Positions 1 through 64,000 of a stretch of 64,000 bases of DNA are shown piece by piece (the first letter of the stretch is position 1; every line of letters begins with the position of its first letter). A model generated the notes under the pieces. The model saw only the letters and a program-made list of their open reading frames with translations, did no database searches and had not been told where the DNA came from. The translations under genes and the position numbers were made by a program. The DNA lies in the NCBI RefSeq assembly GCF_013385985.1, contig NZ_JACAOY010000012.1, positions 412,064 through 476,063 of the forward strand. The letters are read 5' to 3'. The DNA is from Pseudomonas sp. B6002 (lineage in GTDB: Bacteria; Pseudomonadota; Gammaproteobacteria; Pseudomonadales; Pseudomonadaceae).

Positions 1-883
1 TGTCCATCAACGCTGCCCCTACTTGTCTCGACAAACAGGCACTGGTCATTTTAGCTCCATACGCATGAAACATTCCAGTTTCGCTGGCAGACGGGCGCAC
101 AACCTTCCTAAAAGTAAGTATATCTATGAGCCGTCCAAGTTGATCATTAACGTCCCACGCGGGGTTCTCATTTCTATGTAATTCATCTAAAAACCTATCT
201 TGAGTGTTATCGATAAAATAATCTGCAAGATGGAATGTATCGCTTACTTTCTGCCCGCTATTAGATCCTGAATCCTGATCGCGCTCGATGAATTTATCGA
301 TCTCCTCACCTGATGAAGAGTTACACTTCCCATCTCTAAGCCGAGAACGTCTTTTTTGGTTCTCGCAAACTACCCCAACGAGACAAAATGCTTCCTGATA
401 AACACTACGCAACAGAGATACTTCTGCTGGATTTTTTAGCGAATCTAAAATATAAACTCTAAATGGTTTCTCAGTACCACTAGAACTATCGCTTGAAGGT
501 GCCTTTCTAATACCAACAATTTCTGAAATCAGACTAACAGCAACTCCAGCCGCATCTTTTGACCTAATAGCGTCCCCTGCATCTTGGAGGGATTTAGCCC
601 GAGACAACTGCGATGCATTATCGATAGTGAAATTTTTAGATTCCGCCCAACTGGCAATTGCGTTACTGGCTTTCAAAACCACAACTTCCGAACTTGGAAT
701 AGCGTTACTCAGACACTCTTTCAGCGCCGTCGCGATCCAGCTCGTCCCGGAACCGGCAGGCCCCACTACAGCGAAGATCAACTCTCTAGAAACTAAAGAT
801 CCCAGTAAAGTGCTAGATGTCTGATTGCTGTCGTTTGATGCAACAGGTACGGTGCTCTGAGCAACTGGCATTTTCAATTCCAT
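1..883 (-). CDS. avcD: Anti-phage dCTP deaminase, AvcD/DcdV type (partial, C-terminus beyond window edge)
   Basis: Enzymes of this family deaminate dCTP/dCMP during phage infection and so deplete deoxycytidine nucleotides. I translated the minus strand by hand: 294 codons stay open to the window edge. Residues 34-48 form a P-loop (core GPAGSGTS at 41-48). The middle part shows the kinase-like signatures YILDSLKNPAEVSLLR and DTFHLADYF. The last visible stretch, FHAYGAKMTSACLSRQVGAA, is the entry of the deoxycytidylate deaminase domain. The zinc-binding HAE and PCxxC residues would lie beyond base 1. The start could be ATG at 883 (no clear RBS) or ATG at 871, which has GGAA about 7 bases upstream; the latter removes four residues. 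Base composition is much more AT-rich than the rest of the window, which suggests horizontal acquisition. No partner gene is visible. The family call is strong; activity cannot be judged from a fragment. Confidence 0.9.
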   Translation of the reverse strand, partial: MELKMPVAQSTVPVASNDSNQTSSTLLGSLVSRELIFAVVGPAGSGTSWIATALKECLSNAIPSSEVVVLKASNAIASWAESKNFTIDNASQLSRAKSLQDAGDAIRSKDAAGVAVSLISEIVGIRKAPSSDSSSGTEKPFRVYILDSLKNPAEVSLLRSVYQEAFCLVGVVCENQKRRSRLRDGKCNSSSGEEIDKFIERDQDSGSNSGQKVSDTFHLADYFIDNTQDRFLDELHRNENPAWDVNDQLGRLIDILTFRKVVRPSASETGMFHAYGAKMTSACLSRQVGAALMD

Positions 884-1603
884 TTGAGATAATTAGTTAA
901 AATTAGCTTGCCACAATTCCGGCCTAACACGCTTTCTTTCAAAATAACGATATATCTACCCACCCATCAGCCTTCCGTATGTCGACGACTTATAACTCCA
1001 AAAAAACGTCGTCTTTCTTCGATAACCCAGGCGGAATCATAGATCATCGTTAGATTTTTTGACACGTTTGGCATCTGGAGCATCTGACGGAAGCGTCACC
1101 TGCAATGATACGTTGCGACTTATCTGAAAACCTAGCCCGCCTATCGCCACGACCCTCCTTGACAAGCCTGCACATCGATATTTTTTTCATAAAGCTCTGA
1201 TTTTGCTGATTTTCTTAAAAATGAAGTGCTCAATTTGCGAGATTTCGGCTCTACCTATCAAACCTTTCCCCTCTGTCAACAGCCGGAAGCTACAGACGTA
1301 GTTTTCCCGGATCCTTACCTAATTAGACAGATAGAAGCCTCTCCCTCAGCTAGGTCGTTTCGCTAATTCGTCTAACCAGCGCATTTCACTGCCTGAGGAC
1401 ACGACATGATTCAGGCACTACAGCACCACCGATCTCGTTTGGCGTTTTTCTATGCCTTTGGTTTTGTGTAACGGAGGGTTTGCGTAGAAGGCCTCAAGGT
1501 CTGCGAGGTACCTGTGTCTCCGTTTTCTCGACCCGAGCACAGATGAACTCCCACTCGCCTGAATTAGTACATTTAGATCTCGTCAGATATGGGGGTTTGA
1601 TCT
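884..1603. other. AT-rich intergenic region upstream of avcD; possible site of an RNA antitoxin
   Basis: These 720 bases have no open frame I would call a gene. The composition is AT-rich up to about 1400. Visible elements are a GACGAC/GTCGTC inverted repeat (984-989 and 1008-1013), a poly-A/T tract between its arms (999-1006), and a 21-codon frame at 1407-1472 on the plus strand with no recognisable product. In characterised AvcID systems the AvcI antitoxin RNA is encoded immediately 5' of avcD, so the part nearest base 884, read on the minus strand, is the place to look. I could not define RNA ends. Confidence 0.35.
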
Positions 1604-1830
1604 ATGAGCACTGCACCTGCATCTGACGCCCCCACCAATCTTTATTCCGCGCCAACGGGGGGGTCTGCCTGAAACCTTACACCACGTTTCCGATTTGCTT
1701 CATTTCGCCAAGTGGCTCGCAAAATAGCGATCGCCACATCTGGGCTTCGCATTATCTGCAGGAGATGAGCAAGGCTGTGATTGATGATGCGGTGAAGGTA
1801 TTGGAGTCGCCCGACATCACCATGCAATAG
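1604..1830 (+). pseudogene. Frameshifted DUF3077-type small protein gene
   Basis: Three consecutive pieces in different frames together resemble one DUF3077 protein, a small family of unknown function common in Pseudomonas. The start ATG at 1604 follows GGGGG at 1591-1595 and gives MSTAPASDAPTNLYSAPTGG. The frame breaks at a run of seven G (1657-1663) and would stop at 1670. Reading on in the next frame gives GLPETLHHVSDLLHFAKWLA to a stop at 1725. A third frame then gives IWASHYLQEMSKAVIDDAV, typical of the family's C-terminal helix, ending with TAG at 1828-1830. The combined length of about 75 residues fits the family. The first break is at a homopolymer and could be slippage or a sequencing error; the second has no such explanation. 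Family assignment is by eye. Confidence 0.6.
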
Positions 1831-1859
1831 GCTGTTGATGCAGTGACTGAGCCGCCACC

Positions 1860-1884
1860 ATCGCGGGCAAGCCCGGCTCCCACA
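1860..1884. repeat. Single REP half-site
   Basis: Sequence GCGGGCAAGCCCGGCTCCCA, the right arm of the common fluorescens-type REPIN, without an opposing arm. It directly abuts the terminator at 1884-1922. Confidence 0.7.
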
Positions 1885-1922
1885 AAAAAGCGCCCCAGCC
1901 TGTGAAGGCTGGGGCGCTTTTT
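1884..1922 (-). terminator. Rho-independent terminator of the downstream membrane-protein gene
   Basis: Perfect stem AGCGCCCCAGCC/GGCTGGGGCGCT with a six-base loop, flanked by A-run and T-run, so it can act in both directions. It lies just beyond the stop codon at 1927 of the minus-strand gene. Confidence 0.85.
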
Positions 1923-1926
1923 GCTG

Positions 1927-2412
1927 TCAGGCAAACCGCCCGCCTTGCCTGCGTAGGTAAACCATCTGCGCAGCCACCCCCACCACCAGCGCCAACGCAA
2001 TCCCCCCCTGCGCCCCAATCAACACCGGCGACTGCAGATCCGTCACAAACGGATGCCCATCCGGCACTCTGCGCAACGTCTCCGAAACGGTCGGTACCAT
2101 CAGGAAAAACGCGGTCAGGCTCAGGAAGATCGTTTCCAGATACGCCCGCGCCCTACCCAGCCAGCTGACATATCCCACGCCATACCCCGCCAGCAGCAGT
2201 GCAATCGTGATGACGCCAATCACGTTGCTGACCGGTTGCTTCGCGACCAAAAACACCGTGAAACCACCGATCAGCATCGATGCCAGGTAGAGCACGCCCG
2301 GCGTCGAGCGGGGGACGATGCGGCCGTGGCGGATGAACATGTAGGCGGCCAGTGGAATGGCCGGCAGGCTGCCGAGGGTGTGCAGCCAGCCGAGGGCGGA
2401 GATTCCGAACAT
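1927..2412 (-). CDS. Hypothetical inner-membrane protein, 161 aa
   Basis: Not recognised beyond being an integral membrane protein. The 161 residues hold about five hydrophobic segments: near 5-25, 42-55 (VLYLASMLIGGFTVFLVA), 62-82, 92-108 and 133-150. The C-terminus is basic (MVYLRRQGGRFA). No signal peptide cleavage site or enzymatic motif is visible. It stands alone, transcribed away from the AraC-type gene at 2533, and ends in a strong terminator. Function unknown. Confidence 0.7.
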   Translation of the reverse strand: MFGISALGWLHTLGSLPAIPLAAYMFIRHGRIVPRSTPGVLYLASMLIGGFTVFLVAKQPVSNVIGVITIALLLAGYGVGYVSWLGRARAYLETIFLSLTAFFLMVPTVSETLRRVPDGHPFVTDLQSPVLIGAQGGIALALVVGVAAQMVYLRRQGGRFA

Positions 2413-2532
2413 GGTGGGTTCTCGTGTGATTGGACGATAGGCATAAACGGCTGACGTTTGGCGGTTGCGTTTTGCTCGAGCCAGCGCGCTATGATCTTGG
2501 GCTCAGCTTAGTGAAGACGTGGTCGGACCAAC

Positions 2533-3420
2533 ATGACGAATCCCCTCGAAAACTTGATCATTCATCCGGAAATGCAGTTGGAGGGGCTGGCCAAAGGGGA
2601 TTTGCTGTCCCAAGTGCTGGCGCAGATTCGTCTGACGGGCGATCGGGTGTATTCCGCGGCACTGGTGGAAGCGCAGTGCCTTGAGCTGGATGAGAAGAGC
2701 GCGCACATCGGCGTGCTTCAGCAAGGTCGGTTGCTTCTGGAGGGCGCCGGTCAGCCCACCACAATGCTTGAGCAGGGCGACATCATCCTGCTGCCCCATG
2801 ACCCCACGGGCATCACGATCACGGCGATCGACGGGCCGGCGACGGTGGTGATCTGTCGGTTCTGGTTCGACGCGAGCAGTTTCCAGGCGATGCTGTTCGC
2901 CCTGCCCCGGCTGATCCTTCTTCGTCACGCCGACGCCGCGCCGTGGTCGGAAGGGATTTTGCATTTCATGTTGCTTGAGGCCCACGACACGCAACCGGGC
3001 GGTGCGTTGATGATTTCGCGCCTGATCGACCTGGTGGTGATCCGCATCTTGCGCACCTGGGTGCATCAGGGTGCCGCGTCGGGATGGCTGGGTGGGCTGT
3101 CGGATGCGCGTATCGCCCGGGCGCTGAGGGCCATTCATGAGACACCGGGGCAGCAGTGGCGCATTGATGCGTTGGCTGAACTGGCGGGCATGTCGCGCTC
3201 CAATTTCTGTGAGCGCTTCAGTTCATTGATCGGGCGTTCGCCGTTGCGCTATCAGAATGAGTGGCGGCTGACCCTGGCGAAGACCCTATTGTCGCAGCAC
3301 GACAGTCGGATCGGCGAGGTCGGTTTCGCGGTGGGCTATGAGTCGGAGGCGGCTTTCAGTCGGGCCTACAAGGCCTTCTTTGGCCGCTCGCCACGGGAGG
3401 ACAACGCCCGGCCGGGTTAG
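2533..3420 (+). CDS. AraC-family transcriptional regulator (cupin sensor domain)
   Basis: The 295-residue protein has a cupin-like effector/dimerisation domain over roughly residues 1-190 and a C-terminal double helix-turn-helix over about 195-290. The first recognition helix region reads IDALAELAGMSRSNFCERFS, and the AraC signature continues as IGEVGFAVGYESEAAFSRAYKAFFGRSP. This domain order matches the Cupin_6/AraC subfamily that often controls a neighbouring oxidoreductase gene. It converges on the SDR-tautomerase pair at 3435-4354, with only 14 bases between the stop codons, which makes that pair a plausible but unproven target. The RBS before ATG 2533 is weak. Confidence 0.9.
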   Translation: MTNPLENLIIHPEMQLEGLAKGDLLSQVLAQIRLTGDRVYSAALVEAQCLELDEKSAHIGVLQQGRLLLEGAGQPTTMLEQGDIILLPHDPTGITITAIDGPATVVICRFWFDASSFQAMLFALPRLILLRHADAAPWSEGILHFMLLEAHDTQPGGALMISRLIDLVVIRILRTWVHQGAASGWLGGLSDARIARALRAIHETPGQQWRIDALAELAGMSRSNFCERFSSLIGRSPLRYQNEWRLTLAKTLLSQHDSRIGEVGFAVGYESEAAFSRAYKAFFGRSPREDNARPG

Positions 3421-3434
3421 GCCGGGCTTGTGGA

Positions 3435-4136
3435 TCAGTGACCGGCGCTTTGCCCGCCGTCCACGTGGAGAATCTCGCCGGTGACGAACGCGGCGGTCTC
3501 CAGGTAGATGATCGCCTGGGCAATATCACTGACTTCCCCCATATGCCCCACCGGGTGCAGTTGCCCCAGCGCGGCGTGGGTTTCCTCGCCATGCATGGGC
3601 GTCTTGATGATGCCCGGGCTTACGGCGTTCACGCGGATGCCGCGCTTGGCGTATTCAATCGCCAGTGATTTGGTTGCCGAATTCAACCCGCCTTTGGTGA
3701 GGTTGGCGAGCACCGAGGGCACGCCGTCGATGGCGTGATCGGCGAGGCTGGTGGTGACGTTGACCACGTGGCCGGCGCGGTTCTTTTCCATCTCGGCGAT
3801 GGCGAGCTGGGTGATATAGAAGAAGCCGTTGAGGTTCACCGCGAGGACGTTGGCGTAGTCCTCAGGCGTGTAGGCGGTGAAAGGCTTGGCGATGAAGATG
3901 CCGGCGTTGTTGATCAGGCTGTCGATACGCCCGAAGGTGGCCAGGGCTTCGCGGACCACGCGCTGGGCAGTGGCTGGGTCGGCGATGTCGCCGACCACGG
4001 TAAGAACGTTCGGGTCGGTGGACGGCTGGATCGAACGCGAGGTGGCAACCACGCGGTAATCGAGGGCGCGGTAGGCCTGGACCACAGCGGCGCCAATGCC
4101 TTGGGAGGCGCCGGTAATGATGACGACTTTGCTCAT
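3435..4136 (-). CDS. SDR-family protein lacking the catalytic Tyr
   Basis: A short-chain dehydrogenase/reductase fold of 233 residues. The N-terminal cofactor motif TGASQGIG (residues 8-15) and the NNAG element (about 90-93) are present, and the C-terminus DGGQSAGH is typical. The active-site region reads TSLADHAIDGVPSVLANLTK, so the position four residues before the conserved Lys, normally Tyr in YxxxK, is Ala. The same substitution occurs, as I recall, in a conserved SDR subgroup, so this is probably not a local mutation. Either another residue acts as acid/base or the protein is not a classical dehydrogenase. Its start overlaps the stop of the tautomerase gene by four bases (ATGA), indicating one operon. 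Confidence 0.88.
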   Translation of the reverse strand: MSKVVIITGASQGIGAAVVQAYRALDYRVVATSRSIQPSTDPNVLTVVGDIADPATAQRVVREALATFGRIDSLINNAGIFIAKPFTAYTPEDYANVLAVNLNGFFYITQLAIAEMEKNRAGHVVNVTTSLADHAIDGVPSVLANLTKGGLNSATKSLAIEYAKRGIRVNAVSPGIIKTPMHGEETHAALGQLHPVGHMGEVSDIAQAIIYLETAAFVTGEILHVDGGQSAGH

Positions 4137-4354
4137 GATGCTTCTCCAGAAGAGGCTTGGGATTTGCGGTATTCGGTGGTGGTGATGCCGGCGTAGCCCC
4201 AGTTATCGGTGTCGACTTCTTCGATGACGATGTGGGTCAGGTCCGGGCGTTTGTGCAGGACGCGTTCGAGGGTTTCGGTGAATTCGGCGATGACCTGGGC
4301 TTTTTGCTCCGGGGTGACGCCATCACGGGTAATGCGCAGGCTGACAAAGGGCAT
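4133..4354 (-). CDS. 4-oxalocrotonate tautomerase-family protein
   Basis: A 73-residue member of the tautomerase superfamily. After removal of Met it begins with Pro (MPFVSLRIT), the catalytic N-terminal base of the family, and continues with EQKAQVIAEFTETLERVL and IVIEEVDTDNWGYAG, the usual beta-alpha-beta pattern and trailing loop. These enzymes interconvert enol and keto forms as oligomers in the cytoplasm; the substrate is unknown. It is the first gene of a two-gene operon with the SDR at 3435-4136, overlapping it by four bases. Confidence 0.88.
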   Translation of the reverse strand: MPFVSLRITRDGVTPEQKAQVIAEFTETLERVLHKRPDLTHIVIEEVDTDNWGYAGITTTEYRKSQASSGEAS

Positions 4355-4587
4355 GGCAGAGGCTCCAGTGGCCGGGCATCGGGATGATGGGCCGGCAGTG
4401 GGGCCAATTTAGGCGTGCGCCATTGAGGGATAAAGGTGGCGCGGAGTACTTCATTAGTGATGCGGTGTAACAAGTGTTCACGCCACTTCCACAAGATTTC
4501 ACACCCGCCCGCGATACTGGCTAAGTAGCATCGCCTGGTGTTCCCCTCAAACCTTCAACGCGCATCCTGACGATGCAAGGAGCTCCA

Positions 4588-4791
4588 ATGTCGTGCGTTC
4601 CTCCTTCCTGCGGCGGCGGCAGCAAGCCACCGGCCACCAGCGGGACCGGCAGCACCAACAATGCCGATTCGGCGATTGCCAAGATGGAAGCCACGTTCAA
4701 CATGGCGATCGAGAAGTCGGCAAAGATCACCGAAATCAGCACGGCCAAAAAGGCCGAGCTGGACGCCACCAAACAGCGTCCGCAAAACTGA
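4588..4791 (+). CDS. Small hypothetical protein with Cys/Gly-rich N-terminus, 67 aa
   Basis: Not recognised. ATG 4588 is chosen over ATG 4573 because an AAGGAG box ends six bases before it. The protein starts MSCVPPSCGGGSKPP, followed by a Ser/Thr/Gly/Asn-rich linker and a predicted amphipathic helix (about 28-58, SAIAKMEATFNMAIEKSAKI). There is no hydrophobic signal or membrane segment. The two Cys at positions 3 and 8 are the only ones. It is monocistronic and shares a bidirectional terminator with the converging porin gene. A helical secreted-filament or regulatory peptide would fit the shape, but nothing proves it. Confidence 0.6.
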   Translation: MSCVPPSCGGGSKPPATSGTGSTNNADSAIAKMEATFNMAIEKSAKITEISTAKKAELDATKQRPQN

Positions 4792-4891
4792 AGTGAAGGG
4801 CGGGCAGCGCTTGGGCGCTGCTTGCTTCGCACACACATTCCCGCTTTTTTCGCGCCCTCGCCTGGCTGTTTTCCTGTGCAAAAGCCAGGCA

Positions 4892-4924
4892 TAAAAAAAC
4901 CCCGAACCAGTCGGGGTTTTTTAT
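4892..4924. terminator. Bidirectional rho-independent terminator
   Basis: Stem AACCCCGA/TCGGGGTT with a short loop and flanking A and T runs, between the converging small gene at 4588 and the porin gene at 4955. Confidence 0.85.
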
Positions 4925-4954
4925 CGCCTTGAATCAGGCGCTACATGCGATCAA

Positions 4955-6250
4955 TCAGAACACGTTGATCGGGTAGTCAGCGAACAGACGCAGTTCGTTA
5001 CCACCTACGTTGTAGTTGCTGGCGTTGTTGGAGACGCGCAACCACGAGGCACGAGCACGCAGGCTCAGGTCTTTGGCCGGGCCGCTCTGAACGACGTATT
5101 TGAACTGGTTGAAGATTTCACGCTCGGTGCCACTGCCGCGGTTGGAACCGTCGTCAATGTTGGTGCCGCGCACGTAGGCGATGTTGTAGGTCAGGCCAGG
5201 CACGCCGAAGGCGCTGAAGTCCAGGCCGTAGCCGGCTTGCCAGGAGCGCTCGTCCTTGCCGTTGAAGTCAGACCAGTAGGAGTTGGCCAGCAGGATGGTG
5301 TTGCCACCGTCGCCGATGCCGCTGTCCTTGGTGTTGTTGCGGTAGCCGCCGTACAGGTAACCGGTGTCACCGGTGCTGCGCTGGTGGGCCACGGTGAAGC
5401 TGTGCGGGCCGACAGCCCAGGTAGCGCCCAGGCTCCAGATCTTGTTGTCGCGGGCGTCAGCGTCACCTTGGGTCAGCTGGGCGAAGCTCTTGTCCAGCTT
5501 GGTTTTGTAGCCGTTGAAGTCAAAGGTCAGCGATTGCTTCTCTGGCAGGGCCAGCACGTAGTTGACGTTGACGTATTGCTTCTTCAGCACGTCTTCCATG
5601 TCGGAAGCGTACAGGGCAGCCGACAGGCTTTCGGTGAATTTGTAGCTACCACCGATGTAGTCGATGCTTTTCAGGCGGCCGCTGTCGGTGCCTTCAGCCG
5701 CTTTCTGGGCTTCCTTGGTGAAGTGACCCGCGTCCAGTTGCAGACCGGCGATCTCTTTGGAAACGATCGAAGTACCTGTGTAGGTTTCGGACAGCAGGCG
5801 GGAGTTGTCGTATTCCAGAACCGGCACGGCCGGGAACTGATCACCGTACTTGAGCACAGTGTTGGATACGCGGAACTTCACGGCAGCGCCGCCTTTGGAC
5901 AGGTCACGGGCTGCTTCGCCGCTGTCGCCCTGCTTGAAGAAGTTGATGCCGCCCGCGCCGCTGCGACCTTTACCACCGTCCAGACGGATAGCGTATTGGC
6001 CGATGGCGTCCACACCCACACCGACGGTGCCTTGGGTGAAGCCGGACTCGAACTTGCCGATGAAACCCTGGCCCCATTCGGCTTTGTCTTGCTTGCCGTT
6101 TTTGTAGTCACGGCTGATGTAGGCATTGCGTGCTGCGATGTTCAGGTGGCTGTCTTCAACAAAACCCTTGGATTGCTCCTGGTCGTTGGCCATTGCCTGA
6201 GTGGCGCTCAAAATCCCCAGAGCGATCAGACCCATCCGTTGCTTCAACAT
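4955..6250 (-). CDS. OprD-family outer-membrane porin
   Basis: A 431-residue substrate-specific porin of the OprD/Occ family. Residues 1-21 are a signal peptide ending in ATQAMA. The mature start reads GFVEDSHLNIAARNAYISRD, the usual OprD-family entry, and the chain ends on Phe (DYPINVF) as expected for an outer-membrane barrel. Repeated alternating aromatic/polar strands and loops such as SLGATWAVGPHSFTVAHQRS support an 18-strand barrel. The family mediates uptake of basic amino acids or small carboxylates; the substrate here cannot be assigned. The leader is unusual: a good promoter, then an intrinsic terminator before the start codon (see separate entries). Confidence 0.93.
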   Translation of the reverse strand: MLKQRMGLIALGILSATQAMANDQEQSKGFVEDSHLNIAARNAYISRDYKNGKQDKAEWGQGFIGKFESGFTQGTVGVGVDAIGQYAIRLDGGKGRSGAGGINFFKQGDSGEAARDLSKGGAAVKFRVSNTVLKYGDQFPAVPVLEYDNSRLLSETYTGTSIVSKEIAGLQLDAGHFTKEAQKAAEGTDSGRLKSIDYIGGSYKFTESLSAALYASDMEDVLKKQYVNVNYVLALPEKQSLTFDFNGYKTKLDKSFAQLTQGDADARDNKIWSLGATWAVGPHSFTVAHQRSTGDTGYLYGGYRNNTKDSGIGDGGNTILLANSYWSDFNGKDERSWQAGYGLDFSAFGVPGLTYNIAYVRGTNIDDGSNRGSGTEREIFNQFKYVVQSGPAKDLSLRARASWLRVSNNASNYNVGGNELRLFADYPINVF

Positions 6251-6266
6251 TTTCTTGTATTCCTTA

Positions 6267-6392
6267 TTACTGGTTGAGTACGCGCTGTGACACCAGGCTC
6301 CGTGTTGCTTTTCTGGTGTCGACTTTTTCCAGAAAAAAGAAGGCCCGCGGACGACTGAACTGCCGCGGGCCTTTTTTTATTGGATGAGTCAT
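6267..6392 (-). other. 41-codon leader open frame upstream of the porin
   Basis: ATG at 6392 opens a frame of 41 codons (MTHPIKKGPRQFSRPRAFFF...) ending with TAA 17 bases before the porin start. It runs straight through the leader hairpin at 6341-6372, so part of its openness comes from the hairpin. No good RBS precedes it. It may be chance, or a leader peptide whose translation would affect the hairpin. Confidence 0.2.
6341..6372. terminator. Terminator hairpin in the porin leader
   Basis: Perfect ten-base stem AGGCCCGCGG/CCGCGGGCCT with a 12-base loop. T-rich tracts follow it on both strands (CTTTTTTT on plus, TTCTTTTTT on minus). On the minus strand it stands about 90 bases before the porin ATG and about 40 bases after the predicted transcription start, so it could end a small RNA or attenuate porin transcription. 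Confidence 0.75.
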
Positions 6393-6419
6393 GGCGGTTA
6401 GCCACAGGCGTTGGGCGCA

Positions 6420-6449
6420 ATCCTATGCGCGCGTTGAACTATGTGTCAA
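6420..6449 (-). promoter_or_regulatory. Sigma70-type promoter upstream of the porin leader
   Basis: Read on the minus strand: -35 TTGACA (6449-6444), an 18-base spacer and -10 TAGGAT (6425-6420). Transcription would begin near 6412 and meet the leader terminator at 6341-6372 before reaching the porin gene. Confidence 0.6.
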
Positions 6450-6596
6450 TTTCGTGAATCGTCTGTATTTAGGCGAAATAATTCTAAGCAACGTCCTACG
6501 GCAGGTCGCGAAAAGTCCGTAATCCTTCCAAATACCCCCAAAAAACACATGCGGTAACACATTTCCAGACGACATCTTTGGTAATGGATAACACGC

Positions 6597-6615
6597 GCAA
6601 ATGCAAAGCATTACC
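6597..6615 (+). promoter_or_regulatory. Fur box before the TonB-dependent receptor gene
   Basis: GCAAATGCAAAGCATTACC agrees with the 19-base Fur consensus at 13 positions, counted by eye. It lies 47 bases before the chosen start codon, where iron-Fur repression of a siderophore receptor would be expected. Confidence 0.55.
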
Positions 6616-6661
6616 ATTCGCGCGCATTTTTCCCTCCCAAACTTTCTGGATACATGCCTTC

Positions 6662-8749
6662 ATGCCTGCCTATCGCCTGACGCCCATCACCCTTGGGCTT
6701 TCTGTTTTGCTGTCTGCCGGTTTTGCCTGTGCGGCCACGGTTTTGCCTGAAACCTCAGTCAGCGCAGAAGCTGACGAAGACGACCCACGCGTCAGGGAAA
6801 CCAACACCGCCACCCGCACCGCCACCTCGGTGCGTTATGTCCCCCAGGCGATCGACTCGGTGAAAACCGAAAGCCTGCGTTCCTACGGCACCAATGACCT
6901 GGGCCAGGCACTGAGCGGCATCCCCAACGTGAGCAGCGGTGCCGACACACGTTTCGATAGCCTGCGCATCCGCGGTTTTGACGCCAGCAATGACTTCTAC
7001 CTCGACGGCATTCGAGACGACAGCCAATACGTGCGCGACCTGCACAACATCGAGCGCATCGAAGTGCTCAAGGGGCCAGCGGCAGTGCTTTACGGGCGAG
7101 GCGGCCAGGGAGGGATCGTCAACCGTGTGAGCAAGCTGCCCCAAGCCGGGCACAAATCGAGCATCGAAGCCCAGGGCGGCAGCGATGATTTGCGCAGCCT
7201 GTACGCCGACCTCAGCACCGACCCCACCGAAAACATCAGCCTGCGCCTGAACATGGGCAACCAGGACAACAACAGCTTCCGCGATGGCGTCAGTGGCAAC
7301 CGCCAGTTGTTCGCGCCGTCCATGAGTTGGCAGCTCACGCCCGACCTGAACTGGCTGGTGCAATACGAATACAGCCGCTACAACCGCACGCCCGACCGAG
7401 GCATCCCCGGGGTCAACGGCCGGCCGGCGGATGTGAGCCGTAGCACCACCTACTTCGATAACCACGACTACATCGACGACAAATCCCAGTCGCTGCGCTC
7501 CAAGCTTGCCTACGAGTTGAATAACAACTGGCAACTGCGCCACACCCTGGGCGTGTTCAAGCTCAACAGCGATTTCGATAACACCTACCAGACCGGCTAC
7601 TCCGCCGCGACCAACCAGGTTACCCGCCAACACTGGCAGCAGGACCTGAACACCCGCAACGTGTTCAACAACCTTGAACTGGAAGGCGGCTTCGACACTT
7701 ACGGCCTGGAGCATCGCCTGCTCACCGGCCTTGAGCTGGGCAGCCAGCGCCGTGACCCGAAACTGTATACCGCCGCTACCAGCGGCCCCGGTCGGCAGGC
7801 CGTGCCCAGCCTGGACCTCAACAACCCCAACCGCAACCTGCGCCATACCGGACGCATGAGCGTCTCCAGCAACAACCACACCGAAGTCGAAAGCCGCGCG
7901 CTGTATGTGCAGGACCAACTGCGCCTCAATGACCAGTGGCAATTGTTGGGCGGCTTGCGTTACGACCACTTCGAAGTGGACACCACCAACAAGGTGCTCA
8001 ACACCCAGCAAGCCGTCGCAAGCCACAGCACCAGCCCGCGCGTCGGCGTGGTGTGGACGCCGGTGGAGCATCACTCGTTCTATGCCTCGTGGAGCAAGAC
8101 CTTCTCGCCAGCAGGCGGCGGCTTGATCGGTATCACTCCAAACGCGGCGGGCAGCGTCAACGACCTGAGCCCCGAGCTGACCAAACAAAAGGAAATCGGG
8201 GTCAAGAGCGACTGGCTCGACGATCGCCTGAGTACCACCCTGGCCGTGTACGAATTGGAACTCTACAACCGACGCACCGCCGACCCGCTGAACCGCACCA
8301 TCACCCTGCTCACCGGCCTGCAGCGCTCACGCGGCGTGGAGCTGACGGCCACCGGCAAGATCGTCGGCAACTGGTATGTGCGCGGCGGCATCGGCCTGCA
8401 AGATGCCAAGGTCGAGAAGGACAACAACGGCTTTGAAGGCAAGCGCGTCAGCGATGTGGCCAAGCGCAATGGCAGCCTGTTCCTCACCTGGAAACCGGAA
8501 ATGGGCTGGTACGCCGAAACCGGCCTGACCCTGGTGGGCGATCGTTATGCCGACAACCTCAACACCGTGGTGTTGCCGGGTTATGGCCGATGGGATGCGT
8601 TGGTCGGCTTGCGCCAGAAGGAATGGGATGTGCGCGCGGCGCTGAACAACATCGCCGACAAAAACTACTACGCCTCGGCGACCAGCGTGGCGCAGATCCA
8701 ACCGGGTGAACCGCGCAGCCTCGTCGTGACAGGCACCTACAGCTTCTAA
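6662..8749 (+). CDS. TonB-dependent siderophore receptor
   Basis: A 695-residue outer-membrane receptor for ferric siderophores. ATG 6662 is preferred to the upstream ATG at 6578 because it begins directly with a signal peptide (MPAYRLTPITLGLSVLLSAG, ending FACA) and because the Fur box lies between the two. The plug domain (about 50-170) shows DLGQALSGIPNVSSGADTRF, LRIRGFDASNDFYLDGIRDD and IERIEVLKGPAAVLYGRGG. The barrel follows, ending in ...VVTGTYSF with the terminal Phe. Similarity in style is to Fiu/PiuA-type catecholate receptors, but the ligand is not provable from sequence. No synthesis or sigma/anti-sigma genes are adjacent, so it probably serves a xenosiderophore under Fur control. 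Confidence 0.93.
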   Translation: MPAYRLTPITLGLSVLLSAGFACAATVLPETSVSAEADEDDPRVRETNTATRTATSVRYVPQAIDSVKTESLRSYGTNDLGQALSGIPNVSSGADTRFDSLRIRGFDASNDFYLDGIRDDSQYVRDLHNIERIEVLKGPAAVLYGRGGQGGIVNRVSKLPQAGHKSSIEAQGGSDDLRSLYADLSTDPTENISLRLNMGNQDNNSFRDGVSGNRQLFAPSMSWQLTPDLNWLVQYEYSRYNRTPDRGIPGVNGRPADVSRSTTYFDNHDYIDDKSQSLRSKLAYELNNNWQLRHTLGVFKLNSDFDNTYQTGYSAATNQVTRQHWQQDLNTRNVFNNLELEGGFDTYGLEHRLLTGLELGSQRRDPKLYTAATSGPGRQAVPSLDLNNPNRNLRHTGRMSVSSNNHTEVESRALYVQDQLRLNDQWQLLGGLRYDHFEVDTTNKVLNTQQAVASHSTSPRVGVVWTPVEHHSFYASWSKTFSPAGGGLIGITPNAAGSVNDLSPELTKQKEIGVKSDWLDDRLSTTLAVYELELYNRRTADPLNRTITLLTGLQRSRGVELTATGKIVGNWYVRGGIGLQDAKVEKDNNGFEGKRVSDVAKRNGSLFLTWKPEMGWYAETGLTLVGDRYADNLNTVVLPGYGRWDALVGLRQKEWDVRAALNNIADKNYYASATSVAQIQPGEPRSLVVTGTYSF

Positions 8750-8764
8750 CGCACACCACTCCCC

Positions 8765-8848
8765 TGTAGGAGCCGGCTTGCCGGCGATGGCGGCCTGAAG
8801 CCTTGCAGTGATTTGACTGCCAACATCGCCGGCAAGCCGGCTCCTACA
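8765..8848. repeat. REPIN (inverted REP pair)
   Basis: Arms TGTAGGAGCCGGCTTGCCGG and its inverse surround a short spacer. It lies between the converging receptor gene and the small gene ending at 8844, whose last codons overlap its right arm. Confidence 0.85.
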
Positions 8849-9062
8849 AGGGCGCCATCAATTCGCACAAGGCGTGCACTTCATCTTCGCTGAACAACCC
8901 CGCCGGGTAACGTTCACTCATCACACTGCGCAGGTCAGGCTGTTGCCTGATCTGCCGCGAGCCATTTGCCTTCAACCAGAGCGCCAGCGCGTGGATTGCG
9001 TCACCGTTGACCCGCAGGGGGTGGAACGTGCGCGTGTACATCAGGTTGATATCGGCATTCAT
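8844..9062 (-). CDS. Hypothetical protein, 72 aa
   Basis: Not recognised. ATG 9062 is chosen because AGGAG lies 11 bases upstream; an in-frame GTG/ATG region further up would add residues without a better site. The product is soluble and helical (MNADINLMYTRTFHPLRVNG, then DAIHALALWLKANGSRQIRQ) and ends CELMAPL. The 3' end runs into the REPIN right arm (up to 8848), so the repeat contributes the last codon. It lies between the siderophore receptor and agmatine deiminase and shows no link to either. Confidence 0.55.
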   Translation of the reverse strand: MNADINLMYTRTFHPLRVNGDAIHALALWLKANGSRQIRQQPDLRSVMSERYPAGLFSEDEVHALCELMAPL

Positions 9063-9202
9063 TTCAGCGCTCTCTCCTACTGCGTGAGCGGCTAACTTAC
9101 TCAAGGTTTGTGACAGAACTGCGCAGTCATCACCTTGGGTCACTGTCGCAACACCGATACAAGAGCTATGCCAATGTCCCGTGTTTATGGGCATTCGGAC
9201 AC

Positions 9203-9237
9203 AAAAAAGCCCGCGACCTTGCTAGGCCGCGGGCTTG
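9203..9237 (-). terminator. Terminator of agmatine deiminase
   Basis: On the minus strand, stem AGCCCGCGGCC/GGTCGCGGGCT (one mismatch) is followed by TTTTTT. It lies 60 bases past the aguA stop codon. Confidence 0.8.
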
Positions 9238-9296
9238 CTGTGGGCGCTGAAACCGAGTAGCACCCGATCGCCGGTCAGCCGTTGTTACAACTGCAC

Positions 9297-10403
9297 TCAG
9301 TTTTTGTGCGGGGCTGGCTGTTGTTGGGTCAGGCAATGGATATTGCCGCCACCCAGTAACAGTTCACGGCCCGGCACCATCACCACCTCGTGCTGCGGGA
9401 ACAGGTTCTGCAGGATTTCCTTGGCCTGGCTGTCCAGCGGGTCGTCGAAGCTCGGGGCGATGATGCCGCCGTTGACGATCAGGAAGTTGACGTAGGAACC
9501 GGCCAGACGCACGGTCGGGTTGCGCTCCTGGCTGCCGTCCACCGGGTCCACGCCCGCGCATTCCTCTTCGGTGGCGTACAGCGGCCCCGGAATCGGCATC
9601 TTGTGCACTGTGAACGAGCGGCCCTTGGCGTCAGTGCTGCTTTGCAGCACGTCCATGGCGGCGTGGCAGCGCGCGTAGTTCGGGTCTTGCGGGTCATCGG
9701 TCCAGGCCAACAGCACTTCGCCGGGGCGCACGTAGCAGCAGAAGTTATCCACATGGCCGTCGGTTTCGTCATTGAACAGGCCATCCGGCAGCCAGATGAC
9801 CTTATCCACCGCCAGGTTGGCGCTGAGCACCGCCTCGATTTCCCCACGGTTCAGATGCGGGTTGCGGTTATGGTTCAACAGGCACTCTTCGGTGGTGATC
9901 ACCGTACCTTCGCCGTCGACGTGGATCGAACCACCTTCCAGCACAAAGCCTTCGGTACGGTAACGCGGTGCGCGCTCGATCTCGAGAATCTTGCCGCCTA
10001 CCTGGGAGTCACGGTTCCACGGTGCATACAAGCCACCCTCAAAACCGCCCCAGGCGTTGAAATCCCAGTTCACGCCACGCACTTCGCCATTGTTGTTGAT
10101 GACGAACGTCGGGCCGGTATCGCGCACCCAGGCGTCATCATTGGACATTTCCACCACGCGGATATTGGGCACATCCAGGCGTGCGCGGGCGTTTTCGTAC
10201 TGGCCGGCAGAAACCGCCACGGTCACCGGCTCAAAACGCGCAATGGCCTTGGCCACCGCCACATGAGCCGCTTGCGCCGGCTTGCCGCCCAGGCGCCAGT
10301 TGTCCGGGCGCTCCGGCCAGATCATCCAGGTTTGGGTCTGTGGTGCCCACTCGGCAGGCATATGAAAGCCATCGGCGCGGGGCGTGCTGTGCAGGGTGGT
10401 CAT
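9297..10403 (-). CDS. aguA: Agmatine deiminase
   Basis: Converts agmatine to N-carbamoylputrescine and ammonia in the arginine decarboxylase route to putrescine. At 368 residues from ATG 10403 it has the usual AguA length; three more codons are open upstream. Family landmarks are [20 protein letters not shown] near the N-terminus, [40 protein letters not shown], and the catalytic Cys in [17 protein letters not shown] near the C-terminus. The partner aguB (N-carbamoylputrescine amidohydrolase), often adjacent in pseudomonads, is not next to it; the upstream neighbour is a large kinase-aminotransferase fusion on the same strand with a gap of about 120 bases. Confidence 0.95.
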
Positions 10404-10524
10404 GGCGATCAAGACTCCGAATGGGGTAAATGCCGACTTTATAACGGATATAAATCGGCTTTAGAAGCGACAAAGTATAGTAACGACGAATTATGACACT
10501 CATTAGCCGATAACAATCGACTAA

Positions 10525-13428
10525 CTACAACTGCTCATCCAGCACCTTCGACAGCATGTCGACAAAGAAATCCACACTGCGTTTGGTCGTGACCATCGGC
10601 GGCTTGATCTTGAGGATGTTCAGGTAGTCGCCCGTCGGCTGCATGAAGATCCCCAGCTCGCGCAGGCGATCGCACAGCAGCGCGGTTTCTTCAGTCGCTG
10701 GTTCCAGGGTTTGTCGATTACGCACGAGCTCCAGGCCCAAGTAGAAGCCGGAACCGTGAACCGCCCCCACCAAGGGGTGACGGTCGATCAGTGCTTCCAG
10801 GCGCGCCTTGAAATGCCCACCGACCACTTGGGCGTTTTCCCACAGCTTTTCTTCTTCCATGACATCCAGCACCGCCATGCCAATCCGGCAACTGACTGGA
10901 CTACCGCCTGACGACGAGAAGAAATACCCTTCGGCCTCCAGCGCCTCGGCGATTTCGCGACGAGTAATAACCGCACCCAACGGCTGGCCGTTGCCCATGC
11001 CTTTGGCCATGGTGATGATATCGGGCACCACACCCTGCTCCTCGAAGCCCCAGAAAAAGTGCCCCATGCGGCCGTAACCCACTTGTACCTCATCGGCAAT
11101 GCACACACCGCCCTGAGCACGCACCAACCCGTACACCTGCTGCAAGTAACCGGGTGGCAAGGAGATGCCACCGGCATTGCCATACACCGGTTCGCAGATG
11201 AAACCGGCCAATTGGCGTTTGCTCTCGGCAATTTTCGCCAGGTTGTGTTCCACGCTACGCACGTAATCCGGTGCACTGTCCTGCCCACGGAATTCGCCGC
11301 GATAGGTATTCGGCGCCGTCACCGGGTGAACCCAGTCCGGCCGGCTGCTCAGGGCCTGGGGGTTGTCGGCAATCGAGGTGGACACCGCATCCGCCGCCAC
11401 CGACCAGCCGTGATACGCCTCCAGCACGCTGAGCATGTCGCGACCGCCGCTGTAGGCCCAGGCCAGGCGGATCGCCAGGTCGTTGGCCTCGGTGCCGCTG
11501 TTGACCAGGAACACCCGGTCCATGCCGTCCGGCGCCAGCGCCAGCAGGCGTTCGGAAAACTCGGCAATCGCCGCATAGTGAAAACGCGAGTTGGTATTGA
11601 GCAGCGACCATTGCCGCGCCGCCACTGCCGCCATGCGCGGATGGCCATGCCCCAGCACCGCCACGTTGTTGAGCATGTCCAGATAGGACCGGCCCTGCAT
11701 GTCGATCAAGTGATTGCGCCAACCGCGCTCGATACGCGGCGGGTCGACGTAATAATGTTTCTGCGAACGGGCGAAGCTGGCGTCACGACGTGCCAACAGG
11801 GCCTCGGGGTCGAGTTCGGGCTCGGCATCACAGGCCAACCCCAGCAGCTCGGCCGGCGAGGGGCACAGAGCCTGCCAGGCCGCGGCCCGGGACGGTGTAC
11901 AGAACAAGGGCGGCTCAAGGTCGCCAAGGCACAACTGGACGATCAGCGGAGCCTGGACCTCACCCAGTACCTGCCCCTTCACCAATGTCGAGCCTTGAGC
12001 CAGCGTGGTTTTTCCTCCCCACAGGCGCAGGCTCGCCTGGGCGCCGTGCAAGCACAGCAAACCGTCAGCCCCCAAGTGAAGCGTCCCGGCGAACGGGGCT
12101 TCCAACACGGTGCCGTGGGGAAGGTGCAGTTCCACGTGCAAAGGCAATGTCTGCGGTTCAACGGCACTGTCCGGGCAAGTGCGCGACAAGCGGTATTGCC
12201 CGTAACGGCTAGCAGCCAGGCCGTGCACCCTCGCGGCTTCATCCAACAAATGCCGGTCGATGCCCGGTTGCTCCCAATTACCCGCCTCGAAATGCGGGCT
12301 GAGCACGCCCAGGTCGATCAACGCAAACTCACGCCCGACCAGGCCTGGCAGCAACGGTGCGAAATCCTGGTTGGCTATCGTTGGCAACGTCTCGCCAACG
12401 CAACGCAGGATTGCCGCCTCCATCAGTTCAAACGGCACCGACGTCGCAACGTGGAAGATTTCCCACTCGTGCTCGGCGTTTTTCAAGAGATAAGTGTTGT
12501 TCGGGTCCAGCCGTTGCTGTTGCTCGCTGCTCAACACCAGCACCGCCGCGCGGGCGACAATCAACGGCCACAGCGCTTGCAGCTCTTCGCGCTGCAACGG
12601 CGTGACGGCGTGACAGGCCTGGATCGCCGGCAAAATGGCAAACGGATCGCCCTCGGCGTGGTGCAGCAGAGCGGCGCAGGTCACCGACAGGTCAGCAATA
12701 CGCCAGGTGTGCACCAGGTCGCCGAAATCAATCACGCCCTGGACCTGCCAACGCCGCTGGGCGTCGCGCTGCCACACCACATTGTCGTCGGTGATATCCA
12801 TGTGCACCGCTTGCCAGGGCAGGCGCGGCGCCAACGGCCGGATGGCGGCGTCCACGTGTTCGGCCACCTGTTCCAGCGCAGCACGATGGGGCAGGTTTTC
12901 CAGGTTCGCCAGCAGGTGGGTGATCAGTTCCTGAGCGTGGCGTGGGTCCCATTGCAGGGTGCGCTCCAGGCCGGGGTGCGAGAAATCGGCCAACGCCAGG
13001 CTCATCCGTCCGCACAGTTCGCCAAAGCCTGCGATCACATCGCGGCCCAGGTGCGGGAGGTGGGTCAATGGCTCGCCGTCGATATAGTCGAGCAGCCGCA
13101 AGTGAACGGTTTGGCCGGCAATGCTCTCGGTCAGTAACGCTTCACCTGTCTTAGCCGCAATCACCTTTGGGACACGCAATTGGCCCTGCAAGTATTCAAG
13201 GGCCGCGTGCTGGGCCTCAAGCTCCACGGCGGCATAGTCGCCCCGGCAGATTTTCAGAACAAATCGACCACGGGTGCTGTCGATCTTGTAATTGAGGTCC
13301 TGCTGGCTACCCAGGGACTGCAACGTGCCAGCGAGGTCGTAATGCTGCAGCAGCAGCAGGGCTGCCTGATCAGGGCCCACTTGCGGGCAAGGCAAACTGG
13401 CGCGATGGATCAACGTGGCGAGCAGCAT
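10525..13428 (-). CDS. Kinase / M23-like / class III aminotransferase fusion, 967 aa
   Basis: Three parts are visible. Residues 1-330 are an aminoglycoside-phosphotransferase/choline-kinase-like fold with catalytic HMDITDDNVVW (His about 209) and GVIDFGD. Residues about 420-500 resemble a degenerate M23/lipoyl-like beta domain (HLPHGTVLEAPFAGTLHLGA) lacking the peptidase metal ligands. Residues about 550-967 are a class III PLP aminotransferase with VNSGTEAND, CIADEVQVGYGRMG and the PLP Lys 809 in ITMAKGMGNG. The architecture parallels separate enzymes that phosphorylate an amino alcohol or hydroxylysine and then eliminate the phosphate (phospho-lyases of the class III fold), so the fusion may do both steps. 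The substrate is unknown; adjacency to aguA only hints at amine catabolism. Confidence 0.9.
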   Translation of the reverse strand: MLLATLIHRASLPCPQVGPDQAALLLLQHYDLAGTLQSLGSQQDLNYKIDSTRGRFVLKICRGDYAAVELEAQHAALEYLQGQLRVPKVIAAKTGEALLTESIAGQTVHLRLLDYIDGEPLTHLPHLGRDVIAGFGELCGRMSLALADFSHPGLERTLQWDPRHAQELITHLLANLENLPHRAALEQVAEHVDAAIRPLAPRLPWQAVHMDITDDNVVWQRDAQRRWQVQGVIDFGDLVHTWRIADLSVTCAALLHHAEGDPFAILPAIQACHAVTPLQREELQALWPLIVARAAVLVLSSEQQQRLDPNNTYLLKNAEHEWEIFHVATSVPFELMEAAILRCVGETLPTIANQDFAPLLPGLVGREFALIDLGVLSPHFEAGNWEQPGIDRHLLDEAARVHGLAASRYGQYRLSRTCPDSAVEPQTLPLHVELHLPHGTVLEAPFAGTLHLGADGLLCLHGAQASLRLWGGKTTLAQGSTLVKGQVLGEVQAPLIVQLCLGDLEPPLFCTPSRAAAWQALCPSPAELLGLACDAEPELDPEALLARRDASFARSQKHYYVDPPRIERGWRNHLIDMQGRSYLDMLNNVAVLGHGHPRMAAVAARQWSLLNTNSRFHYAAIAEFSERLLALAPDGMDRVFLVNSGTEANDLAIRLAWAYSGGRDMLSVLEAYHGWSVAADAVSTSIADNPQALSSRPDWVHPVTAPNTYRGEFRGQDSAPDYVRSVEHNLAKIAESKRQLAGFICEPVYGNAGGISLPPGYLQQVYGLVRAQGGVCIADEVQVGYGRMGHFFWGFEEQGVVPDIITMAKGMGNGQPLGAVITRREIAEALEAEGYFFSSSGGSPVSCRIGMAVLDVMEEEKLWENAQVVGGHFKARLEALIDRHPLVGAVHGSGFYLGLELVRNRQTLEPATEETALLCDRLRELGIFMQPTGDYLNILKIKPPMVTTKRSVDFFVDMLSKVLDEQL

Positions 13429-13580
13429 TGTGACGACCTCTGTTTTTTTAGGCGTCTATATCGCCACTGTTATGGGGGGTTAAGCAACCCCTCCCCGTAT
13501 ATCGCGCTTGCACCGGCCCGATTCACAACTCAAGCTATGCTTCATTCGCCAAGTGTCCGTCTAAGGAAAAGGCCCTCGAC

Positions 13581-14663
13581 ATGCGCATTCTCATCACCGG
13601 TGGCGCCGGCTTCATCGGCTCCGCCCTGATCCGTCACCTGATCCAACACACCGAGCACGAAGTGCTAAACCTGGACAAGCTCACCTACGCTGGCAACCTC
13701 GAGTCGCTGACCAGCATCGCGTCGAACAGCCGCTATGAGTTCGTGCAGGCCGACATCATCGACCAGCCAACCGTCAGCGCCGTACTGGCGCGCTTTGAGC
13801 CCCACGCGATCATGCACCTGGCGGCCGAGTCCCATGTGGACCGTTCCATTGACGGCCCATCGGACTTCATCCAGACCAACATCGTCGGTACCTACAGCCT
13901 GCTGGAAGCCACCCGTGCCTATTGGCAGAAACTCGACGAGCCCACCAGACGTGCGTTCCGCTTCCACCATATTTCCACCGACGAAGTGTATGGCGACCTG
14001 CATGGCGTGGACGACCTGTTCACCGAAACCACGCCCTACGCGCCAAGCTCGCCTTACTCGGCCAGCAAGGCGGCCTCCGACCATCTGGTGCGTGCCTGGC
14101 AGCGCACTTACGGCTTGCCGGTGCTGTTGACCAATTGCTCGAACAACTACGGGCCGTTCCATTTCCCCGAAAAACTGATCCCGCTGGTAATCCTCAACGC
14201 CCTCGCGGGTAAGCCGCTGCCGGTGTACGGCGACGGTCTGCAGGTGCGCGACTGGCTGTTCGTCGAAGACCACGCCCGCGCGTTGCTCAAAGTCGTCACC
14301 GAAGGTGTAGTGGGAGAGACCTACAACATCGGCGGGCATAACGAGCAAAAGAACATCGACGTGGTACGCGGCATCTGTGGCTTGCTGGAAGAACTGGCGC
14401 CCCAGCGCCCGGCCGGCGTGGAAAAATTCACCGACCTGATCACCTTCGTCAAGGACCGCCCGGGCCACGACCAGCGTTATGCGATCGACGCCAGCAAGAT
14501 CGAGCGCGAGCTGGGCTGGGTCCCGCAAGAAACCTTCGACACCGGGCTGCGCAAGACCGTGCAGTGGTACCTCGATAACCTGGAATGGTGCCGCAGGGTC
14601 CAGGACGGCAGTTATCAAGGCGAACGATTGGGCAACACCGACATGAAGGATCTGATTGCATGA
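13581..14663 (+). CDS. rfbB: dTDP-glucose 4,6-dehydratase
   Basis: Second step of dTDP-L-rhamnose synthesis: dTDP-glucose to dTDP-4-keto-6-deoxyglucose. The 360-residue extended SDR has the NAD motif [14 protein letters not shown] (residues 7-20), [15 protein letters not shown], the catalytic STDEVYGDL region and [12 protein letters not shown] (YxxxK), and the substrate loop [18 protein letters not shown]. It is the first gene of the tightly packed rfbBACD operon, with AAGGAAAAGG upstream of ATG 13581. Its TGA overlaps the start of rfbA. Confidence 0.97.
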
Positions 14664-15535
14664 TGAAAGGAATCGTATTGGCGGGTGGCTCCGGCACCCG
14701 TTTGCACCCCATTACCCTGGGCGTGTCCAAGCAACTGCTGCCGGTGTACGACAAACCGATGATCTATTACCCGATCTCGGTGTTGATGCTGGCCGGCATC
14801 AAGGACATTCTGGTGATTTCCACCCCGCTGGACTTGCCCCAGTACCGCAACCTGCTGGGCGATGGCAGCCAGTTCGGCGTGCGCTTCACCTACGCCGAGC
14901 AGCCGACGCCGGATGGCTTGGCCCAGGCCTTCCTGATCGGCGAGGAATTCATTGGCGATGACCCGGTATGCCTGATCCTTGGTGACAATATCTTCCACGG
15001 CCAGCACTTCGGCGACCAGTTGCGTACCGCCGCCGAACGCCGGTCCGGCGCCACCGTGTTCGGCTACTGGGTCAAGGACCCGGAACGCTTCGGTGTGATC
15101 GACTTCGACAAGGAAGGCCGCGCCCTCTCCATCGAAGAAAAACCGACCAAGCCCAAGTCACCGTATGCCGTGACCGGCCTGTATTTCTACGATAACGACG
15201 TGATCAAGATCGCCAAGGCAGTCAAGCCTTCGCCCCGTGGCGAGTTGGAGATCACCGACGTCAACAACGCCTACCTCAAGCGTGGCGATCTGCACGTAGA
15301 ACGCTTCGGCCGTGGCTTTGCCTGGCTCGACACCGGCACCCACGACAGCCTGCTCGAAGCATCGACCTATGTGCAGACCATCGAGCATCGCCAGGGCCTG
15401 AAAGTCGCCTGTCTCGAAGAAATCGCCTACGAAAATGGCTGGATCGACCGTGACCACCTGCTGGAACGCGCCAAGTACTTTGGCAAAACCGGCTATGGTC
15501 AATACCTGTTCACACTCGCAGGGGAAACCATATGA
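14660..15535 (+). CDS. rfbA: Glucose-1-phosphate thymidylyltransferase
   Basis: First step of dTDP-rhamnose synthesis: dTTP plus glucose-1-phosphate to dTDP-glucose. The product is 291 residues from ATG 14660 (or 290 from ATG 14663; the two Met codons are adjacent). Landmarks are [20 protein letters not shown] at the N-terminus (nucleotide binding), [29 protein letters not shown] with the metal-binding Asp, and [20 protein letters not shown]. The start overlaps the rfbB stop by four bases (ATGA), so translation is probably coupled; the stop overlaps rfbC. Confidence 0.97.
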
Positions 15536-16077
15536 ATGTGACCGCCACTGAGTTGCCCGGTGTATTGATCATCGAGCCGAAGGTTTTTGGCGATGAACGC
15601 GGCTTTTTCTACGAGAGTTTTAACGCCCGGGCGTTCGCCCAAGCCACAGGGCTGCAGCAGCAATTCGTGCAGGACAACCATTCACGCTCACAAAAGGGTG
15701 TGCTGCGTGGCCTGCACTACCAGGTTGAACACGCCCAGGGGAAACTGGTGCGTGTAACAGCGGGTGAAGTTTTGGACGTAGCAGTGGATATTCGCCGTAG
15801 TTCACCTCACTTTGGCCAATGGGCCAGCGTGCGGTTGTCTGCCGAGAACAATCGGCAACTGTGGATTCCACCGGGGTTTGCCCATGGCTTTGTGGTGCTT
15901 AGCGACTACGCTGAATTCCTCTACAAAACCACCGACTACTACACCCCGACGGCCGAACGCTGCATTCGTTGGGACGACCCCGACCTCAATATCGATTGGC
16001 AACTGAACGGCACACCGACCTTGTCCGCCAAGGACCAGAACGGTAAAAGCCTGAAAGACGCCGACCTGTTCCCATGA
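15532..16077 (+). CDS. rfbC: dTDP-4-dehydrorhamnose 3,5-epimerase
   Basis: Third step of the pathway, a cupin-fold epimerase of 181 residues. Diagnostic stretches are [38 protein letters not shown] with the catalytic His, [13 protein letters not shown] and [20 protein letters not shown], and the Tyr in [11 protein letters not shown]. It overlaps rfbA by four bases upstream and rfbD by four downstream. Confidence 0.97.
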
Positions 16078-16943
16078 AAATCCTCATTACCGGCCAGCAC
16101 GGCCAAGTTTCCCGCGAGCTGCAACAGCGGCTCCAGGGCCTCGGTGAACTCATCGTGCTGGGGCGCGACCAGTTGGACCTGGCAGACGCCGAGCAGATCC
16201 GCCAGCAGGTGCGCGCCCAGCGCCCCGGCCTGATCATCAACGCGGCAGCCCACACCGCCGTCGACCTGGCCGAGAGCGAGCCAGATGCCGCGTTCGCCAT
16301 CAACGCCATCGCGCCGGGTGTTTTGGCCGAAGAGGCCAAGGCCCTGGGCATTCCCTTGATCCACTACTCCACCGACTACGTGTTCGACGGCAGCAAACCG
16401 GCGCCCTACACCGAAGCCGACACGCCCAACCCCTTGGGTGTCTACGGCCAGAGCAAGCTGGCGGGCGAGCAGGCGATTGCTGCGGTGGGCGGCGAATACC
16501 TGATCCTGCGCACCAGCTGGGTGTACTCCAGCCACGGCAAGAACTTCCTGCTGACCATGCAACGTCTGCTGCAAGAGAAGCCGCAGATGCGCATCGTGGC
16601 CGACCAGATCGGTGCGCCGACCTGGGCCGGGAGTATCGCTGACAGCACCCGCGCGTTGATCGAGCGCTGGCAGGCAGGCCAACCCGGCGACTGGGGCATC
16701 TACCATTTGACGGCCCAGGGTGAGACCTCCTGGTTTGGCTTTGCCCAAGCCATCGGCGAGCATCTGAAAGCCCAAGGCAAAGCCTGCGCCGAACTGGAAG
16801 CCATTCCGTCCAGCGCCTACCCGACGCCGGCCAAGCGCCCGCTAAACTCACGCCTCGATTGCAGCCGCCTGCAACAGCAGTGGCAGGTCAGCCAACCGCA
16901 GTGGCAAGACGCATTACGCGAGTGTCTTGCACAGCAGCACTAG
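16074..16943 (+). CDS. rfbD: dTDP-4-dehydrorhamnose reductase
   Basis: Last step, NADPH-dependent reduction to dTDP-L-rhamnose, the donor for O-antigen, LPS core or rhamnolipid. The 289 residues show the dinucleotide motif GQHGQVSRELQQRL, INAAAHTAVDLAESEP, STDYVFDGSKPAPYTE, and the active-site YGQSKLAGEQA (YxxxK). It is the last gene of the operon; the gap of 34 bases to dctB leaves open whether transcription continues. Confidence 0.97.
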   Translation: MKILITGQHGQVSRELQQRLQGLGELIVLGRDQLDLADAEQIRQQVRAQRPGLIINAAAHTAVDLAESEPDAAFAINAIAPGVLAEEAKALGIPLIHYSTDYVFDGSKPAPYTEADTPNPLGVYGQSKLAGEQAIAAVGGEYLILRTSWVYSSHGKNFLLTMQRLLQEKPQMRIVADQIGAPTWAGSIADSTRALIERWQAGQPGDWGIYHLTAQGETSWFGFAQAIGEHLKAQGKACAELEAIPSSAYPTPAKRPLNSRLDCSRLQQQWQVSQPQWQDALRECLAQQH

Positions 16944-16977
16944 GCATAATGCACCTGTACCCACAGGCGCATGACTC

Positions 16978-18786
16978 ATGACTCCATCCCTTCCACGTAG
17001 ACCCCGCTGGCGCAGCCTCGCCCTGTTGGCGCTGTGCCTGGCGCCGTTGTTGTGGCCGCTGGAGCACTTGGCCGAACGGTATTACCGCAACGAACTGGCC
17101 GGGCAGAACCGCCAGACCCTCGACCTGTACGTCGCCAACCTGCTCGGCACCCTGCACCGCTATGAAGTGCTGCCGCAGATCCTCGGCGACCTGCCCGCCC
17201 TGCGCACCGCGCTGGACGCGCCCCAGGTGAGCACCAACCTGGTCAACGCCAACCTGCTGCTCAAGGACGTCGCCGCCCAGGCCGGGGTGGAAGTGATGTA
17301 CCTGATGGACACCACCGGCAAGACCCTTGCCGCCTCCAATTGGGACAAACAGGACAGCTTTGTCGGGCGCAACTTCTCGTTCCGGCCCTACTTCAGCGAA
17401 GCCATGGCCGGCCGCCTGGGGCGGTTTTTCGGCCTGGGTACCACCTCGGCCAAGCGCGGTTACTTCTTCGCCGCCGCCGTGCGCGACGGCGACACGATCA
17501 TCGGCGTGCTGGTGGTCAAGGTTGACCTGGATCACACCGAAAGCCTGTGGGGCAATACGCCGGAACAACTGCTGGTGACCGACCACAACGGCGTGGTGAT
17601 CCTCACGTCGCGCCCTCAATGGCGATTCCGCGCCACCCGGCCGCTGACCACCGAAGAGCGCCAGGCCATCATCGCGATCCAGCCCTACCCTACCCGTGAT
17701 CCGCAACCACTGGCCCTGAGCAACACCGCCTGGTTGCGCCAGTCCACGGCCATCGCGGAAACCGGCTGGAACGTCGAAATCCTCGCCCCTCGTTCGCTGA
17801 TCAGCCGCCCGGTGCGCACGGTGGTTGCCGTCGGCGGCGCCACCCTGCTGGTGCTGATGTTGCTGCTGGGCTTGATGATGCAGCGCCGTCGGCACTACCT
17901 GGAACGCATCGCCTTTGAAGCCAAGGCGCGCCGCGAGCTGGAAATGCGTGTGGTCGAGCGTACCAGCGACCTGGAGGGCCTCAACCGGCGCCTCAAACAG
18001 GAAGTGCTGGAGCGCGAACACGCCCAGCAGGAACTGGTGCGCGCCCAGGATGACCTGGTGCAGGCCGGCAAGCTGTCGGCGCTGGGCACCATGTCGGCGA
18101 GTATCAGCCATGAACTCAACCAGCCCCTGGCAGCGATCCGCAGCTATGCAGAAAACGCCGAGATCCTGCTCGACCACGAACGCACCAGCGATGCCCGGGG
18201 CAATCTCAAGCTGATCAGCGAGCTGACCGGGCGTATGGCCTCGATCATCGCCCACCTGCGCGCCTTCGCCCGCCGTGACCGCCATGCGCCCGAGAGTGTG
18301 GCGCTGCAACCGGCGCTCGACGACGCGCTGGCACTGTTGGCCAAGCGGCGTCGGTCGATGGAAGTGGAGCTGATCCGCGACCTGCCGGAGGCAACCCTGT
18401 GGGTACAGGCCGGTGAAACCCGCTTGCGCCAGGTACTGGGCAACCTGCTGGCCAACGCCCTCGACGCCCTCACCGAAAAAGGCCCGCCGCGTAAACTCTG
18501 GTTGAGTGCCCAAACCACCGAACAGGGCGTCAACCTGTACATTCGCGACAATGGCCCGGGCTTTTGCATGGAAGCCTTGGGGCGTGCCAGCGAGCCGTTC
18601 TACACCACCAAGACCCGCACCCAGGGCCTGGGGTTGGGCCTGGCGATCTGTGACACGTTGATGCGCGCCTTCGGCGGCGAGCTGTTGTTCGCCAACCACA
18701 AGGAAGGCGGCGCACTGTTAACCTTGAAATTGCGTGCCGGTTCGCCGGGCGTCAGTCTGCAACCGTCCGAGGACCGCAGTGTATGA
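16978..18786 (+). CDS. dctB: C4-dicarboxylate sensor histidine kinase DctB
   Basis: A 602-residue membrane sensor kinase. A transmembrane helix lies at about 11-28, followed by a periplasmic double-PAS (dCache-like) sensor to about residue 275, a second membrane helix (VVAVGGATLLVLMLLLGLMM), a coiled-coil linker of Arg/Glu-rich helices, the HisKA motif SASISHELNQPLAAIRSYAE, and the ATPase domain with N-box GNLLANALDALTEK, NGPGF and GLGLGLAICDTL. It phosphorylates DctD, whose gene overlaps by four bases. In P. aeruginosa this pair also follows the rml genes and precedes dctPQM; no C4-dicarboxylate transporter follows here. Confidence 0.92.
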   Translation: MTPSLPRRPRWRSLALLALCLAPLLWPLEHLAERYYRNELAGQNRQTLDLYVANLLGTLHRYEVLPQILGDLPALRTALDAPQVSTNLVNANLLLKDVAAQAGVEVMYLMDTTGKTLAASNWDKQDSFVGRNFSFRPYFSEAMAGRLGRFFGLGTTSAKRGYFFAAAVRDGDTIIGVLVVKVDLDHTESLWGNTPEQLLVTDHNGVVILTSRPQWRFRATRPLTTEERQAIIAIQPYPTRDPQPLALSNTAWLRQSTAIAETGWNVEILAPRSLISRPVRTVVAVGGATLLVLMLLLGLMMQRRRHYLERIAFEAKARRELEMRVVERTSDLEGLNRRLKQEVLEREHAQQELVRAQDDLVQAGKLSALGTMSASISHELNQPLAAIRSYAENAEILLDHERTSDARGNLKLISELTGRMASIIAHLRAFARRDRHAPESVALQPALDDALALLAKRRRSMEVELIRDLPEATLWVQAGETRLRQVLGNLLANALDALTEKGPPRKLWLSAQTTEQGVNLYIRDNGPGFCMEALGRASEPFYTTKTRTQGLGLGLAICDTLMRAFGGELLFANHKEGGALLTLKLRAGSPGVSLQPSEDRSV

Positions 18787-20168
18787 GTATCGATAACGGG
18801 ATCCAGGTGGTGTTGATCGACGACGATCCACACCTGCGTCAGGCCCTGTGCCAGACCCTGGACCTGGCTGGGCTGAAAGTCCTGACCCTGGGCGAAGCCA
18901 GCGGCCTCACCGCGCGCCTGTCCCGCGATTGGCCGGGCGTGGTGGTCAGCGACATCCGTATGCCCGGCATGGACGGCCTGGAGCTGCTGGCCGAACTGCA
19001 CGGCCAGGACCCGGAGCTGCCGGTGCTGCTGATTACCGGCCACGGTGATGTGCCGCTGGCGGTACAGGCCATGCGCGCCGGTGCGTATGACTTCCTGGAA
19101 AAACCGTTTGCCAGCGATGCCTTGCTCGACAGCGTGCGCCGCGCCCTCGCCCTGCGCCGCCTAGTGCTGGACAACCGCAGCCTGCGCCTGGCCCTCAGCG
19201 ATCGCCAGCAACTAAGCACGCGCCTGGTGGGGCATTCTCCGCAGATGCTGCGCCTGCGCGAGCAGATCGGCGCGCTGGCGGCGACCAAGGCCGATGTACT
19301 GATCCTTGGCGAAACCGGCGCGGGCAAAGAGGTAGTGGCGCGTGCACTGCACGACCTGTCGAGCCGGCGCAGCGGGCCGTTTGTGGCGATCAACGCCGGC
19401 GCCCTGGCCGAGTCCGTGGTGGAAAGCGAGCTGTTCGGTCACGAGCCCGGCGCCTTTACCGGCGCGCAAAAGCGCCGTATCGGCAAGTTCGAGTTTGCCA
19501 ACGGCGGCACGTTGTTTCTCGATGAAATCGAAAGCATGAGCCTGGATGTGCAGGTCAAGTTGCTGCGCCTGTTGCAGGAACGCGTAGTGGAGCGCCTGGG
19601 CGGCAATCAGCTGATCCCGCTGGATATCCGCATCATCGCCGCCACCAAGGAAGACCTGCGTCAGTCCGCCGACCAGGGCCGCTTCCGTGCCGACTTGTAT
19701 TACCGTCTCAACGTTGCGCCGCTGCGCATTCCGCCGCTGCGCGAGCGGGGCGAAGATGCGTTGATGCTGTTCCAGCACTTTGCCGACGAAGCCAGCAGCC
19801 GCCACGGCCTGCCGCTGCACGAGTTGCAGCCGGGCCAGCGCGCGCTCCTGCTGCGCCACAGCTGGCCAGGCAATGTACGGGAACTGCAAAACGCCGCCGA
19901 ACGGTTTGCCCTGGGCCTTGAACTGGCCCTGGATGCGACACCGGACAACCCGTCTGCCGGCGTGTTGACCTCTACCAAAGGCGGCCTGAGTGAACAAGTC
20001 GAGCAGTTCGAAAAAAGCCTGATCGCCGCCGAACTGACCCGCCCCCACAGCTCCATGCGCAGCCTCGCCGAGGCGTTGGGCATGCCGCGCAAGACCCTGC
20101 ACGACAAACTGCGCAAGCACGGCCTGAACTTCGCCGACAGCGCCAACCACGGCGCCGACGACGAATGA
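18783..20168 (+). CDS. dctD: Sigma54-dependent response regulator DctD
   Basis: A 461-residue NtrC-class activator. The receiver domain (about 8-122) has the acidic pair in LIDDD, the phospho-acceptor Asp 57 (VVVSDIRMPGMDG) and Lys in FLEKPF. The AAA+ domain (about 145-375) has Walker A GETGAGKE, the sigma54-contact loop GAFTGA and the Walker B region GGTLFLDEIE. The C-terminal Fis-type HTH reads SMRSLAEALGMPRKTLHDKL. The expected targets are sigma54 promoters of C4-dicarboxylate transporter genes, which must be elsewhere in the genome. It forms an operon with dctB. Confidence 0.93.
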   Translation: MSIDNGIQVVLIDDDPHLRQALCQTLDLAGLKVLTLGEASGLTARLSRDWPGVVVSDIRMPGMDGLELLAELHGQDPELPVLLITGHGDVPLAVQAMRAGAYDFLEKPFASDALLDSVRRALALRRLVLDNRSLRLALSDRQQLSTRLVGHSPQMLRLREQIGALAATKADVLILGETGAGKEVVARALHDLSSRRSGPFVAINAGALAESVVESELFGHEPGAFTGAQKRRIGKFEFANGGTLFLDEIESMSLDVQVKLLRLLQERVVERLGGNQLIPLDIRIIAATKEDLRQSADQGRFRADLYYRLNVAPLRIPPLRERGEDALMLFQHFADEASSRHGLPLHELQPGQRALLLRHSWPGNVRELQNAAERFALGLELALDATPDNPSAGVLTSTKGGLSEQVEQFEKSLIAAELTRPHSSMRSLAEALGMPRKTLHDKLRKHGLNFADSANHGADDE

Positions 20169-20194
20169 CCCTCCCCACTCGCCACGAGGCCCCC

Positions 20195-20650
20195 ATGAGC
20201 CGCGACAGCCGTTATCTGGAATCCATCCTTCACCACGACATCCCCCTCACCCGGGAAATGGGCCTCAAGGTGCTCGACTGGCAACACGGCCAATTGCAGC
20301 TGCACCTGCCCTTGCAAGCCAACATCAACCACAAGAGCACCATGTTTGGCGGCAGCCTCTATTGCGGTGCTGTGCTGGCGGGCTGGGGTTGGTTGCACCT
20401 GCAATTGCGGGAGGAAGGGGTTGAAGACGGGCACATCGTGATTCAGGAAGGGCAGATCAGCTATCCGCTGCCCGTGACCCGGGACGCGACGGTGGTGTGC
20501 CAGGCGCCAGAGGAGAAGGTGTGGAAACGCTTTGTGGCGACCTACAAGCGCTATGGCCGTGCACGGCTAACGCTGGAGACGTGGATTGTGAATGAGGGCA
20601 GCGAGGAGCATGCCGTAGCGTTTACCGGCCAGTACGTCCTGCACCGCTAA
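20195..20650 (+). CDS. YiiD-type thioesterase domain protein
   Basis: A hotdog-fold putative thioesterase of 151 residues from ATG 20195, which begins MSRDSRYLESILHHDIPLTR. An earlier ATG at 20165 overlaps dctD by four bases and would add ten residues; GAGGC before 20195 is a modest RBS, so the choice is open. The hotdog core includes LQANINHKSTMFGGSLYCGA, where N-H-K-S-T-M-F-G-G is the family's active-site-like turn, followed by beta strands GQISYPLPVTRDATVVCQ. Substrate unknown. The position suggests cotranscription with dctBD without an obvious functional link. Confidence 0.85.
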   Translation: MSRDSRYLESILHHDIPLTREMGLKVLDWQHGQLQLHLPLQANINHKSTMFGGSLYCGAVLAGWGWLHLQLREEGVEDGHIVIQEGQISYPLPVTRDATVVCQAPEEKVWKRFVATYKRYGRARLTLETWIVNEGSEEHAVAFTGQYVLHR

Positions 20651-20669
20651 CCGCCACAACACAATCCAT

Positions 20670-20754
20670 TGTAGGAGCCGACTTGCCGGCGATGAGGCAT
20701 TCAAGTCATGCAGCGATCTTGCCGGCGCCATCGCCGGCAAGCCGGGCTCCTACA
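20670..20754. repeat. REPIN
   Basis: Inverted arms TGTAGGAGCCGACTTGCCGG and CCGGCAAGCCGGGCTCCTAC between the converging thioesterase and cysQ genes. Confidence 0.85.
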
Positions 20755-20759
20755 GGGGT

Positions 20760-21596
20760 CTACGAACGGGCCAGGGTCAGCAACCGCTCACGCCAGGCAG
20801 CCTTGGCCGGCAACGCCAAAAAGAACGGGTTCAACAACGACTCCCGCGCTGGATAGCTGAACGGCTCGCCACTCAACTCCAGCACTTCGCCCCCCGCCCC
20901 TTCCAGCACGCCCTGGGCTGCTGCGGTGTCCCACTGCGACGTCGGCGCCAACCGTGGGTAGCAATCGGCGCTGCCTTCGGCCAGCAGGCAGAACTTCAGC
21001 GAGCTGCCGATATTCGCCAGTTTCAGCTCACCCAGGCCTTCGCTCAAACCATCCAGCAAACGCTCCTGCTCAGGGCTGGTGTGCCGACGGCTGGCAACCA
21101 CGGTAAATGCCTCTCCGGCGGCTGGCGTCTGGCGCACCTGAATCTGCTTGGGTGGCTCATTCACATCAGAACGCCACGCGCCCAAACCGGCACCGCCAAA
21201 GTAGCAACGGCCGCTGGTGGGCATCGACACCACGCCAAATACCACGCGGCCTTGCTCGATCAGGGCGACGTTAACGGTGAACTCTTCGCTGCCGGAAATG
21301 AATTCCTTGGTGCCATCCAGCGGGTCTACCAGCCACCAGCGTTGCCAACCGGCGCGCACGCTTTGGTCGATATCGGCGTCTTCTTCAGACAGTACGGGAA
21401 TGCTCGGGTCCAGCGCGGTGAGCCCGGCGAGAATCAGGTGGTGAGCAGCCAGGTCTGCCGCCGTCACCGGCGAGTCATCAGACTTGGACGTGACCGCCAC
21501 GTCGGCCCGCCAATAAGGAAGGATCGCTTCACCCGCCTGACGCGCCAGCTCGATCACGGGGGCAATAAAAGGGTGGCCTAAAAACAGTTCGCTCAT
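20760..21596 (-). CDS. cysQ: 3'(2'),5'-bisphosphate nucleotidase CysQ
   Basis: Removes PAP, the by-product of sulfate assimilation, by hydrolysing it to AMP. The 278-residue member of the inositol-monophosphatase fold shows the metal-binding motifs LSEEDAD (about 68-74), WWLVDPLDGTKEFISG (DPLDGT) and the C-terminal WDTAAAQGVLEGAGGEV. The start codon overlaps the nudE stop by four bases, so the two genes form an operon, as in other pseudomonads. Confidence 0.95.
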   Translation of the reverse strand: MSELFLGHPFIAPVIELARQAGEAILPYWRADVAVTSKSDDSPVTAADLAAHHLILAGLTALDPSIPVLSEEDADIDQSVRAGWQRWWLVDPLDGTKEFISGSEEFTVNVALIEQGRVVFGVVSMPTSGRCYFGGAGLGAWRSDVNEPPKQIQVRQTPAAGEAFTVVASRRHTSPEQERLLDGLSEGLGELKLANIGSSLKFCLLAEGSADCYPRLAPTSQWDTAAAQGVLEGAGGEVLELSGEPFSYPARESLLNPFFLALPAKAAWRERLLTLARS

Positions 21597-22159
21597 GCGA
21601 TAAACGCTCCACGCTGGGTCAACAGGTCTCGTACCAGGTACAGCGCGGCCAGGGCGCGGCCTTCGCTGAATTGCTCGTTTTGCGCCAGTTGCGACAACTC
21701 CCGCAGGTTGACGCGGTCGACCCGCATCGGCTCGGGCTCGTCACCTTCAAGGCGTTCTTCATAGAGGTCGGTGGCCAGCACCACCTGGATTTTCTGGCTC
21801 ATGTAGCCAGGTGACAGCGAAAGCTCGGTGAGGTGTTCCAACTGACGTGCGCCGTAGCCTGCCTCTTCCTTGAGCTCACGGTTCGCCGCCGCCAGCACAT
21901 CCTCGCCGGGCTCGATAAGGCCCTTGGGCAGGGACAACTCATATTCATCCGTACCGCCGCAGTATTCTTCCACCAGCAACGCGTGATCGGCGTCGATCAT
22001 TGCCACGATCATCACTGCACCATAACCGGCACCGCGGCCCACCAAGCGTTCGTAGGTTCGTTCAACGCCATTGGAAAAGCGCAATTGCACTTCCTCCACG
22101 CGGAACAAACGGCTACTGGCGACTATTTCGCGGGCGAGTACGGTGGGTTTCTGGCGCAT
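21593..22159 (-). CDS. nudE: ADP compounds hydrolase NudE
   Basis: A 188-residue Nudix hydrolase acting on ADP-ribose, Ap3A and NADH in related bacteria. The Nudix box is recognisable as GLIEPGEDVLAAANRELKEEAGYGA (GX5EX7REUXEEXGU). The N-terminal VARSSRLFRVEEVQLRFSNG-like strand pattern matches the NudE branch. First gene of the nudE-cysQ operon, divergent from yrfG across an 87-base gap that must hold both promoters. Confidence 0.93.
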   Translation of the reverse strand: MRQKPTVLAREIVASSRLFRVEEVQLRFSNGVERTYERLVGRGAGYGAVMIVAMIDADHALLVEEYCGGTDEYELSLPKGLIEPGEDVLAAANRELKEEAGYGARQLEHLTELSLSPGYMSQKIQVVLATDLYEERLEGDEPEPMRVDRVNLRELSQLAQNEQFSEGRALAALYLVRDLLTQRGAFIA

Positions 22160-22246
22160 AAGCGGCTCCTTGGCGTGATCGGGTTACTATACCGTGGCTT
22201 TTCCGATTGTCTGTGTCGGATATCTTTACTTACATGAGAACACCCC

Positions 22247-22909
22247 ATGCCCTCTTTGCCCTGGCACGCCATCGACACCGTCCTGCTGGACATGGACGGC
22301 ACCCTGCTCGACCTGCACTTCGACAATCATTTCTGGATGGAACACCTGCCACAACGCTACGCCGAGTTGCATGGCGTGAGCCGTGCGATAGCCGAGATGG
22401 AGTTGCAGCCGCTGTTCGAGCATAACGCGGGACAGTTGCAATGGTATTGCCTGGACTTCTGGACTCGCGAACTGAAGATCCCGGTGCGCGAACTCAAGCT
22501 GGAAACCGCCCACCTGATCGCCCTGCGCCCGGACGCCGACACCTTTCTGGCGGCGATCAAACAGGCCGGCAAGCGGGTGATCCTGATCACCAACGCTCAT
22601 CGCGATTCGCTGTCATTGAAGCTGGAACGCATCGAATTGGCGCCGTATTTCGAAAGGTTGATCAGCTCCCACGATTACGGTTTCGCCAAGGAAAACCCGC
22701 AGTTCTGGGACGCGCTGCAAGCCGATATTGGCTTCGACCCGACGCGCAGCCTGTTTATTGATGACACCTTGCCGATCCTGCGCAGTGCCCAGGCGTTTGG
22801 GGTGGGGCATTTGTTGGCGGTGAAAGAGCCGGACAGCAAGAAAGGGCCAAAGGACACGGCGGAGTTTGCCGCCGTCGAGGACTATCGAGACCTCATTGCC
22901 GGACTCTGA
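22247..22909 (+). CDS. yrfG: GMP/IMP nucleotidase YrfG (HAD family)
   Basis: A 220-residue HAD hydrolase. Motif I is VLLDMDGTLLDLHFDNHFW (nucleophile Asp near residue 13), motif II is ILITNAHRDS, and the motif III-IV region is KENPQFWDALQADIGFDPTRSLFIDDTLPIL. The arrangement matches YrfG, which dephosphorylates purine 5'-nucleotides. The gene is single and divergent from nudE, an arrangement conserved in pseudomonads as I recall. Confidence 0.92.
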   Translation: MPSLPWHAIDTVLLDMDGTLLDLHFDNHFWMEHLPQRYAELHGVSRAIAEMELQPLFEHNAGQLQWYCLDFWTRELKIPVRELKLETAHLIALRPDADTFLAAIKQAGKRVILITNAHRDSLSLKLERIELAPYFERLISSHDYGFAKENPQFWDALQADIGFDPTRSLFIDDTLPILRSAQAFGVGHLLAVKEPDSKKGPKDTAEFAAVEDYRDLIAGL

Positions 22910-22930
22910 AACAGTGTGACCCAAAACCCA

Positions 22931-23021
22931 TGTGGGAGCCGGGCTTGCCCGCGATAGCAGAGTGTCAGGCAACACCTCTCTACCTGATCCACCGCTATCG
23001 CGGGCAAGCCCGGCTCCCACA
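22931..23021. repeat. REPIN
   Basis: Arms TGTGGGAGCCGGGCTTGCCC and GGGCAAGCCCGGCTCCCACA flank a 50-base spacer between yrfG and the converging lysM-type gene. Confidence 0.88.
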
Positions 23022-23051
23022 GAAAGCAACTCCCACATTTCGTAGCGTGTA

Positions 23052-23492
23052 TTACTCAGGAATACGCAGTGTCTGCCCTGGGTAAATCTTGTCCGGGTGG
23101 GACAGCAACGGCTTGTTAGCCTCGAAGATCTTGTTGTACTGGTTGGCGTTGCCATATACCGCCAGCGAAATTGCGCTCAGTGTGTCGCCCTTTTTCACCA
23201 CGACGAAACGGGCGGCGGCAACCGCCGGGCCGGATACGGTGATCTGATCCTCGACACTGGCCACCCCGGCAATATTGCCTGCTGCCAGGATGATTTTTTC
23301 TTTCTCTTCCTGGCTGGCCACTTCACCGCTGATCGTCACCTTGTCACCGTCGACGGTGGCATGCACGTTCGGGTTGCCCAGCCCCACGTCCTCAATGTGC
23401 TTTTTAAGGTCTTCGCTGGCGTTGGCATTGCCCGGCGTCAACAGCTTGACCAGCTTTTCGCCGGCCTCTTTAACAAAGCTGAAAATACTCAT
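23052..23492 (-). CDS. lysM: BON-LysM peptidoglycan-binding protein
   Basis: A 146-residue homologue of E. coli YgaU/Kbp. A BON domain (about 20-90; VGLGNPNVHATVDGDKVTIS, GNIAGVASVEDQITV) is followed by a LysM domain (about 95-144; RFVVVKKGDTLSAISLAVYG, IYPGQTLRIPE). No classical signal peptide is visible, as in Kbp, a cytoplasmic potassium-binding protein, so a wall-binding role should not be assumed. ATG 23492 has GGAGAGCAA upstream. Single gene facing away from the LysR gene at 23635. Confidence 0.93.
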   Translation of the reverse strand: MSIFSFVKEAGEKLVKLLTPGNANASEDLKKHIEDVGLGNPNVHATVDGDKVTISGEVASQEEKEKIILAAGNIAGVASVEDQITVSGPAVAAARFVVVKKGDTLSAISLAVYGNANQYNKIFEANKPLLSHPDKIYPGQTLRIPE

Positions 23493-23634
23493 GTTTGCTC
23501 TCCTTGGGGTTTAGGTTCCAGATGCCAAAGACTAGACCAGTCCCACAGAACCTGGTTCCAGCCCGACCAATGACCAGACGACTCCTACACGCGTTAGAAT
23601 CCACGCGTTATTGGAGCAAGCCCACGGAGCGAAG

Positions 23635-24522
23635 ATGGACATCAAACAGCTGAAATTCCTCATCGCCCTCGACGAAACCCGTCACTTCGGCCAGGCGGCA
23701 GCGCGTTGCCATATCACCCAGCCAACCCTGTCGATGCGCCTGCGCAACCTGGAAGAAGAGCTGGACCTGCCCTTGGTCAACCGGGGCCAGCGCTTCGAAG
23801 GGTTTACCGCGCCGGGCGAACGGGTGCTGGCGTGGGCCCGCACCGTGCTCGCGGCCTATGATGGCTTGCAGGCCGAAGCCGCTGCCTGTCGCGGCAACCT
23901 AGTGGGCACATTACGATTAGGGGTGGTGCCGCTGTCGAGCTTCGACCCCCTGGCCTTGATGCAGCAGTTGCACAAGGAACACCCCAGCCTGCGTTTCGAG
24001 CTGTCGGCACTGAGCTCCGAGCAAATCCTTGAACAACTGGCCAGCAATCGGCTGGACCTGGGCGTGTCCTACCTGGAACGCCTGGACAACGAGCGCTTCG
24101 ACTCCTTGACCTTGGGCGAAACCCGTATGGGCCTGCTGTATGACCAGCGGTTTTTCAGCTTCGGTGACACGCCGTTGAGCTGGGAAGCGCTGATCGAGCT
24201 GCCGCTGGGCATGCTCACCAGCGGCATGCACTTTCGCCAGTCCATCGACCACAACTTCCACAGCCGGGGGCTCAACCCACAACCGCTGCTGCAAACCGAC
24301 GCCGTCCATCAGTTGTTACAGGCTGTGCACGGCGGGCTGTGTTGCGCGGTGATGCCGCTGGAGGGAGGCCTGGATGCACTCACCGAACATTTGCGCCTGC
24401 AACCAATTGAAGACGCCCACACCCTGGCGCGCCTGGGGTTGATCATGCGCCGCAGCGCACCTCGATCAGCACTGGCCGAAGCCTGTTTTGCGCTGTTTCA
24501 GAAATCGCAAAACGAGTCTTGA
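23635..24522 (+). CDS. LysR-family transcriptional regulator
   Basis: The product is 295 residues from ATG 23635, preceded by GGAGCGAAG. The N-terminal winged HTH reads MDIKQLKFLIALDETRHFGQ, RCHITQPTLSMRLRNLEEEL and LVNRGQRFEGFTAPGERVLA. The C-terminal periplasmic-binding-like effector domain (about 90-290) begins GTLRLGVVPLSSFDPLALMQ. It stands 97 bases before fdhD in the same orientation, an arrangement conserved in Pseudomonas, so it may regulate the fdhD-oxidoreductase pair; there is no direct evidence. Confidence 0.92.
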   Translation: MDIKQLKFLIALDETRHFGQAAARCHITQPTLSMRLRNLEEELDLPLVNRGQRFEGFTAPGERVLAWARTVLAAYDGLQAEAAACRGNLVGTLRLGVVPLSSFDPLALMQQLHKEHPSLRFELSALSSEQILEQLASNRLDLGVSYLERLDNERFDSLTLGETRMGLLYDQRFFSFGDTPLSWEALIELPLGMLTSGMHFRQSIDHNFHSRGLNPQPLLQTDAVHQLLQAVHGGLCCAVMPLEGGLDALTEHLRLQPIEDAHTLARLGLIMRRSAPRSALAEACFALFQKSQNES

Positions 24523-24619
24523 TCGACGTCATCTATCGGCAGATCAGTACTGGCAATTAGACGCGACGCTTTGTCGCGCCTAGTCTAAACACTGATCAAT
24601 CCGTCGGTGGTACTGCCCC

Positions 24620-25459
24620 ATGAACGCCAAGCGCCCCGTCTGCGCGGCGCCCGCCTCTGAAACGCCCGCGCCTGCTGCCAGCCAGAGCTACCAGTATTGC
24701 AATCTCGAGCACACAGAAGTCGCCAGCACTGCATTGGCGGAAGAAGTGGCGTTGGCGATTGCCTACAACGACATCAGCCAGGCCGTGATGCTGGTGACGC
24801 CCACCGACCTGGAAGACTTTATCGTCGGCTTTAGTATCGGCAGTGGAATTATCGCCGACGTTAGCGACATTTATGACCTGAAACTCAGCGGCTCCGGCTC
24901 TGCCCAATACGCCCAGGTACAGATTTCCAGCCGCGCCTTCTGGAACCTCAAGCAACAGCGCCGACAACTGGCAGGCACCAGCGGCTGTGGTCTGTGCGGC
25001 GTGGAAGCGGTTGAACAGGCCCTACCGGACCTTCAGGTGCTGCCGGGCGCGCCCTTGCCGCCCGCCGAATGGCTCGACGGCCTGCGCCAACGCATCAGCG
25101 CTTTTCAACCGCTGGGCCAATACAGCGGCGCGGTACACGCGGCGGTGTTCATGAACGCCCAGGGCGAATTGCTGCTGGGCCGTGAAGACATCGGCCGGCA
25201 TAACGCCCTGGATAAATTGATCGGCGCACTGATCCGCCAAAAGATTCCGACCGAAGGTGGCCTGGCAATCGTCACCAGCCGTTGCAGCCTGGAGTTGATC
25301 CAGAAAGTCCTGCGCGCGGGCATCCAGACCCTGGTCAGCCTGTCGTCGCCTACCGGCCTGGCCCTGCAGTGGGCCCGTCGTCACAACCTCAACCTCATCC
25401 ACCTGCCGCAGAAAAGCGCGCCGCGGGTCTACAGCCCAGCGATGGAGTACCAACCATGA
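24620..25459 (+). CDS. fdhD: Formate dehydrogenase accessory sulfurtransferase FdhD
   Basis: Transfers sulfur from IscS to the bis-MGD cofactor of formate-dehydrogenase-like enzymes. The 279 residues contain the essential Cys pair in GTSGCGLCGVEAVEQ (about 117-131) and the family stretches DLEDFIVGFSIGSGII, GREDIGRHNALDKLIGALI and SLELIQKVLRAGIQTLVS. It overlaps the following oxidoreductase gene by four bases (ATGA), so the client enzyme is almost certainly that protein. Confidence 0.95.
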   Translation: MNAKRPVCAAPASETPAPAASQSYQYCNLEHTEVASTALAEEVALAIAYNDISQAVMLVTPTDLEDFIVGFSIGSGIIADVSDIYDLKLSGSGSAQYAQVQISSRAFWNLKQQRRQLAGTSGCGLCGVEAVEQALPDLQVLPGAPLPPAEWLDGLRQRISAFQPLGQYSGAVHAAVFMNAQGELLLGREDIGRHNALDKLIGALIRQKIPTEGGLAIVTSRCSLELIQKVLRAGIQTLVSLSSPTGLALQWARRHNLNLIHLPQKSAPRVYSPAMEYQP

Positions 25460-27804
25460 GCATGCATCACCAAGCCGACCAAACCCCGACTCCGCGCTAC
25501 AAGCCCTACAAAGGCCCAGCCGGTGGCTGGGGCGCACTGATCAGCGTGGCGCAGGCCTGGTTGACCAGCGACAACGCGCTGAAAAACCTGCGCATGATGC
25601 TCAAGACCAACCAGAACGGCGGTTTCGACTGCCCGGGCTGCGCATGGGGCGACTCGCCGGAAAGCGGCATGGTCAAGTTCTGCGAGAACGGCGCCAAGGC
25701 CGTGAACTGGGAAGCCACCAAACGTCGCGTCGACGCCGCGTTCTTCGCCAAGCACAGCGTCACCGCGCTGCTGGAGCAAAGCGACTACTGGCTGGAATAC
25801 CAGGGCCGCCTGACCGAGCCGATGCGCTACGACGCCGAAACCGACCGCTACCAGCCCATCAGCTGGGAAGCCGCGTTCGACCTGGTAGGCAAGCACCTCA
25901 ACGCCCTGCCCAGCCCGGACATGGCCGAGTTCTACACCTCGGGCCGCGCCAGCAACGAGGCGGCGTACCTGTATCAGCTGTTCGTGCGCGCCTATGGCAC
26001 CAACAATTTCCCGGATTGCTCGAACATGTGCCACGAAGCCAGCGGCGTAGCCCTGGCGCAAAGCGTGGGTGTCGGCAAAGGCACCGTGACCTTCGATGAC
26101 TTCGAACATGCCGATGCGATCTTCGTGTGGGGCCAGAACCCCGGCACCAACCACCCGCGCATGCTCGAACCGCTGCGCGAAGCGGTGAAACGTGGCGCCC
26201 AGGTGGTGTGCATCAACCCGCTGAAAGAACGCGGCCTGGAACGCTTCCAGCACCCGCAGCACCCGCTGGAAATGCTCACCAACGGCGACAAGCCGACCAA
26301 CACCGCCTACTTCCGCCCAGCGCTGGGTGGCGACATGGCCATCCTGCGCGGCATGGCTAAATTCCTGCTGCTGTGGGAGCGCCAGGCCCAGGCCGAAGGC
26401 AAGGAAGCCGTGTTCGACCACGACTTCCTCAACGAACACACCGCCAACGTGCTGGATTACCTGGGCAAGATCGACGACACCTCCTGGGATGAAATCGTCG
26501 AGCAGTCCGGCCTGACGCTGGTGGAGATCGAGCAAGCGGCGCGCATGTACGCCAAAGGCAAGAACGTGATCATGTGCTGGGCCATGGGTATCACCCAGCA
26601 TCGCCACTCGGTGCCGACCATTCAGGAAATCGCCAACCTGATGCTGCTGCGCGGCAACATCGGCCGCCCAGGCGCGGGCCTATGCCCCGTGCGAGGCCAC
26701 AGCAACGTGCAGGGCGACCGCACCATGGGCATCAACGAGCGTCCTCCAGTGGCGTTCCTCGACTCTCTGGAGCGTCGCTTCCAGTTCCAGGTGCCACGTG
26801 AGAACGGGCACAACGTGGTCGAAGCGATCCACGCTATGCTCGAAGGTCGCTCCAAGGTGTTCATCGGCCTGGGAGGCAACTTCGCCCAAGCCACGCCAGA
26901 CAGCCCGCGTACCTTTGAAGCGCTACGCAATTGCGACCTGACCGTGCAGATCAGCACCAAGCTCAACCGCAGCCACCTGATGCACGGCAAAGACGCGCTG
27001 ATCCTGCCATGCCTGGGCCGTACCGACATCGACATCCAGGCCGACGGCCCGCAAGCGGTGACGGTAGAGGACTCGTTCAGCATGGTTCACGGCTCCAACG
27101 GCCAACTGCAGCCGCTGTCGAAATTCATGAAGTCGGAGCCTGCCATCCTGGCTGGCATCGCGGCGGCGACCTTGGGCAGCAAGCCCGTGGATTGGAATTG
27201 GCTGGTAGCCGACTACGGGCGTATTCGCGACCTGATTGCCGACACCATCCCAGGCTTCAAGGACTTCAACGAGAAGATCAAAAACCCGGGCGGCTTCTAC
27301 CTGGGCAACGCAGCTGGCGCCCGCCGCTGGAACACGCCGTCGGGCCGCGCCAACTTCCGCCCGAATATCCTGCCCAAAGACCTGATTCACGAACGTACTC
27401 ACGCGACCGGCCGTGTGCCGGACCTGATCATGCAGTCGATGCGCTCCCACGATCAGTACAACACCACCATTTATGGCCTGGACGACCGCTACCGTGGGGT
27501 GAAAGGCCAGCGTGACGTGCTGTTCGTCAATGAAGCCGACATCATCCGCCTGGGCTTCAAGCCGGGACAGAAAGCCGACATCGTCTCGTTGTGGGAAGAC
27601 GGCCGCGAGCGTCGTGTGAAAGGCTTTACCTTGCTGGCGTTTGATATTCCTGCGGGGCAGGCGGCGGCTTATTACCCGGAAGTGAACCCTTTGGTGCCCC
27701 TGGAGAGCACCGGCGATGGCAGCCACACGCCAACGTCGAAGTTCGTGGCGATTCGCCTGGAAGCGGCGAGCGATAACGGCTTGATCATGGCCCGCTCGGC
27801 TTGA
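25456..27804 (+). CDS. FdhF/YdeP-family molybdopterin oxidoreductase alpha subunit
   Basis: A 782-residue bis-MGD enzyme of the FdhF/YdeP group. ATG 25456 overlaps the fdhD stop. An N-terminal cluster region has GGFDCPGCAWGDSPESG, which is unlike the four-Cys 4Fe-4S motif of classical formate dehydrogenase. Cofactor domains include FYTSGRASNEAAYLYQLFVR, NFPDCSNMCHEASGVALAQS and GQNPGTNHPRMLEPL. There is no in-frame TGA that could be selenocysteine. YdeP proteins are linked to acid resistance in E. coli, with the reaction unknown. The presence of FdhD as partner argues for cofactor sulfuration. No other subunit genes follow. Confidence 0.92.
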   Translation: MSMHHQADQTPTPRYKPYKGPAGGWGALISVAQAWLTSDNALKNLRMMLKTNQNGGFDCPGCAWGDSPESGMVKFCENGAKAVNWEATKRRVDAAFFAKHSVTALLEQSDYWLEYQGRLTEPMRYDAETDRYQPISWEAAFDLVGKHLNALPSPDMAEFYTSGRASNEAAYLYQLFVRAYGTNNFPDCSNMCHEASGVALAQSVGVGKGTVTFDDFEHADAIFVWGQNPGTNHPRMLEPLREAVKRGAQVVCINPLKERGLERFQHPQHPLEMLTNGDKPTNTAYFRPALGGDMAILRGMAKFLLLWERQAQAEGKEAVFDHDFLNEHTANVLDYLGKIDDTSWDEIVEQSGLTLVEIEQAARMYAKGKNVIMCWAMGITQHRHSVPTIQEIANLMLLRGNIGRPGAGLCPVRGHSNVQGDRTMGINERPPVAFLDSLERRFQFQVPRENGHNVVEAIHAMLEGRSKVFIGLGGNFAQATPDSPRTFEALRNCDLTVQISTKLNRSHLMHGKDALILPCLGRTDIDIQADGPQAVTVEDSFSMVHGSNGQLQPLSKFMKSEPAILAGIAAATLGSKPVDWNWLVADYGRIRDLIADTIPGFKDFNEKIKNPGGFYLGNAAGARRWNTPSGRANFRPNILPKDLIHERTHATGRVPDLIMQSMRSHDQYNTTIYGLDDRYRGVKGQRDVLFVNEADIIRLGFKPGQKADIVSLWEDGRERRVKGFTLLAFDIPAGQAAAYYPEVNPLVPLESTGDGSHTPTSKFVAIRLEAASDNGLIMARSA

Positions 27805-27817
27805 CCACCCCACCCTC

Positions 27818-27900
27818 TGTAGGAGCCGGCTTGCCGGCGATGAGCCTTTAAGCCTTGCGGCGATCTTGCGATCGTTATCGCCGGCAAGCCGGCTCCTACA
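27818..27900. repeat. REPIN
   Basis: Arms TGTAGGAGCCGGCTTGCCGG and CCGGCAAGCCGGCTCCTACA right after the oxidoreductase stop codon. Confidence 0.88.
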
Positions 27901-27959
27901 GTGAGTGTTCCAATGCAGGCAGCGGGGGCGATGCCAGGTCAAATTTCGGGCACAAAAAA

Positions 27960-27983
27960 GGCCGCTTTTGCATAAAAGCGGCC
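27960..27983 (-). terminator. Orphan intrinsic terminator reading on the minus strand
   Basis: Perfect stem GGCCGCTTTT/AAAAGCGGCC with loop GCAT. On the minus strand it is followed by TTTTTTG; on the plus strand no T-run follows. No minus-strand gene precedes it, so it may end a small RNA starting between 27984 and 28140. Confidence 0.6.
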
Positions 27984-28141
27984 GTTCCGAAGTAGTTAAA
28001 GACCTGTAAAAATCACTTAAGTTCCCTATACAAAACAGTAACTTAGCAAATTGTATACAACTGCTGCCACCGGTCGGATTTCGATTGTCAGCATCTCGAT
28101 ACAACCTCAGGATCGCGCCGTCATCCTCTTGAGGTCTCTCT

Positions 28142-28621
28142 ATGAAGTTCTCCTCGATTCTCTTGTTGTCCCTTGGCCTGGTCAGTGGCGCAGCCATGGC
28201 CGGTGGCACCACCGAAGCCGGTGTGGGCGGCGCATTGGGCGGGGTTTTAGGTTCCGTTGTCGGCCAGCAGATCGGCGGCAATACAGGTTCGGCCATCGGC
28301 GCAGCCCTGGGTGGCGCGGGCGGCAGTGCGGTCGGCGCTGACAAGCGCAGCCGTGGCGAAGCGGCCATTGGTGGTGCGCTGGGCGCAGCCGGTGGCAACG
28401 TGGTTGGCCGCAGCATGGGCGGCAACACTGGCAGCCTGATCGGCGCAGCCGCTGGCGGCGGTGCAGGTGGCGCGCTGGGTAACTACATGGGCAACAAGAG
28501 CGATGACGACGACCGTCGCTACCGTGGGCGCGACAACCGCCGCTATGACCGCGACGATCACCGTGGCCGCGGGCATGCCTATGGCCATCGCAAGAACAAG
28601 CATCACTACCGTCACCGGTAA
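28142..28621 (+). CDS. Glycine-zipper envelope protein with charged tail
   Basis: A 159-residue exported protein. Residues 1-20 form a signal peptide (MKFSSILLLSLGLVSGAAMA). Residues about 22-118 are a glycine-zipper region of Gly/Ala/Val repeats (GGALGGVLGSVVGQQIGGNT) in which a unit with GGNTGS recurs about 70 residues apart, suggesting an internal duplication. From about 120 the chain is hydrophilic and extreme in composition: DDDDRRYRGRDNRRYDRDD, ending in a His/Arg/Lys-rich stretch. The zipper part could insert in or associate with the outer membrane; the tail resembles polyampholyte or metal-binding tails. No function is known to me. The nearby palindrome TTGTATACAA (28057-28066) may be regulatory. 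Confidence 0.85.
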   Translation: MKFSSILLLSLGLVSGAAMAGGTTEAGVGGALGGVLGSVVGQQIGGNTGSAIGAALGGAGGSAVGADKRSRGEAAIGGALGAAGGNVVGRSMGGNTGSLIGAAAGGGAGGALGNYMGNKSDDDDRRYRGRDNRRYDRDDHRGRGHAYGHRKNKHHYRHR

Positions 28622-28646
28622 GAGCTGAAGAACACGATCAATCCCT

Positions 28647-28735
28647 TGTAGGAGCCGGCTTGCCGGCGATAGCAGAGTATCAGGCAATACTTATTGACCT
28701 GACCCATCGCGATCGCTGGCAAGCCAGCTCCTACA
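28647..28735. repeat. REPIN (one arm diverged)
   Basis: Left arm TGTAGGAGCCGGCTTGCCGG is canonical; the right arm GCTGGCAAGCCAGCTCCTAC has compensating changes typical of a second REP subtype. Confidence 0.8.
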
Positions 28736-28749
28736 GTGGATATTTTTGT

Positions 28750-29184
28750 TCAAAGAATCACCAAGCGCTGCAACGCCTCGCGCAACATTCCCGGAATCGT
28801 CACCGGCTGGTTCGTCCCACGATCCACGAACACGTGCACAAAGCGCCCCGCCGCACAGGCTTCGACCTCACCCTGCTTGAATACCGCCAACTCGTACTGC
28901 ACTGAGCTGTTGCCCAACTTGCTCACCTGCAGGCCGATTTCGATGCGCTCGGGAAAGGCAATCGACGCGAAGTAATCGCACGCTGAACTCACCACAAACC
29001 CCACCACCTCACCGTCATGAATATCCAACCCACCCTGTTCGATCAGGTAGGTGTTCACCGCCGTGTCGAAGAAGCTGTAGTAGGTCACGTTATTCACATG
29101 GCCATACACATCGTTGTCGTGCCAGCGCGTGATGATCGGCTGGAAGTGAGGGTAATCGGCACGTTGTGGTACAGAGTCAGGCAT
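28750..29184 (-). CDS. 4-hydroxybenzoyl-CoA-type thioesterase
   Basis: A 144-residue hotdog-fold acyl-CoA thioesterase. ATG 29184 is chosen; an in-frame TTG at 29211 would overlap the recQ stop and add nine residues. The N-terminal part shows the family's catalytic Asp region ITRWHDNDVYGHVNNVTYYS (D-x-D-x-x-G-H-x-N-N), followed by FVVSSACDYFASIAFPERIE. It lies directly downstream of recQ on the same strand, probably cotranscribed. The substrate is unknown; related proteins act on acyl-CoAs or acyl-ACP. Confidence 0.9.
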   Translation of the reverse strand: MPDSVPQRADYPHFQPIITRWHDNDVYGHVNNVTYYSFFDTAVNTYLIEQGGLDIHDGEVVGFVVSSACDYFASIAFPERIEIGLQVSKLGNSSVQYELAVFKQGEVEACAAGRFVHVFVDRGTNQPVTIPGMLREALQRLVIL

Positions 29185-29207
29185 GGGCGCATCTCGTGAA
29201 GGTGGGT

Positions 29208-31145
29208 TCAAAGGTCATTCAAATGGGCTTCGGCCCACTCGCGCACCTCGGCGTAGGGGTAGTCCTCAAGTGCGGCAAAACCCGGAATGCCACGCGCTTT
29301 CAGCTTGGTGAAAAGCGGCACGCTGATACCGCCAAGGAACCGCGTCAAACGTTCCGCACCCGGCAATTGCCCCGTGTGCTCATGATGCCTGTGGATAAAA
29401 TCACCGCACAGCCCCATGAAGTTTTTATCCACAAGCGGCGGCAAACCGGGCGGTGGCGGCAGGTGTGCAACATGGCCGTGGCATACAGAGCAATGCCCAC
29501 AACGCTGGGGCGCATTTTCATCGCCAAAATACTGAGCCAGGCGTTGCCCCAGGCAATGTTCGGTGGCGAACAGATCGAGCATGGCGTGAATCCGCGCCAC
29601 CTCGCCCACCTCATGTTGCTTGAAGCCTGTGTATAACTCGGCGCTCAACACCTCTGGATCAAAATCGGTATCCAGCAGGCTGTAGACCTCGGTCATCTGC
29701 TTGCTTTCCAGCTCGATCAGGCCCTGCTCCTGGAAGTAATCCAGGGCTTTCACCACCCGGCCACGCTCGGCGTTGTGCTGTTGGTACAGCGCGTCGAAAT
29801 CCACTGTAGCCCAGGTTTTCGCCCGCTTGCACACCTGGATAATCGCTGCGACAAACTGCTGTCGCTCGCCGGAAAACCGCGCCAGCAGGGCGTCGGGCTC
29901 GATCAGGTACTTGAAGCGGTATTCGGCGTAGAACGCGTAGCGTGGTGCGATCACCCCCTTGAGCTCCAACTGCACCAGCAGTGTCTTCAACGGCAGCTCG
30001 CGAATGTTGCTGTGATCCGACAAGGACCTGAGCAGAAATTCCCATTGCCCCTCGCTCCGTGCAGCCTGAAGCTCATCCAATACCCGCCGGATCCCCTCCT
30101 GCTCTGGCGTATCGCCGTACACAAAATTCTCCAACACGTTGAGGCTGTCGCGGTTGGCCAGCACCAGGCAGTCGGACGGCTGCCCATCACGCCCGGCACG
30201 GCCGATCTCCTGGCTGTAGTTCTCGATGGATTTAGGCAGGTCGAAGTGCACCACATTGCGGATGTCACTTTTGTCGATGCCCATGCCAAACGCGATGGTG
30301 GCGACAATGCAATTGGAACGTCCGCCCATGAAGCGCTGCTGGATACCCTCGCGTTTATCGTGGGGCAAGCCGGCGTGATACGCCTCGGCCTGGATGCCGT
30401 TGCGGTTCAGGTGCTCGGCAATCTGCTCGGCGGTTTTTTGCAAGGTGACATAGACGATGCTTGGCTGGTCAGCGCGCTCACTCATCCACTGCACCAAGCG
30501 ACGACGCTTGTCCGCGCCGCTGACCGGCTCCACCAACAGGTTGAGGTTGGGCCGGTAGAAGCCCGTAGTGACCACATCGCCCGGTGCAATGGCGAACTTC
30601 GCCTGCATGTCGGCAATCACCTTAGGCGTGGCCGTAGCCGTCAGCAGCAGGGCTTGTGGGATATTGAACTGGCGCTGGTAGTCCGGCAGCTTCAAATAGT
30701 CCGGCCGGAAGTTGTGGCCCCACTCGGAAATACAGTGCGCCTCGTCCACCACCAGTAACGAGATCTGCACGCTTTGCAGGAAGTTACGGAAGCGCTCGTT
30801 CTTCAAGCGTTCTACGGAGATCATCAGGATTTTCAGCTCGCCGGAACGCGCACGGGCCATCACGTCATTGGCCTCATCGCGGCTCTGGGCCGAATCGATA
30901 CTGCCCGCCGAAATGCCGTGGCGCTGCAAGAAACCAAGCTGGTCCTGCATCAACGCCAACAGGGGTGAAACCACCAATGTCAGGTGTGGCAGCAACACCG
31001 CCGACAGCTGGTAACACAAAGATTTACCTGACCCGGTTGGGAAAATCGCAGCTGCCGAACGACCGGCCAGTACCGCGCTGACGGTTTCTTCCTGGCCCAA
31101 ACGAAACTGTGGATAACCAAAGACCTGCTGGAGGGTGTCGTGCAT
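29208..31145 (-). CDS. recQ: ATP-dependent DNA helicase RecQ
   Basis: A 645-residue superfamily 2 3'-5' helicase used in recombinational repair. Helicase motifs in order: FRLGQEETVSAVLAGR (motif 0), FPTGSGKSLCYQL (I), LVVDEAHCISEWGHNFRPDY (II and aromatic loop), LLTATATPKV (III), TIAFGMGIDKSDIRNVVH (V) and QEIGRAGRDGQPSDC (VI). The zinc-binding domain has CGHCSVC near residue 550. The C-terminus after zinc and winged-helix regions (LPGAERLTRFLGGISVPLFT) differs from E. coli RecQ and contains no clear HRDC, so it is a diverged RecQ branch. Confidence 0.94.
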   Translation of the reverse strand: MHDTLQQVFGYPQFRLGQEETVSAVLAGRSAAAIFPTGSGKSLCYQLSAVLLPHLTLVVSPLLALMQDQLGFLQRHGISAGSIDSAQSRDEANDVMARARSGELKILMISVERLKNERFRNFLQSVQISLLVVDEAHCISEWGHNFRPDYLKLPDYQRQFNIPQALLLTATATPKVIADMQAKFAIAPGDVVTTGFYRPNLNLLVEPVSGADKRRRLVQWMSERADQPSIVYVTLQKTAEQIAEHLNRNGIQAEAYHAGLPHDKREGIQQRFMGGRSNCIVATIAFGMGIDKSDIRNVVHFDLPKSIENYSQEIGRAGRDGQPSDCLVLANRDSLNVLENFVYGDTPEQEGIRRVLDELQAARSEGQWEFLLRSLSDHSNIRELPLKTLLVQLELKGVIAPRYAFYAEYRFKYLIEPDALLARFSGERQQFVAAIIQVCKRAKTWATVDFDALYQQHNAERGRVVKALDYFQEQGLIELESKQMTEVYSLLDTDFDPEVLSAELYTGFKQHEVGEVARIHAMLDLFATEHCLGQRLAQYFGDENAPQRCGHCSVCHGHVAHLPPPPGLPPLVDKNFMGLCGDFIHRHHEHTGQLPGAERLTRFLGGISVPLFTKLKARGIPGFAALEDYPYAEVREWAEAHLNDL

Positions 31146-31318
31146 AGGCTGTCACTCCATTGACCGCTGAGTTGGCTCAAAAACATAGCCCGGGAATCTC
31201 AGCGAATCGAGAAAGGTCGCATGGAAAAAAGAGACAGGATGATACACAGCGTGAGGGGTGGCCTAGGGCCGAAGTGGGAATAATCCGAGGTAGGAGCAGA
31301 AAAGATACAAATCCAAAT

Positions 31319-31406
31319 GTGGGAGGGGGCTTGCCCCCGATTGCAGTGTGTCAGCCAATAAATCTTGGCCTGACAGATCGCTATCGGGGGCAAGCCCCCT
31401 CCCACA
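31319..31406. repeat. REPIN (GGGGGC subtype)
   Basis: Arms TGTGGGAGGGGGCTTGCCCC and GGGGCAAGCCCCCTCCCACA belong to a different REP subtype from the other hairpins in the window. It lies between recQ and the DUF2135 gene. Confidence 0.88.
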
Positions 31407-31431
31407 TTTTTATTTTTGTATCAGGGCTGAA

Positions 31432-32607
31432 TCATCGGTTTTTCACGCGCTCAATCGCCGTGTCATAGACCGGGTTGGCCTTCTGCTCTTTAGCCAGCTG
31501 GTAGTGACGCAACGCATCCTGGAACTGCCCCGCAGCCTCATAGATCCGCGCAATGTTGTAGTAAGACCCTGCACGCACGGTCGCGGCATTCGCACCGGTC
31601 GCCAGGGCGATGGCCTTGCGGTTTGCCCAGATCGACTCGGCAGTGTTGCCAGCCTTCTGGTACGCCAGGCCCAGATTGCCGTAGGCCTTGCCGAAGCTGT
31701 TGTCCAGGTCGATGGCCTGGCGGAACAGGTCGATGGCCTGGTCGAGGTTACCCGCTTGGTAGGCCGCTTCACCTTGTACGTTCAGACGTTTCGCATCGGT
31801 TTGTGCAGAAGAGCTGACGGCTACGGCCGTGACCGCGACGCTGTCATCCAGCAACGGTTTCACTTCGTTGAGTACGTCCTTGGCATCCACTGTCACACCG
31901 CTGAAGGTGTTGATGTCTTGGAAGTCACCGCTGCCGGTCATGCGGAACACGGTCCACAGGTTGCCGCTACGGTTCTGCGGTACATAGTAGGTACGCACCA
32001 GCGACTGGCCCATGTACACGAACACTTTGGCTTCACTATTGGAGAGCTGACGCGAGCTTGGATTACCACCGTTGGTGTAGTCATGCACGGCGTACACGTA
32101 GCTTTCGCCATAGTGTTTTTTCTGCAGGGTGATGGTTTCCGGGCCGTAGCTGTCGGTGTCATCCACATCCAGTTCGGCATCGGTGCCGTTTTTGTTTTCG
32201 AAGTAGATGTTGTTGCCCGGGAAGATCATGTGGGAGTCGAGGTCTTCCGGGGTCTTGCCCCAGGTCAGTACCACGCGCAGGCCGTCGAGGTTCTCCATCA
32301 CCGGGCTGATGGCGTAAGTCATGCCCTTGCACGGGCATTTCACCACCAGGTTGGAGTAGCCGGGCTTCTTGATGATCAGCAGGTTGGTGGAGTCGTCAGC
32401 GGCTTCGCTGGTCAATGTGACCTGGCCCTGGGCGTTGGTGCGCCCCACCACGTTCTGCGCACCGTTGCGTTGCAGCAGCACTTCGGCATCGGCGATTTTC
32501 TGGTCCTTGACCACCGCACTCAGGACCTCAATCGGCAACTGTTCGGCCTGGATGGAAAACGCCACTGCGCACAATGACATCGCCGAGGCGACACGAAGCA
32601 AACCCAT
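31432..32607 (-). CDS. Secreted DUF2135 (YfaP-like) and TPR protein
   Basis: A 391-residue exported protein. Residues 1-21 are a signal peptide (SLCAVAFSIQA). A carboxypeptidase-regulatory/Ig-like segment (about 25-95) is followed by a DUF2135 domain (about 105-220) carrying the signature VVLTWGKTPEDLDSHMIFPG and DVDDTDSYGPETITLQ. The C-terminal third (about 270-385) holds TPR repeats: AAYQAGNLDQAIDLFRQAID, GKAYGNLGLAYQKAGNTAES and YYNIARIYEAAGQFQDALRH. DUF2135 domains occur in surface or periplasmic proteins of unknown role; TPRs suggest protein-protein contact. It is monocistronic with the REPIN at 31319-31406 downstream. Confidence 0.88.
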   Translation of the reverse strand: MGLLRVASAMSLCAVAFSIQAEQLPIEVLSAVVKDQKIADAEVLLQRNGAQNVVGRTNAQGQVTLTSEAADDSTNLLIIKKPGYSNLVVKCPCKGMTYAISPVMENLDGLRVVLTWGKTPEDLDSHMIFPGNNIYFENKNGTDAELDVDDTDSYGPETITLQKKHYGESYVYAVHDYTNGGNPSSRQLSNSEAKVFVYMGQSLVRTYYVPQNRSGNLWTVFRMTGSGDFQDINTFSGVTVDAKDVLNEVKPLLDDSVAVTAVAVSSSAQTDAKRLNVQGEAAYQAGNLDQAIDLFRQAIDLDNSFGKAYGNLGLAYQKAGNTAESIWANRKAIALATGANAATVRAGSYYNIARIYEAAGQFQDALRHYQLAKEQKANPVYDTAIERVKNR

Positions 32608-33058
32608 GCTTAACTCCCTTTAAGTAGTGGGCGGAATCGCCCTACAAGATTTTGCGGTGAAACATACGCTGAAATCAGGCCTCTGGCGGATTTTTTGTAC
32701 AAAGTGTGACGTAGTTTTTATCACCTCCAACAGCAACTTCTGGCTCCTCAGGTTCTGAGTAAAAACGACCACTCGCCCCCAAAGAACCTCCGTCAAACCA
32801 AAAATCGGAAGCATCCGTAAGAAACCACGCAATACCGCGCCGTACGTTTCCCAAACTGCTTAAAACGCCCTGCACGCCCTCTACAAAACTCACCTTCGCC
32901 TGACCGAAACTAGCGGCCTTTCAACAACGCCGACAAGAATCTGTGAACATCGAAAGGACGCAACCTATCAGCCACAACGGCGTCACCTTCACAGAGCGGC
33001 GCCTGATCATCTTGCTTAGCAATCCACATGCATTGGCAAATCTTGGGTGGCTGATGCG
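32608..33058. other. Low-GC intergenic region with only doubtful short frames
   Basis: This 451-base stretch separates the divergent DUF2135 and DUF1493 genes and has lower GC than its surroundings. It holds a 72-codon minus-strand frame (32675-32893) and a 39-codon plus-strand frame (32943-33062), both listed separately with low confidence. It may be the remnant of an older gene or an insertion point. Confidence 0.5.
32675..32893 (-). CDS. Doubtful small protein, 72 aa
   Basis: GTG 32893 opens a frame giving MSFVEGVQGVLSSLGNVRRG and, further on, DFWFDGGSLGASGRFYSEPE, with a Glu/Pro-rich C-terminus. GGCGAAG precedes the GTG. The composition is protein-like rather than a typical shadow frame, and no real gene lies on the other strand, but I do not recognise it. 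Confidence 0.35.
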   Translation of the reverse strand: MSFVEGVQGVLSSLGNVRRGIAWFLTDASDFWFDGGSLGASGRFYSEPEEPEVAVGGDKNYVTLCTKNPPEA

Positions 33059-33062
33059 ATGA
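32943..33062 (+). CDS. Possible 39-aa leader peptide coupled to the DUF1493 gene
   Basis: GTG 32943 starts a 39-codon frame (VNIERTQPISHNGVTFTERR..., ending ANLGWLMR) whose TGA overlaps the ATG of the next gene in the pattern ATGA. That overlap is the main support; there is no clear RBS before the GTG. It could be a coupled leader, the remnant of a truncated gene, or chance. Confidence 0.25.
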   Translation: MNIERTQPISHNGVTFTERRLIILLSNPHALANLGWLMR

Positions 33063-33697
33063 CCGAATCCATCTACTGGATCGGCCTGATACTGCTCTTG
33101 GCCGTTGCCGCGTCGATCGAAAAAACAATCAAACGGCCTCCACTCAGAAAATGGTTTGGGCTGGTCCTTGTGGTAACCGGTCCGACACTCTTATTCTGCG
33201 ACACCCTATGGTTAAAGGGATCAGCGATGGACAGCTTGCCTGCCATTGCTCTTGTAACGGGTATCGTGTTGCTAGCCAGCCAAAACAAATATCGCCGCCA
33301 CCGCAACCATCCCCCTCACCCACTCCTGCGTGCCCCCACCATGAACCTCGCGCCTAACTTCCCCGAAGACGCCGCCATGCAGCAACTCCTGCAACTGCTG
33401 CACGAAGAAATCGGCCTGCCAAAACACAAGACCATCAGCCTGCAAACCTCGATCAACGTCGACCTGGGTTGTGATGGCAGTGAGGCCAAGCAATTGATGG
33501 AGGCGCTGGAGCAGGAATTTGTACTCGACCTGGTCGACTTCGACACTTATCGTTACTTCAACCCGCCGGTGTTTGATGTGTTTCTCAAACGTCGGGCCAA
33601 AGGGCGCGGCGAGAAAGTGCCGCTGACCATCGGCATGCTCTACCTGGCCATCAAGACCCACAGCTGGGACACGCAAACTCTCGAAAACCTGAGTTAA
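33059..33697 (+). CDS. Membrane-anchored DUF1493 (acyl-carrier-like) protein
   Basis: A 212-residue protein in two parts. Residues 1-80 hold about three hydrophobic segments (IYWIGLILLLAVAASI, FGLVLVVTGPTLLFCD, IALVTGIVLLASQ). After a basic linker, residues about 100-205 match DUF1493, an acyl-carrier-protein-like family: EIGLPKHKTISLQTSINVDL, GCDGSEAKQLMEALEQEF, FDTYRYFNPPVFDVF and PLTIGMLYLAIKTHSWD. DUF1493 genes in enterobacteria usually sit beside a small membrane-protein gene; here the two appear joined. An internal ATG (33341) could start a free DUF1493 protein but has no clear RBS. Which modification, if any, the domain carries is unknown. Confidence 0.75.
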   Translation: MTESIYWIGLILLLAVAASIEKTIKRPPLRKWFGLVLVVTGPTLLFCDTLWLKGSAMDSLPAIALVTGIVLLASQNKYRRHRNHPPHPLLRAPTMNLAPNFPEDAAMQQLLQLLHEEIGLPKHKTISLQTSINVDLGCDGSEAKQLMEALEQEFVLDLVDFDTYRYFNPPVFDVFLKRRAKGRGEKVPLTIGMLYLAIKTHSWDTQTLENLS

Positions 33698-33699
33698 CG

Positions 33700-33765
33700 G
33701 TAGGAGCCGGCTTGCCGGCGATGGCGGTCCCGAGGGCCTCATCGCCGGCAAGCCGGGCTCCTACA
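33700..33765. repeat. Short REPIN
   Basis: Arms GTAGGAGCCGGCTTGCCGG and CCGGCAAGCCGGGCTCCTAC with a short spacer, between the DUF1493 and EamA genes. Confidence 0.85.
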
Positions 33766-33794
33766 GGACATTGCGCCTTCGGAAAGGACCTTAC

Positions 33795-34658
33795 ATGGAC
33801 GTAACAATGGGCCTGCTGGCCGCCCTGCTCTGGGGCGGTACAGATTTTCTCGTGGGCCTCAATGCCCGCGCTGTCGGCGTAAAACGCGCGGTGTATTTCG
33901 GCCAAGCCTTGGGCTTTCTGATCATGACCCTGCTGCTGGCCATTCTCCCGACCTTCCTGCTCAAATCCCTCGACGCGCCGCTGAGCGTCTGGCTTCTGGG
34001 CATCGCCGCCGCCCTGCTCACCGTTTCCGGCGCCCTCGCGTTATCCAAAGCTTTTGCACTCGGCAAAGCCGCCATCGTCGCACCGCTGGTGACCTCCTAC
34101 GGCGTGGTCACCACCCTGCTGTCCTGGGCCAGCGGCGAGCACATCAGCCTGACGCAGCTGGGTTGCATCGCCGTGTGCGTGATCGGCGTGTTCCTCTCCA
34201 GCATCCACAAGGACAACGGCGTTCCCCACAACAACCCCCGCCTGTCCATCGCTTACGCCATGCTTGCCGCTGTGCTGTATGGCAGCAGTTTCTGGCTGCA
34301 AGGCCGCTACACACTGCCGGCGCTGGGGCCGATTACCATGCTGTGGCTCGGGTATTTGGTGGGGTTATGCGTATTGGTGTTGATGGTACTGAGGATCAAG
34401 GACGGGTTGAAAATCCCGCCGCTGAAAAACTGCGCAACACTGACCGGGGCGAGCGTGATGAACCTCGGCGGCTTCTCGGCGTTTTCCTGGGGGGCGATGG
34501 CAGGGTCGGTGTCGGTGGTGACGGTGATCAGTACGTTGTCGGGCGGGATTGCGGCGATTCTGGGGTTCGTGTTTTTCAAGGAGCGGTTGTCGGCTGTACA
34601 GGTGCTAGGCGTTGCACTGGTACTGGTCGGTGCCGTTGTTTTGCACAGGGTCGACTGA
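33795..34658 (+). CDS. EamA-family (DMT superfamily) transporter
   Basis: A 287-residue drug/metabolite transporter. ATG 33795 follows GGAAAGGA; an in-frame TTG at 33771 was rejected. Ten hydrophobic helices form two EamA halves; the first starts MGLLAALLWGGTDFLVGLNA and the second SIAYAMLAAVLYGSSFWLQG. Both halves carry the small-residue-rich helix seen in exporters (ILGFVFFKERLSAVQVLGVA). The substrate is unknown. It ends at a terminator shared with pckA. Confidence 0.9.
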   Translation: MDVTMGLLAALLWGGTDFLVGLNARAVGVKRAVYFGQALGFLIMTLLLAILPTFLLKSLDAPLSVWLLGIAAALLTVSGALALSKAFALGKAAIVAPLVTSYGVVTTLLSWASGEHISLTQLGCIAVCVIGVFLSSIHKDNGVPHNNPRLSIAYAMLAAVLYGSSFWLQGRYTLPALGPITMLWLGYLVGLCVLVLMVLRIKDGLKIPPLKNCATLTGASVMNLGGFSAFSWGAMAGSVSVVTVISTLSGGIAAILGFVFFKERLSAVQVLGVALVLVGAVVLHRVD

Positions 34659-34670
34659 CCTATCGCGCAC

Positions 34671-34700
34671 AAAAAAGCCGCCCCTGAGGGCGGCTTTTTC
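34671..34700. terminator. Bidirectional terminator between the EamA gene and pckA
   Basis: Stem AAGCCGCCC/GGGCGGCTT with a short loop, A-run before and T-run after; usable by both converging genes. Confidence 0.88.
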
Positions 34701-34714
34701 ACAACGCTCGAATC

Positions 34715-36256
34715 TTACAACTTAGGACCCGCAGCCTTGATCGCATCGCTTACTTCAAACTTCTTGAAGTTCTCGATGAACAAGCCAGCCAGTGCCTTCG
34801 CCGCTTCGTCGTAGGCAGCCTTGTCAGCCCAGGTGTTACGTGGGTTCAACAGGCCAGTATCAACGCCCGGTACGGCCAATGGCACGTCGAGGTTGATGGT
34901 GTCGAGGTGTTCGGTTTCAGCACCCACCAACGCGCCGCTCTGGATCGCTGCGATCACGCCGCGAGTGGTCGGGATGTTGAAGCGCTTGCCGACGCCGTAG
35001 CCGCCGCCGGTCCAGCCGGTGTTGACCAGGTAGACCTTGGAGCCGAAGCCACGGATGCGCTTGATCAGCAGCTCAGCGTATTCGCCAGCCGGGCGCGGGA
35101 AAAACGGTGCGCCGAAGCAGGTGGAGAAGGTCGACTTGATGCCGCCGCCGGAACCCATTTCGGTCGAGCCCACCAGCGCGGTGTAGCCGGACAGGAAGTG
35201 GTAGGCCGCTTGTTCTTCGCTGAGGATGGACACCGGTGGCAGTACGCCAGTCAGGTCGCAAGTCAGGAAGATCACCGCGTTTGGCTCGCCGCCCAGGTTC
35301 TTCTCGGAACGCTTGGCCACGTGCTCCAGCGGGTAGGCGGCGCGGCTGTTCTGGGTCAGGCTGACGTTGGTGTAGTCGGCGTGCTTGGCATCGTCGATCA
35401 CCACGTTTTCCAACACGGCGCCGTGCTTGATGGCTTTCCAGATCACCGGCTCGTTCTTCTCGGACAGGTCGATGCACTTGGCATAGCAACCGCCTTCGAT
35501 GTTGAACACTACGCCTTCGCCCCAGCCGTGTTCGTCGTCACCGATCAGGTAACGGCTTTCGTCGGCCGACAGGGTGGTTTTACCGGTGCCCGACAGACCG
35601 AAGAACAGGGTCACGTCGCCTGCTTCGCCGATGTTGGCGGCGCAGTGCATTGGCAGCACGTCGGAAGCCGGCAGCAGGAAGTTCTGCACCGAGAACATGG
35701 CTTTTTTCATCTCACCGGCGTAACGCATGCCGGCGATCAGCACTTTCTTCTGTGCGAAGTTGAGGATCACGCAACCGTCGGAGTTGGTGCCGTCACGCTC
35801 TGGCACGCACTCGAAGTTGGCCACGTTGAGCACTTGCCACTCTTCACGACCGGCCGGGTTGTACTGGGCCGGGTTGATGAACAGGCAACGACCGAACAGG
35901 TTCTGCCAGGCAGTCTGGGTGGTCATTTTCACGGCCAGGTAGTGGTCGTGCGCAGCACCAACGTGAACGTGGGAAACGAAATGCTCTTGCGCGTTGTTGA
36001 AGGCCTCGACGCGAGCCCACAGGGCATCGAACTTGTCGGCCGGGAACTTGCGGTTGATCGGGCCCCAGGCGATAGCGTCCTGGGTAGTAGGCTCTTCAAC
36101 GATGAAACGGTCGACTGGCGAACGACCGGTACGGTGACCGGTTTCTACGACCAGCGCGCCAGTATCGGCAAGCACGCCTTCACCGCGCTGCAGGGCTTCT
36201 TTGACCAGATCGTCAACACTCAGATCGGTGTATACGGCGTTATTGGCTTGCGTCAT
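34715..36256 (-). CDS. pckA: Phosphoenolpyruvate carboxykinase (ATP)
   Basis: Gluconeogenic conversion of oxaloacetate to PEP with ATP. 513 residues, the normal length. Landmarks are [17 protein letters not shown] near residue 40, [17 protein letters not shown], the kinase P-loop [13 protein letters not shown] (about 215-227), [20 protein letters not shown] with metal-binding Asp, and [15 protein letters not shown]. Monocistronic, with a 179-base region upstream of ATG 36256 that would hold its promoter. Confidence 0.97.
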
Positions 36257-36435
36257 GAGGTTCCCCGTCGGCCTATGGCCGAGTGCTCCAAACGTTTTGT
36301 AGTAGAAAGTTGCGCACTACTACCGCGAAAAAAGTGGGCCGGATTATGCCAGAAAAGCCCAAAAAGAGTAGGGCCCTCCCGTCAGAACTGCGCTAATCCG
36401 GCGTTTGTCAGGTGATTTACCTGTGCTTAAACGTT

Positions 36436-37338
36436 TTAGTGGCGGGTGTCGGAAGGGGTGTCGATGCCGGCTCCGGCGAACAATTGGGCTACATCAGCCG
36501 CATCGAACAGGTAGCGCTGGTTGCAGAACTGGCAGTCGATCTCGATATTGCCACCGTGTTCCACCACCAGATTCTGCGCATCTTCCAGGCCCAGGCTCAC
36601 CAGGGCATTGGCCGAACGCTCGCGGGAGCAGCTGCAATGGAAGCGCAAGCTCTGTGCGTCAAACAGTCGCACAGCCTCTTCGTGGTACAGGCGATGCAGG
36701 ATGGTTTCGTTGTCCAGGCCCAACAGCTCTTCAGCGGTCAGGGTGCCGGCCAGGGCCGTCAGCTTGCGCCAGCTGTCGGTGCGCTCGTCGTCGTCCTTGA
36801 TGCGGTCGGCCGGCAATTGCTGCAACAGCAGGCCACGCGCACGCTTGCCGTCGGCGTTGAGCCAGAACTTGGTGCCGACCTGCTGGGACATCACGAAATA
36901 GTTGGTGAAGCAGTCCGACAGGGTTTCACCGTCCAGGTCGACGATGCCCTGGTAGCGCTGGCCCTCGGTCGGGTCGACGGTGATCGCCAGCACGCCGTTG
37001 GCCATCAGGTCCGACAGGGTGGCGTCCGGGGCAATCTGATCAGCTTCGTAACGGGCCAGGCCGCGGATTTCGCGCTCGCTGGAGCACTCGATCATCAGCA
37101 TCGGCACCGGGCCTTCGGAGCGTGCCTGCAGGATCAGCAAACCATCGAATTTCATGGTGCCCACCAGCAGCGCCGCTGCCGCCATCAGCTCACCGAGCAG
37201 TTGCGCGACCGGCTCCGGATAGGGGTGCTTGGCGAGGACTTCGGCATAGCTGCGCTCCAGCGACACCAGCTCGCCACGGGCGTCGGTCTCGTCGAAGATG
37301 AAGCGTTGGGTGAAGTCGGTATCCGGTAGATCAGTCAT
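36436..37338 (-). CDS. hslO: Redox-regulated chaperone Hsp33
   Basis: A 300-residue cytoplasmic holdase activated by oxidation of a zinc-bound Cys cluster. The N-terminal domain starts [20 protein letters not shown]. The C-terminal zinc centre is complete: [14 protein letters not shown] (CxC) and [13 protein letters not shown] (CxxC). It is followed upstream on the same strand by hslR, as in other gammaproteobacteria, with a 107-base gap. Confidence 0.96.
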
Positions 37339-37445
37339 AGGTCTGGGTATCTGAGTTGAATAATAGTAACGCGAAGATGACGCAGTTTATGAACAATCCG
37401 GGTTTGTTCCAAGCCAAGTGACGCGCCAGGCGATTGCCGGCGCCC

Positions 37446-37853
37446 TCAATCGTCGTTGCCGCTGCCACGGAACTTGAACAGATCGCGGCGTTGTTTCTTG
37501 CTCGGCTTGCCGTCGGTGCTCAAGCCCATGGCGCCGGCCTTGCGCATAGCCGCCGCATTCTCGCGCTTGGCAATGCTGGCTTCGGTCTCGGCATACAAGG
37601 CCTGCGCTTCAGGCGCGCCACGCCGGACGATGGAAAGCGCTTGAACCACGATGGTCTTTTCATCAAAACCGGTACGAATCTGGAACTCGTCGCCGACGCG
37701 CGGTTCCTTGCCCGGCTTGCAGCGCTCGCCACGATGGTGCACCTTGCCGCTCTCGATGGCGGCCTTGGCGAGGGCACGGGTCTTATAGAAGCGCGCTGCC
37801 CACAACCACTTGTCCAGCCGGACCTTTTCTTCCTCTTCCTGCTTTTGAGCCAC
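37446..37853 (-). CDS. hslR: Ribosome-associated heat shock protein Hsp15
   Basis: An S4-domain RNA-binding protein that recycles 50S subunits carrying nascent chains. GTG 37853 is chosen: it follows GCGAGGAATTCAA and gives VAQKQEEEEKVRLDKW, which is the family's start; the upstream extension from 37919 is basic and lacks an RBS. The S4 domain covers about 10-75 (VRLDKWLWAARFYKTRALAK, GKVHHRGERCKPGKEPRVGD). The C-terminus is Lys/Arg-rich (PSKKQRRDLFKFRG), suiting rRNA contact. 135 residues. Confidence 0.92.
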   Translation of the reverse strand: MAQKQEEEEKVRLDKWLWAARFYKTRALAKAAIESGKVHHRGERCKPGKEPRVGDEFQIRTGFDEKTIVVQALSIVRRGAPEAQALYAETEASIAKRENAAAMRKAGAMGLSTDGKPSKKQRRDLFKFRGSGNDD

Positions 37854-38150
37854 TTGAATTCCTCGCTCTGAAAAATGTCGCAACTTTACCGTTGGAACCC
37901 TTCGACGCATAAACCTCAAGGCTCACCTAAGATACGCCAAGGAACGCGATTTTTGCGTGCCTTTCCCTAACAGCCACTGATTACTGCAGCCTGAGAGATA
38001 TCTGTCGCCATTTGCCGAATATTCTGCGTGAATACCGCGAAATCGGCGCCAAACCCTCGATAAGGTTTGGGGATTGTCACAATCCATGCGCAGTTGGACG
38101 TTACTGTCCTCGACGACTACGAAACATTTCTGAATTGCCGGTTACCCATA

Positions 38151-38633
38151 TTGAAGACATTTGACCATTTGACCGTTGTGGGTCTGCGTGAGTGGGTGGC
38201 ACTCCCCGATTTGGGAGTGGCGGGCCTGCGCGCGAAGATCGACACCGGCGCCAGCACTTCCAGCCTGCATGCCACCGACATCGAGCCGTTTGAGCGCGAC
38301 GGTGAAAAGTGGGTGCGCTTTACCGCGCACCTGGGCAGCGTGGTGCAACTGCGTCACCGCCGCTGCGAAGCGCCGCTGGTGACGATGAAAACCATCAAGA
38401 GCTCCAACGGTCACGCGCAGGTGCGCTACGTGATCAGCACCACCCTGGCGTTGGGCGATCGGGTCTGGCGGGTGGAGTTCACCCTGGCCTGCCGCAAGGC
38501 CATGCGTTACCGCCTGTTGCTGGGCTCCAAGGCGTTGATTGACGGCCAGTTGGTGGTCAATCCCGGCGTCAAGTACGTTCAAGACAAGCCGGTGTTCCCG
38601 GTCTCTACCCTTTCTGCCCCAGGTGCTGCATGA
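38151..38633 (+). CDS. rimB: ATP-dependent zinc protease / RimB retropepsin-like protein
   Basis: A 160-residue retropepsin-like protein of the RimB family. The start is taken as TTG 38151 ([20 protein letters not shown]), where homology begins; no ATG is nearby, and the frame extends 28 codons upstream without a credible start. The aspartic-protease-like motif is [20 protein letters not shown] (DTGA). In P. fluorescens SBW25 the rimABK operon controls RpsF glutamation and adaptation. Here rimB overlaps rimK by four bases, but I find no frame for rimA next to them. Confidence 0.88.
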
Positions 38634-39535
38634 AGATTGCTGTGCTGTCGCGAAACCCGCGTCTGTATTCCACCCGCCGCCTGGTTGAGGCCGGCACCGA
38701 ACGTGGCCACGAAATGGTGGTGATCGACACGTTGCGTGCCTATATGAACATTGCCAGCCACAAGCCGCAGATCCACTACCGGGGCAAGCCGCTGGAGGGC
38801 TTCGATGCGGTGATCCCGCGCATCGGTGCATCGGTGACGTTCTACGGCTGCGCGGTGCTGCGCCAGTTTGAAATGATGGGGGTGTTCCCCCTCAATGAAT
38901 CGGTGGCCATTGCGCGCTCGCGGGACAAGCTGCGTTCGCTGCAACTGCTGTCACGCCGGGGTATCGGCCTGCCGGTCACTGGCTTTGCCCACTCCCCGGA
39001 CGACATTCCCGATCTGATCGAGATGGTCAATGGCGCGCCGCTGGTGATCAAGGTGCTGGAAGGCACCCAGGGTATCGGCGTGGTGCTGTGCGAAACCGCC
39101 ACCGCCGCAGAGTCGGTGATCGAGGCCTTCATGGGCCTCAAGCAGAACATCATGGTGCAGGAATACATAAAAGAGGCCGGTGGTGCCGACATTCGCTGCT
39201 TCGTGGTGGGTGACAAGGTCATTGCTGCGATGAAGCGCCAGGCCAAACCCGGTGAGTTCCGCTCCAACCTGCATCGAGGCGGCAGCGCCAGCCTGATCAA
39301 GATCACCCCGGAAGAGCGCATGACCGCATTGCGTGCGGCCAAGGTGATGGGGCTGAGCGTGGCGGGTGTGGATATCTTGCGTTCCAACCATGGGCCGCTG
39401 GTGATGGAAGTGAACTCATCGCCAGGCCTGGAAGGGATCGAGACCACCACCGGCAAGGATGTGGCGGGGATCATCATTCAGCATCTTGAGAAGAATGGTG
39501 GGCCGAACATGACCCGGACCAAAGGCAAGGGCTGA
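38630..39535 (+). CDS. rimK: Ribosomal protein S6 glutamate ligase RimK
   Basis: An ATP-grasp ligase adding Glu residues to the C-terminus of ribosomal protein S6, 301 residues. Landmarks are [40 protein letters not shown], the ATP-grasp phosphate loop [19 protein letters not shown], and the metal-binding [20 protein letters not shown]. Translationally coupled to rimB (ATGA overlap). Confidence 0.96.
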
Positions 39536-39568
39536 TAAAACACAGCGTTTGAAACACTGCAAAACCTA

Positions 39569-39688
39569 TGTGGGAGCCGGCTTGTGTGGGAGCCGGGCTT
39601 GCCCGCGATGCAGCCACCTCGGTGTGTCAGGCACACCTCGGTGATGCCATCGCAGGCAAGCCAGCTCCCACACAAGCCCGTTCCCACA
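39569..39688. repeat. Double REPIN
   Basis: Two nested inverted pairs: outer TGTGGGAGCCGGCTTG with CAAGCCCGTTCCCACA, inner TGTGGGAGCCGGGCTTGCCC with GGCAAGCCAGCTCCCACA. The left end looks like an insertion of one REP beside another, a form also seen in the array at 50429. Confidence 0.8.
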
Positions 39689-39706
39689 TTCGGGTTGTGT
39701 TGTTGC

Positions 39707-41020
39707 CTAGACCGCGTCGCGGGGTAACATCAGCCCCAGCGGCAAGCGCACCCGCGCCTCCAGGCCGCCCTCTTCACGGTTGCGCAGCTCAACGTTGCCA
39801 CCGTGCATCGAAGCAATTCGCCGCACTATCGCCAACCCCAAGCCGGTGCCCTTGCCACCCCGGGCACGATCGCCACGGGTGAAGGGGTTGAAGATGCCCT
39901 CCAGCTCTGCCGGGTCGATACCGGCGCCACGGTCCATCACGCTGAGCACCACGTAAGGTGCCGTGCTGTCGCCGGACACGTAGGCCGCCACCTCCACGTC
40001 CGAACCGGCATGATGCAGGGCGTTACCGATCAGGTTGTTCAGCAGACGCTTCATCGATACACGGCGCAAGGCGAACGGCTGGATAGGCTCCAGGCGCATG
40101 CGCACCTGCTCGCCATTCTGGTTGTAAGGCGCGACCACCTCGCGCACCAGGTCCGTCAGGTCGACTTCCTCGACTACCTCGTCACGGCCATCACGGATAA
40201 ACGCCAGGAATTGGTCGAGAATCGCGTCCATGTCCTCGATATCACGCACCATGTCATCCGTCAGGTCGTTGTGGTTGCCCATCAGCTCAAGTGAAAGCCG
40301 CAGACGCGTCAGCGGCGTGCGCAGGTCATGGGACACCCCCGCAAGCATCAGCTCGCGCTCACGCCCGGCCTGTTCGACGTCCTCCGCCATCTGGTTGAAG
40401 GCGCTGTACACCTCGGTCATCTCGCTGGGCGTATCGCTGACCGGCAATCGCACGCTTCGCCCCTGCCCCAACTGGCGGGCGGCAAACACCAGGCGCTTGA
40501 GTGGCTGGTTGAGCTGACGCACGAAAATCCACGCGGATGCGGTTGAAAGCAACCCGATCGCCAGGAACCAGCCCAACACGTTCCAGATCTTCTGCCCCCG
40601 CAGCGGATGCGGGTACAACGGTACTTTCAACCAATCCTGGCCCAGGCTCGGCGCCCGAACCCACAGGGCCGGGGACACGTGCATGCGCAGCCGCACCTCG
40701 GTGTCCTCACCCAGTTCGGCCTGCATCTGACGCTGGTAGATCTCACTGTAGGGCCAGTGCTGCTCGCCCTCCGGCACGCCAGCGCCCGCCACGCGCACGA
40801 GCGTGGCGGCCTTGGCGATCTTCTCGCGGTTCTCGGGGTCGGCGGCCCAGTAGGCGCGCAGGGTCAGGGCCACACCGTGGCTGTATTGTCGGTCCACCAG
40901 CACGTCTTCGTTCATCAACAGATAAACCAGCGTCAGTGCCTTGGAAAACAGAACGACGATCAGCACCAGCCAAAGGGTGCGCGAGAAGAAACTTTGTGGG
41001 AACCACAACGGGGTTTTCAT
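39707..41020 (-). CDS. envZ: Osmolarity/envelope-stress sensor kinase EnvZ (AmgS)
   Basis: A 437-residue membrane histidine kinase. Two membrane helices (about 13-31 and 155-172) bracket a periplasmic region; a HAMP domain follows (RQLNQPLKRLVFAARQLGQG), then HisKA with the phospho-His in MLAGVSHDLRTPLTRLRLSL, and HATPase motifs NLIGNALHHAG, DRGAGIDPAELEGIF and GKGTGLGLAIVRRI. In P. aeruginosa the orthologue AmgS responds to membrane stress and contributes to aminoglycoside tolerance. It lies 117 bases downstream of ompR on the same strand. Confidence 0.94.
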   Translation of the reverse strand: MKTPLWFPQSFFSRTLWLVLIVVLFSKALTLVYLLMNEDVLVDRQYSHGVALTLRAYWAADPENREKIAKAATLVRVAGAGVPEGEQHWPYSEIYQRQMQAELGEDTEVRLRMHVSPALWVRAPSLGQDWLKVPLYPHPLRGQKIWNVLGWFLAIGLLSTASAWIFVRQLNQPLKRLVFAARQLGQGRSVRLPVSDTPSEMTEVYSAFNQMAEDVEQAGRERELMLAGVSHDLRTPLTRLRLSLELMGNHNDLTDDMVRDIEDMDAILDQFLAFIRDGRDEVVEEVDLTDLVREVVAPYNQNGEQVRMRLEPIQPFALRRVSMKRLLNNLIGNALHHAGSDVEVAAYVSGDSTAPYVVLSVMDRGAGIDPAELEGIFNPFTRGDRARGGKGTGLGLAIVRRIASMHGGNVELRNREEGGLEARVRLPLGLMLPRDAV

Positions 41021-41137
41021 AGGAGACAGCTAGACACCTTGCAGGAACGAGCGGCGCTCGCAGAATTGCGGAGGCCGGGCACCCTGTCGATATTCAAGAA
41101 ACTGAACACCGGGATGCCTGCCGCCGCAAATCATGGG

Positions 41138-41878
41138 TCACTTGGTCGCAGTGCCATCCGGCACAAACACATAACCCACGCCCCACACCGTCTGGATATA
41201 CCGCGGTTTGGACGGGTCCGGCTCGATCATCCGGCGCAGACGGGAGATCTGCACGTCGATGGAGCGTTCCAACGCGTCCCACTCACGGCCACGGGCCAGG
41301 TTCATCAGCTTGTCACGGGTCAGCGGCTGGCGAGCGTTCATCACCAGCGCCTTGAGCACCGCGAATTCGCCGGTGGTCAGCATGTGCACTTCATCGCCAC
41401 GCTTGAGCTCACGGGTGGCCAGCGACAGTTCGTAGTCGCCAAAGGTGACGCTCTCGTCTTCGCTGCCCGGTGCGCCTGGTACAGGCGGAGCCTGGCGACG
41501 CAATACCGCCTTGACCCGTGCCATCAACTCGTCAGGGTTGAACGGCTTGGCCAGGTAGTCATCGGCGCCCAGTTCGAGGCCTTTGATGCGGCTCAGCTCA
41601 TCGCCCTTGGCGGTGAGCATGATGATCGGAATCTGGTTGTTCGCGCCACGCAAGCGTTTGCAGGCGGTAAGGCCGTCTTCGCCGGGCAGCATCAGGTCGA
41701 GCACGACCAGGTTGAACACCTCACGGCCCAACAGGCGGTCCATCTGCTCGGTGTTCGGCACCGCGCGGGCACGGTAGCCCTTGGAGTTGAAGAAACGCTC
41801 CAGCAGGCTGCTCAGCCCCGGATCGTCATCAACGATGAGAATTTTTTCGCCTTCAGCAGTTTGTGCAGTGCTGCTCAT
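41138..41878 (-). CDS. ompR: Response regulator OmpR (AmgR)
   Basis: A 246-residue OmpR/PhoB-type regulator. The receiver domain has LIVDDDPG, the phospho-acceptor Asp 61 (VVLDLMLPGEDG) and Lys in DDYLAKPFNPDELMAR. The winged helix reads TREL-KRGDEVHMLTTGEFAVL and ISRLRRMIEPDPSKPRYIQT. It is the first gene of the ompR-envZ operon, divergent from tex. Confidence 0.95.
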   Translation of the reverse strand: MSSTAQTAEGEKILIVDDDPGLSSLLERFFNSKGYRARAVPNTEQMDRLLGREVFNLVVLDLMLPGEDGLTACKRLRGANNQIPIIMLTAKGDELSRIKGLELGADDYLAKPFNPDELMARVKAVLRRQAPPVPGAPGSEDESVTFGDYELSLATRELKRGDEVHMLTTGEFAVLKALVMNARQPLTRDKLMNLARGREWDALERSIDVQISRLRRMIEPDPSKPRYIQTVWGVGYVFVPDGTATK

Positions 41879-42024
41879 TAGATGCTCCTCTTATCTCGGC
41901 GCGCATTATGGCGTAGCTGCCGTTATACGCACCGTGTGCATTGTTAGCAGATTTTTCCTCCACCGCCAGCGAACCCGCGCCCTACAACCTCTGGCGCAGT
42001 ACCCCCCAAGAGCAGAACGCTGGT

Positions 42025-42030
42025 TATAAT
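42025..42030 (+). promoter_or_regulatory. Predicted -10 box of tex
   Basis: A perfect TATAAT preceded by TGGT. It would give a 5' leader of about 195 bases before the tex ATG. No convincing -35 hexamer is seen, so it may behave as an extended -10 promoter. Confidence 0.45.
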
Positions 42031-42234
42031 GCGGCGCCTTCGTGCAGGGCAACGTCAGATCGTTACCGTTTACTGCCGGGCTTTTTTCACCCGCTTGTCG
42101 TGATTTTTTCGATTTCGAGGGTCAATAGGCTGCCTCTTGACCCAGGCAGCGGCGCCAGTCGGGCCGCTCAACCAGCCTCCCAAGGCCTTGTTTTCCGGGC
42201 CTGCGAGCTGCTTTTCAGAATTTCAGGTGGTTTT

Positions 42235-44559
42235 ATGGACAGCATCAACAGCCGCATCGCCGAGGAACTCGGTGTACGCCCACAACAGGTCGAAGCGGCC
42301 GTCGCTCTACTGGATGAAGGCTCCACGGTGCCTTTCATCGCCCGTTACCGTAAAGAAGTGACCGGCAGCCTCGACGACACCCAACTGCGTCACCTGGAAG
42401 AGCGCCTGCGCTACCTGCGAGAACTCGACGAACGGCGCATCAGCATCCTCGCCAGCATCGAGGAACAGGGCAAGTTGACCCCACAACTTGAGCGCGACAT
42501 CAAGCTCGCCGACACCAAGACCCGCCTCGAAGACCTCTACCTGCCCTACAAACAGAAGCGCCGCACCAAGGGCCAGATCGCCCTGGAAGCCGGCCTGGGC
42601 GAGCTGGCCGACGGCCTGTTCAACGACCCATCGCTGAGCCCGGACACCGAAGCCGCACGCTTCATCGATGCCGAAAAAGGCGTCGCCGACGTCAAGGCCG
42701 CCCTCGAGGGCGCCAAGTACATCCTCATGGAGCGCTTCGCCGAAGACGCCAGCCTGCTGGAAAAACTGCGCACCTACCTCAAGCAGGAAGCCACCCTCAG
42801 CGCCCGCGTCATCGCCGGCAAAGAGGAAGAAGGCGCCAAGTTCCGCGACTACTTCGAACACGACGAACCGCTGAAAAGCATGCCATCCCACCGCGCACTC
42901 GCCATTTTCCGTGGCCGCAACGAAGGCATTCTCAGCTCCGCACTCAAAGTCGGCGACGAGCTGCCGGGCACCATGCACCCGTGCGAAGGCATGATCGGTC
43001 AACAATTCGGCATCCAGAATCAGAATCGTCCTGCGGACAAGTGGCTCGGCGAAGTCGTGCGCTGGACCTGGAAGGTCAAGCTCTACACCCACCTCGAAAC
43101 CGACCTGCTGGGCGAGCTGCGCGACGGCGCCGAAACCGAGGCGATCAACGTGTTCGCCCACAACCTGCACGACTTGCTGCTGGCCGCACCGGCCGGCCCG
43201 CGCGCCACCCTGGGCCTCGACCCGGGCCTGCGTACCGGCTGCAAGGTCGCGGTGGTCGACTCCACCGGCAAGCTGCTGGACCACGCCACCGTGTACCCGC
43301 ACGTGCCGCACAACAAATGGGACCAGACCCTCGCCATCCTGGCTGCCCTGTGCGCCAAGCACGCCGTGGATCTGATCGCCATCGGCAACGGCACCGCCAG
43401 CCGCGAGACCGACAAGCTGGCCGCCGAACTGATCAAAAAATACCCCGCCATGAAGATGACTAAGGTCATGGTCTCCGAGGCCGGCGCTTCGGTGTACTCG
43501 GCGTCGGAACTGGCCTCCAAGGAATTCCCGGACCTGGACGTGTCGATCCGTGGCGCAGTGTCCATCGCCCGCCGCCTGCAGGATCCGCTGGCCGAGCTGG
43601 TGAAAATCGACCCGAAATCCATCGGCGTCGGCCAGTACCAGCACGACGTGTCGCAGCTGAAACTGGCGCGCGGCCTGGACGCCGTGGTGGAAGACTGCGT
43701 GAACAAAGTCGGCGTGGACGTAAACACCGCCTCCGTGGCGCTGCTGGCACGCATTTCCGGCCTCAACACCACCCTGGCGCAGAACATCGTCACCCACCGC
43801 GATGAAAACGGCGCATTCAAAACCCGCGCCGCGCTGAAAAAGGTCGCACGCCTGGGCGAAAAAACCTTCGAGCAAGCTGCCGGTTTCCTGCGCGTGATGA
43901 ACGGCGACAACCCGTTGGACGCCTCGGCGGTCCACCCGGAAGCCTACCCGCTGGTGCAACGCATCGCTGCCGAGACCGACCGCGACATCCGTTCGCTGAT
44001 CGGCGACGCCGCGTTCCTCAAGCGCCTGGACCCGAAGAAGTACACCGACGAAACCTTCGGCGTACCGACCATCACCGACATCCTGCAAGAGCTGGAAAAA
44101 CCTGGCCGCGACCCGCGTCCCGAGTTCAAGACCGCCGAGTTCCAGGACGGCGTCGAAGACCTCAAGGACCTGCAACTTGGCATGATCCTCGAAGGCGTGG
44201 TGACCAACGTGACCAACTTCGGCGCCTTTGTGGACATCGGCGTGCATCAGGACGGTTTGGTGCATATCTCTGCGCTTTCGGAGAAATTCATCAAAGACCC
44301 GCGCGAAGCGGTGAAGGCCGGTGACGTGGTCAAGGTCAAGGTCATGGAAGTCGACATCCCGCGCAAACGTGTCGGCCTGTCGATGCGCATGAGCGACACC
44401 CCGGGCGAGAAAATCGACGGTGCCCGTGGCGCACGCCCAGGCTCCACACCGCGTCAGTCGCAGAACACTGCGCCGCGCAAGGAAACCACCGCCGCAGCGC
44501 CCAGCAACAATGCCATGGCCTCGCTGTTCGCCAACGCCAAACAGTTGAAGAAACGCTGA
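42235..44559 (+). CDS. tex: RNA-binding transcription accessory protein Tex
   Basis: A 774-residue conserved nucleic-acid-binding protein affecting transcription and toxin expression in several pathogens. ATG 42235 gives [20 protein letters not shown], the family start; the frame is open upstream but in non-conserved sequence. In order: N-terminal helical domain ([20 protein letters not shown]), a YqgF/RNase H-like domain ([20 protein letters not shown] at about 325-344), helix-hairpin-helix regions ([20 protein letters not shown]) and a C-terminal S1 domain ([20 protein letters not shown]), then a Pro/Gln/Thr-rich tail. It is followed, one base overlapping, by a thioesterase gene. Confidence 0.96.
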
Positions 44560-44942
44560 TGGAAATCCCTGCCGGTTTGACCCAGAGCGCGTTCAGCGAA
44601 CTGATCGGCTGCCGCCTGCAACGCCTCGAACAAGGCGTTGCCGAAGTGGCCCTGACCCTGGAGCCGCACCTGCGCAACCGCGCAGGCAAGCTCCACGGCG
44701 GGGCGATTTTCAGCCTGGTGGACATCACGATGGGGCTGGCCTGTTCCAGCTCCCATGGCTTTGACCAGCAGAGCGCGACAATCGAATGCAAAATCAACTA
44801 CATCCGCGCCGTCGAAGACGGTGACGTGCTGTGCACCAGCCGCGTGATTCATGCCGGCCGCCGCACGTTGGTGGTGGAAGCGGATGTGTACCAGGACGAA
44901 AAACTGGTCGCAAAAGCACAAGGCACCTTCGCTGTCCTATAG
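44559..44942 (+). CDS. PaaI-family hotdog thioesterase
   Basis: A 127-residue hotdog thioesterase. Core motif RAGKLHGGAIFSLVDITMGL (HGG with catalytic Asp five residues later in the helix) places it in the PaaI/YdiI-like group. Its ATG shares a base with the tex stop codon (TGATG), so the two are coupled. The natural acyl-CoA substrate is unknown. Confidence 0.9.
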   Translation: MEIPAGLTQSAFSELIGCRLQRLEQGVAEVALTLEPHLRNRAGKLHGGAIFSLVDITMGLACSSSHGFDQQSATIECKINYIRAVEDGDVLCTSRVIHAGRRTLVVEADVYQDEKLVAKAQGTFAVL

Positions 44943-45157
44943 CTCCCTGCCCTCGATTTGAGTTAATTTCGGCGCTGCGAAAGCGGCGTCGGAAGTTTCT
45001 TCCTGCGCTATAGCCAGATTCAGGGACTGAAGTCGGCACTTTCAGGGCCAGTTAAATCGGCTCGAAAACCAGGCGATAACGCCAGTTTCAACTTCACCCT
45101 TGTAGACCGTCCTGCCCACCCCCATATTGGGGCGACTGACGCGTGAAGGAATCCAAC

Positions 45158-46741
45158 TTGAGCGAACTTCTCAACCGCCGCCTGGCTCTGCTCGGCAAGC
45201 GCGAACACCTCTCCCTGCTAGAGCAGTGCTTGCACGGCATCGAGCGCGAATGCCTACGCGTTACCGGTGAAGGCCGCCTGGCGCAAACACCGCACCCTGA
45301 AGCCCTGGGCGCCGCGTTGACCCACGAACAGATCACCACCGACTACTCGGAATCGCTGCTGGAGTTCATCACTCCCGCCCTGCCGAACCCGGCCGATACC
45401 CTGAGCAGCCTGGACAAGATCCACCGCTTTGCCTACACCAAGCTGGGCAGCGAATACCTGTGGAGCCCCTCGATGCCGTGCCCGTTGCCGGCCGAGGAAG
45501 ACATTCCGATTGCCTACTACGGCACGTCCAATATCGGACAGCTCAAGTACGTGTATCGCAAAGGCCTGGCCCTGCGTTACGGCAAGACCATGCAGTGCAT
45601 CGCCGGGATTCATTACAACTTTTCCTTACCTGAAGAGCTGTGGCCACTGCTCAAGGAAACCGAAGGGTTTGTCGGCACCGACCGCGACTACCAGTCCACC
45701 GCCTATATCGCGCTGATCCGCAATTTCCGCCGCTACAGCTGGCTGCTGATGTACCTGTTCGGTGCCTCGCCGGCCCTGGACGCCGGCTTCCTACGGGGTC
45801 GCTCGCACCAGCTTGAAGTGCTGGACGCCGACACCCTGTACCTGCCGTACGCCACCAGCCTGCGCATGAGCGACCTGGGCTACCAGAGCAACGCCCAGGC
45901 CGGCCTCACGCCGTGCTACAACGATTTGAACAGCTACACCGACAGCCTGCGTGAAGCGGTGGCAACGCCCTACGCGCCGTACGTCGAAGTCGGCACCCAC
46001 AAGGATGGTGAGTGGGTACAGCTCAACACCAACATCCTGCAGATCGAAAACGAGTACTACTCCAACATTCGCCCCAAGCGTGTGACCTACACCGGCGAGC
46101 GCCCGATCCAGGCGCTGATGGCCCGTGGCATCCAGTACATCGAAGTGCGCTGCCTGGACATCAACCCGTTCCTGCCGATGGGCATCGACCTGCCGGAGTC
46201 GCGCTTCCTCGACGCCTTCCTGTTGTACTGCGCGTTGAACGACAGCCCGCTGTTCGCCAACAACGAGTGCGGCAATGCCACCTCCAACTTCCTCAGCGTG
46301 GTCAAGGAAGGTCGCCGCCCAGGCCTGCAATTGCAGCGCGATGGCCAGCCAGTGGACATGAAGGAATGGGCCGCCGAGCTGTTGGAGAAAATCGCACCGC
46401 TGGCCGCCCTGCTCGATGAAAGCCACGGCATCACCGAACACAGCCAGGCGCTGGACGCCCAGCTGGCGAAGGTCAAGGACTCGTCCCTGACCCCGTCGGC
46501 CCAGGTGTTGGCGGCGATGGCTGAGCGTAAAGAGAGTTTTGCGCAGTTCTCCCTGCACCAGAGCCAACTGCACGCCGAGCACTTCCGCAAGGAACCGCTG
46601 CCGGCCGAAGAGCAGGCACGTTTCGAAGAGCTGGCACGCACGTCGCTGGCGCAACAGGCGGAGCTGGAGCAGAACGAAGTGGGCGATTTTGATGTGTTTG
46701 TCGGCTCGTACCAGGCGAGCATCCTCGCCATCAGCAACTAG
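45158..46741 (+). CDS. gshA: Glutamate-cysteine ligase
   Basis: First step of glutathione synthesis: L-Glu plus L-Cys plus ATP to gamma-glutamylcysteine. TTG 45158 is taken as start: GAAGGA lies seven bases upstream and it gives [20 protein letters not shown], 527 residues, the expected length; the GTG at 45143 precedes that RBS. Proteobacterial GshA landmarks are [55 protein letters not shown], and [20 protein letters not shown]. Monocistronic, with a REPIN downstream. Confidence 0.96.
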
Positions 46742-46764
46742 CATTTCCATGGCCTCACCACCCT

Positions 46765-46831
46765 TGTAGGAGCCCGGCTTGCCGGCGACGGCGATTTTGA
46801 ATACGCCATCGCCGGCAAGCCGGGCTCCTAC
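46765..46831. repeat. Short REPIN
   Basis: Arms TGTAGGAGCCCGGCTTGCCG and CGGCAAGCCGGGCTCCTACG between gshA and tauA. Confidence 0.85.
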
Positions 46832-46871
46832 GGGGTTATTCGTTTTAATCCGACAGCGTTTCCTCTCATAA

Positions 46872-46925
46872 GCTAATTCGAAAATGTTATTTATTTTCGG
46901 ATTCTTAGATCATTTAGTCTCCTCA
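46872..46925 (+). promoter_or_regulatory. AT-rich tauA upstream element, possible CysB-type site
   Basis: An AT-rich block AATTCGAAAATGTTATTTAT followed by TTTCGGATTCTTAGATC, starting about 90 bases before the tauA start. Taurine genes in pseudomonads respond to sulfate starvation through LysR-type CysB. The match to a defined site is not established; a similar block precedes tcyJ. Confidence 0.35.
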
Positions 46926-46963
46926 CACGCCGATCCTCGGCCGCCTGATTGAGGAGCTTCCCC

Positions 46964-47941
46964 TTGAAACTGCTAACCCCTCTGCGTCTTTTGGCCGCAT
47001 TGTCCCTGGCCGGTGCCAGCCTGTTTGCCCAGGCGGCGGATGTGACCATCGCTTACCAGACCACCGTGGACCCGGCCAAAGTTGCCCAGGCCGACGGCGC
47101 CTATGAAAAAGCCACCAACGCCAAGATCAACTGGCGCAAATTCGACAATGGCGCCGACATCATCGCCGCCATCGCTTCCGGCGACGTGCAGATCGGCTAC
47201 CTCGGTTCCAGCCCGCTGACCGCCGCCGTCACCCGCAAAGTGCCGGTGGAAACCTTCCTCGTTGCCACCCAGATCGGCGGTGCCGAAGCCCTGGTGGCGC
47301 GCAACGGTTCGGGTATCAATAGCCCACAGGACCTGGTTGGCAAGAAAGTCGCCGTGCCGTTCGTGTCCACCGGCCACTACAGCCTGCTCGCCGCACTGAA
47401 GCACTGGAACATCGACCCGTCGAAAGTGACCATCCTCAACCTCGCACCACCGGCCATCATCGCCGCCTGGAAGCGCGGTGACATCGACGCGACCTACGTG
47501 TGGGATCCGGCCCTGGGCGTGGCCAAGGAAAACGGCAAAGTGCTGATCACCTCCGGCGAGCTGGCCAAGTTCGGTGCGCCGACCTTCGACGCGTGGATCG
47601 TGCGTAAGGACTTTGCCGAGAAGCACCCGGAAATCGTCACGGCCTTCGCCAAAGTCACCCTGGATGCCTACGCCGCCTACCGCAAAGACCCACAAGCCTG
47701 GCTCGCTGACAAAGGCAACGTCGACAAGCTGGTGAAGCTCTCCGGCGCCAAGGCCAGCGACATCCCATTGCTGCTGCAAGGCAACGTCTACCCGCTGGCT
47801 GCTGACCAAGTGACCCTGCTGGGCGCGCCGACCACCAAGGCCGTGACCGACACCGCCGCGTTCCTCAAGGAACAAGGCAAGGTCGACGCGGTGCTGCCGG
47901 ACTACGCCCCTTACGTCAGCGCCAAGTTCATTACCAACTGA
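46964..47941 (+). CDS. tauA: Taurine ABC transporter substrate-binding protein
   Basis: Periplasmic receptor for taurine, 325 residues. TTG 46964 is chosen because GAGGAG lies eight bases before it; an earlier TTG at 46949 precedes that RBS. Signal peptide [20 protein letters not shown], cleavage after QA. The mature part shows [40 protein letters not shown] and [20 protein letters not shown], typical of TauA. First gene of tauABCD. Confidence 0.95.
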
Positions 47942-47957
47942 TCAGGAGTTCATCGCG

Positions 47958-48737
47958 ATGGCCTTGCTACAACTGGAGCGCATCAGCGCACAGTACCCAG
48001 GCGCCACAGAACCGGTACTGTCTGACATCTCAATCGACCTGGGGCCCCAGCAATTGCTGGTAGCCCTCGGCCCGTCCGGCAGTGGCAAGACTTCGCTGTT
48101 GAACCTGATTGCCGGCTTTGTCGAACCGTCCGCCGGGCGCATTACCCTCGACGGCGTGCCGGTCAAGGGCCCCAGCGCCGAACGCGGCGTGGTGTTCCAG
48201 GACGACGCCCTGCTGCCCTGGCAGGACGTGCTCGCCAACGTCGCCTTCGGCCTCGAACTGGCTGGCGTGCCCAAGGCGCAACGCGAAGTGCGCGCCCGGG
48301 AAATGCTCGCCCTCGTGGACCTGGCCGGCTTCGACAACCGCCGTATCTGGCAACTCTCCGGCGGCCAGAAGCAGCGCGTCGGCCTGGCCCGTGCCTTGGC
48401 CGCCGACCCTCGCGTACTGCTGATGGACGAACCCTTCGGCGCCCTCGACGCCTTCACCCGCGAGCAGATGCAAGAGTTGCTGCTGCAGGTATGGCGCCGC
48501 ACGGCCAAGCCGGTGTTCCTGATTACCCACGACATTGAAGAAGCGGTATTCCTCGCCACTGATTTGATCCTGCTGGCGCCCAACCCGGGCCAGATCGTCG
48601 AACGCCTGAGCCTGGACTTCGGCCAGCGCTACGCGGCGGGCGAATCGGCACGGGCGATCAAGTCCGACCCGCGCTTTATCGAAACCCGCGAACACGTGCT
48701 GGGCAAAGTGTTCTCCCAACGGCAGGTGTCCGCATGA
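47958..48737 (+). CDS. tauB: Taurine ABC transporter ATP-binding protein
   Basis: A 259-residue ABC ATPase. Walker [20 protein letters not shown]-loop [20 protein letters not shown], signature [20 protein letters not shown], Walker [14 protein letters not shown] and switch His in ITHDIEEAV are all intact. It powers TauC; the two genes overlap by four bases. Confidence 0.95.
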
Positions 48738-49570
48738 GCAGCTACGAACTCCCCGCCGCCGTCGCCAAGCCGGTGGTACACGCGGTGATTCCGGTGCGTC
48801 GCAGCCTGAGCACGCGCTGGATCAGCTTACTGACCCTGGTCGCGCTGCTGGCCCTCTGGTGGGCCGTGACCGCCACCGGGTTGATTGAACCGCTGTTCCT
48901 GCCGCCACCGTCGGCCGTGCTGCAAAAAGGCTGGCTACTGGCAACTACCGGCTACATGGACTCCACCTTGTGGCAGCATTTGGGCGCCAGCCTCAGCCGT
49001 ATCGGCCTGGGCCTGGGCTTTGCCGTGCTGACCGCCGTGCCGGTAGGGATCGCCATCGGTTCCAACCGTATTGCCCGGGGCATTCTCGACCCGCTGATCG
49101 AGTTTTACCGTCCGATTCCGCCCTTGGCCTATCTGCCGCTGATCGTGATCTGGTGCGGCATTGGCGAACTGTCCAAGGTGCTGCTGATTTACCTGGCGAT
49201 CTTTGCGCCCATCGCCATCGCCACCGCGACCGGCGTGCGCACGGTCGACCCGGCCAAGTTACGCGCTGCGCAGTCCCTGGGCGCCACACGCGCCCAGTTG
49301 ATTCGCCATGTGATCTTGCCGAGCGCCCTGCCTGACATCCTGACCGGCGTGCGCATCGGCCTGGGTGTGGGTTGGTCGACACTGGTCGCCGCCGAATTGA
49401 TCGCCGCCACCAGCGGCCTGGGCTTCATGGTGCAGTCGGCGGCGCAGTTCCTGGTCACCGACGTGGTGGTGCTAGGCATCCTCGTCATCGCCCTGATCGC
49501 CTTCGCCATGGAAATGGGCCTGCGTGCCCTGCAGCGTAAATTAGTGCCGTGGCATGGCCAGGCACATTGA
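48734..49570 (+). CDS. tauC: Taurine ABC transporter permease
   Basis: A 278-residue inner-membrane permease of the SsuC/TauC type with about six helices. The cytoplasmic EAA-type loop reads [20 protein letters not shown], and [20 protein letters not shown] and [20 protein letters not shown] are typical. Coupled to tauB by an ATGA overlap; tauD follows 11 bases after the stop. Confidence 0.95.
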
Positions 49571-49581
49571 GTGAGAACAGC

Positions 49582-50418
49582 ATGAGCAGCCTGACCGTTA
49601 CCCCCATCAGCACCGCTTTGGGCGCCCTGATCAGCGGCGTCGACATCACCCAGCCACTGAATATCGAACAACGCGACGCCATCGAACAGGCGTTGCTCAC
49701 CCACTCGGTGCTGTTCTTCCGTGGCCAGGCAATCACCCCGCAACAGCAGGCGCGGTTCGCGGCGAACTTTGGTGACCTGCACATTCACCCGATCTACCCC
49801 AACGTGCCGGAACAGCCCGAAGTGCTGATCCTCGACACCGCCGTCACCGACGTGCGTGACAACGCCGTGTGGCACACCGACGTGACCTTCCTGCCAACGC
49901 CCGCACTCGGTGCAGTGCTGAGCGCCAAGCTGCTGCCCGCGTTTGGTGGCGACACGTTGTGGGCCAGTGGCATTGCGGCGTATGAGGCGTTGTCGGAGCC
50001 GTTGAAGCGTTTGCTCGACGGGCTGACCGCTACCCATGACTTCACCAAATCCTTCCCGCTGGAGCGCTTTGGCAACACCGCCGAAGACCTGGCGCGCTGG
50101 GAAGAGACCCGCAAGAAGAACCCGCCGCTGTCGCACCCGGTGGTGCGCACGCACCCGGTGAGTGGGCGCAAGTCGCTGTTTGTCAGCGATGGGTTCACCA
50201 CCAAGATCAACGAACTGGAACCGGCCGAAAGCGAGGCGATCCTGAAACTGTTGTTTGCCCACGCGACCCGTCCGGAATTCACCATTCGCTGGCGCTGGCA
50301 GGAAAATGACGTGGCGTTCTGGGACAACCGCGTGACCCAGCACTACGCGGTGGATGACTACCGGCCACAGCGGCGGGTGATGCACCGGGCGACCATCCTG
50401 GGCGACGTACCCTTCTAA
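49582..50418 (+). CDS. tauD: Taurine dioxygenase
   Basis: Fe(II)/2-oxoglutarate-dependent enzyme releasing sulfite from taurine as sulfur source. ATG 49582 gives 278 residues. The iron ligands are visible as VWHTDVTF (HxD, about His 98 and Asp 100) and the distal His in [13 protein letters not shown]; the 2-oxoglutarate Arg lies in [16 protein letters not shown]. Last gene of tauABCD. Its substrate range may include other sulfonates. Confidence 0.95.
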
Positions 50419-50428
50419 CCCCCGCATT

Positions 50429-50965
50429 GAAGATCACCTGTGGAACCTGGCTTGTGTGGGAGCTGGCTTGCCTGCGATAGCATCACCACGGTCTAACTGC
50501 CACACCGAGGCGCCCGCATCGCGGGCAAGCCCGGCTCCCACATTGACCGAGTACTACCGGGTGAATTAGCCACACTGAAGATCAACTGCAGGAGCCGGCT
50601 TGTGTGGGAGCTGGCTTGCCTGCGATAGCATCACCGCGGTCTGACTGACACACCGAGGCGCCCGCATCGCGGGCAAGCCCGGCTCCCACATTGACCGAGT
50701 ACTACCGGGTGAATTCGCCACACTGAAGATCAACTGCAGGAGCCGGCTTGTGTGGGAGCTGGCTTGCCTGCGATAGCATCACCACGGTCTGACTGCCACA
50801 CCGAGGCGCCCTCATCGCGGGCAAGCCCGGCTCCCACATTGACCGAGTACTACCGGGTGAATTCGCCACACTGAAGATCAACTGCAGGAGCCGGCTTGCC
50901 GGCGATGGCGGCCTCAAAATCAGCGCTAGGCTAATGGCCTCATCGCCGGCAAGCCGGCTCCTACA
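50429..50965. repeat. Tandem array of three 148-bp REPIN units plus a terminal REPIN
   Basis: Units begin with GAAGATCA at 50429, 50577, 50725 and 50873, exactly 148 bases apart. Each full unit holds a REP left end (TGTGGGAGCTGGCTTGCCTG), a spacer with CACCGAGGCGCC, the right arm CGGGCAAGCCCGGCTCCCAC and a unique tail ATTGACCGAGTACTACCGGG. Units 2 and 3 are nearly identical; unit 1 has more changes. The fourth start leads into a different REPIN (50884-50965) that ends the array. The array fills most of the 563 bases between tauD and the aldo/keto reductase gene; no gene is seen in it. Confidence 0.93.
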
Positions 50966-50981
50966 GGGGTCATCGGTGGGG

Positions 50982-52019
50982 TTATTCAGCGGTGGATGGT
51001 TTTTCCCACAGGTTGATCCCGCCTTCCTGGGCAAACCGATCGATCTCCGCCAGTTCTTCCGCACTGAAGCTCAAGTTCTTCAACGCACCGACGTTTTCAA
51101 TGATCTGCTCCGGCCGGCTCGCACCGATCAGCGCGCTGGTCACCCGTGGATCGCGCAGGGTCCAGGCCAGCGCCAGTTGCGCCAGGCTCTGACCACGGCG
51201 CTTGGCGATTTCGTTTAGCGCACGCACGTGGGCAATGTTGGCATCGGACAGGTGCTTGGCCTGCAACGAACCACCGCCCGGACGGTTGACCCGTGCATCG
51301 GCCGGCACGCCATTGAGGTACTTGTCGGTCAACAAACCCTGGGCCAGCGGCGTGAAGGCAATCACCCCGGCGCCGAGTTCTTCGGTGGTGTCCAGCAGGT
51401 CTTTTTCTACCCAGCGGTTGAGCAGGTTGTAGGCCGGCTGGTGGATCAACAGCGGCACCTTCCACTCTTTGAGCAGGGCGGCCATTTCGCGGGTTTTCAC
51501 GCCCGAGTAGGAAGAGATGCCGATGTACAACGCCTTGCCTTGTTGCACGGCGGTGGCGAGGGCGCTGGCGGTTTCTTCCAGGGGGGTGTCGGCGTCAAAA
51601 CGGTGGGAGTAGAAGATATCCACGTAGTCGACGCCCAGGCGTTGCAGGCTCTGGTCCAGGCTCGCCAATACGTATTTACGCGAACCGCCGCCCTGGCCGT
51701 AAGGGCCGGGCCACATGTCCCAACCGGCCTTGCTGGAGATGATCAGTTCGTCGCGGTAATGCTTGAAATCTTCGCGCAGCAAACGGCCGAAGTTGATCTC
51801 GGCGCTGCCGTACGGTGGGCCGTAGTTGTTGGCCAGGTCGAAATGGTTGATCCCCAGGTCGAACGCCGTGCGCAGCAGGGCGCGCTGGGTGTCGATCGGG
51901 GTGCTGTCGCCAAAGTTGTGCCACAGGCCCAGGGACAGTGCCGGCAGCACCAACCCACTGCGGCCTACGCGGCGATACGGAATAGATTCATAGCGGTTTT
52001 CGGCAGCAATGTAAGTCAT
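50982..52019 (-). CDS. Aldo/keto reductase, YghZ/GPR type
   Basis: A 345-residue NADPH-dependent aldo/keto reductase resembling E. coli YghZ (L-glyceraldehyde 3-phosphate reductase). It begins MTYIAAENRYESIPYRRVGR and shows DLANNYGPPYGSAEINFGRL (catalytic Asp and Tyr), ISSKAGWDMWPGPYGQGGGS (Lys), YVDIFYSHRFDADTPLEETA (His), and SALIGASRPEQIIENVGAL for NADP binding. Its role is probably aldehyde detoxification. Monocistronic. Confidence 0.93.
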   Translation of the reverse strand: MTYIAAENRYESIPYRRVGRSGLVLPALSLGLWHNFGDSTPIDTQRALLRTAFDLGINHFDLANNYGPPYGSAEINFGRLLREDFKHYRDELIISSKAGWDMWPGPYGQGGGSRKYVLASLDQSLQRLGVDYVDIFYSHRFDADTPLEETASALATAVQQGKALYIGISSYSGVKTREMAALLKEWKVPLLIHQPAYNLLNRWVEKDLLDTTEELGAGVIAFTPLAQGLLTDKYLNGVPADARVNRPGGGSLQAKHLSDANIAHVRALNEIAKRRGQSLAQLALAWTLRDPRVTSALIGASRPEQIIENVGALKNLSFSAEELAEIDRFAQEGGINLWEKPSTAE

Positions 52020-52052
52020 CGAATCCTCTCTTGAACTTGGGACTAATAAGGC

Positions 52053-52080
52053 CCGGGAATAACGCTATTCCCAGGCCTTT
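52053..52080. terminator. Probable terminator between the aldo/keto reductase and porin genes
   Basis: Imperfect stem GGCCCGGGAATA/TATTCCCAGGCC with a four-base loop and a T-run on the plus side. On the minus strand, where the porin gene is read, the hairpin is followed by TTATT only, so its strength there is doubtful. Confidence 0.5.
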
Positions 52081-52128
52081 TAAGCAGCTGAATCGCTTAA
52101 GTCTGCCGTTCCGTTCTACAGCAATTTC

Positions 52129-53478
52129 CTACCAGAGGGGAACGACATAGCTGACATAGAAGCGGTTTTCATCCTGCACGGTGGCGCCGGTGATATCCGG
52201 GCTGGCATGCGCGTTTTTCCAGGTCACGCCCAGGCCTTTGAGGGTGCCGGTCGGTACTTGGTAAGCCACGGCAATGTTGCGTTCCCACTCGCTGGTGGTG
52301 CCTTGCACGGTGCGGATGTCATCCCCGTGGGCGTAGGCCGCCGAGAACGACAGGCCCGTGAGGCCCAGCTTACCGAAGTCATACTTGTACTGCGCAAGCC
52401 ACGTGCGCTCACCGGCGTGTTGAAATTTATTCAACTGCATGTTGGTCAGCGCCGGGGTGTCGGCGCCCGAGCCCGGGCCCTGGCGGTTATCACCGCTGTT
52501 CAGGCCAGAATCGAGGTACGGGAAGTCACTGTCGCCGCTGTTTTTCTGGATACCCAAACCGACGGTGTGGCCGTCCAGGCTGTAGCTTTCAAGCAAGCTG
52601 GCGGTCGTCTGGTTGATGCGGCCCTTGCTGGTGCCGTCACCGTAGAGGCCAGCCCCGGCAAAGTCCTTGTCGCCGTCGGCGTTTTCGCCCACACCCAGGC
52701 TGCGGAATACGCGGATATCGGTGTCGATTGCGCCGACCGACAAGGCGTCATGACGCTTGGCGCCCAGGAAGAACTGCTGGTAGTAATCCTCGAGGTTGGA
52801 ATACCAGAGGCTCACGGTGGTGTTCTGGATACCGGTGTAGTCCGCACCGCCAAACAGGAAGCGATCGCTCTCTTTGGTGCCCCCGGCGGTGATCATGCCC
52901 TGGTCGCCGGTCTCGTTGCGGATCTTGGTCTTGAAGATATCGCCGCCGGTGAACGTGAAGTCCGTGAGGTCCTTCGACACCAGTTGCACGCCGGTGTTGG
53001 TCTGCTGGTACAGGCGGCCGTCAGTGTTGGCCAGCACCGGGTTGTTGCCGTAGAGCGTGCCGAGGCGCAATTCATCCTGGGCAAAACGCATCTTGAACGT
53101 AGGGCTCAACACGCCGAACTGGTCGGCGGACTTGCCGTTGTCCAGCGGGAACATGCTGCCGGGGTAGCGGCCTTGGTGATCCTTGTCGTTGAGGTCGCCA
53201 CCGGAATCCAGTTTCAAGCCGTAGAAGGCTTGCAGGTCCAGGCCAAAACCGACCGGGCCGTCGGTGTAGCCCGACTTGAAGTTGAACTCGAAACCCTGGC
53301 CCCAATCACGCACGCTGTGCGCCTTGGCCGTGCTGTTCACCACATCACGACCCTGCTGGTTGAGATAGCGATTGAGCAGGGTCACATCGGCGTGGCTGTC
53401 ATCGATAAAATCGGCATGGGCGGACAGCATAAAGCTCGCCATGGCGGCACCCACCATGGGGCTTAATAACGTCTTCAT
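52129..53478 (-). CDS. OprD-family outer-membrane porin
   Basis: A 449-residue porin, the second OprD-type gene in the window. Signal peptide MKTLLSPMVGAAMASFMLSA (cleavage after HA), mature start DFIDDSHADVTLLNRYLNQQ, and final strand FYVSYVVPLW ending in Trp rather than Phe. The region with SLWYSNLEDYYQQFFLGAKR and TWLAQYKYDFGKLGLTGLSF is characteristic of Occ channels. The substrate is unknown. It is separate from the LysR gene 141 bases upstream, which is read in the same direction. Confidence 0.93.
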   Translation of the reverse strand: MKTLLSPMVGAAMASFMLSAHADFIDDSHADVTLLNRYLNQQGRDVVNSTAKAHSVRDWGQGFEFNFKSGYTDGPVGFGLDLQAFYGLKLDSGGDLNDKDHQGRYPGSMFPLDNGKSADQFGVLSPTFKMRFAQDELRLGTLYGNNPVLANTDGRLYQQTNTGVQLVSKDLTDFTFTGGDIFKTKIRNETGDQGMITAGGTKESDRFLFGGADYTGIQNTTVSLWYSNLEDYYQQFFLGAKRHDALSVGAIDTDIRVFRSLGVGENADGDKDFAGAGLYGDGTSKGRINQTTASLLESYSLDGHTVGLGIQKNSGDSDFPYLDSGLNSGDNRQGPGSGADTPALTNMQLNKFQHAGERTWLAQYKYDFGKLGLTGLSFSAAYAHGDDIRTVQGTTSEWERNIAVAYQVPTGTLKGLGVTWKNAHASPDITGATVQDENRFYVSYVVPLW

Positions 53479-53618
53479 TGTTACCGGTCTCCGTCACTGT
53501 TCTGAAATGAAAGCGTCAAACGCTTCACACAATTACGCAGTGGCCAGATGACAGTTCGGAGTCAAAACCGTTAGTTCACGAATGAAATTAAATTTAAGGA
53601 ACCCTTTAACTACGCGGG

Positions 53619-54509
53619 TTAGCGGGCATTTTCGAAGATTTCTGACAGCCAATCCACGAACACGCGAACCCTCGGCGACATGTGTCGATTGTGCGGATAC
53701 AAAATCGAAACCGGCATGGGCGGCGGTGGCGTATCGGTGAGAATTTCACGCATCACCCCCTGCTCGATCAGCTCGGCCATGCGGTAATGCGGGCACTGGA
53801 TAATGCCCAACCCGGCCACCGCGCTGGCGGAGTAAATCTCGGCGCCAAACACCGAAAGCGCACCCTCGATACTCACCTCTTGAAGCTCGCCACCCACCAT
53901 GAATTCGAACGGAAACAGCTTGGCCGTGGTGCGCGAAACGTAGTTCACCGCGCGATGTGTCGCGAGGTCCGCCAGGCACTTTGGCTCGCCGTATTTTCGC
54001 AAGTAGGTGGGACTGGCGCAGGTCACCTGGCGCAGGGTCGCGACACGTCGGCCGATCAATGCAGAGTCCCCCAGGGTGCCCGCGCGCAACACGCAATCCA
54101 CGCCTTCGGCGATCAGGTCGACGAAGCGATCCGCCTCACTGATCGACAGCTCGATTTCCGGATAACGCGCCATGAACTGCGGCAGCGCCGGGATCACAAA
54201 ATACTTGGCCAGGGTGCCGTGCAAATCCACGCGCAAACGCCCCTTGGGCGCCACGCTGCGAAACGCCAGTTCAGCCTCTTCCAGCTCCGCCAGCAGTTGC
54301 ACGCAACGTTGGTAGTAAGCCTCGCCGTCGAGGGTGGGGCGCACACGGCGAGTGCTGCGTTCGAGCAAGCGGGTGCCCAGCCAGGCCTCGAATTGATTGA
54401 GGGTGTGGGTCAGCGTGGCACGCGGCAGGTTCAGGTCATCGGCGGCCAATGTGAAGCTTGAACGCTCGTAAATGCGCACAAACACCTTCATCGCTTTGAC
54501 TTGATCCAT
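53619..54509 (-). CDS. LysR-family transcriptional regulator
   Basis: A 296-residue regulator. The HTH reads MDQVKAMKVFVRIYERSSFT, LPRATLTHTLNQFEAWLGTR and LLERSTRRVRPTLDGEAYYQ, close to the CrgA/DsdC-like subgroup; the effector domain begins GRLRVDLHGTLAKYFVIPAL. It is divergent from the SDR gene at 54631 with a 121-base gap, the usual LysR arrangement, so the two SDR genes are its likely targets. Confidence 0.92.
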   Translation of the reverse strand: MDQVKAMKVFVRIYERSSFTLAADDLNLPRATLTHTLNQFEAWLGTRLLERSTRRVRPTLDGEAYYQRCVQLLAELEEAELAFRSVAPKGRLRVDLHGTLAKYFVIPALPQFMARYPEIELSISEADRFVDLIAEGVDCVLRAGTLGDSALIGRRVATLRQVTCASPTYLRKYGEPKCLADLATHRAVNYVSRTTAKLFPFEFMVGGELQEVSIEGALSVFGAEIYSASAVAGLGIIQCPHYRMAELIEQGVMREILTDTPPPPMPVSILYPHNRHMSPRVRVFVDWLSEIFENAR

Positions 54510-54630
54510 GTGGCCTTACCTCGGACTTATTGTTGGCGATTATTGAACAGTCAAGGCAACTCTGGCGCATTTATCGGCCCTGGTAAACATGTGAATCTGC
54601 GTCCACACCCACTCCAAAGGACCTCGCACC

Positions 54631-55362
54631 ATGACAACTCAAGTCGCAATCATCACCGGCGCTTCCCGTGGCATTGGCGCCGTGGTGGCCCGACAACTCG
54701 CCGCCGACGGTTACGCCGTGGCGATCAACTACGCCAGCAGCGCCACTGAGGCGTCGAAGCTGGTGGTGGAACTGCGCCAGGCCGGCCACCAAGCCATAGC
54801 GATCCAGGGTGATGTCAGCAAGCCCGCCGATATCAAGCGCCTGTTCGATGAAACCGAAACCCAACTGGGCAAGGTCGACGTGCTGGTCAACAACGCCGGC
54901 ATTCTCAAGACACTGCCCCTGGCCCAGCACAGTGACGAGCTCTACAACCAGAACTTCGACATCCACACCCGTGGCACCTTCAACGCCCTGCGCGAGGCAG
55001 CCACGCGCCTCAACGACGGTGGGCGCATCGTCAATTTTTCCAGCAGCACCGTGGGCCTCAATTTCCCAGGCTACGCCGTGTACATCGCCAGCAAGGCGGC
55101 GGTGGAATCCCTGACCCAAGTGTTCGCCAAGGAAATGCGCGGACGTGGCATCACCGTCAACGCGGTCGCCCCTGGCCCGGTCGCCACCGACCTGTTCCTG
55201 CACGGCAAGAGCGAAGAGCAGATCCAGGGCCTGGCCAAGATGGCGCCCCTGGAACGCCTGGGCCAACCGGAAGATATCGCCCGCGTGGTGTCGTTTTTGG
55301 TAAGCCCGGCCGGTGGCTGGATCAATGGGCAAATCCTGCGCGCCAATGGCGGGCTGGTCTGA
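54631..55362 (+). CDS. SDR-family oxidoreductase
   Basis: A classical 243-residue short-chain dehydrogenase. Cofactor motif TGASRGIGAVVARQL (9-23), NNAGIL, catalytic Ser in VNFSSSTVGL and YIASK (complete YxxxK), C-terminus ILRANGGLV. Resembles FabG-like or glucose/3-oxoacyl reductases; the substrate is unknown. ATG 54631 follows AAAGGACCT. Followed 20 bases later by another SDR gene. Confidence 0.92.
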   Translation: MTTQVAIITGASRGIGAVVARQLAADGYAVAINYASSATEASKLVVELRQAGHQAIAIQGDVSKPADIKRLFDETETQLGKVDVLVNNAGILKTLPLAQHSDELYNQNFDIHTRGTFNALREAATRLNDGGRIVNFSSSTVGLNFPGYAVYIASKAAVESLTQVFAKEMRGRGITVNAVAPGPVATDLFLHGKSEEQIQGLAKMAPLERLGQPEDIARVVSFLVSPAGGWINGQILRANGGLV

Positions 55363-55382
55363 ACGCAATCGAGGGCAACAGC

Positions 55383-56279
55383 ATGAAGTCGATCATCCTG
55401 ATTACCGGCGCCTCCAGTGGGTTTGGCGCCCTTACCGCCCGTGCCCTGGCCGATGCCGGCCACACGGTCTACGCCAGCATGCGCGAAACCCTGGGGCGTA
55501 ATGCGCCGCAAGTGGCCCAGGTGCAGCGCTATGCCCAAGAGCATCAGGTGGACCTGCGCAGCGTCGAGCTGGACGTGGCTTCCAGCGAGTCGGTGGACGC
55601 TGGCATCGCCAAGATCATCGCCGACTGCGGGCGCCTGGATGTGATCATCCACAACGCCGGGCACATGTCGTTCGGCCCGGCCGAAGCCTTCACGCCGGAG
55701 CAGTTCGCCCAGCTGTACGACATCAACGTGCTCAGCACGCAGCGGGTCAACCGTGCGGCGCTGCCATACCTGCGCAAGCAGGGCAACGGGCTGGTGATGT
55801 GGGTGTCGTCCAGCAGTGCTCGCGGGGGTACACCGCCGTTTCTGGCGCCGTACTTTGCGGCGAAAGCCGCGATGGATTCCCTGGCGGTGTCCTACGCCAG
55901 CGAGCTGACGCGTTGGGGTATCGAGACCTCGATCATCGTGCCCGGCGCGTTTACCAAGGGCACCAATCACTTTGCCCACTCCGGTAAGCCCAGCGATCAG
56001 GCGCGTGTCGACCTGTACAACGACGGCCCGTATGCGGGTGTTGCGGACGCTGCACTACAAGGCCTGGCAGCGCTGGAGCCTGAGGATGCGGATGTGGGAG
56101 AGGTGGCCAAGGCGATTGTCGAGATCGTCGGCTTGCCGTTCGGCACACGCCCGTTCCGCCGGCATATCGACCCTTCGGAGGATGGCTGCGAAATCGTCAA
56201 TGGCGTGGCGGATCGGGTGCGGGCAGAACTGTTCTGGAAGGTGGGTTTGCAGGACTTGCTTAAACCCACTGCACACTAA
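55383..56279 (+). CDS. SDR-family oxidoreductase
   Basis: A 298-residue SDR of the 'retinol dehydrogenase/3-ketoacyl reductase-like' type. TGASSGFGALTARALADAGH carries the cofactor motif, IIHNAGHMSFGPAEAF the NAG element, and WVSSSSARGGTPPF with APYFAAK the complete active site. The C-terminal extension (about 240-298) is longer than in the preceding SDR. Probably in one transcript with 54631-55362 under the divergent LysR regulator. Confidence 0.92.
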   Translation: MKSIILITGASSGFGALTARALADAGHTVYASMRETLGRNAPQVAQVQRYAQEHQVDLRSVELDVASSESVDAGIAKIIADCGRLDVIIHNAGHMSFGPAEAFTPEQFAQLYDINVLSTQRVNRAALPYLRKQGNGLVMWVSSSSARGGTPPFLAPYFAAKAAMDSLAVSYASELTRWGIETSIIVPGAFTKGTNHFAHSGKPSDQARVDLYNDGPYAGVADAALQGLAALEPEDADVGEVAKAIVEIVGLPFGTRPFRRHIDPSEDGCEIVNGVADRVRAELFWKVGLQDLLKPTAH

Positions 56280-56297
56280 CGACCCGATGAGATCCCC

Positions 56298-56400
56298 TGT
56301 GGGAGCTGGCTTGTGTGGGAGCTGGCTTGCCTGCGATGGCATCACCTCGGTGCGTCTGAATAACCGAGTTGCCTGCATCGCGGGCAAGCCCGGCTCCCAG
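56298..56400. repeat. REPIN with duplicated left end
   Basis: TGTGGGAGCTGGCTTG is repeated as TGTGGGAGCTGGCTTGCCTG before the spacer; right arm CGGGCAAGCCCGGCTCCCA. The duplicated left end resembles the 148-bp array units. Confidence 0.82.
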
Positions 56401-56430
56401 AGGGGATAGGTCCCACAGGAGATCACCGTC

Positions 56431-56679
56431 ATGCACACCCTCATCGTCATCAGCTGCGGCTTGATTCTGCTAGCACTGACGCTGTTCATCGGGCAAAAAC
56501 TCGGCATCAGCCGCACGGTGCTGGCCTACAGTTTTGTCGGCCTCTGGCTGATCGCAGCAGTGGCCAACGGCGCCGTCGGCGTGCTCACTGCCGGCCAGCC
56601 CCTGGTGTCGGAGCTGGTGATCGGCAGTGGCGTATTCGGCGCGCCGTTGGTGGCGCTGGCCCTGTACCTCAGGGCCTGA
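56431..56679 (+). CDS. Small inner-membrane protein, 82 aa
   Basis: Not recognised. Three hydrophobic helices cover nearly the whole chain: MHTLIVISCGLILLALTLFI, VLAYSFVGLWLIAAVANGAV and GVFGAPLVALALYLRA. There is no signal peptide. ATG 56431 follows CACAGGAGATCACC. It ends just before the converging BCCT gene. Confidence 0.75.
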   Translation: MHTLIVISCGLILLALTLFIGQKLGISRTVLAYSFVGLWLIAAVANGAVGVLTAGQPLVSELVIGSGVFGAPLVALALYLRA

Positions 56680-56682
56680 GCC

Positions 56683-58683
56683 TCAGCGCACCAGGTGCAG
56701 GAACTGCAGGTGACGCTCGTACTGGTCGAGGATGTCGTTGATGATCTGCTCCTTGGTGTAGCCCACCAAGTCGTAGTCCTGGCTACCTTCGGCCAAGTGC
56801 ACTTCCGCCCGGTAGTAGCGGCGGTTGTTGATCTCTTTCTTGCCCATGCCACCCCGGGCAAACGATGGCGTGAAATAACCGCGCATCTGCACCTGGTACA
56901 CGAACGGGCGTTCCTCGCCGTGACCGATTTCGAGGCTGACGCTGTCGTTCGCCGGGTCTGGCTGGGTCACCACGTTCAGGCCTTTTTCGACGAACACCGC
57001 CGTCACTTCTTCGATCGCCGGTCGCACGGTGGTATCCAGGAAGCGGTACACCTCGTCCCGCGAAGGGAAATGCACGGCCTGGCTCAAGCGCTGACGCCAG
57101 CCGCCCCTGCCCTTGCGTGCGGCCGAGATAGGCGCCAATGAGTGCAACTGGGCAATCTGCTTTTGCGACTCGAGGTAGAAAGCCTTGTGCAGCCCCCACA
57201 TCATCAGCAGCAGGATCATCGAGAATGGCAGTGACGTCAGCACCACCGCTGATTTCAGCGAATCGATACTGCCGGCAAACAGCAGCGCACTGGTGACCAG
57301 CGCGGTCATCGCGCCCCAGAACACCCGCAGCCATTTCGGCCCGTCTTCATCGGCGTTGCCACCCTTGGACGACAGGGTCGACAGCACCACGGTGCCCGAG
57401 TCGGCCGAGGTGACGAAGAACACGAAGCTGATAAACACCGTGACCGCGATGACGGTTTTGCTCCACGGGTAAGTTTCCAGCAGCAGGTAGAGGCTCATCG
57501 ACGGGTTGTCGATGGCCGATTGACCGAGTGCGGTGAGCCCGTGGTTGAGCACTTGGTCGATGGCGCTGTTGCCGAAGATCGACATCCACGCCAGGGTGAA
57601 ACCCAGCGGGATCAGCAGCACGCCGAACACGAATTCGCGGATGGTACGGCCACGGGAAATCCGTGCGATGAACAGGCCCACGAACGGCGACCATGCGATC
57701 CACCAGGCCCAGTAGAACACTGTCCAACCGCCCAGCCAGTCGCTGGGTTTGTCGTAGGCGTATACGTCGAAGCTCTTGGTCGGCAAGGCGCCCAGGTAGT
57801 CGCCCAGGTTCTGGATCAGGGTGTTGAGCAGGTGCTGGGTGGGGCCGGCGAACAACACGAACAGCAGCAGCGCGCAGGCCAGCAGCATGTTGATGTCGGA
57901 CATCACCCGCACGCCCTTGTCGACGCCGGAGACGGCCACCAGGATCGCGGCGCCCATCATCAGGGTGATCAGGCCCACCTGGACCCATTGGGTGTGGGCC
58001 ACACCGAACAGGTAGTCGAGGCCGGAGTTGAGGTGCAACACCCCAAAGCCCATGTCGGCACCCAGGCCGAACACCGTGGCGATGATGCCGAAGCCATCCA
58101 CGGCGTAGCCGATGGGGCCGTTGATGCGCTTGCCGATCAGCGGGTACAGCGCCGAGCGCAGCGCCAGCGGCAGGTTATGCCGGTAGGCGAAGTACGCCAG
58201 GGCCATGCCGACAAAGGCGAACACGCCCCAGCCATGCAGGCCCCAGTGCAGAAACAGGATCTGCATGGCCTGGCGCGCCGCGTCGGCGTTCATCGGTGCG
58301 CCCTGGGGCGGTTGCACCAGGTGCGTCAGCGGCTCGGAAACGCAGAAGAAAAACAGCGTGATGCTGATCCCGGCGGCGAACAGCATGCCGGCCCAGGACA
58401 AGTAACTGAATTCGGGCTCGTCGTGGTCGGCACCGAGTTTTATCTTGCCGTAGCCCGATAACGCGGTGACCACCACGAAGACCAGATACAGGGTCATCGC
58501 CAGCATGTAGTACCAGCCGACCGTATTGGCCGCCCAGTTTTGCGCGGCCAGCAGCCAGGCACCGGCCTGTTGCGGGATCGCGATGACAGTCACGCCGAAC
58601 AGCAAAATAAACGTGGCGGCGAAGTAGAAGACCGGCGCATTCATGCGCACCAGGCCGCTTGCAGGGGTGGACGATGCACTCAT
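56683..58683 (-). CDS. betT: BCCT-family choline/betaine transporter (BetT-like)
   Basis: Sodium- or proton-coupled uptake of choline or betaine for osmoprotection. ATG 58683 gives 666 residues (MSASSTPASGLVRMNAPVFY); the frame continues upstream without an RBS. Twelve membrane helices are expected. Diagnostic stretches are FSYLSWAGMLFAAGISITLF, HWGLHGWGVFAFVGMALAYF and WTVFYWAWWIAWSPFVGLFI (the aromatic substrate box). After about residue 510 a cytoplasmic C-terminal domain of some 150 residues (RDEVYRFLDTTVRPAIEEVT) follows, the kind of tail that senses osmotic state in BetT. No betIBA genes are adjacent. Confidence 0.92.
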   Translation of the reverse strand: MSASSTPASGLVRMNAPVFYFAATFILLFGVTVIAIPQQAGAWLLAAQNWAANTVGWYYMLAMTLYLVFVVVTALSGYGKIKLGADHDEPEFSYLSWAGMLFAAGISITLFFFCVSEPLTHLVQPPQGAPMNADAARQAMQILFLHWGLHGWGVFAFVGMALAYFAYRHNLPLALRSALYPLIGKRINGPIGYAVDGFGIIATVFGLGADMGFGVLHLNSGLDYLFGVAHTQWVQVGLITLMMGAAILVAVSGVDKGVRVMSDINMLLACALLLFVLFAGPTQHLLNTLIQNLGDYLGALPTKSFDVYAYDKPSDWLGGWTVFYWAWWIAWSPFVGLFIARISRGRTIREFVFGVLLIPLGFTLAWMSIFGNSAIDQVLNHGLTALGQSAIDNPSMSLYLLLETYPWSKTVIAVTVFISFVFFVTSADSGTVVLSTLSSKGGNADEDGPKWLRVFWGAMTALVTSALLFAGSIDSLKSAVVLTSLPFSMILLLMMWGLHKAFYLESQKQIAQLHSLAPISAARKGRGGWRQRLSQAVHFPSRDEVYRFLDTTVRPAIEEVTAVFVEKGLNVVTQPDPANDSVSLEIGHGEERPFVYQVQMRGYFTPSFARGGMGKKEINNRRYYRAEVHLAEGSQDYDLVGYTKEQIINDILDQYERHLQFLHLVR

Positions 58684-59041
58684 GAACGATGCACCCCGAG
58701 GGTGTGGAATGTGGCTGTAAATAACGGACTCAGCAAAGGTAAGCCTCCTGTTGTGAGCGGGCAGCGAACCACCGGATTTAACTTGAACGAGCATTCAAGT
58801 TAAACATGGATAGGCGGTCTGGGACTAATCGCAGGGCTGAGTGGTAGGTAATTCCTACACTAGCTCAAGGACAGGTATGACGGGCAGGGATGACAAATCG
58901 TTCAGCGATTGCGAGGGAAATTTGAAATGCGGTTAACCCTGTGGGAGCTGGCTTGCCTGCGATGGCGGTCTCAAAATCAGCGCAAGGCTAATGGCCTCAT
59001 CGCCGGCAAGCCGGCTCCTACAGGGGGGTTGTGTATGCTTC
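58684..59041. other. Intergenic region upstream of the BCCT gene
   Basis: 358 bases with no gene seen. The part nearest 58684 holds an inverted element around ACTTGAACGAGCATTCAAGT (58781-58800), a candidate operator of a TetR-type repressor such as BetI. The distal part is the REPIN at 58940-59022. Confidence 0.45.
58940..59022. repeat. REPIN
   Basis: Arms TGTGGGAGCTGGCTTGCCTG and CCGGCAAGCCGGCTCCTACA. The spacer (GGCGGTCTCAAAATCAGCGC) is almost the same as in the last REPIN of the array at 50884-50965, pointing to a recent copy. Confidence 0.88.
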
Positions 59042-59968
59042 TTATTTTTGTGTGCCGTCATCGTGCTGCAGGTTGGCCTGGGTGATATTCGCCCCAGCCG
59101 GCACGCTGCGGGTCAGCCACACGTTGCCGCCGATGGTTGAGCCTTTGCCGATGGTGATGCGCCCCAGGATCGTCGCGCCGGCGTAGATCACCACGTCGTC
59201 CTCGACAATCGGGTGACGCGGGTGGCCCTTCTGCAACTGCCCGTCTTCATCTGCCGGGAAGCGCTTGGCGCCCAGCGTCACGGCCTGGTAGATGCGCACG
59301 CACTCACCGATGATCGCGGTCTCGCCGATCACCACACCGGTCCCGTGGTCGATGAAGAAGCTCGGGCCGATCTGCGCGCCGGGGTGGATATCAATACCGG
59401 TGGCCGAGTGGGCAATCTCCGCGCTGATCCGCGCCAACAGCGGCAGGCCGGCGCGGTACAGGTGGTGGGCCAGGCGATGGTGAATCACCGCCAGGATCCC
59501 GGGGTAGCACAGCAACACTTCATCCACGCTGCGCGCGGCCGGGTCACCGTGGTAGGCGGCCAGCACGTCGGTGTCCAGCAAACTGCGCAAGGACGGCAGG
59601 GCCAGGGCGAAATCCTGGATGAGGCGGATGGCATGGGCGTCGACCTCGCGATCGTCCTTGCCACCTTGGCGGGCGGCATAGCGCAGCTCCAGGCGGGCCT
59701 GGCCGAGCAGCGCGTTCAGCGCCACGTCGAGGGTGTGGCCGACGTAGAAATCTTCGCTTTCTTCACGCAGGTCCACCGGCCCCAGGCGCATGGGGAACAA
59801 TGCGCCGCATAGCGATTCAAGAATCTGCGCCACCGCCTCACGCGACGGCAACTCGCGCCCACCATGTTCGCCGCTGAGGCGGCCGTTGCGCGTTCGCCAC
59901 TGGTCCCGGGCGCCGCGCAGCTGGCTGACGATGGTCTGCAATTGCCAATGACTGGAACGCTCACTCAC
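59042..59968 (-). CDS. epsC: Serine O-acetyltransferase EpsC
   Basis: Activates L-serine to O-acetylserine for cysteine synthesis. GTG 59968 is chosen: AGGAG lies eight bases upstream and it gives MSERSSHWQLQTIVSQLRGA, 308 residues. The SAT N-terminal helical domain precedes a left-handed beta-helix with hexapeptides: SATGIDIHPGAQIGPSFFID, HGTGVVIGETAIIGECVRIY (catalytic His and CoA contact) and GNVWLTRSVPAGANITQ. Divergent from dcyD, sharing a 166-base promoter region. Confidence 0.94.
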   Translation of the reverse strand: MSERSSHWQLQTIVSQLRGARDQWRTRNGRLSGEHGGRELPSREAVAQILESLCGALFPMRLGPVDLREESEDFYVGHTLDVALNALLGQARLELRYAARQGGKDDREVDAHAIRLIQDFALALPSLRSLLDTDVLAAYHGDPAARSVDEVLLCYPGILAVIHHRLAHHLYRAGLPLLARISAEIAHSATGIDIHPGAQIGPSFFIDHGTGVVIGETAIIGECVRIYQAVTLGAKRFPADEDGQLQKGHPRHPIVEDDVVIYAGATILGRITIGKGSTIGGNVWLTRSVPAGANITQANLQHDDGTQK

Positions 59969-60134
59969 GGTATTCACTCCTGACGTAATGGCGCTCACTT
60001 TACGGTATGCACCCTGGCCGTCCTTAAGAACCAATGGTGTGATGCTCAGAACTATCCGACATAAGCGTTTGGCAGTTGCCCGATGAAAAGTGCCTGCCTA
60101 TAGTCGCCTCATCTCTTAGCCACCGTGCGTAGCC

Positions 60135-61130
60135 ATGATCAAACAACAGCTCGACCGTTTTAACCGCCTGGAACTGCTGGGCGGCGCCACTGCCCTGGAA
60201 AAACTCGAGCGGCTGTCGGCCTGGCTGGGCAGGGACATCTACGTCAAGCGCGATGACACCACGCCCCTGGCGATGGGCGGCAACAAGCTGCGCAAACTCG
60301 AATACCTCGCCGCCGATGCCATCGCCCAAGGCGCTGACACCCTGGTGACCGCCGGAGCCCTGCAATCCAACCACGTACGCCAGACCGCTGCGTTGGCCGC
60401 CAAGCTGGGCCTGGGCTGCGTGGCGCTGCTGGAAAACCCCACCGGCACCGAAGACCCCAACTACCTGGGCAACGGCAACCGTCTGCTGCTGGACCTGTTC
60501 GACGCCAAGGTCGAGCTGGTCGAGAACCTCGATAACGCCGACGACCAACTCAACGCTTTGGCCGATCGCCTGCGCAGCAACGGCAAAAAGCCGTACCTGG
60601 TGCCCATCGGTGGCTCCAATGCCCTCGGCGCGCTGGGCTACGTGCGCGCCGGGTTGGAACTGGCCGCACAGATCGAAGACAGCGGTCTCGAATTTGCCGC
60701 CGTGGTGTTGGCATCGGGCAGCGCGGGCACCCACAGCGGGCTGGCCCTGGCCTTGAGTGAAGTACTGCCGGACCTGCCGGTCATTGGTGTGACCGTGTCG
60801 CGCACTGATGAAGCCCAGCGCCCGAAAGTGCAGGGCCTGGCCGAACGCACCGCCGAATTGCTGGGCGTGGCGATTCCCGAGGCCTTCAAGGTGATCCTGT
60901 GGGACGAGTATTTCGGCCCGCGCTACGGTGAGCCGAATGCCGGCACGCTAGCGGCGGTCAAGCTGCTGGCGAGCCAGGAAGGGCTGCTGCTGGACCCGGT
61001 CTACACTGGCAAGGCCATGGCCGGTTTGCTGGACGGCATCGGACGTCAGCGGTTTGAAGACGGGCCGATCATTTTCCTGCACACCGGTGGGGCGCCGGCG
61101 CTGTTTGCTTATGGCTCTGCGTTCAACTGA
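60135..61130 (+). CDS. dcyD: D-cysteine desulfhydrase
   Basis: A PLP enzyme degrading D-cysteine to pyruvate, H2S and ammonia; it belongs to the fold shared with ACC deaminase. The 331 residues show [20 protein letters not shown], the PLP-Lys region [40 protein letters not shown] and the phosphate loop [18 protein letters not shown]. It precedes the cystine transporter genes, a common sulfur cluster in pseudomonads. Confidence 0.95.
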
Positions 61131-61148
61131 ATAAACGCGGGCTGCAAA

Positions 61149-61237
61149 TGTGGGAGCTGGCTTGCCTGCGATGGCGGTGGGTCAGCACAACATCCGTCGG
61201 CTGATACACCGCCATCGCAGGCAAGCCAGCTCCCACA
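61149..61237. repeat. REPIN
   Basis: Arms TGTGGGAGCTGGCTTGCCTG and AGGCAAGCCAGCTCCCACA between dcyD and tcyJ. Confidence 0.88.
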
Positions 61238-61249
61238 TTAGATTGGCGT

Positions 61250-61310
61250 TATATTCCAAAACAGAATAACAAATTAATTTTATATTATTTTCAAGTCTTA
61301 AGAAGCGGCT
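61250..61310 (+). promoter_or_regulatory. AT-rich tcyJ upstream element, possible CysB-type site
   Basis: A strongly AT-rich block (ATTCCAAAACAGAATAACAA, then ATTAATTTTATATTATTTTC) about 110-160 bases before tcyJ. It resembles the block before tauA in position and pattern, as expected for sulfur-starvation control. No experimental site is known to me. Confidence 0.35.
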
Positions 61311-61411
61311 TTATCATCGCGCCGTAGGCGAAGACGCGCACCGCGCTTTAAGGCAGGATACGACTACTGCGTCACCTGCTTCGCTCAACATAAAAAACAC
61401 AGGGGCTCTTC

Positions 61412-62206
61412 ATGACTATTTCTGCATTGCGTCGTACGTTGCTGGTTGGCACTTTGGGCCTGGCCCTCGGGGCTGGGTGGATGGGCCAGGCGGTTGCTGG
61501 CGAGCAGTTGAACACCATCAAGAAAGCGGGCGAGATCAAGATCGGCCTGGAAGGCACCTACCCACCGTTCAGCTTCGTCGACGAAAGCGGCAAGCTCAGC
61601 GGCTTTGAAGTGGAACTGTCCGAAGCCCTGGCCAAGGAGCTGGGCGTGAAGGTCAAGCTGCAGGCCACGCCGTGGGATGGCATCCTCGCCGCACTGGAAT
61701 CCAAGCGCCTGGACGCGGTGGTCAACCAGGTCACCATTTCTGAAGAGCGCAAGAAGAAGTACGACTTCTCCAAGCCTTACACCGTGTCCGGTATCCAGGC
61801 ACTGGTCCTGAAAAAGAACGTCGACAGCATCAAGACCGCCGACGACCTGGCCGGCAAGAAAGTCGGTGTAGGCCTGGGCACCAACTACGAACAATGGCTC
61901 AAGGACAATCAGCCTAAAGCCATCATCAAGACCTATAACGATGACCCGACCAAGTTCCAGGACCTGCGTATCGGCCGTATCGACGCCATCCTGATCGACC
62001 GCCTGGCCGCCCTGGAATACGCCAAGAAAGCCCCGGACACTGCCACTGCCGGCGACGCCTTCTCCCGCCAGGAAGCCGGTATCGCCCTGCGCAAAGGCGA
62101 GCCTGAGCTGCTCGACGCGGTGAACAAGGCCCTCGACAAACTGCGCGCCGACGGCACCTTGAAGAAGCTGTCCGAGAAGTACTTCAACGCTGACGTCACT
62201 GAATAA
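61412..62206 (+). CDS. tcyJ: Cystine ABC transporter substrate-binding protein
   Basis: Periplasmic receptor for L-cystine (TcyJ/FliY type), 264 residues. Signal peptide about 1-29 (LVGTLGLALGAGWMGQAVAG). The SBP-3 fold shows IKIGLEGTYPPFSFVDESGK, SGFEVELSEALAKELGVKVK, DAVVNQVTISEERKKKYDFS and GVGLGTNYEQWLKDNQPKAI. First gene of the tcyJLN operon; its stop codon shares a base with tcyL. Confidence 0.94.
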   Translation: MTISALRRTLLVGTLGLALGAGWMGQAVAGEQLNTIKKAGEIKIGLEGTYPPFSFVDESGKLSGFEVELSEALAKELGVKVKLQATPWDGILAALESKRLDAVVNQVTISEERKKKYDFSKPYTVSGIQALVLKKNVDSIKTADDLAGKKVGVGLGTNYEQWLKDNQPKAIIKTYNDDPTKFQDLRIGRIDAILIDRLAALEYAKKAPDTATAGDAFSRQEAGIALRKGEPELLDAVNKALDKLRADGTLKKLSEKYFNADVTE

Positions 62207-62871
62207 TGGAAGCAGGTTTCCAACTCGCGCTGGACTCCGCGCCCTTTCTGCTCAAGGGCGCGTACTACACAGTGATTCTTAGCCTCGGCGGAATGTTTTT
62301 CGGCTTGCTGCTGGGCTTCGGCCTGGCCTTGATGCGCCTGTCGCGCTTCAAGCTGGCAAGCTGGATCGCCCGGGTCTATGTGTCGTTCTTTCGCGGCACG
62401 CCCTTGCTGGTGCAGCTGTTCCTGATCTACTACGGCTTACCGCAAGTGGGCATCGAGCTGGATCCGATCCCGGCGGCCTTGATCGGCTTCTCGCTGAACA
62501 TGGCCGCTTACGCCTGTGAAATCCTGCGGGCCGCCATCGCTTCCATCGAGCGTGGCCAGTGGGAAGCCGCTGCGAGTATCGGCATGACTCGCGCGCAGAC
62601 CCTGCGCCGGGCCATCCTGCCGCAAGCTATGCGCACGGCGTTGCCGCCGTTGGGCAACAGCTTTATTTCGCTGGTCAAGGACACGGCGCTGGCCGCTACC
62701 ATCCAGGTGCCCGAGCTGTTCCGCCAGGCCCAATTGGTGTCTGCGCGAACCTTCGAAATCTTCACCATGTACCTGTCCGCCGCCTTGATCTACTGGATTC
62801 TGGCGAGCATCCTGGCGCACTTCCAAAACCGCCTGGAAGACCGGGTCAACCGGCATGACCTGGAGTCTTGA
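62206..62871 (+). CDS. tcyL: Cystine ABC transporter permease
   Basis: A 221-residue polar-amino-acid permease of the HisM type with about five helices. YYTVILSLGGMFFGLLLGFG, VSFFRGTPLLVQLFLIYYGL and the EAA loop ERGQWEAAASIGMTRAQTLR are typical. Overlaps tcyJ by one base (TAATGG) and precedes tcyN by three bases. Confidence 0.95.
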   Translation: MEAGFQLALDSAPFLLKGAYYTVILSLGGMFFGLLLGFGLALMRLSRFKLASWIARVYVSFFRGTPLLVQLFLIYYGLPQVGIELDPIPAALIGFSLNMAAYACEILRAAIASIERGQWEAAASIGMTRAQTLRRAILPQAMRTALPPLGNSFISLVKDTALAATIQVPELFRQAQLVSARTFEIFTMYLSAALIYWILASILAHFQNRLEDRVNRHDLES

Positions 62872-62874
62872 AGC

Positions 62875-63621
62875 ATGATCGTGGTTGAAAAACTGACCAA
62901 ACAATTCAAGGGCCAGGTGGTACTCAACGGCATCGACCTTGAGGTCAAGGAAGGCGAAGTCGTCGCCATCATTGGCCCCAGCGGTTCCGGCAAGACCACC
63001 TTGCTGCGCTGCCTGAATTTCCTCGAAGAACCCACCAGTGGCCGCATCAAGGTGGGTGACATCGAGATTGACACCGGCAAGCCGCTCAACCAGCAACAAG
63101 GCCTGGTGCGACGCTTACGCCAGCACGTGGGCTTCGTGTTCCAGAACTTCAACCTGTTCCCCCACCGCACCGCGCTGGAAAACGTCATCGAAGGCCCGAT
63201 CGTGGTCAAGAAGATGCCACGCGACGCGGCGGTCGCCCTCGGTCGCAAGCTGCTGGCCAGGGTTGGCCTGGCGGGCAAGGAAGCGTCATACCCGCGGCGC
63301 CTGTCGGGCGGCCAGCAACAGCGCGTGGCGATTGCCCGTGCGCTGGCCATGGAGCCGGAGGTGATCCTGTTCGACGAACCCACCTCGGCCCTCGACCCGG
63401 AGTTGGTGGGTGAAGTGCTGGCGACCATCCGCAGCCTCGCCGAAGAAAACCGCACCATGGTCATCGTCACCCACGAAATGAGTTTTGCCCGCGATGTGGC
63501 CAATCGGGTGATCTTCTTCGATAAGGGCGTGATCGTGGAGCAAGGCGAAGCCAAGGCGCTGTTCGCCAACCCCAAGGAAGAACGCACCAAGCAGTTCCTG
63601 AGCAAGTTTCTCGCCCACTGA
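62875..63621 (+). CDS. tcyN: Cystine ABC transporter ATP-binding protein
   Basis: A 248-residue ABC ATPase. Walker [22 protein letters not shown]-loop [20 protein letters not shown], signature [20 protein letters not shown], Walker [15 protein letters not shown] and switch His in [15 protein letters not shown] are intact. Last gene of the operon, followed by a REPIN. Confidence 0.95.
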
Positions 63622-63652
63622 AACATCCCCTGGGTCTATGGAAAATGGCTTG

Positions 63653-63739
63653 TGTGGAAGCTGGCTTGCCTGCGATGCAGACACCTGGGTGTATCCATCA
63701 CACCCAGGTGATGCTATCGCAGGCAAGCCAGCTCCTACA
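63653..63739. repeat. REPIN (diverged)
   Basis: Left arm TGTGGAAGCTGGCTTGCCTG, right arm CAGGCAAGCCAGCTCCTACA, with an inner inverted pair CACCTGGGTGT/ACACCCAGGTG. Confidence 0.82.
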
Positions 63740-64000
63740 TGAAGCGCGGTCCCACAGGGAATGCTCATTCCAGCCTGTAAAACACCCCGCCGTCACCACC
63801 CGAATATCCCCGCGCGAGTCAGACCCTTCTGAATTTCCCCCTGCTCGCCGTTTAGCCCCGTGCCGCCATTGACGCTCCCCGGCCAACCCTCTTATCTAGG
63901 GCCTAGAGGATTGGATCCTATCCCGGCTACTCACTGAATCGTTCCCTTTCGGCCCCCTTGCGCACCCGCGCCAACGGTTCGGAACGATTGCTGCTGGCTG
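63740..64000. other. Right-edge intergenic region
   Basis: I see no gene in these last 261 bases. A 13-base palindrome TCTAGGGCCTAGA (63895-63907) and GGATCC nearby (63914-63919) stand out, possibly part of the promoter region of a gene beyond the window. Confidence 0.4.

What the first reader, a model, noticed from the sequence alone, without database searches (positions are those of the whole stretch)
1..883. Anti-phage dCTP deaminase (AvcD/DcdV type) at the left edge, interrupted by the window
Seen: an AT-rich minus-strand frame of 294 codons with P-loop GPAGSGTS, YILDSLKNPAEV, DTFHLADYF and the deaminase entry ACLSRQVGAA. Known: AvcD/DcdV proteins of Vibrio and E. coli combine a P-loop kinase-like domain with a deoxycytidylate deaminase domain and stop phage by depleting dCTP/dCMP. 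Inference: this is a horizontally acquired phage defence gene in an otherwise core Pseudomonas region, so the DNA left of base 1 may be a defence island.
Basis: partly seen in the sequence, partly recalled or inferred. Interest (0 to 1): 0.85.

Follow-up and report, generated by a model that had tools for sequence, protein, structure and literature searches.

The report
Phage-defence deaminase with unstudied partner protein
The gene at the window's edge is a known kind of bacterial enzyme thought to stop viruses by destroying a DNA building block, but it belongs to a branch that carries a second, undescribed protein gene joined to its end, which hints that this branch is switched by a protein rather than by the small RNA known from its relatives.

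Summary
The 294-codon frame is the first part of a complete 539-codon gene that passes the curated NCBIfam model 'anti-phage dCTP deaminase' (424 bits, cut-off 400) and matches PADLOC's dCTPase, with an intact HAE/PCxxC zinc centre: so far a new member of a known kind. One base after the deaminase stop, behind GGAGGG, starts a 184-codon gene matching nothing in Pfam, NCBIfam or PADLOC. I found a homologue at the same place in 23 loci (four phyla, plasmids, viral contigs). In a 54-protein tree the 16 deaminases with it form one clade (97/100); none of 38 outside has it. It is under purifying selection and distantly like DUF488. In two loci it is the N-terminal part of a TIR-APAZ protein followed by a short Argonaute gene. 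Against the closest relative, DNA similarity covers only the two genes, so no upstream RNA like AvcI is visibly conserved; other clades lose upstream similarity too, so this is not proof. Best reading: a two-gene variant in which a protein partner controls the deaminase. Shown: operon, clade, fusion. Inferred: what the partner does.

The parts
1..883 (-). AvcD/DcdV-type dCTP deaminase, N-terminal 294 codons (P-loop-like domain and start of the deaminase domain). The whole gene is 539 codons and continues 736 bases and one (base 0) beyond the left edge: G000:C4:411327-412946 = L009:15828-17447. Behind it, outside the window, lies the partner gene, 184 codons, minus strand, L009:15272-15826 = G000:C4:410771-411325, starting one base after the deaminase stop.
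   Evidence: deaminase; partner:
884..1751 (.). Stretch upstream of the deaminase gene without an ORF of 80 aa or more on either strand; no similarity to the nearest relative beyond 15-27 nt from the start codon. Similarity to the flanks of same-genus genomes resumes at about 1936-1952 (one further 207-nt match to G017 at 1631-1812).

Best explanation
It is a two-gene anti-phage module. Gene 1 encodes an AvcD/DcdV deaminase: a P-loop-like N-terminal domain plus a zinc deaminase domain that turns dCTP/dCMP into dUTP/dUMP and so starves phage DNA synthesis. Gene 2, translated directly behind it, encodes a small DUF488-like partner. The partner most likely binds the deaminase and keeps it off until infection, doing the job that the AvcI RNA does in the studied systems; infection removes or alters the partner. 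In two loci the same partner domain is fused to the TIR-APAZ subunit of a short-Argonaute system, so there it would connect the deaminase to guide-directed detection of foreign DNA. Shown here: family of gene 1, operon structure, clade linkage, purifying selection on gene 2, fusion. From the literature on relatives: the chemistry and the RNA control. Inferred: physical binding, inhibition, release on infection.
For: Family: NF041025 E=5e-127 above cut-off, PADLOC dCTPase E=3.5e-148, PF00383 E=1.1e-11; zinc motifs in 16 of 16 clade members, a GxxG[SA]G-type P-loop motif in 13 of 16 (L012 and L075 are frames without the N-terminal part; L047 is full length without the motif). Partner: at the deaminase stop in 9 of 9 genome-contig relatives (-34 to +3 nt); in G046; in 3 of the 8 plasmid loci opened, out of 61 plasmid records with a match, these 3 being the 3 most similar; in 5 of 5 places found by searching 299 Pseudomonadota genomes with the partner profile alone; in 3 of 4 places in 220 genomes of another class; in 2 of 2 viral contigs. 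Tree: 16 of 16 in one clade, 0 of 38 outside, support 97/100. Selection: window's genome against Stutzerimonas pS 0.82, pN 0.22. Fusion: L042 and L050 partners continue into Aga_TIR-PNTD1-PNTD2 (E 4.5e-136 and 4.2e-110), next gene pAgo_I (5e-205, 2.5e-173); the two fused proteins are 38% identical over 575 aligned positions, partner part included.
Against: No experiment or complex model shows binding or inhibition; no structure prediction ran. The partner could as well be an activator or a second effector. Loss of upstream DNA similarity is not special to this clade: in other clades pairs with 89-90% identical deaminases show none (L021/L024) or about 55 nt (L025/L030) upstream, though others keep much more; a fast-evolving RNA is not excluded. 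The DUF488 link is distant: 1 of 11 members at E=0.11, the C-terminal Cys...CHR motif is missing, and single members have other sub-threshold Pfam matches with lower E-values (L041: AAA_16 5.8e-5; L048: Pdase_M17_N2 1.8e-4). Three deaminase fragments of this branch show no partner: L076 and L090 run into a contig end, L079 is a remnant close to one; they cannot be judged. The fourth hit (E=7.6e-4) has no deaminase beside it.
Confidence: 0.6

Rival explanations
1. The partner is a sensor or activator: it recognises a phage cue and switches the deaminase on, rather than holding it off.
For: In L042 and L050 the partner domain is joined to the subunit of an Argonaute system that is activated by recognition of foreign DNA (SPARTA activation as in the abstract start of PMC11156904, listing). 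A DUF488-HTH fusion with a ParB-type fold binds CTP (PMC12704722, one passage), a hint at nucleotide sensing.
Against: The studied AvcD needs an inhibitor in uninfected cells (AvcI; PMC10511110, passages), so an inhibitor is the simpler need; no direct evidence either way here.
Confidence: 0.2
2. It is an ordinary AvcID system with an RNA antitoxin that is too divergent to see; the second gene is an accessory of no regulatory role.
For: About 0.87 kb without an ORF of 80 aa or more lies upstream of the gene; upstream similarity is lost in other clades too.
Against: Similarity to L040 (85% identical deaminase) covers 2171 bp: the two genes plus 15-27 nt. No Rfam match over a gathering score there except the tRNA. 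An accessory without role would hardly stay in 23 loci over four phyla under purifying selection.
Confidence: 0.13
3. The partner is an independent second toxin or effector that works beside the deaminase.
For: DUF488-like proteins are of unknown function and could be enzymes; R70 and Y96 are invariant in 18 of 18 members and R82 in at least 90%.
Against: Every strong hit to the partner in the 299 and the 220 genomes lies beside a deaminase; in the fused loci an effector (TIR) is already on the same chain.
Confidence: 0.07

Closest known systems
AvcID / DcdV anti-viral cytidine deaminase (V. cholerae, V. parahaemolyticus, E. coli ETEC; PMC10511110 and PMC9455884, passages)
   Same: Same protein family by curated model, same two-domain build, same zinc motifs; expected dCTP/dCMP depletion.
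   Different: Different clade: the ETEC H10407 record lies in another branch. The studied systems have an upstream RNA antitoxin; here a protein gene follows the deaminase and no upstream element is visibly conserved.
dCTPase of PADLOC / NF041025 antiphage_deaminase
   Same: Matches both.
   Different: The models describe the deaminase alone. The window's partner has no PADLOC hit at E up to 1; among 18 family members two have one weak hit each, or one member has both (PDC-S63 0.014, PDC-M45B 0.015).
SPARTA (short Argonaute with TIR-APAZ)
   Same: Two relatives (L042, L050) carry a TIR-APAZ-type protein and a short pAgo in the same operon.
   Different: There the TIR-APAZ protein has the DUF488-like partner at its N-terminus and AvcD in front. 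The window's own locus shows no Argonaute or TIR gene among its ORFs.
Clover (dGTPase CloA with regulatory partner CloB; PMC12265719, outline and abstract)
   Same: A nucleotide-depleting effector paired with a partner protein that restrains it.
   Different: Different enzymes: CloB is a nucleotidyltransferase making an inhibitory signal; the partner here is DUF488-like.
DUF488 (PF04343)
   Same: Profile-profile match around the D.R..P / R / Y signature: probability 82%, score 41.7 over 74 columns, against at most 19.2 in 200 column shuffles.
   Different: Below Pfam's thresholds (best of 11 members E=0.11) and without the C-terminal Cys...CHR motif.

Membership tests
AvcD/DcdV anti-phage dCTP deaminase (NF041025) | Whole-protein score above the curated cut-off | tested here: met
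   424.4 bits against 400
AvcD/DcdV anti-phage dCTP deaminase (NF041025) | Zinc centre HAE and PCxxC | tested here: met
   HAEMD and PCHYC
AvcD/DcdV anti-phage dCTP deaminase (NF041025) | N-terminal P-loop-like domain | tested here: met
   GPAGSGTS, and alignment to PADLOC profile 140-546 of 630; no Pfam kinase model hits and the canonical Walker A lysine (recalled) is not there
AvcD/DcdV anti-phage dCTP deaminase (NF041025) | dCTP/dCMP deamination and phage protection | not testable with these tools
   needs enzyme and plaque assays
AvcID type III toxin-antitoxin | Upstream inhibitory RNA AvcI | tested here: inconclusive
   No upstream similarity to the nearest relative beyond 15-27 nt, no Rfam hit over gathering score except the tRNA; a divergent RNA is not excluded
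DUF488 (PF04343) | Score over Pfam gathering cut-off | tested here: not met
   P0002: no hit at E up to 10; 1 of 11 family members at E=0.11, 13.5 bits against 22.2
DUF488 (PF04343) | C-terminal Cys...CHR motif (seen in four of the six DUF488 proteins) | tested here: not met
   absent in the hhalign alignment; hence 'DUF488-like', not a member
SPARTA | Short pAgo and TIR-APAZ in one operon | tested here: not met
   own locus: no such ORF seen, deaminase, partner and P0003 without such a hit; met in relatives L042 and L050
Housekeeping-type dCMP deaminase (ComEB, TIGR02571) | Equivalog cut-off 219 bits | tested here: not met
   42.7 bits

The most novel reading that the evidence does not exclude
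A whole branch of the AvcD family has exchanged RNA control for control by a DUF488-like protein, and this partner domain is a plug that joins the deaminase to different sensors: in some operons it is built into the TIR-APAZ arm of a short Argonaute system, so that guide-directed recognition of invading DNA would fire NAD and dCTP depletion together.
Probability: 0.4. Interest if true: 0.8.

Novelty: new variant of a known kind. Interest (0 to 1): 0.6.

Why it matters
Nucleotide-depleting defences must be kept off in healthy cells. For AvcD the control described in the papers seen here is an RNA. A clade-wide, translationally linked protein partner, sometimes fused to an Argonaute-linked TIR protein, gives a direct way to ask how such deaminases are gated and whether defence effectors are combined through shared adaptor domains. 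If the partner is needed, tools that look for the deaminase alone see half of the system.

Tried and rejected
Housekeeping deaminase: rejected by NCBIfam scores. AvcI-like RNA upstream: Rfam with E up to 1 gave, besides the tRNA, five matches below gathering scores, one on the tRNA and four at L009 18348-18526 around the REP-like repeat; no upstream similarity to L040 or G046; not fully excluded. Attachment-site repeat of the tRNA-Thr end: none among the three direct-repeat families found. Empty site: G017, G009 and G047 share the right flank from L009 about 18,500 on (G017 has one more 207-nt match at L009 18195-18376); in G017 the same tRNA-Thr region lies 20.7 kb from the same right-flank gene (5.0 kb in the window's genome) with other cargo between, so a variable site but no clean empty site. 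Solved structures: no sequence relative of the 11-row partner alignment at E up to 10. Partner in plasmids by single-sequence tblastn: none at E up to 10, although three plasmids carry one seen by position, so single-sequence searches are weak. hhalign of the partner with 2- and 6-row DUF488 alignments was weak; the 9-row alignment, picked by a motif filter that looks for the D.R..P signature, gave the clear score. A first shuffle control held one outlier of 123.6, taken as a parsing fault of that script because the repeat with 200 new shuffles and stricter parsing showed nothing above 19.2. Single-member Pfam matches (AAA_16, Pdase_M17_N2, Rhodanese and others) were not pursued because no model hits more than one of the members scanned. 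Tree: 4 duplicate loci dropped (58 to 54 rows); L050 (deaminase broken over two frames), L061, L076-L079 and L090 (fragments or failing the motif filter) were not in it, and L127-L132 came later; by blastx L077 and L078 are nearest to rows without partner, L076, L079, L090, L061 and L050 nearest to rows with it. Structure prediction never ran, so no fold search. Papers: PMC10511110, PMC9455884, PMC12704722, PMC9674854 and PMC11084316 passages; PMC12265719 outline and abstract; PMC6299218 term search only (no hit for deaminase, DUF488, dCMP, deoxycytidylate); all others listing only. That the partner or the Argonaute link is not in print rests on searches, which list only the best papers of an open-access library; the two founding 2022 papers on these deaminases were not read and are recalled.

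Full report
Check of the observation. The minus-strand frame at window 2..883 exists with all quoted motifs, in a kilobase of GC 0.44. The window sits at G000:C4:412064-476063, and the left flank completes the gene: 539 codons, L009:15828-17447 minus.

What the gene is. The full protein matches NCBIfam NF041025 'anti-phage dCTP deaminase' (E=5e-127, 424.4 bits, cut-off 400), PADLOC dCTPase (E=3.5e-148) and Pfam PF00383 (E=1.1e-11). HAEMD and PCHYC form the zinc centre. The ComEB model scores 42.7 bits against a cut-off of 219. In 399 genomes of the same genus 26, the window's own included, have a relative at E up to 1e-20; of the 25 others G046 is 68% identical and the rest 28-41% in their best segment.

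The second gene. One base after the deaminase stop, behind GGAGGG, starts a 184-codon frame (L009:15272-15826 minus) without any hit in Pfam, NCBIfam or PADLOC at E up to 1. In all 9 relatives that the one scan of public genomes returned (Stutzerimonas, Variovorax, an alphaproteobacterium, three Acidobacteriota, Myxococcus, Hyphomicrobium, Nitrospira) a frame of 164-191 codons, 663 in L042, starts between 34 nt before and 3 nt after the deaminase stop. G046 has it too. 18 of these proteins align as one family, R70 and Y96 of the window's protein invariant, R82 in at least 90%. Between the window's genome and L040 silent sites are saturated (pS 0.82) while pN is 0.22 (deaminase 0.83 and 0.09), so the frame is a real protein gene.

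How strict is the link. Searching with the partner profile alone, 299 Pseudomonadota genomes gave 5 places in 4 genomes; all 5 overlap or abut a deaminase frame. In a draw of 299 with the same handles the deaminase model was found in 28 genomes at E up to 1e-10, short matches included, over its cut-off in 9. 220 genomes of another class, a few of them in the first draw too, gave 4 places: 3 (E up to 3.5e-12) overlap a deaminase stop, the fourth (E=7.6e-4) lies in a 1533-aa frame with no deaminase. A search of 48 genomes around G486 found only 4 places already known. Of 61 plasmid records with a deaminase match I opened 8; the 3 most similar have the partner (L050 with a broken deaminase), the 5 others do not. 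Both viral contigs found have it. Each locus counted once, 23 loci carry both. Three deaminase fragments of the branch (L076, L079, L090) show no partner but lie at or close to contig ends. In a maximum-likelihood tree of 54 deaminases the 16 with partner form one clade (97/100, 97% of bootstrap trees) and none of the other 38 has it within -80 to +300 nt of the stop; the ETEC H10407 record lies in a different, 11-row clade (94/99).

What the partner is. Pfam sees at best DUF488 at E=0.11 in 1 of 11 members; other single-member matches below Pfam's cut-offs are AAA_16 (L041, 5.8e-5) and Pdase_M17_N2 (L048, 1.8e-4), and among 18 members PADLOC gives two weak single-member matches (PDC-S63 0.014, PDC-M45B 0.015). 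A profile comparison with a 9-row DUF488 alignment drawn from genomes gives probability 82%, score 41.7; 200 column-shuffled controls reach at most 19.2 and the reversed alignment 13.2. Comparisons with smaller DUF488 alignments were weak. The C-terminal Cys...CHR motif of DUF488 is absent. I call it DUF488-like, not a DUF488 member. No solved structure is related by sequence.

The Argonaute link. In L042 residues 192-638 of the long partner match PADLOC's Aga_TIR-PNTD1-PNTD2 (E=4.5e-136; TIR-APAZ in other terms), also Pfam TIR_2 (E=3.6e-21), and the next gene is a short Argonaute (pAgo_I, E=5e-205). The Rhizobium gallicum plasmid locus L050 has the same order (4.2e-110; 2.5e-173), though its deaminase is broken over two frames. 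The two fused proteins are 38% identical over 575 aligned positions, partner part included. L047 has a SIR2-type Aga and short Argonaute pair on the opposite strand just upstream. Of 9 flanking genes of four other relatives, chosen by eye, 7 match PADLOC at 1e-10: Hma B and C (L046), MzaB and a type II methyltransferase (L045), type I restriction (L048), PDC-M30/M41 proteins (L043). One review holds the words dCTP deaminase, pAgo and TIR together, but in separate sections and, in the passages seen, without a link (PMC11084316).

Regulation. AvcD of Vibrio parahaemolyticus is held by the RNA AvcI, whose loss after phage-induced transcription shut-off frees the enzyme (PMC10511110, passages). 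Between the window's genome and L040, whose deaminases are 85% identical, DNA similarity runs over 2171 bp, the two genes plus 15-27 nt of leader. No upstream element is shared. This is not proof: of the pairs compared in other clades some lose upstream similarity as well (L021/L024, L018/L026, L025/L030) and some keep it (L016/L017, L023/L027). Still, what is kept here is the two genes, and the partner is the natural candidate for the control element. A parallel exists: Clover pairs a dGTPase with a regulatory partner (PMC12265719, abstract).

Surroundings. To the left lie a 308-codon frame and tRNA-Thr(TGT), then DNA that reaches GC 0.61-0.68. In G017, 81% similar on both sides, the same tRNA-Thr and the same right-flank gene are 20.7 kb apart, against 5.0 kb here, with other cargo, part of it AT-rich. 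So the module sits in a variable stretch by a tRNA gene.

Verdict. The deaminase is an ordinary new member; the two-gene build is a new variant. The function of the partner is inference, and the decisive tests are simple expression and binding experiments in laboratory E. coli.

Noticed in passing
upstream of the deaminase start in L013, L014, L016, L017, L034, L052, L053, L054, L063, L064: In the clade that holds the ETEC system, 10 of the 11 loci were examined and all 10 have a 50-89 codon frame just upstream of the deaminase, where AvcI RNA is expected; 8 of 10 end in K..W, and five same-genus copies show pS 0.70-0.95 against pN 0.35-0.52. The 'RNA antitoxin' region may also encode a small conserved protein. 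One of the many upstream frames in the partner clade (L049) happens to end likewise.
   Followed up: partly
L018, L019, L021, L024, L026, L027, L028, L031 (50-81 aa); L025, L029, L030, L032, L033 (77-88 aa), directly downstream of the deaminase: Other deaminase clades in the same genus carry their own small downstream frames: one kind with a W-P motif (WPxWK or WPxSI), one ending in a RIL...R.RF/RH-type motif. Each clade may have its own small partner protein.
   Followed up: no
N-terminus of the deaminase in L018, L019, L020, L022, L023, L026, L027, L028, L031, L065: These deaminases begin with an extra stretch of about 60 residues with a conserved tryptophan and FQG pattern, not seen in the window's protein.
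   Followed up: no
window 1846-1895: REP-like repeat: the search with window 1-2400 returned 53 matches in the genome, nearly all of them short matches to this stretch.
   Followed up: no
L122:6417-10684: In relative G017 the stretch near the same tRNA-Thr holds an AT-rich pair: a 539-aa frame that looks like a serine hydrolase and an 884-aa frame that looks nucleotide-binding (by eye); neither hits PADLOC at 1e-5. A candidate for an unknown defence pair.
   Followed up: partly
L049:1-1399 and L051:6570-8863: Both plasmid relatives carry a ThiF-family adenylyltransferase and a multiubiquitin-domain protein close to the deaminase and partner.
   Followed up: no
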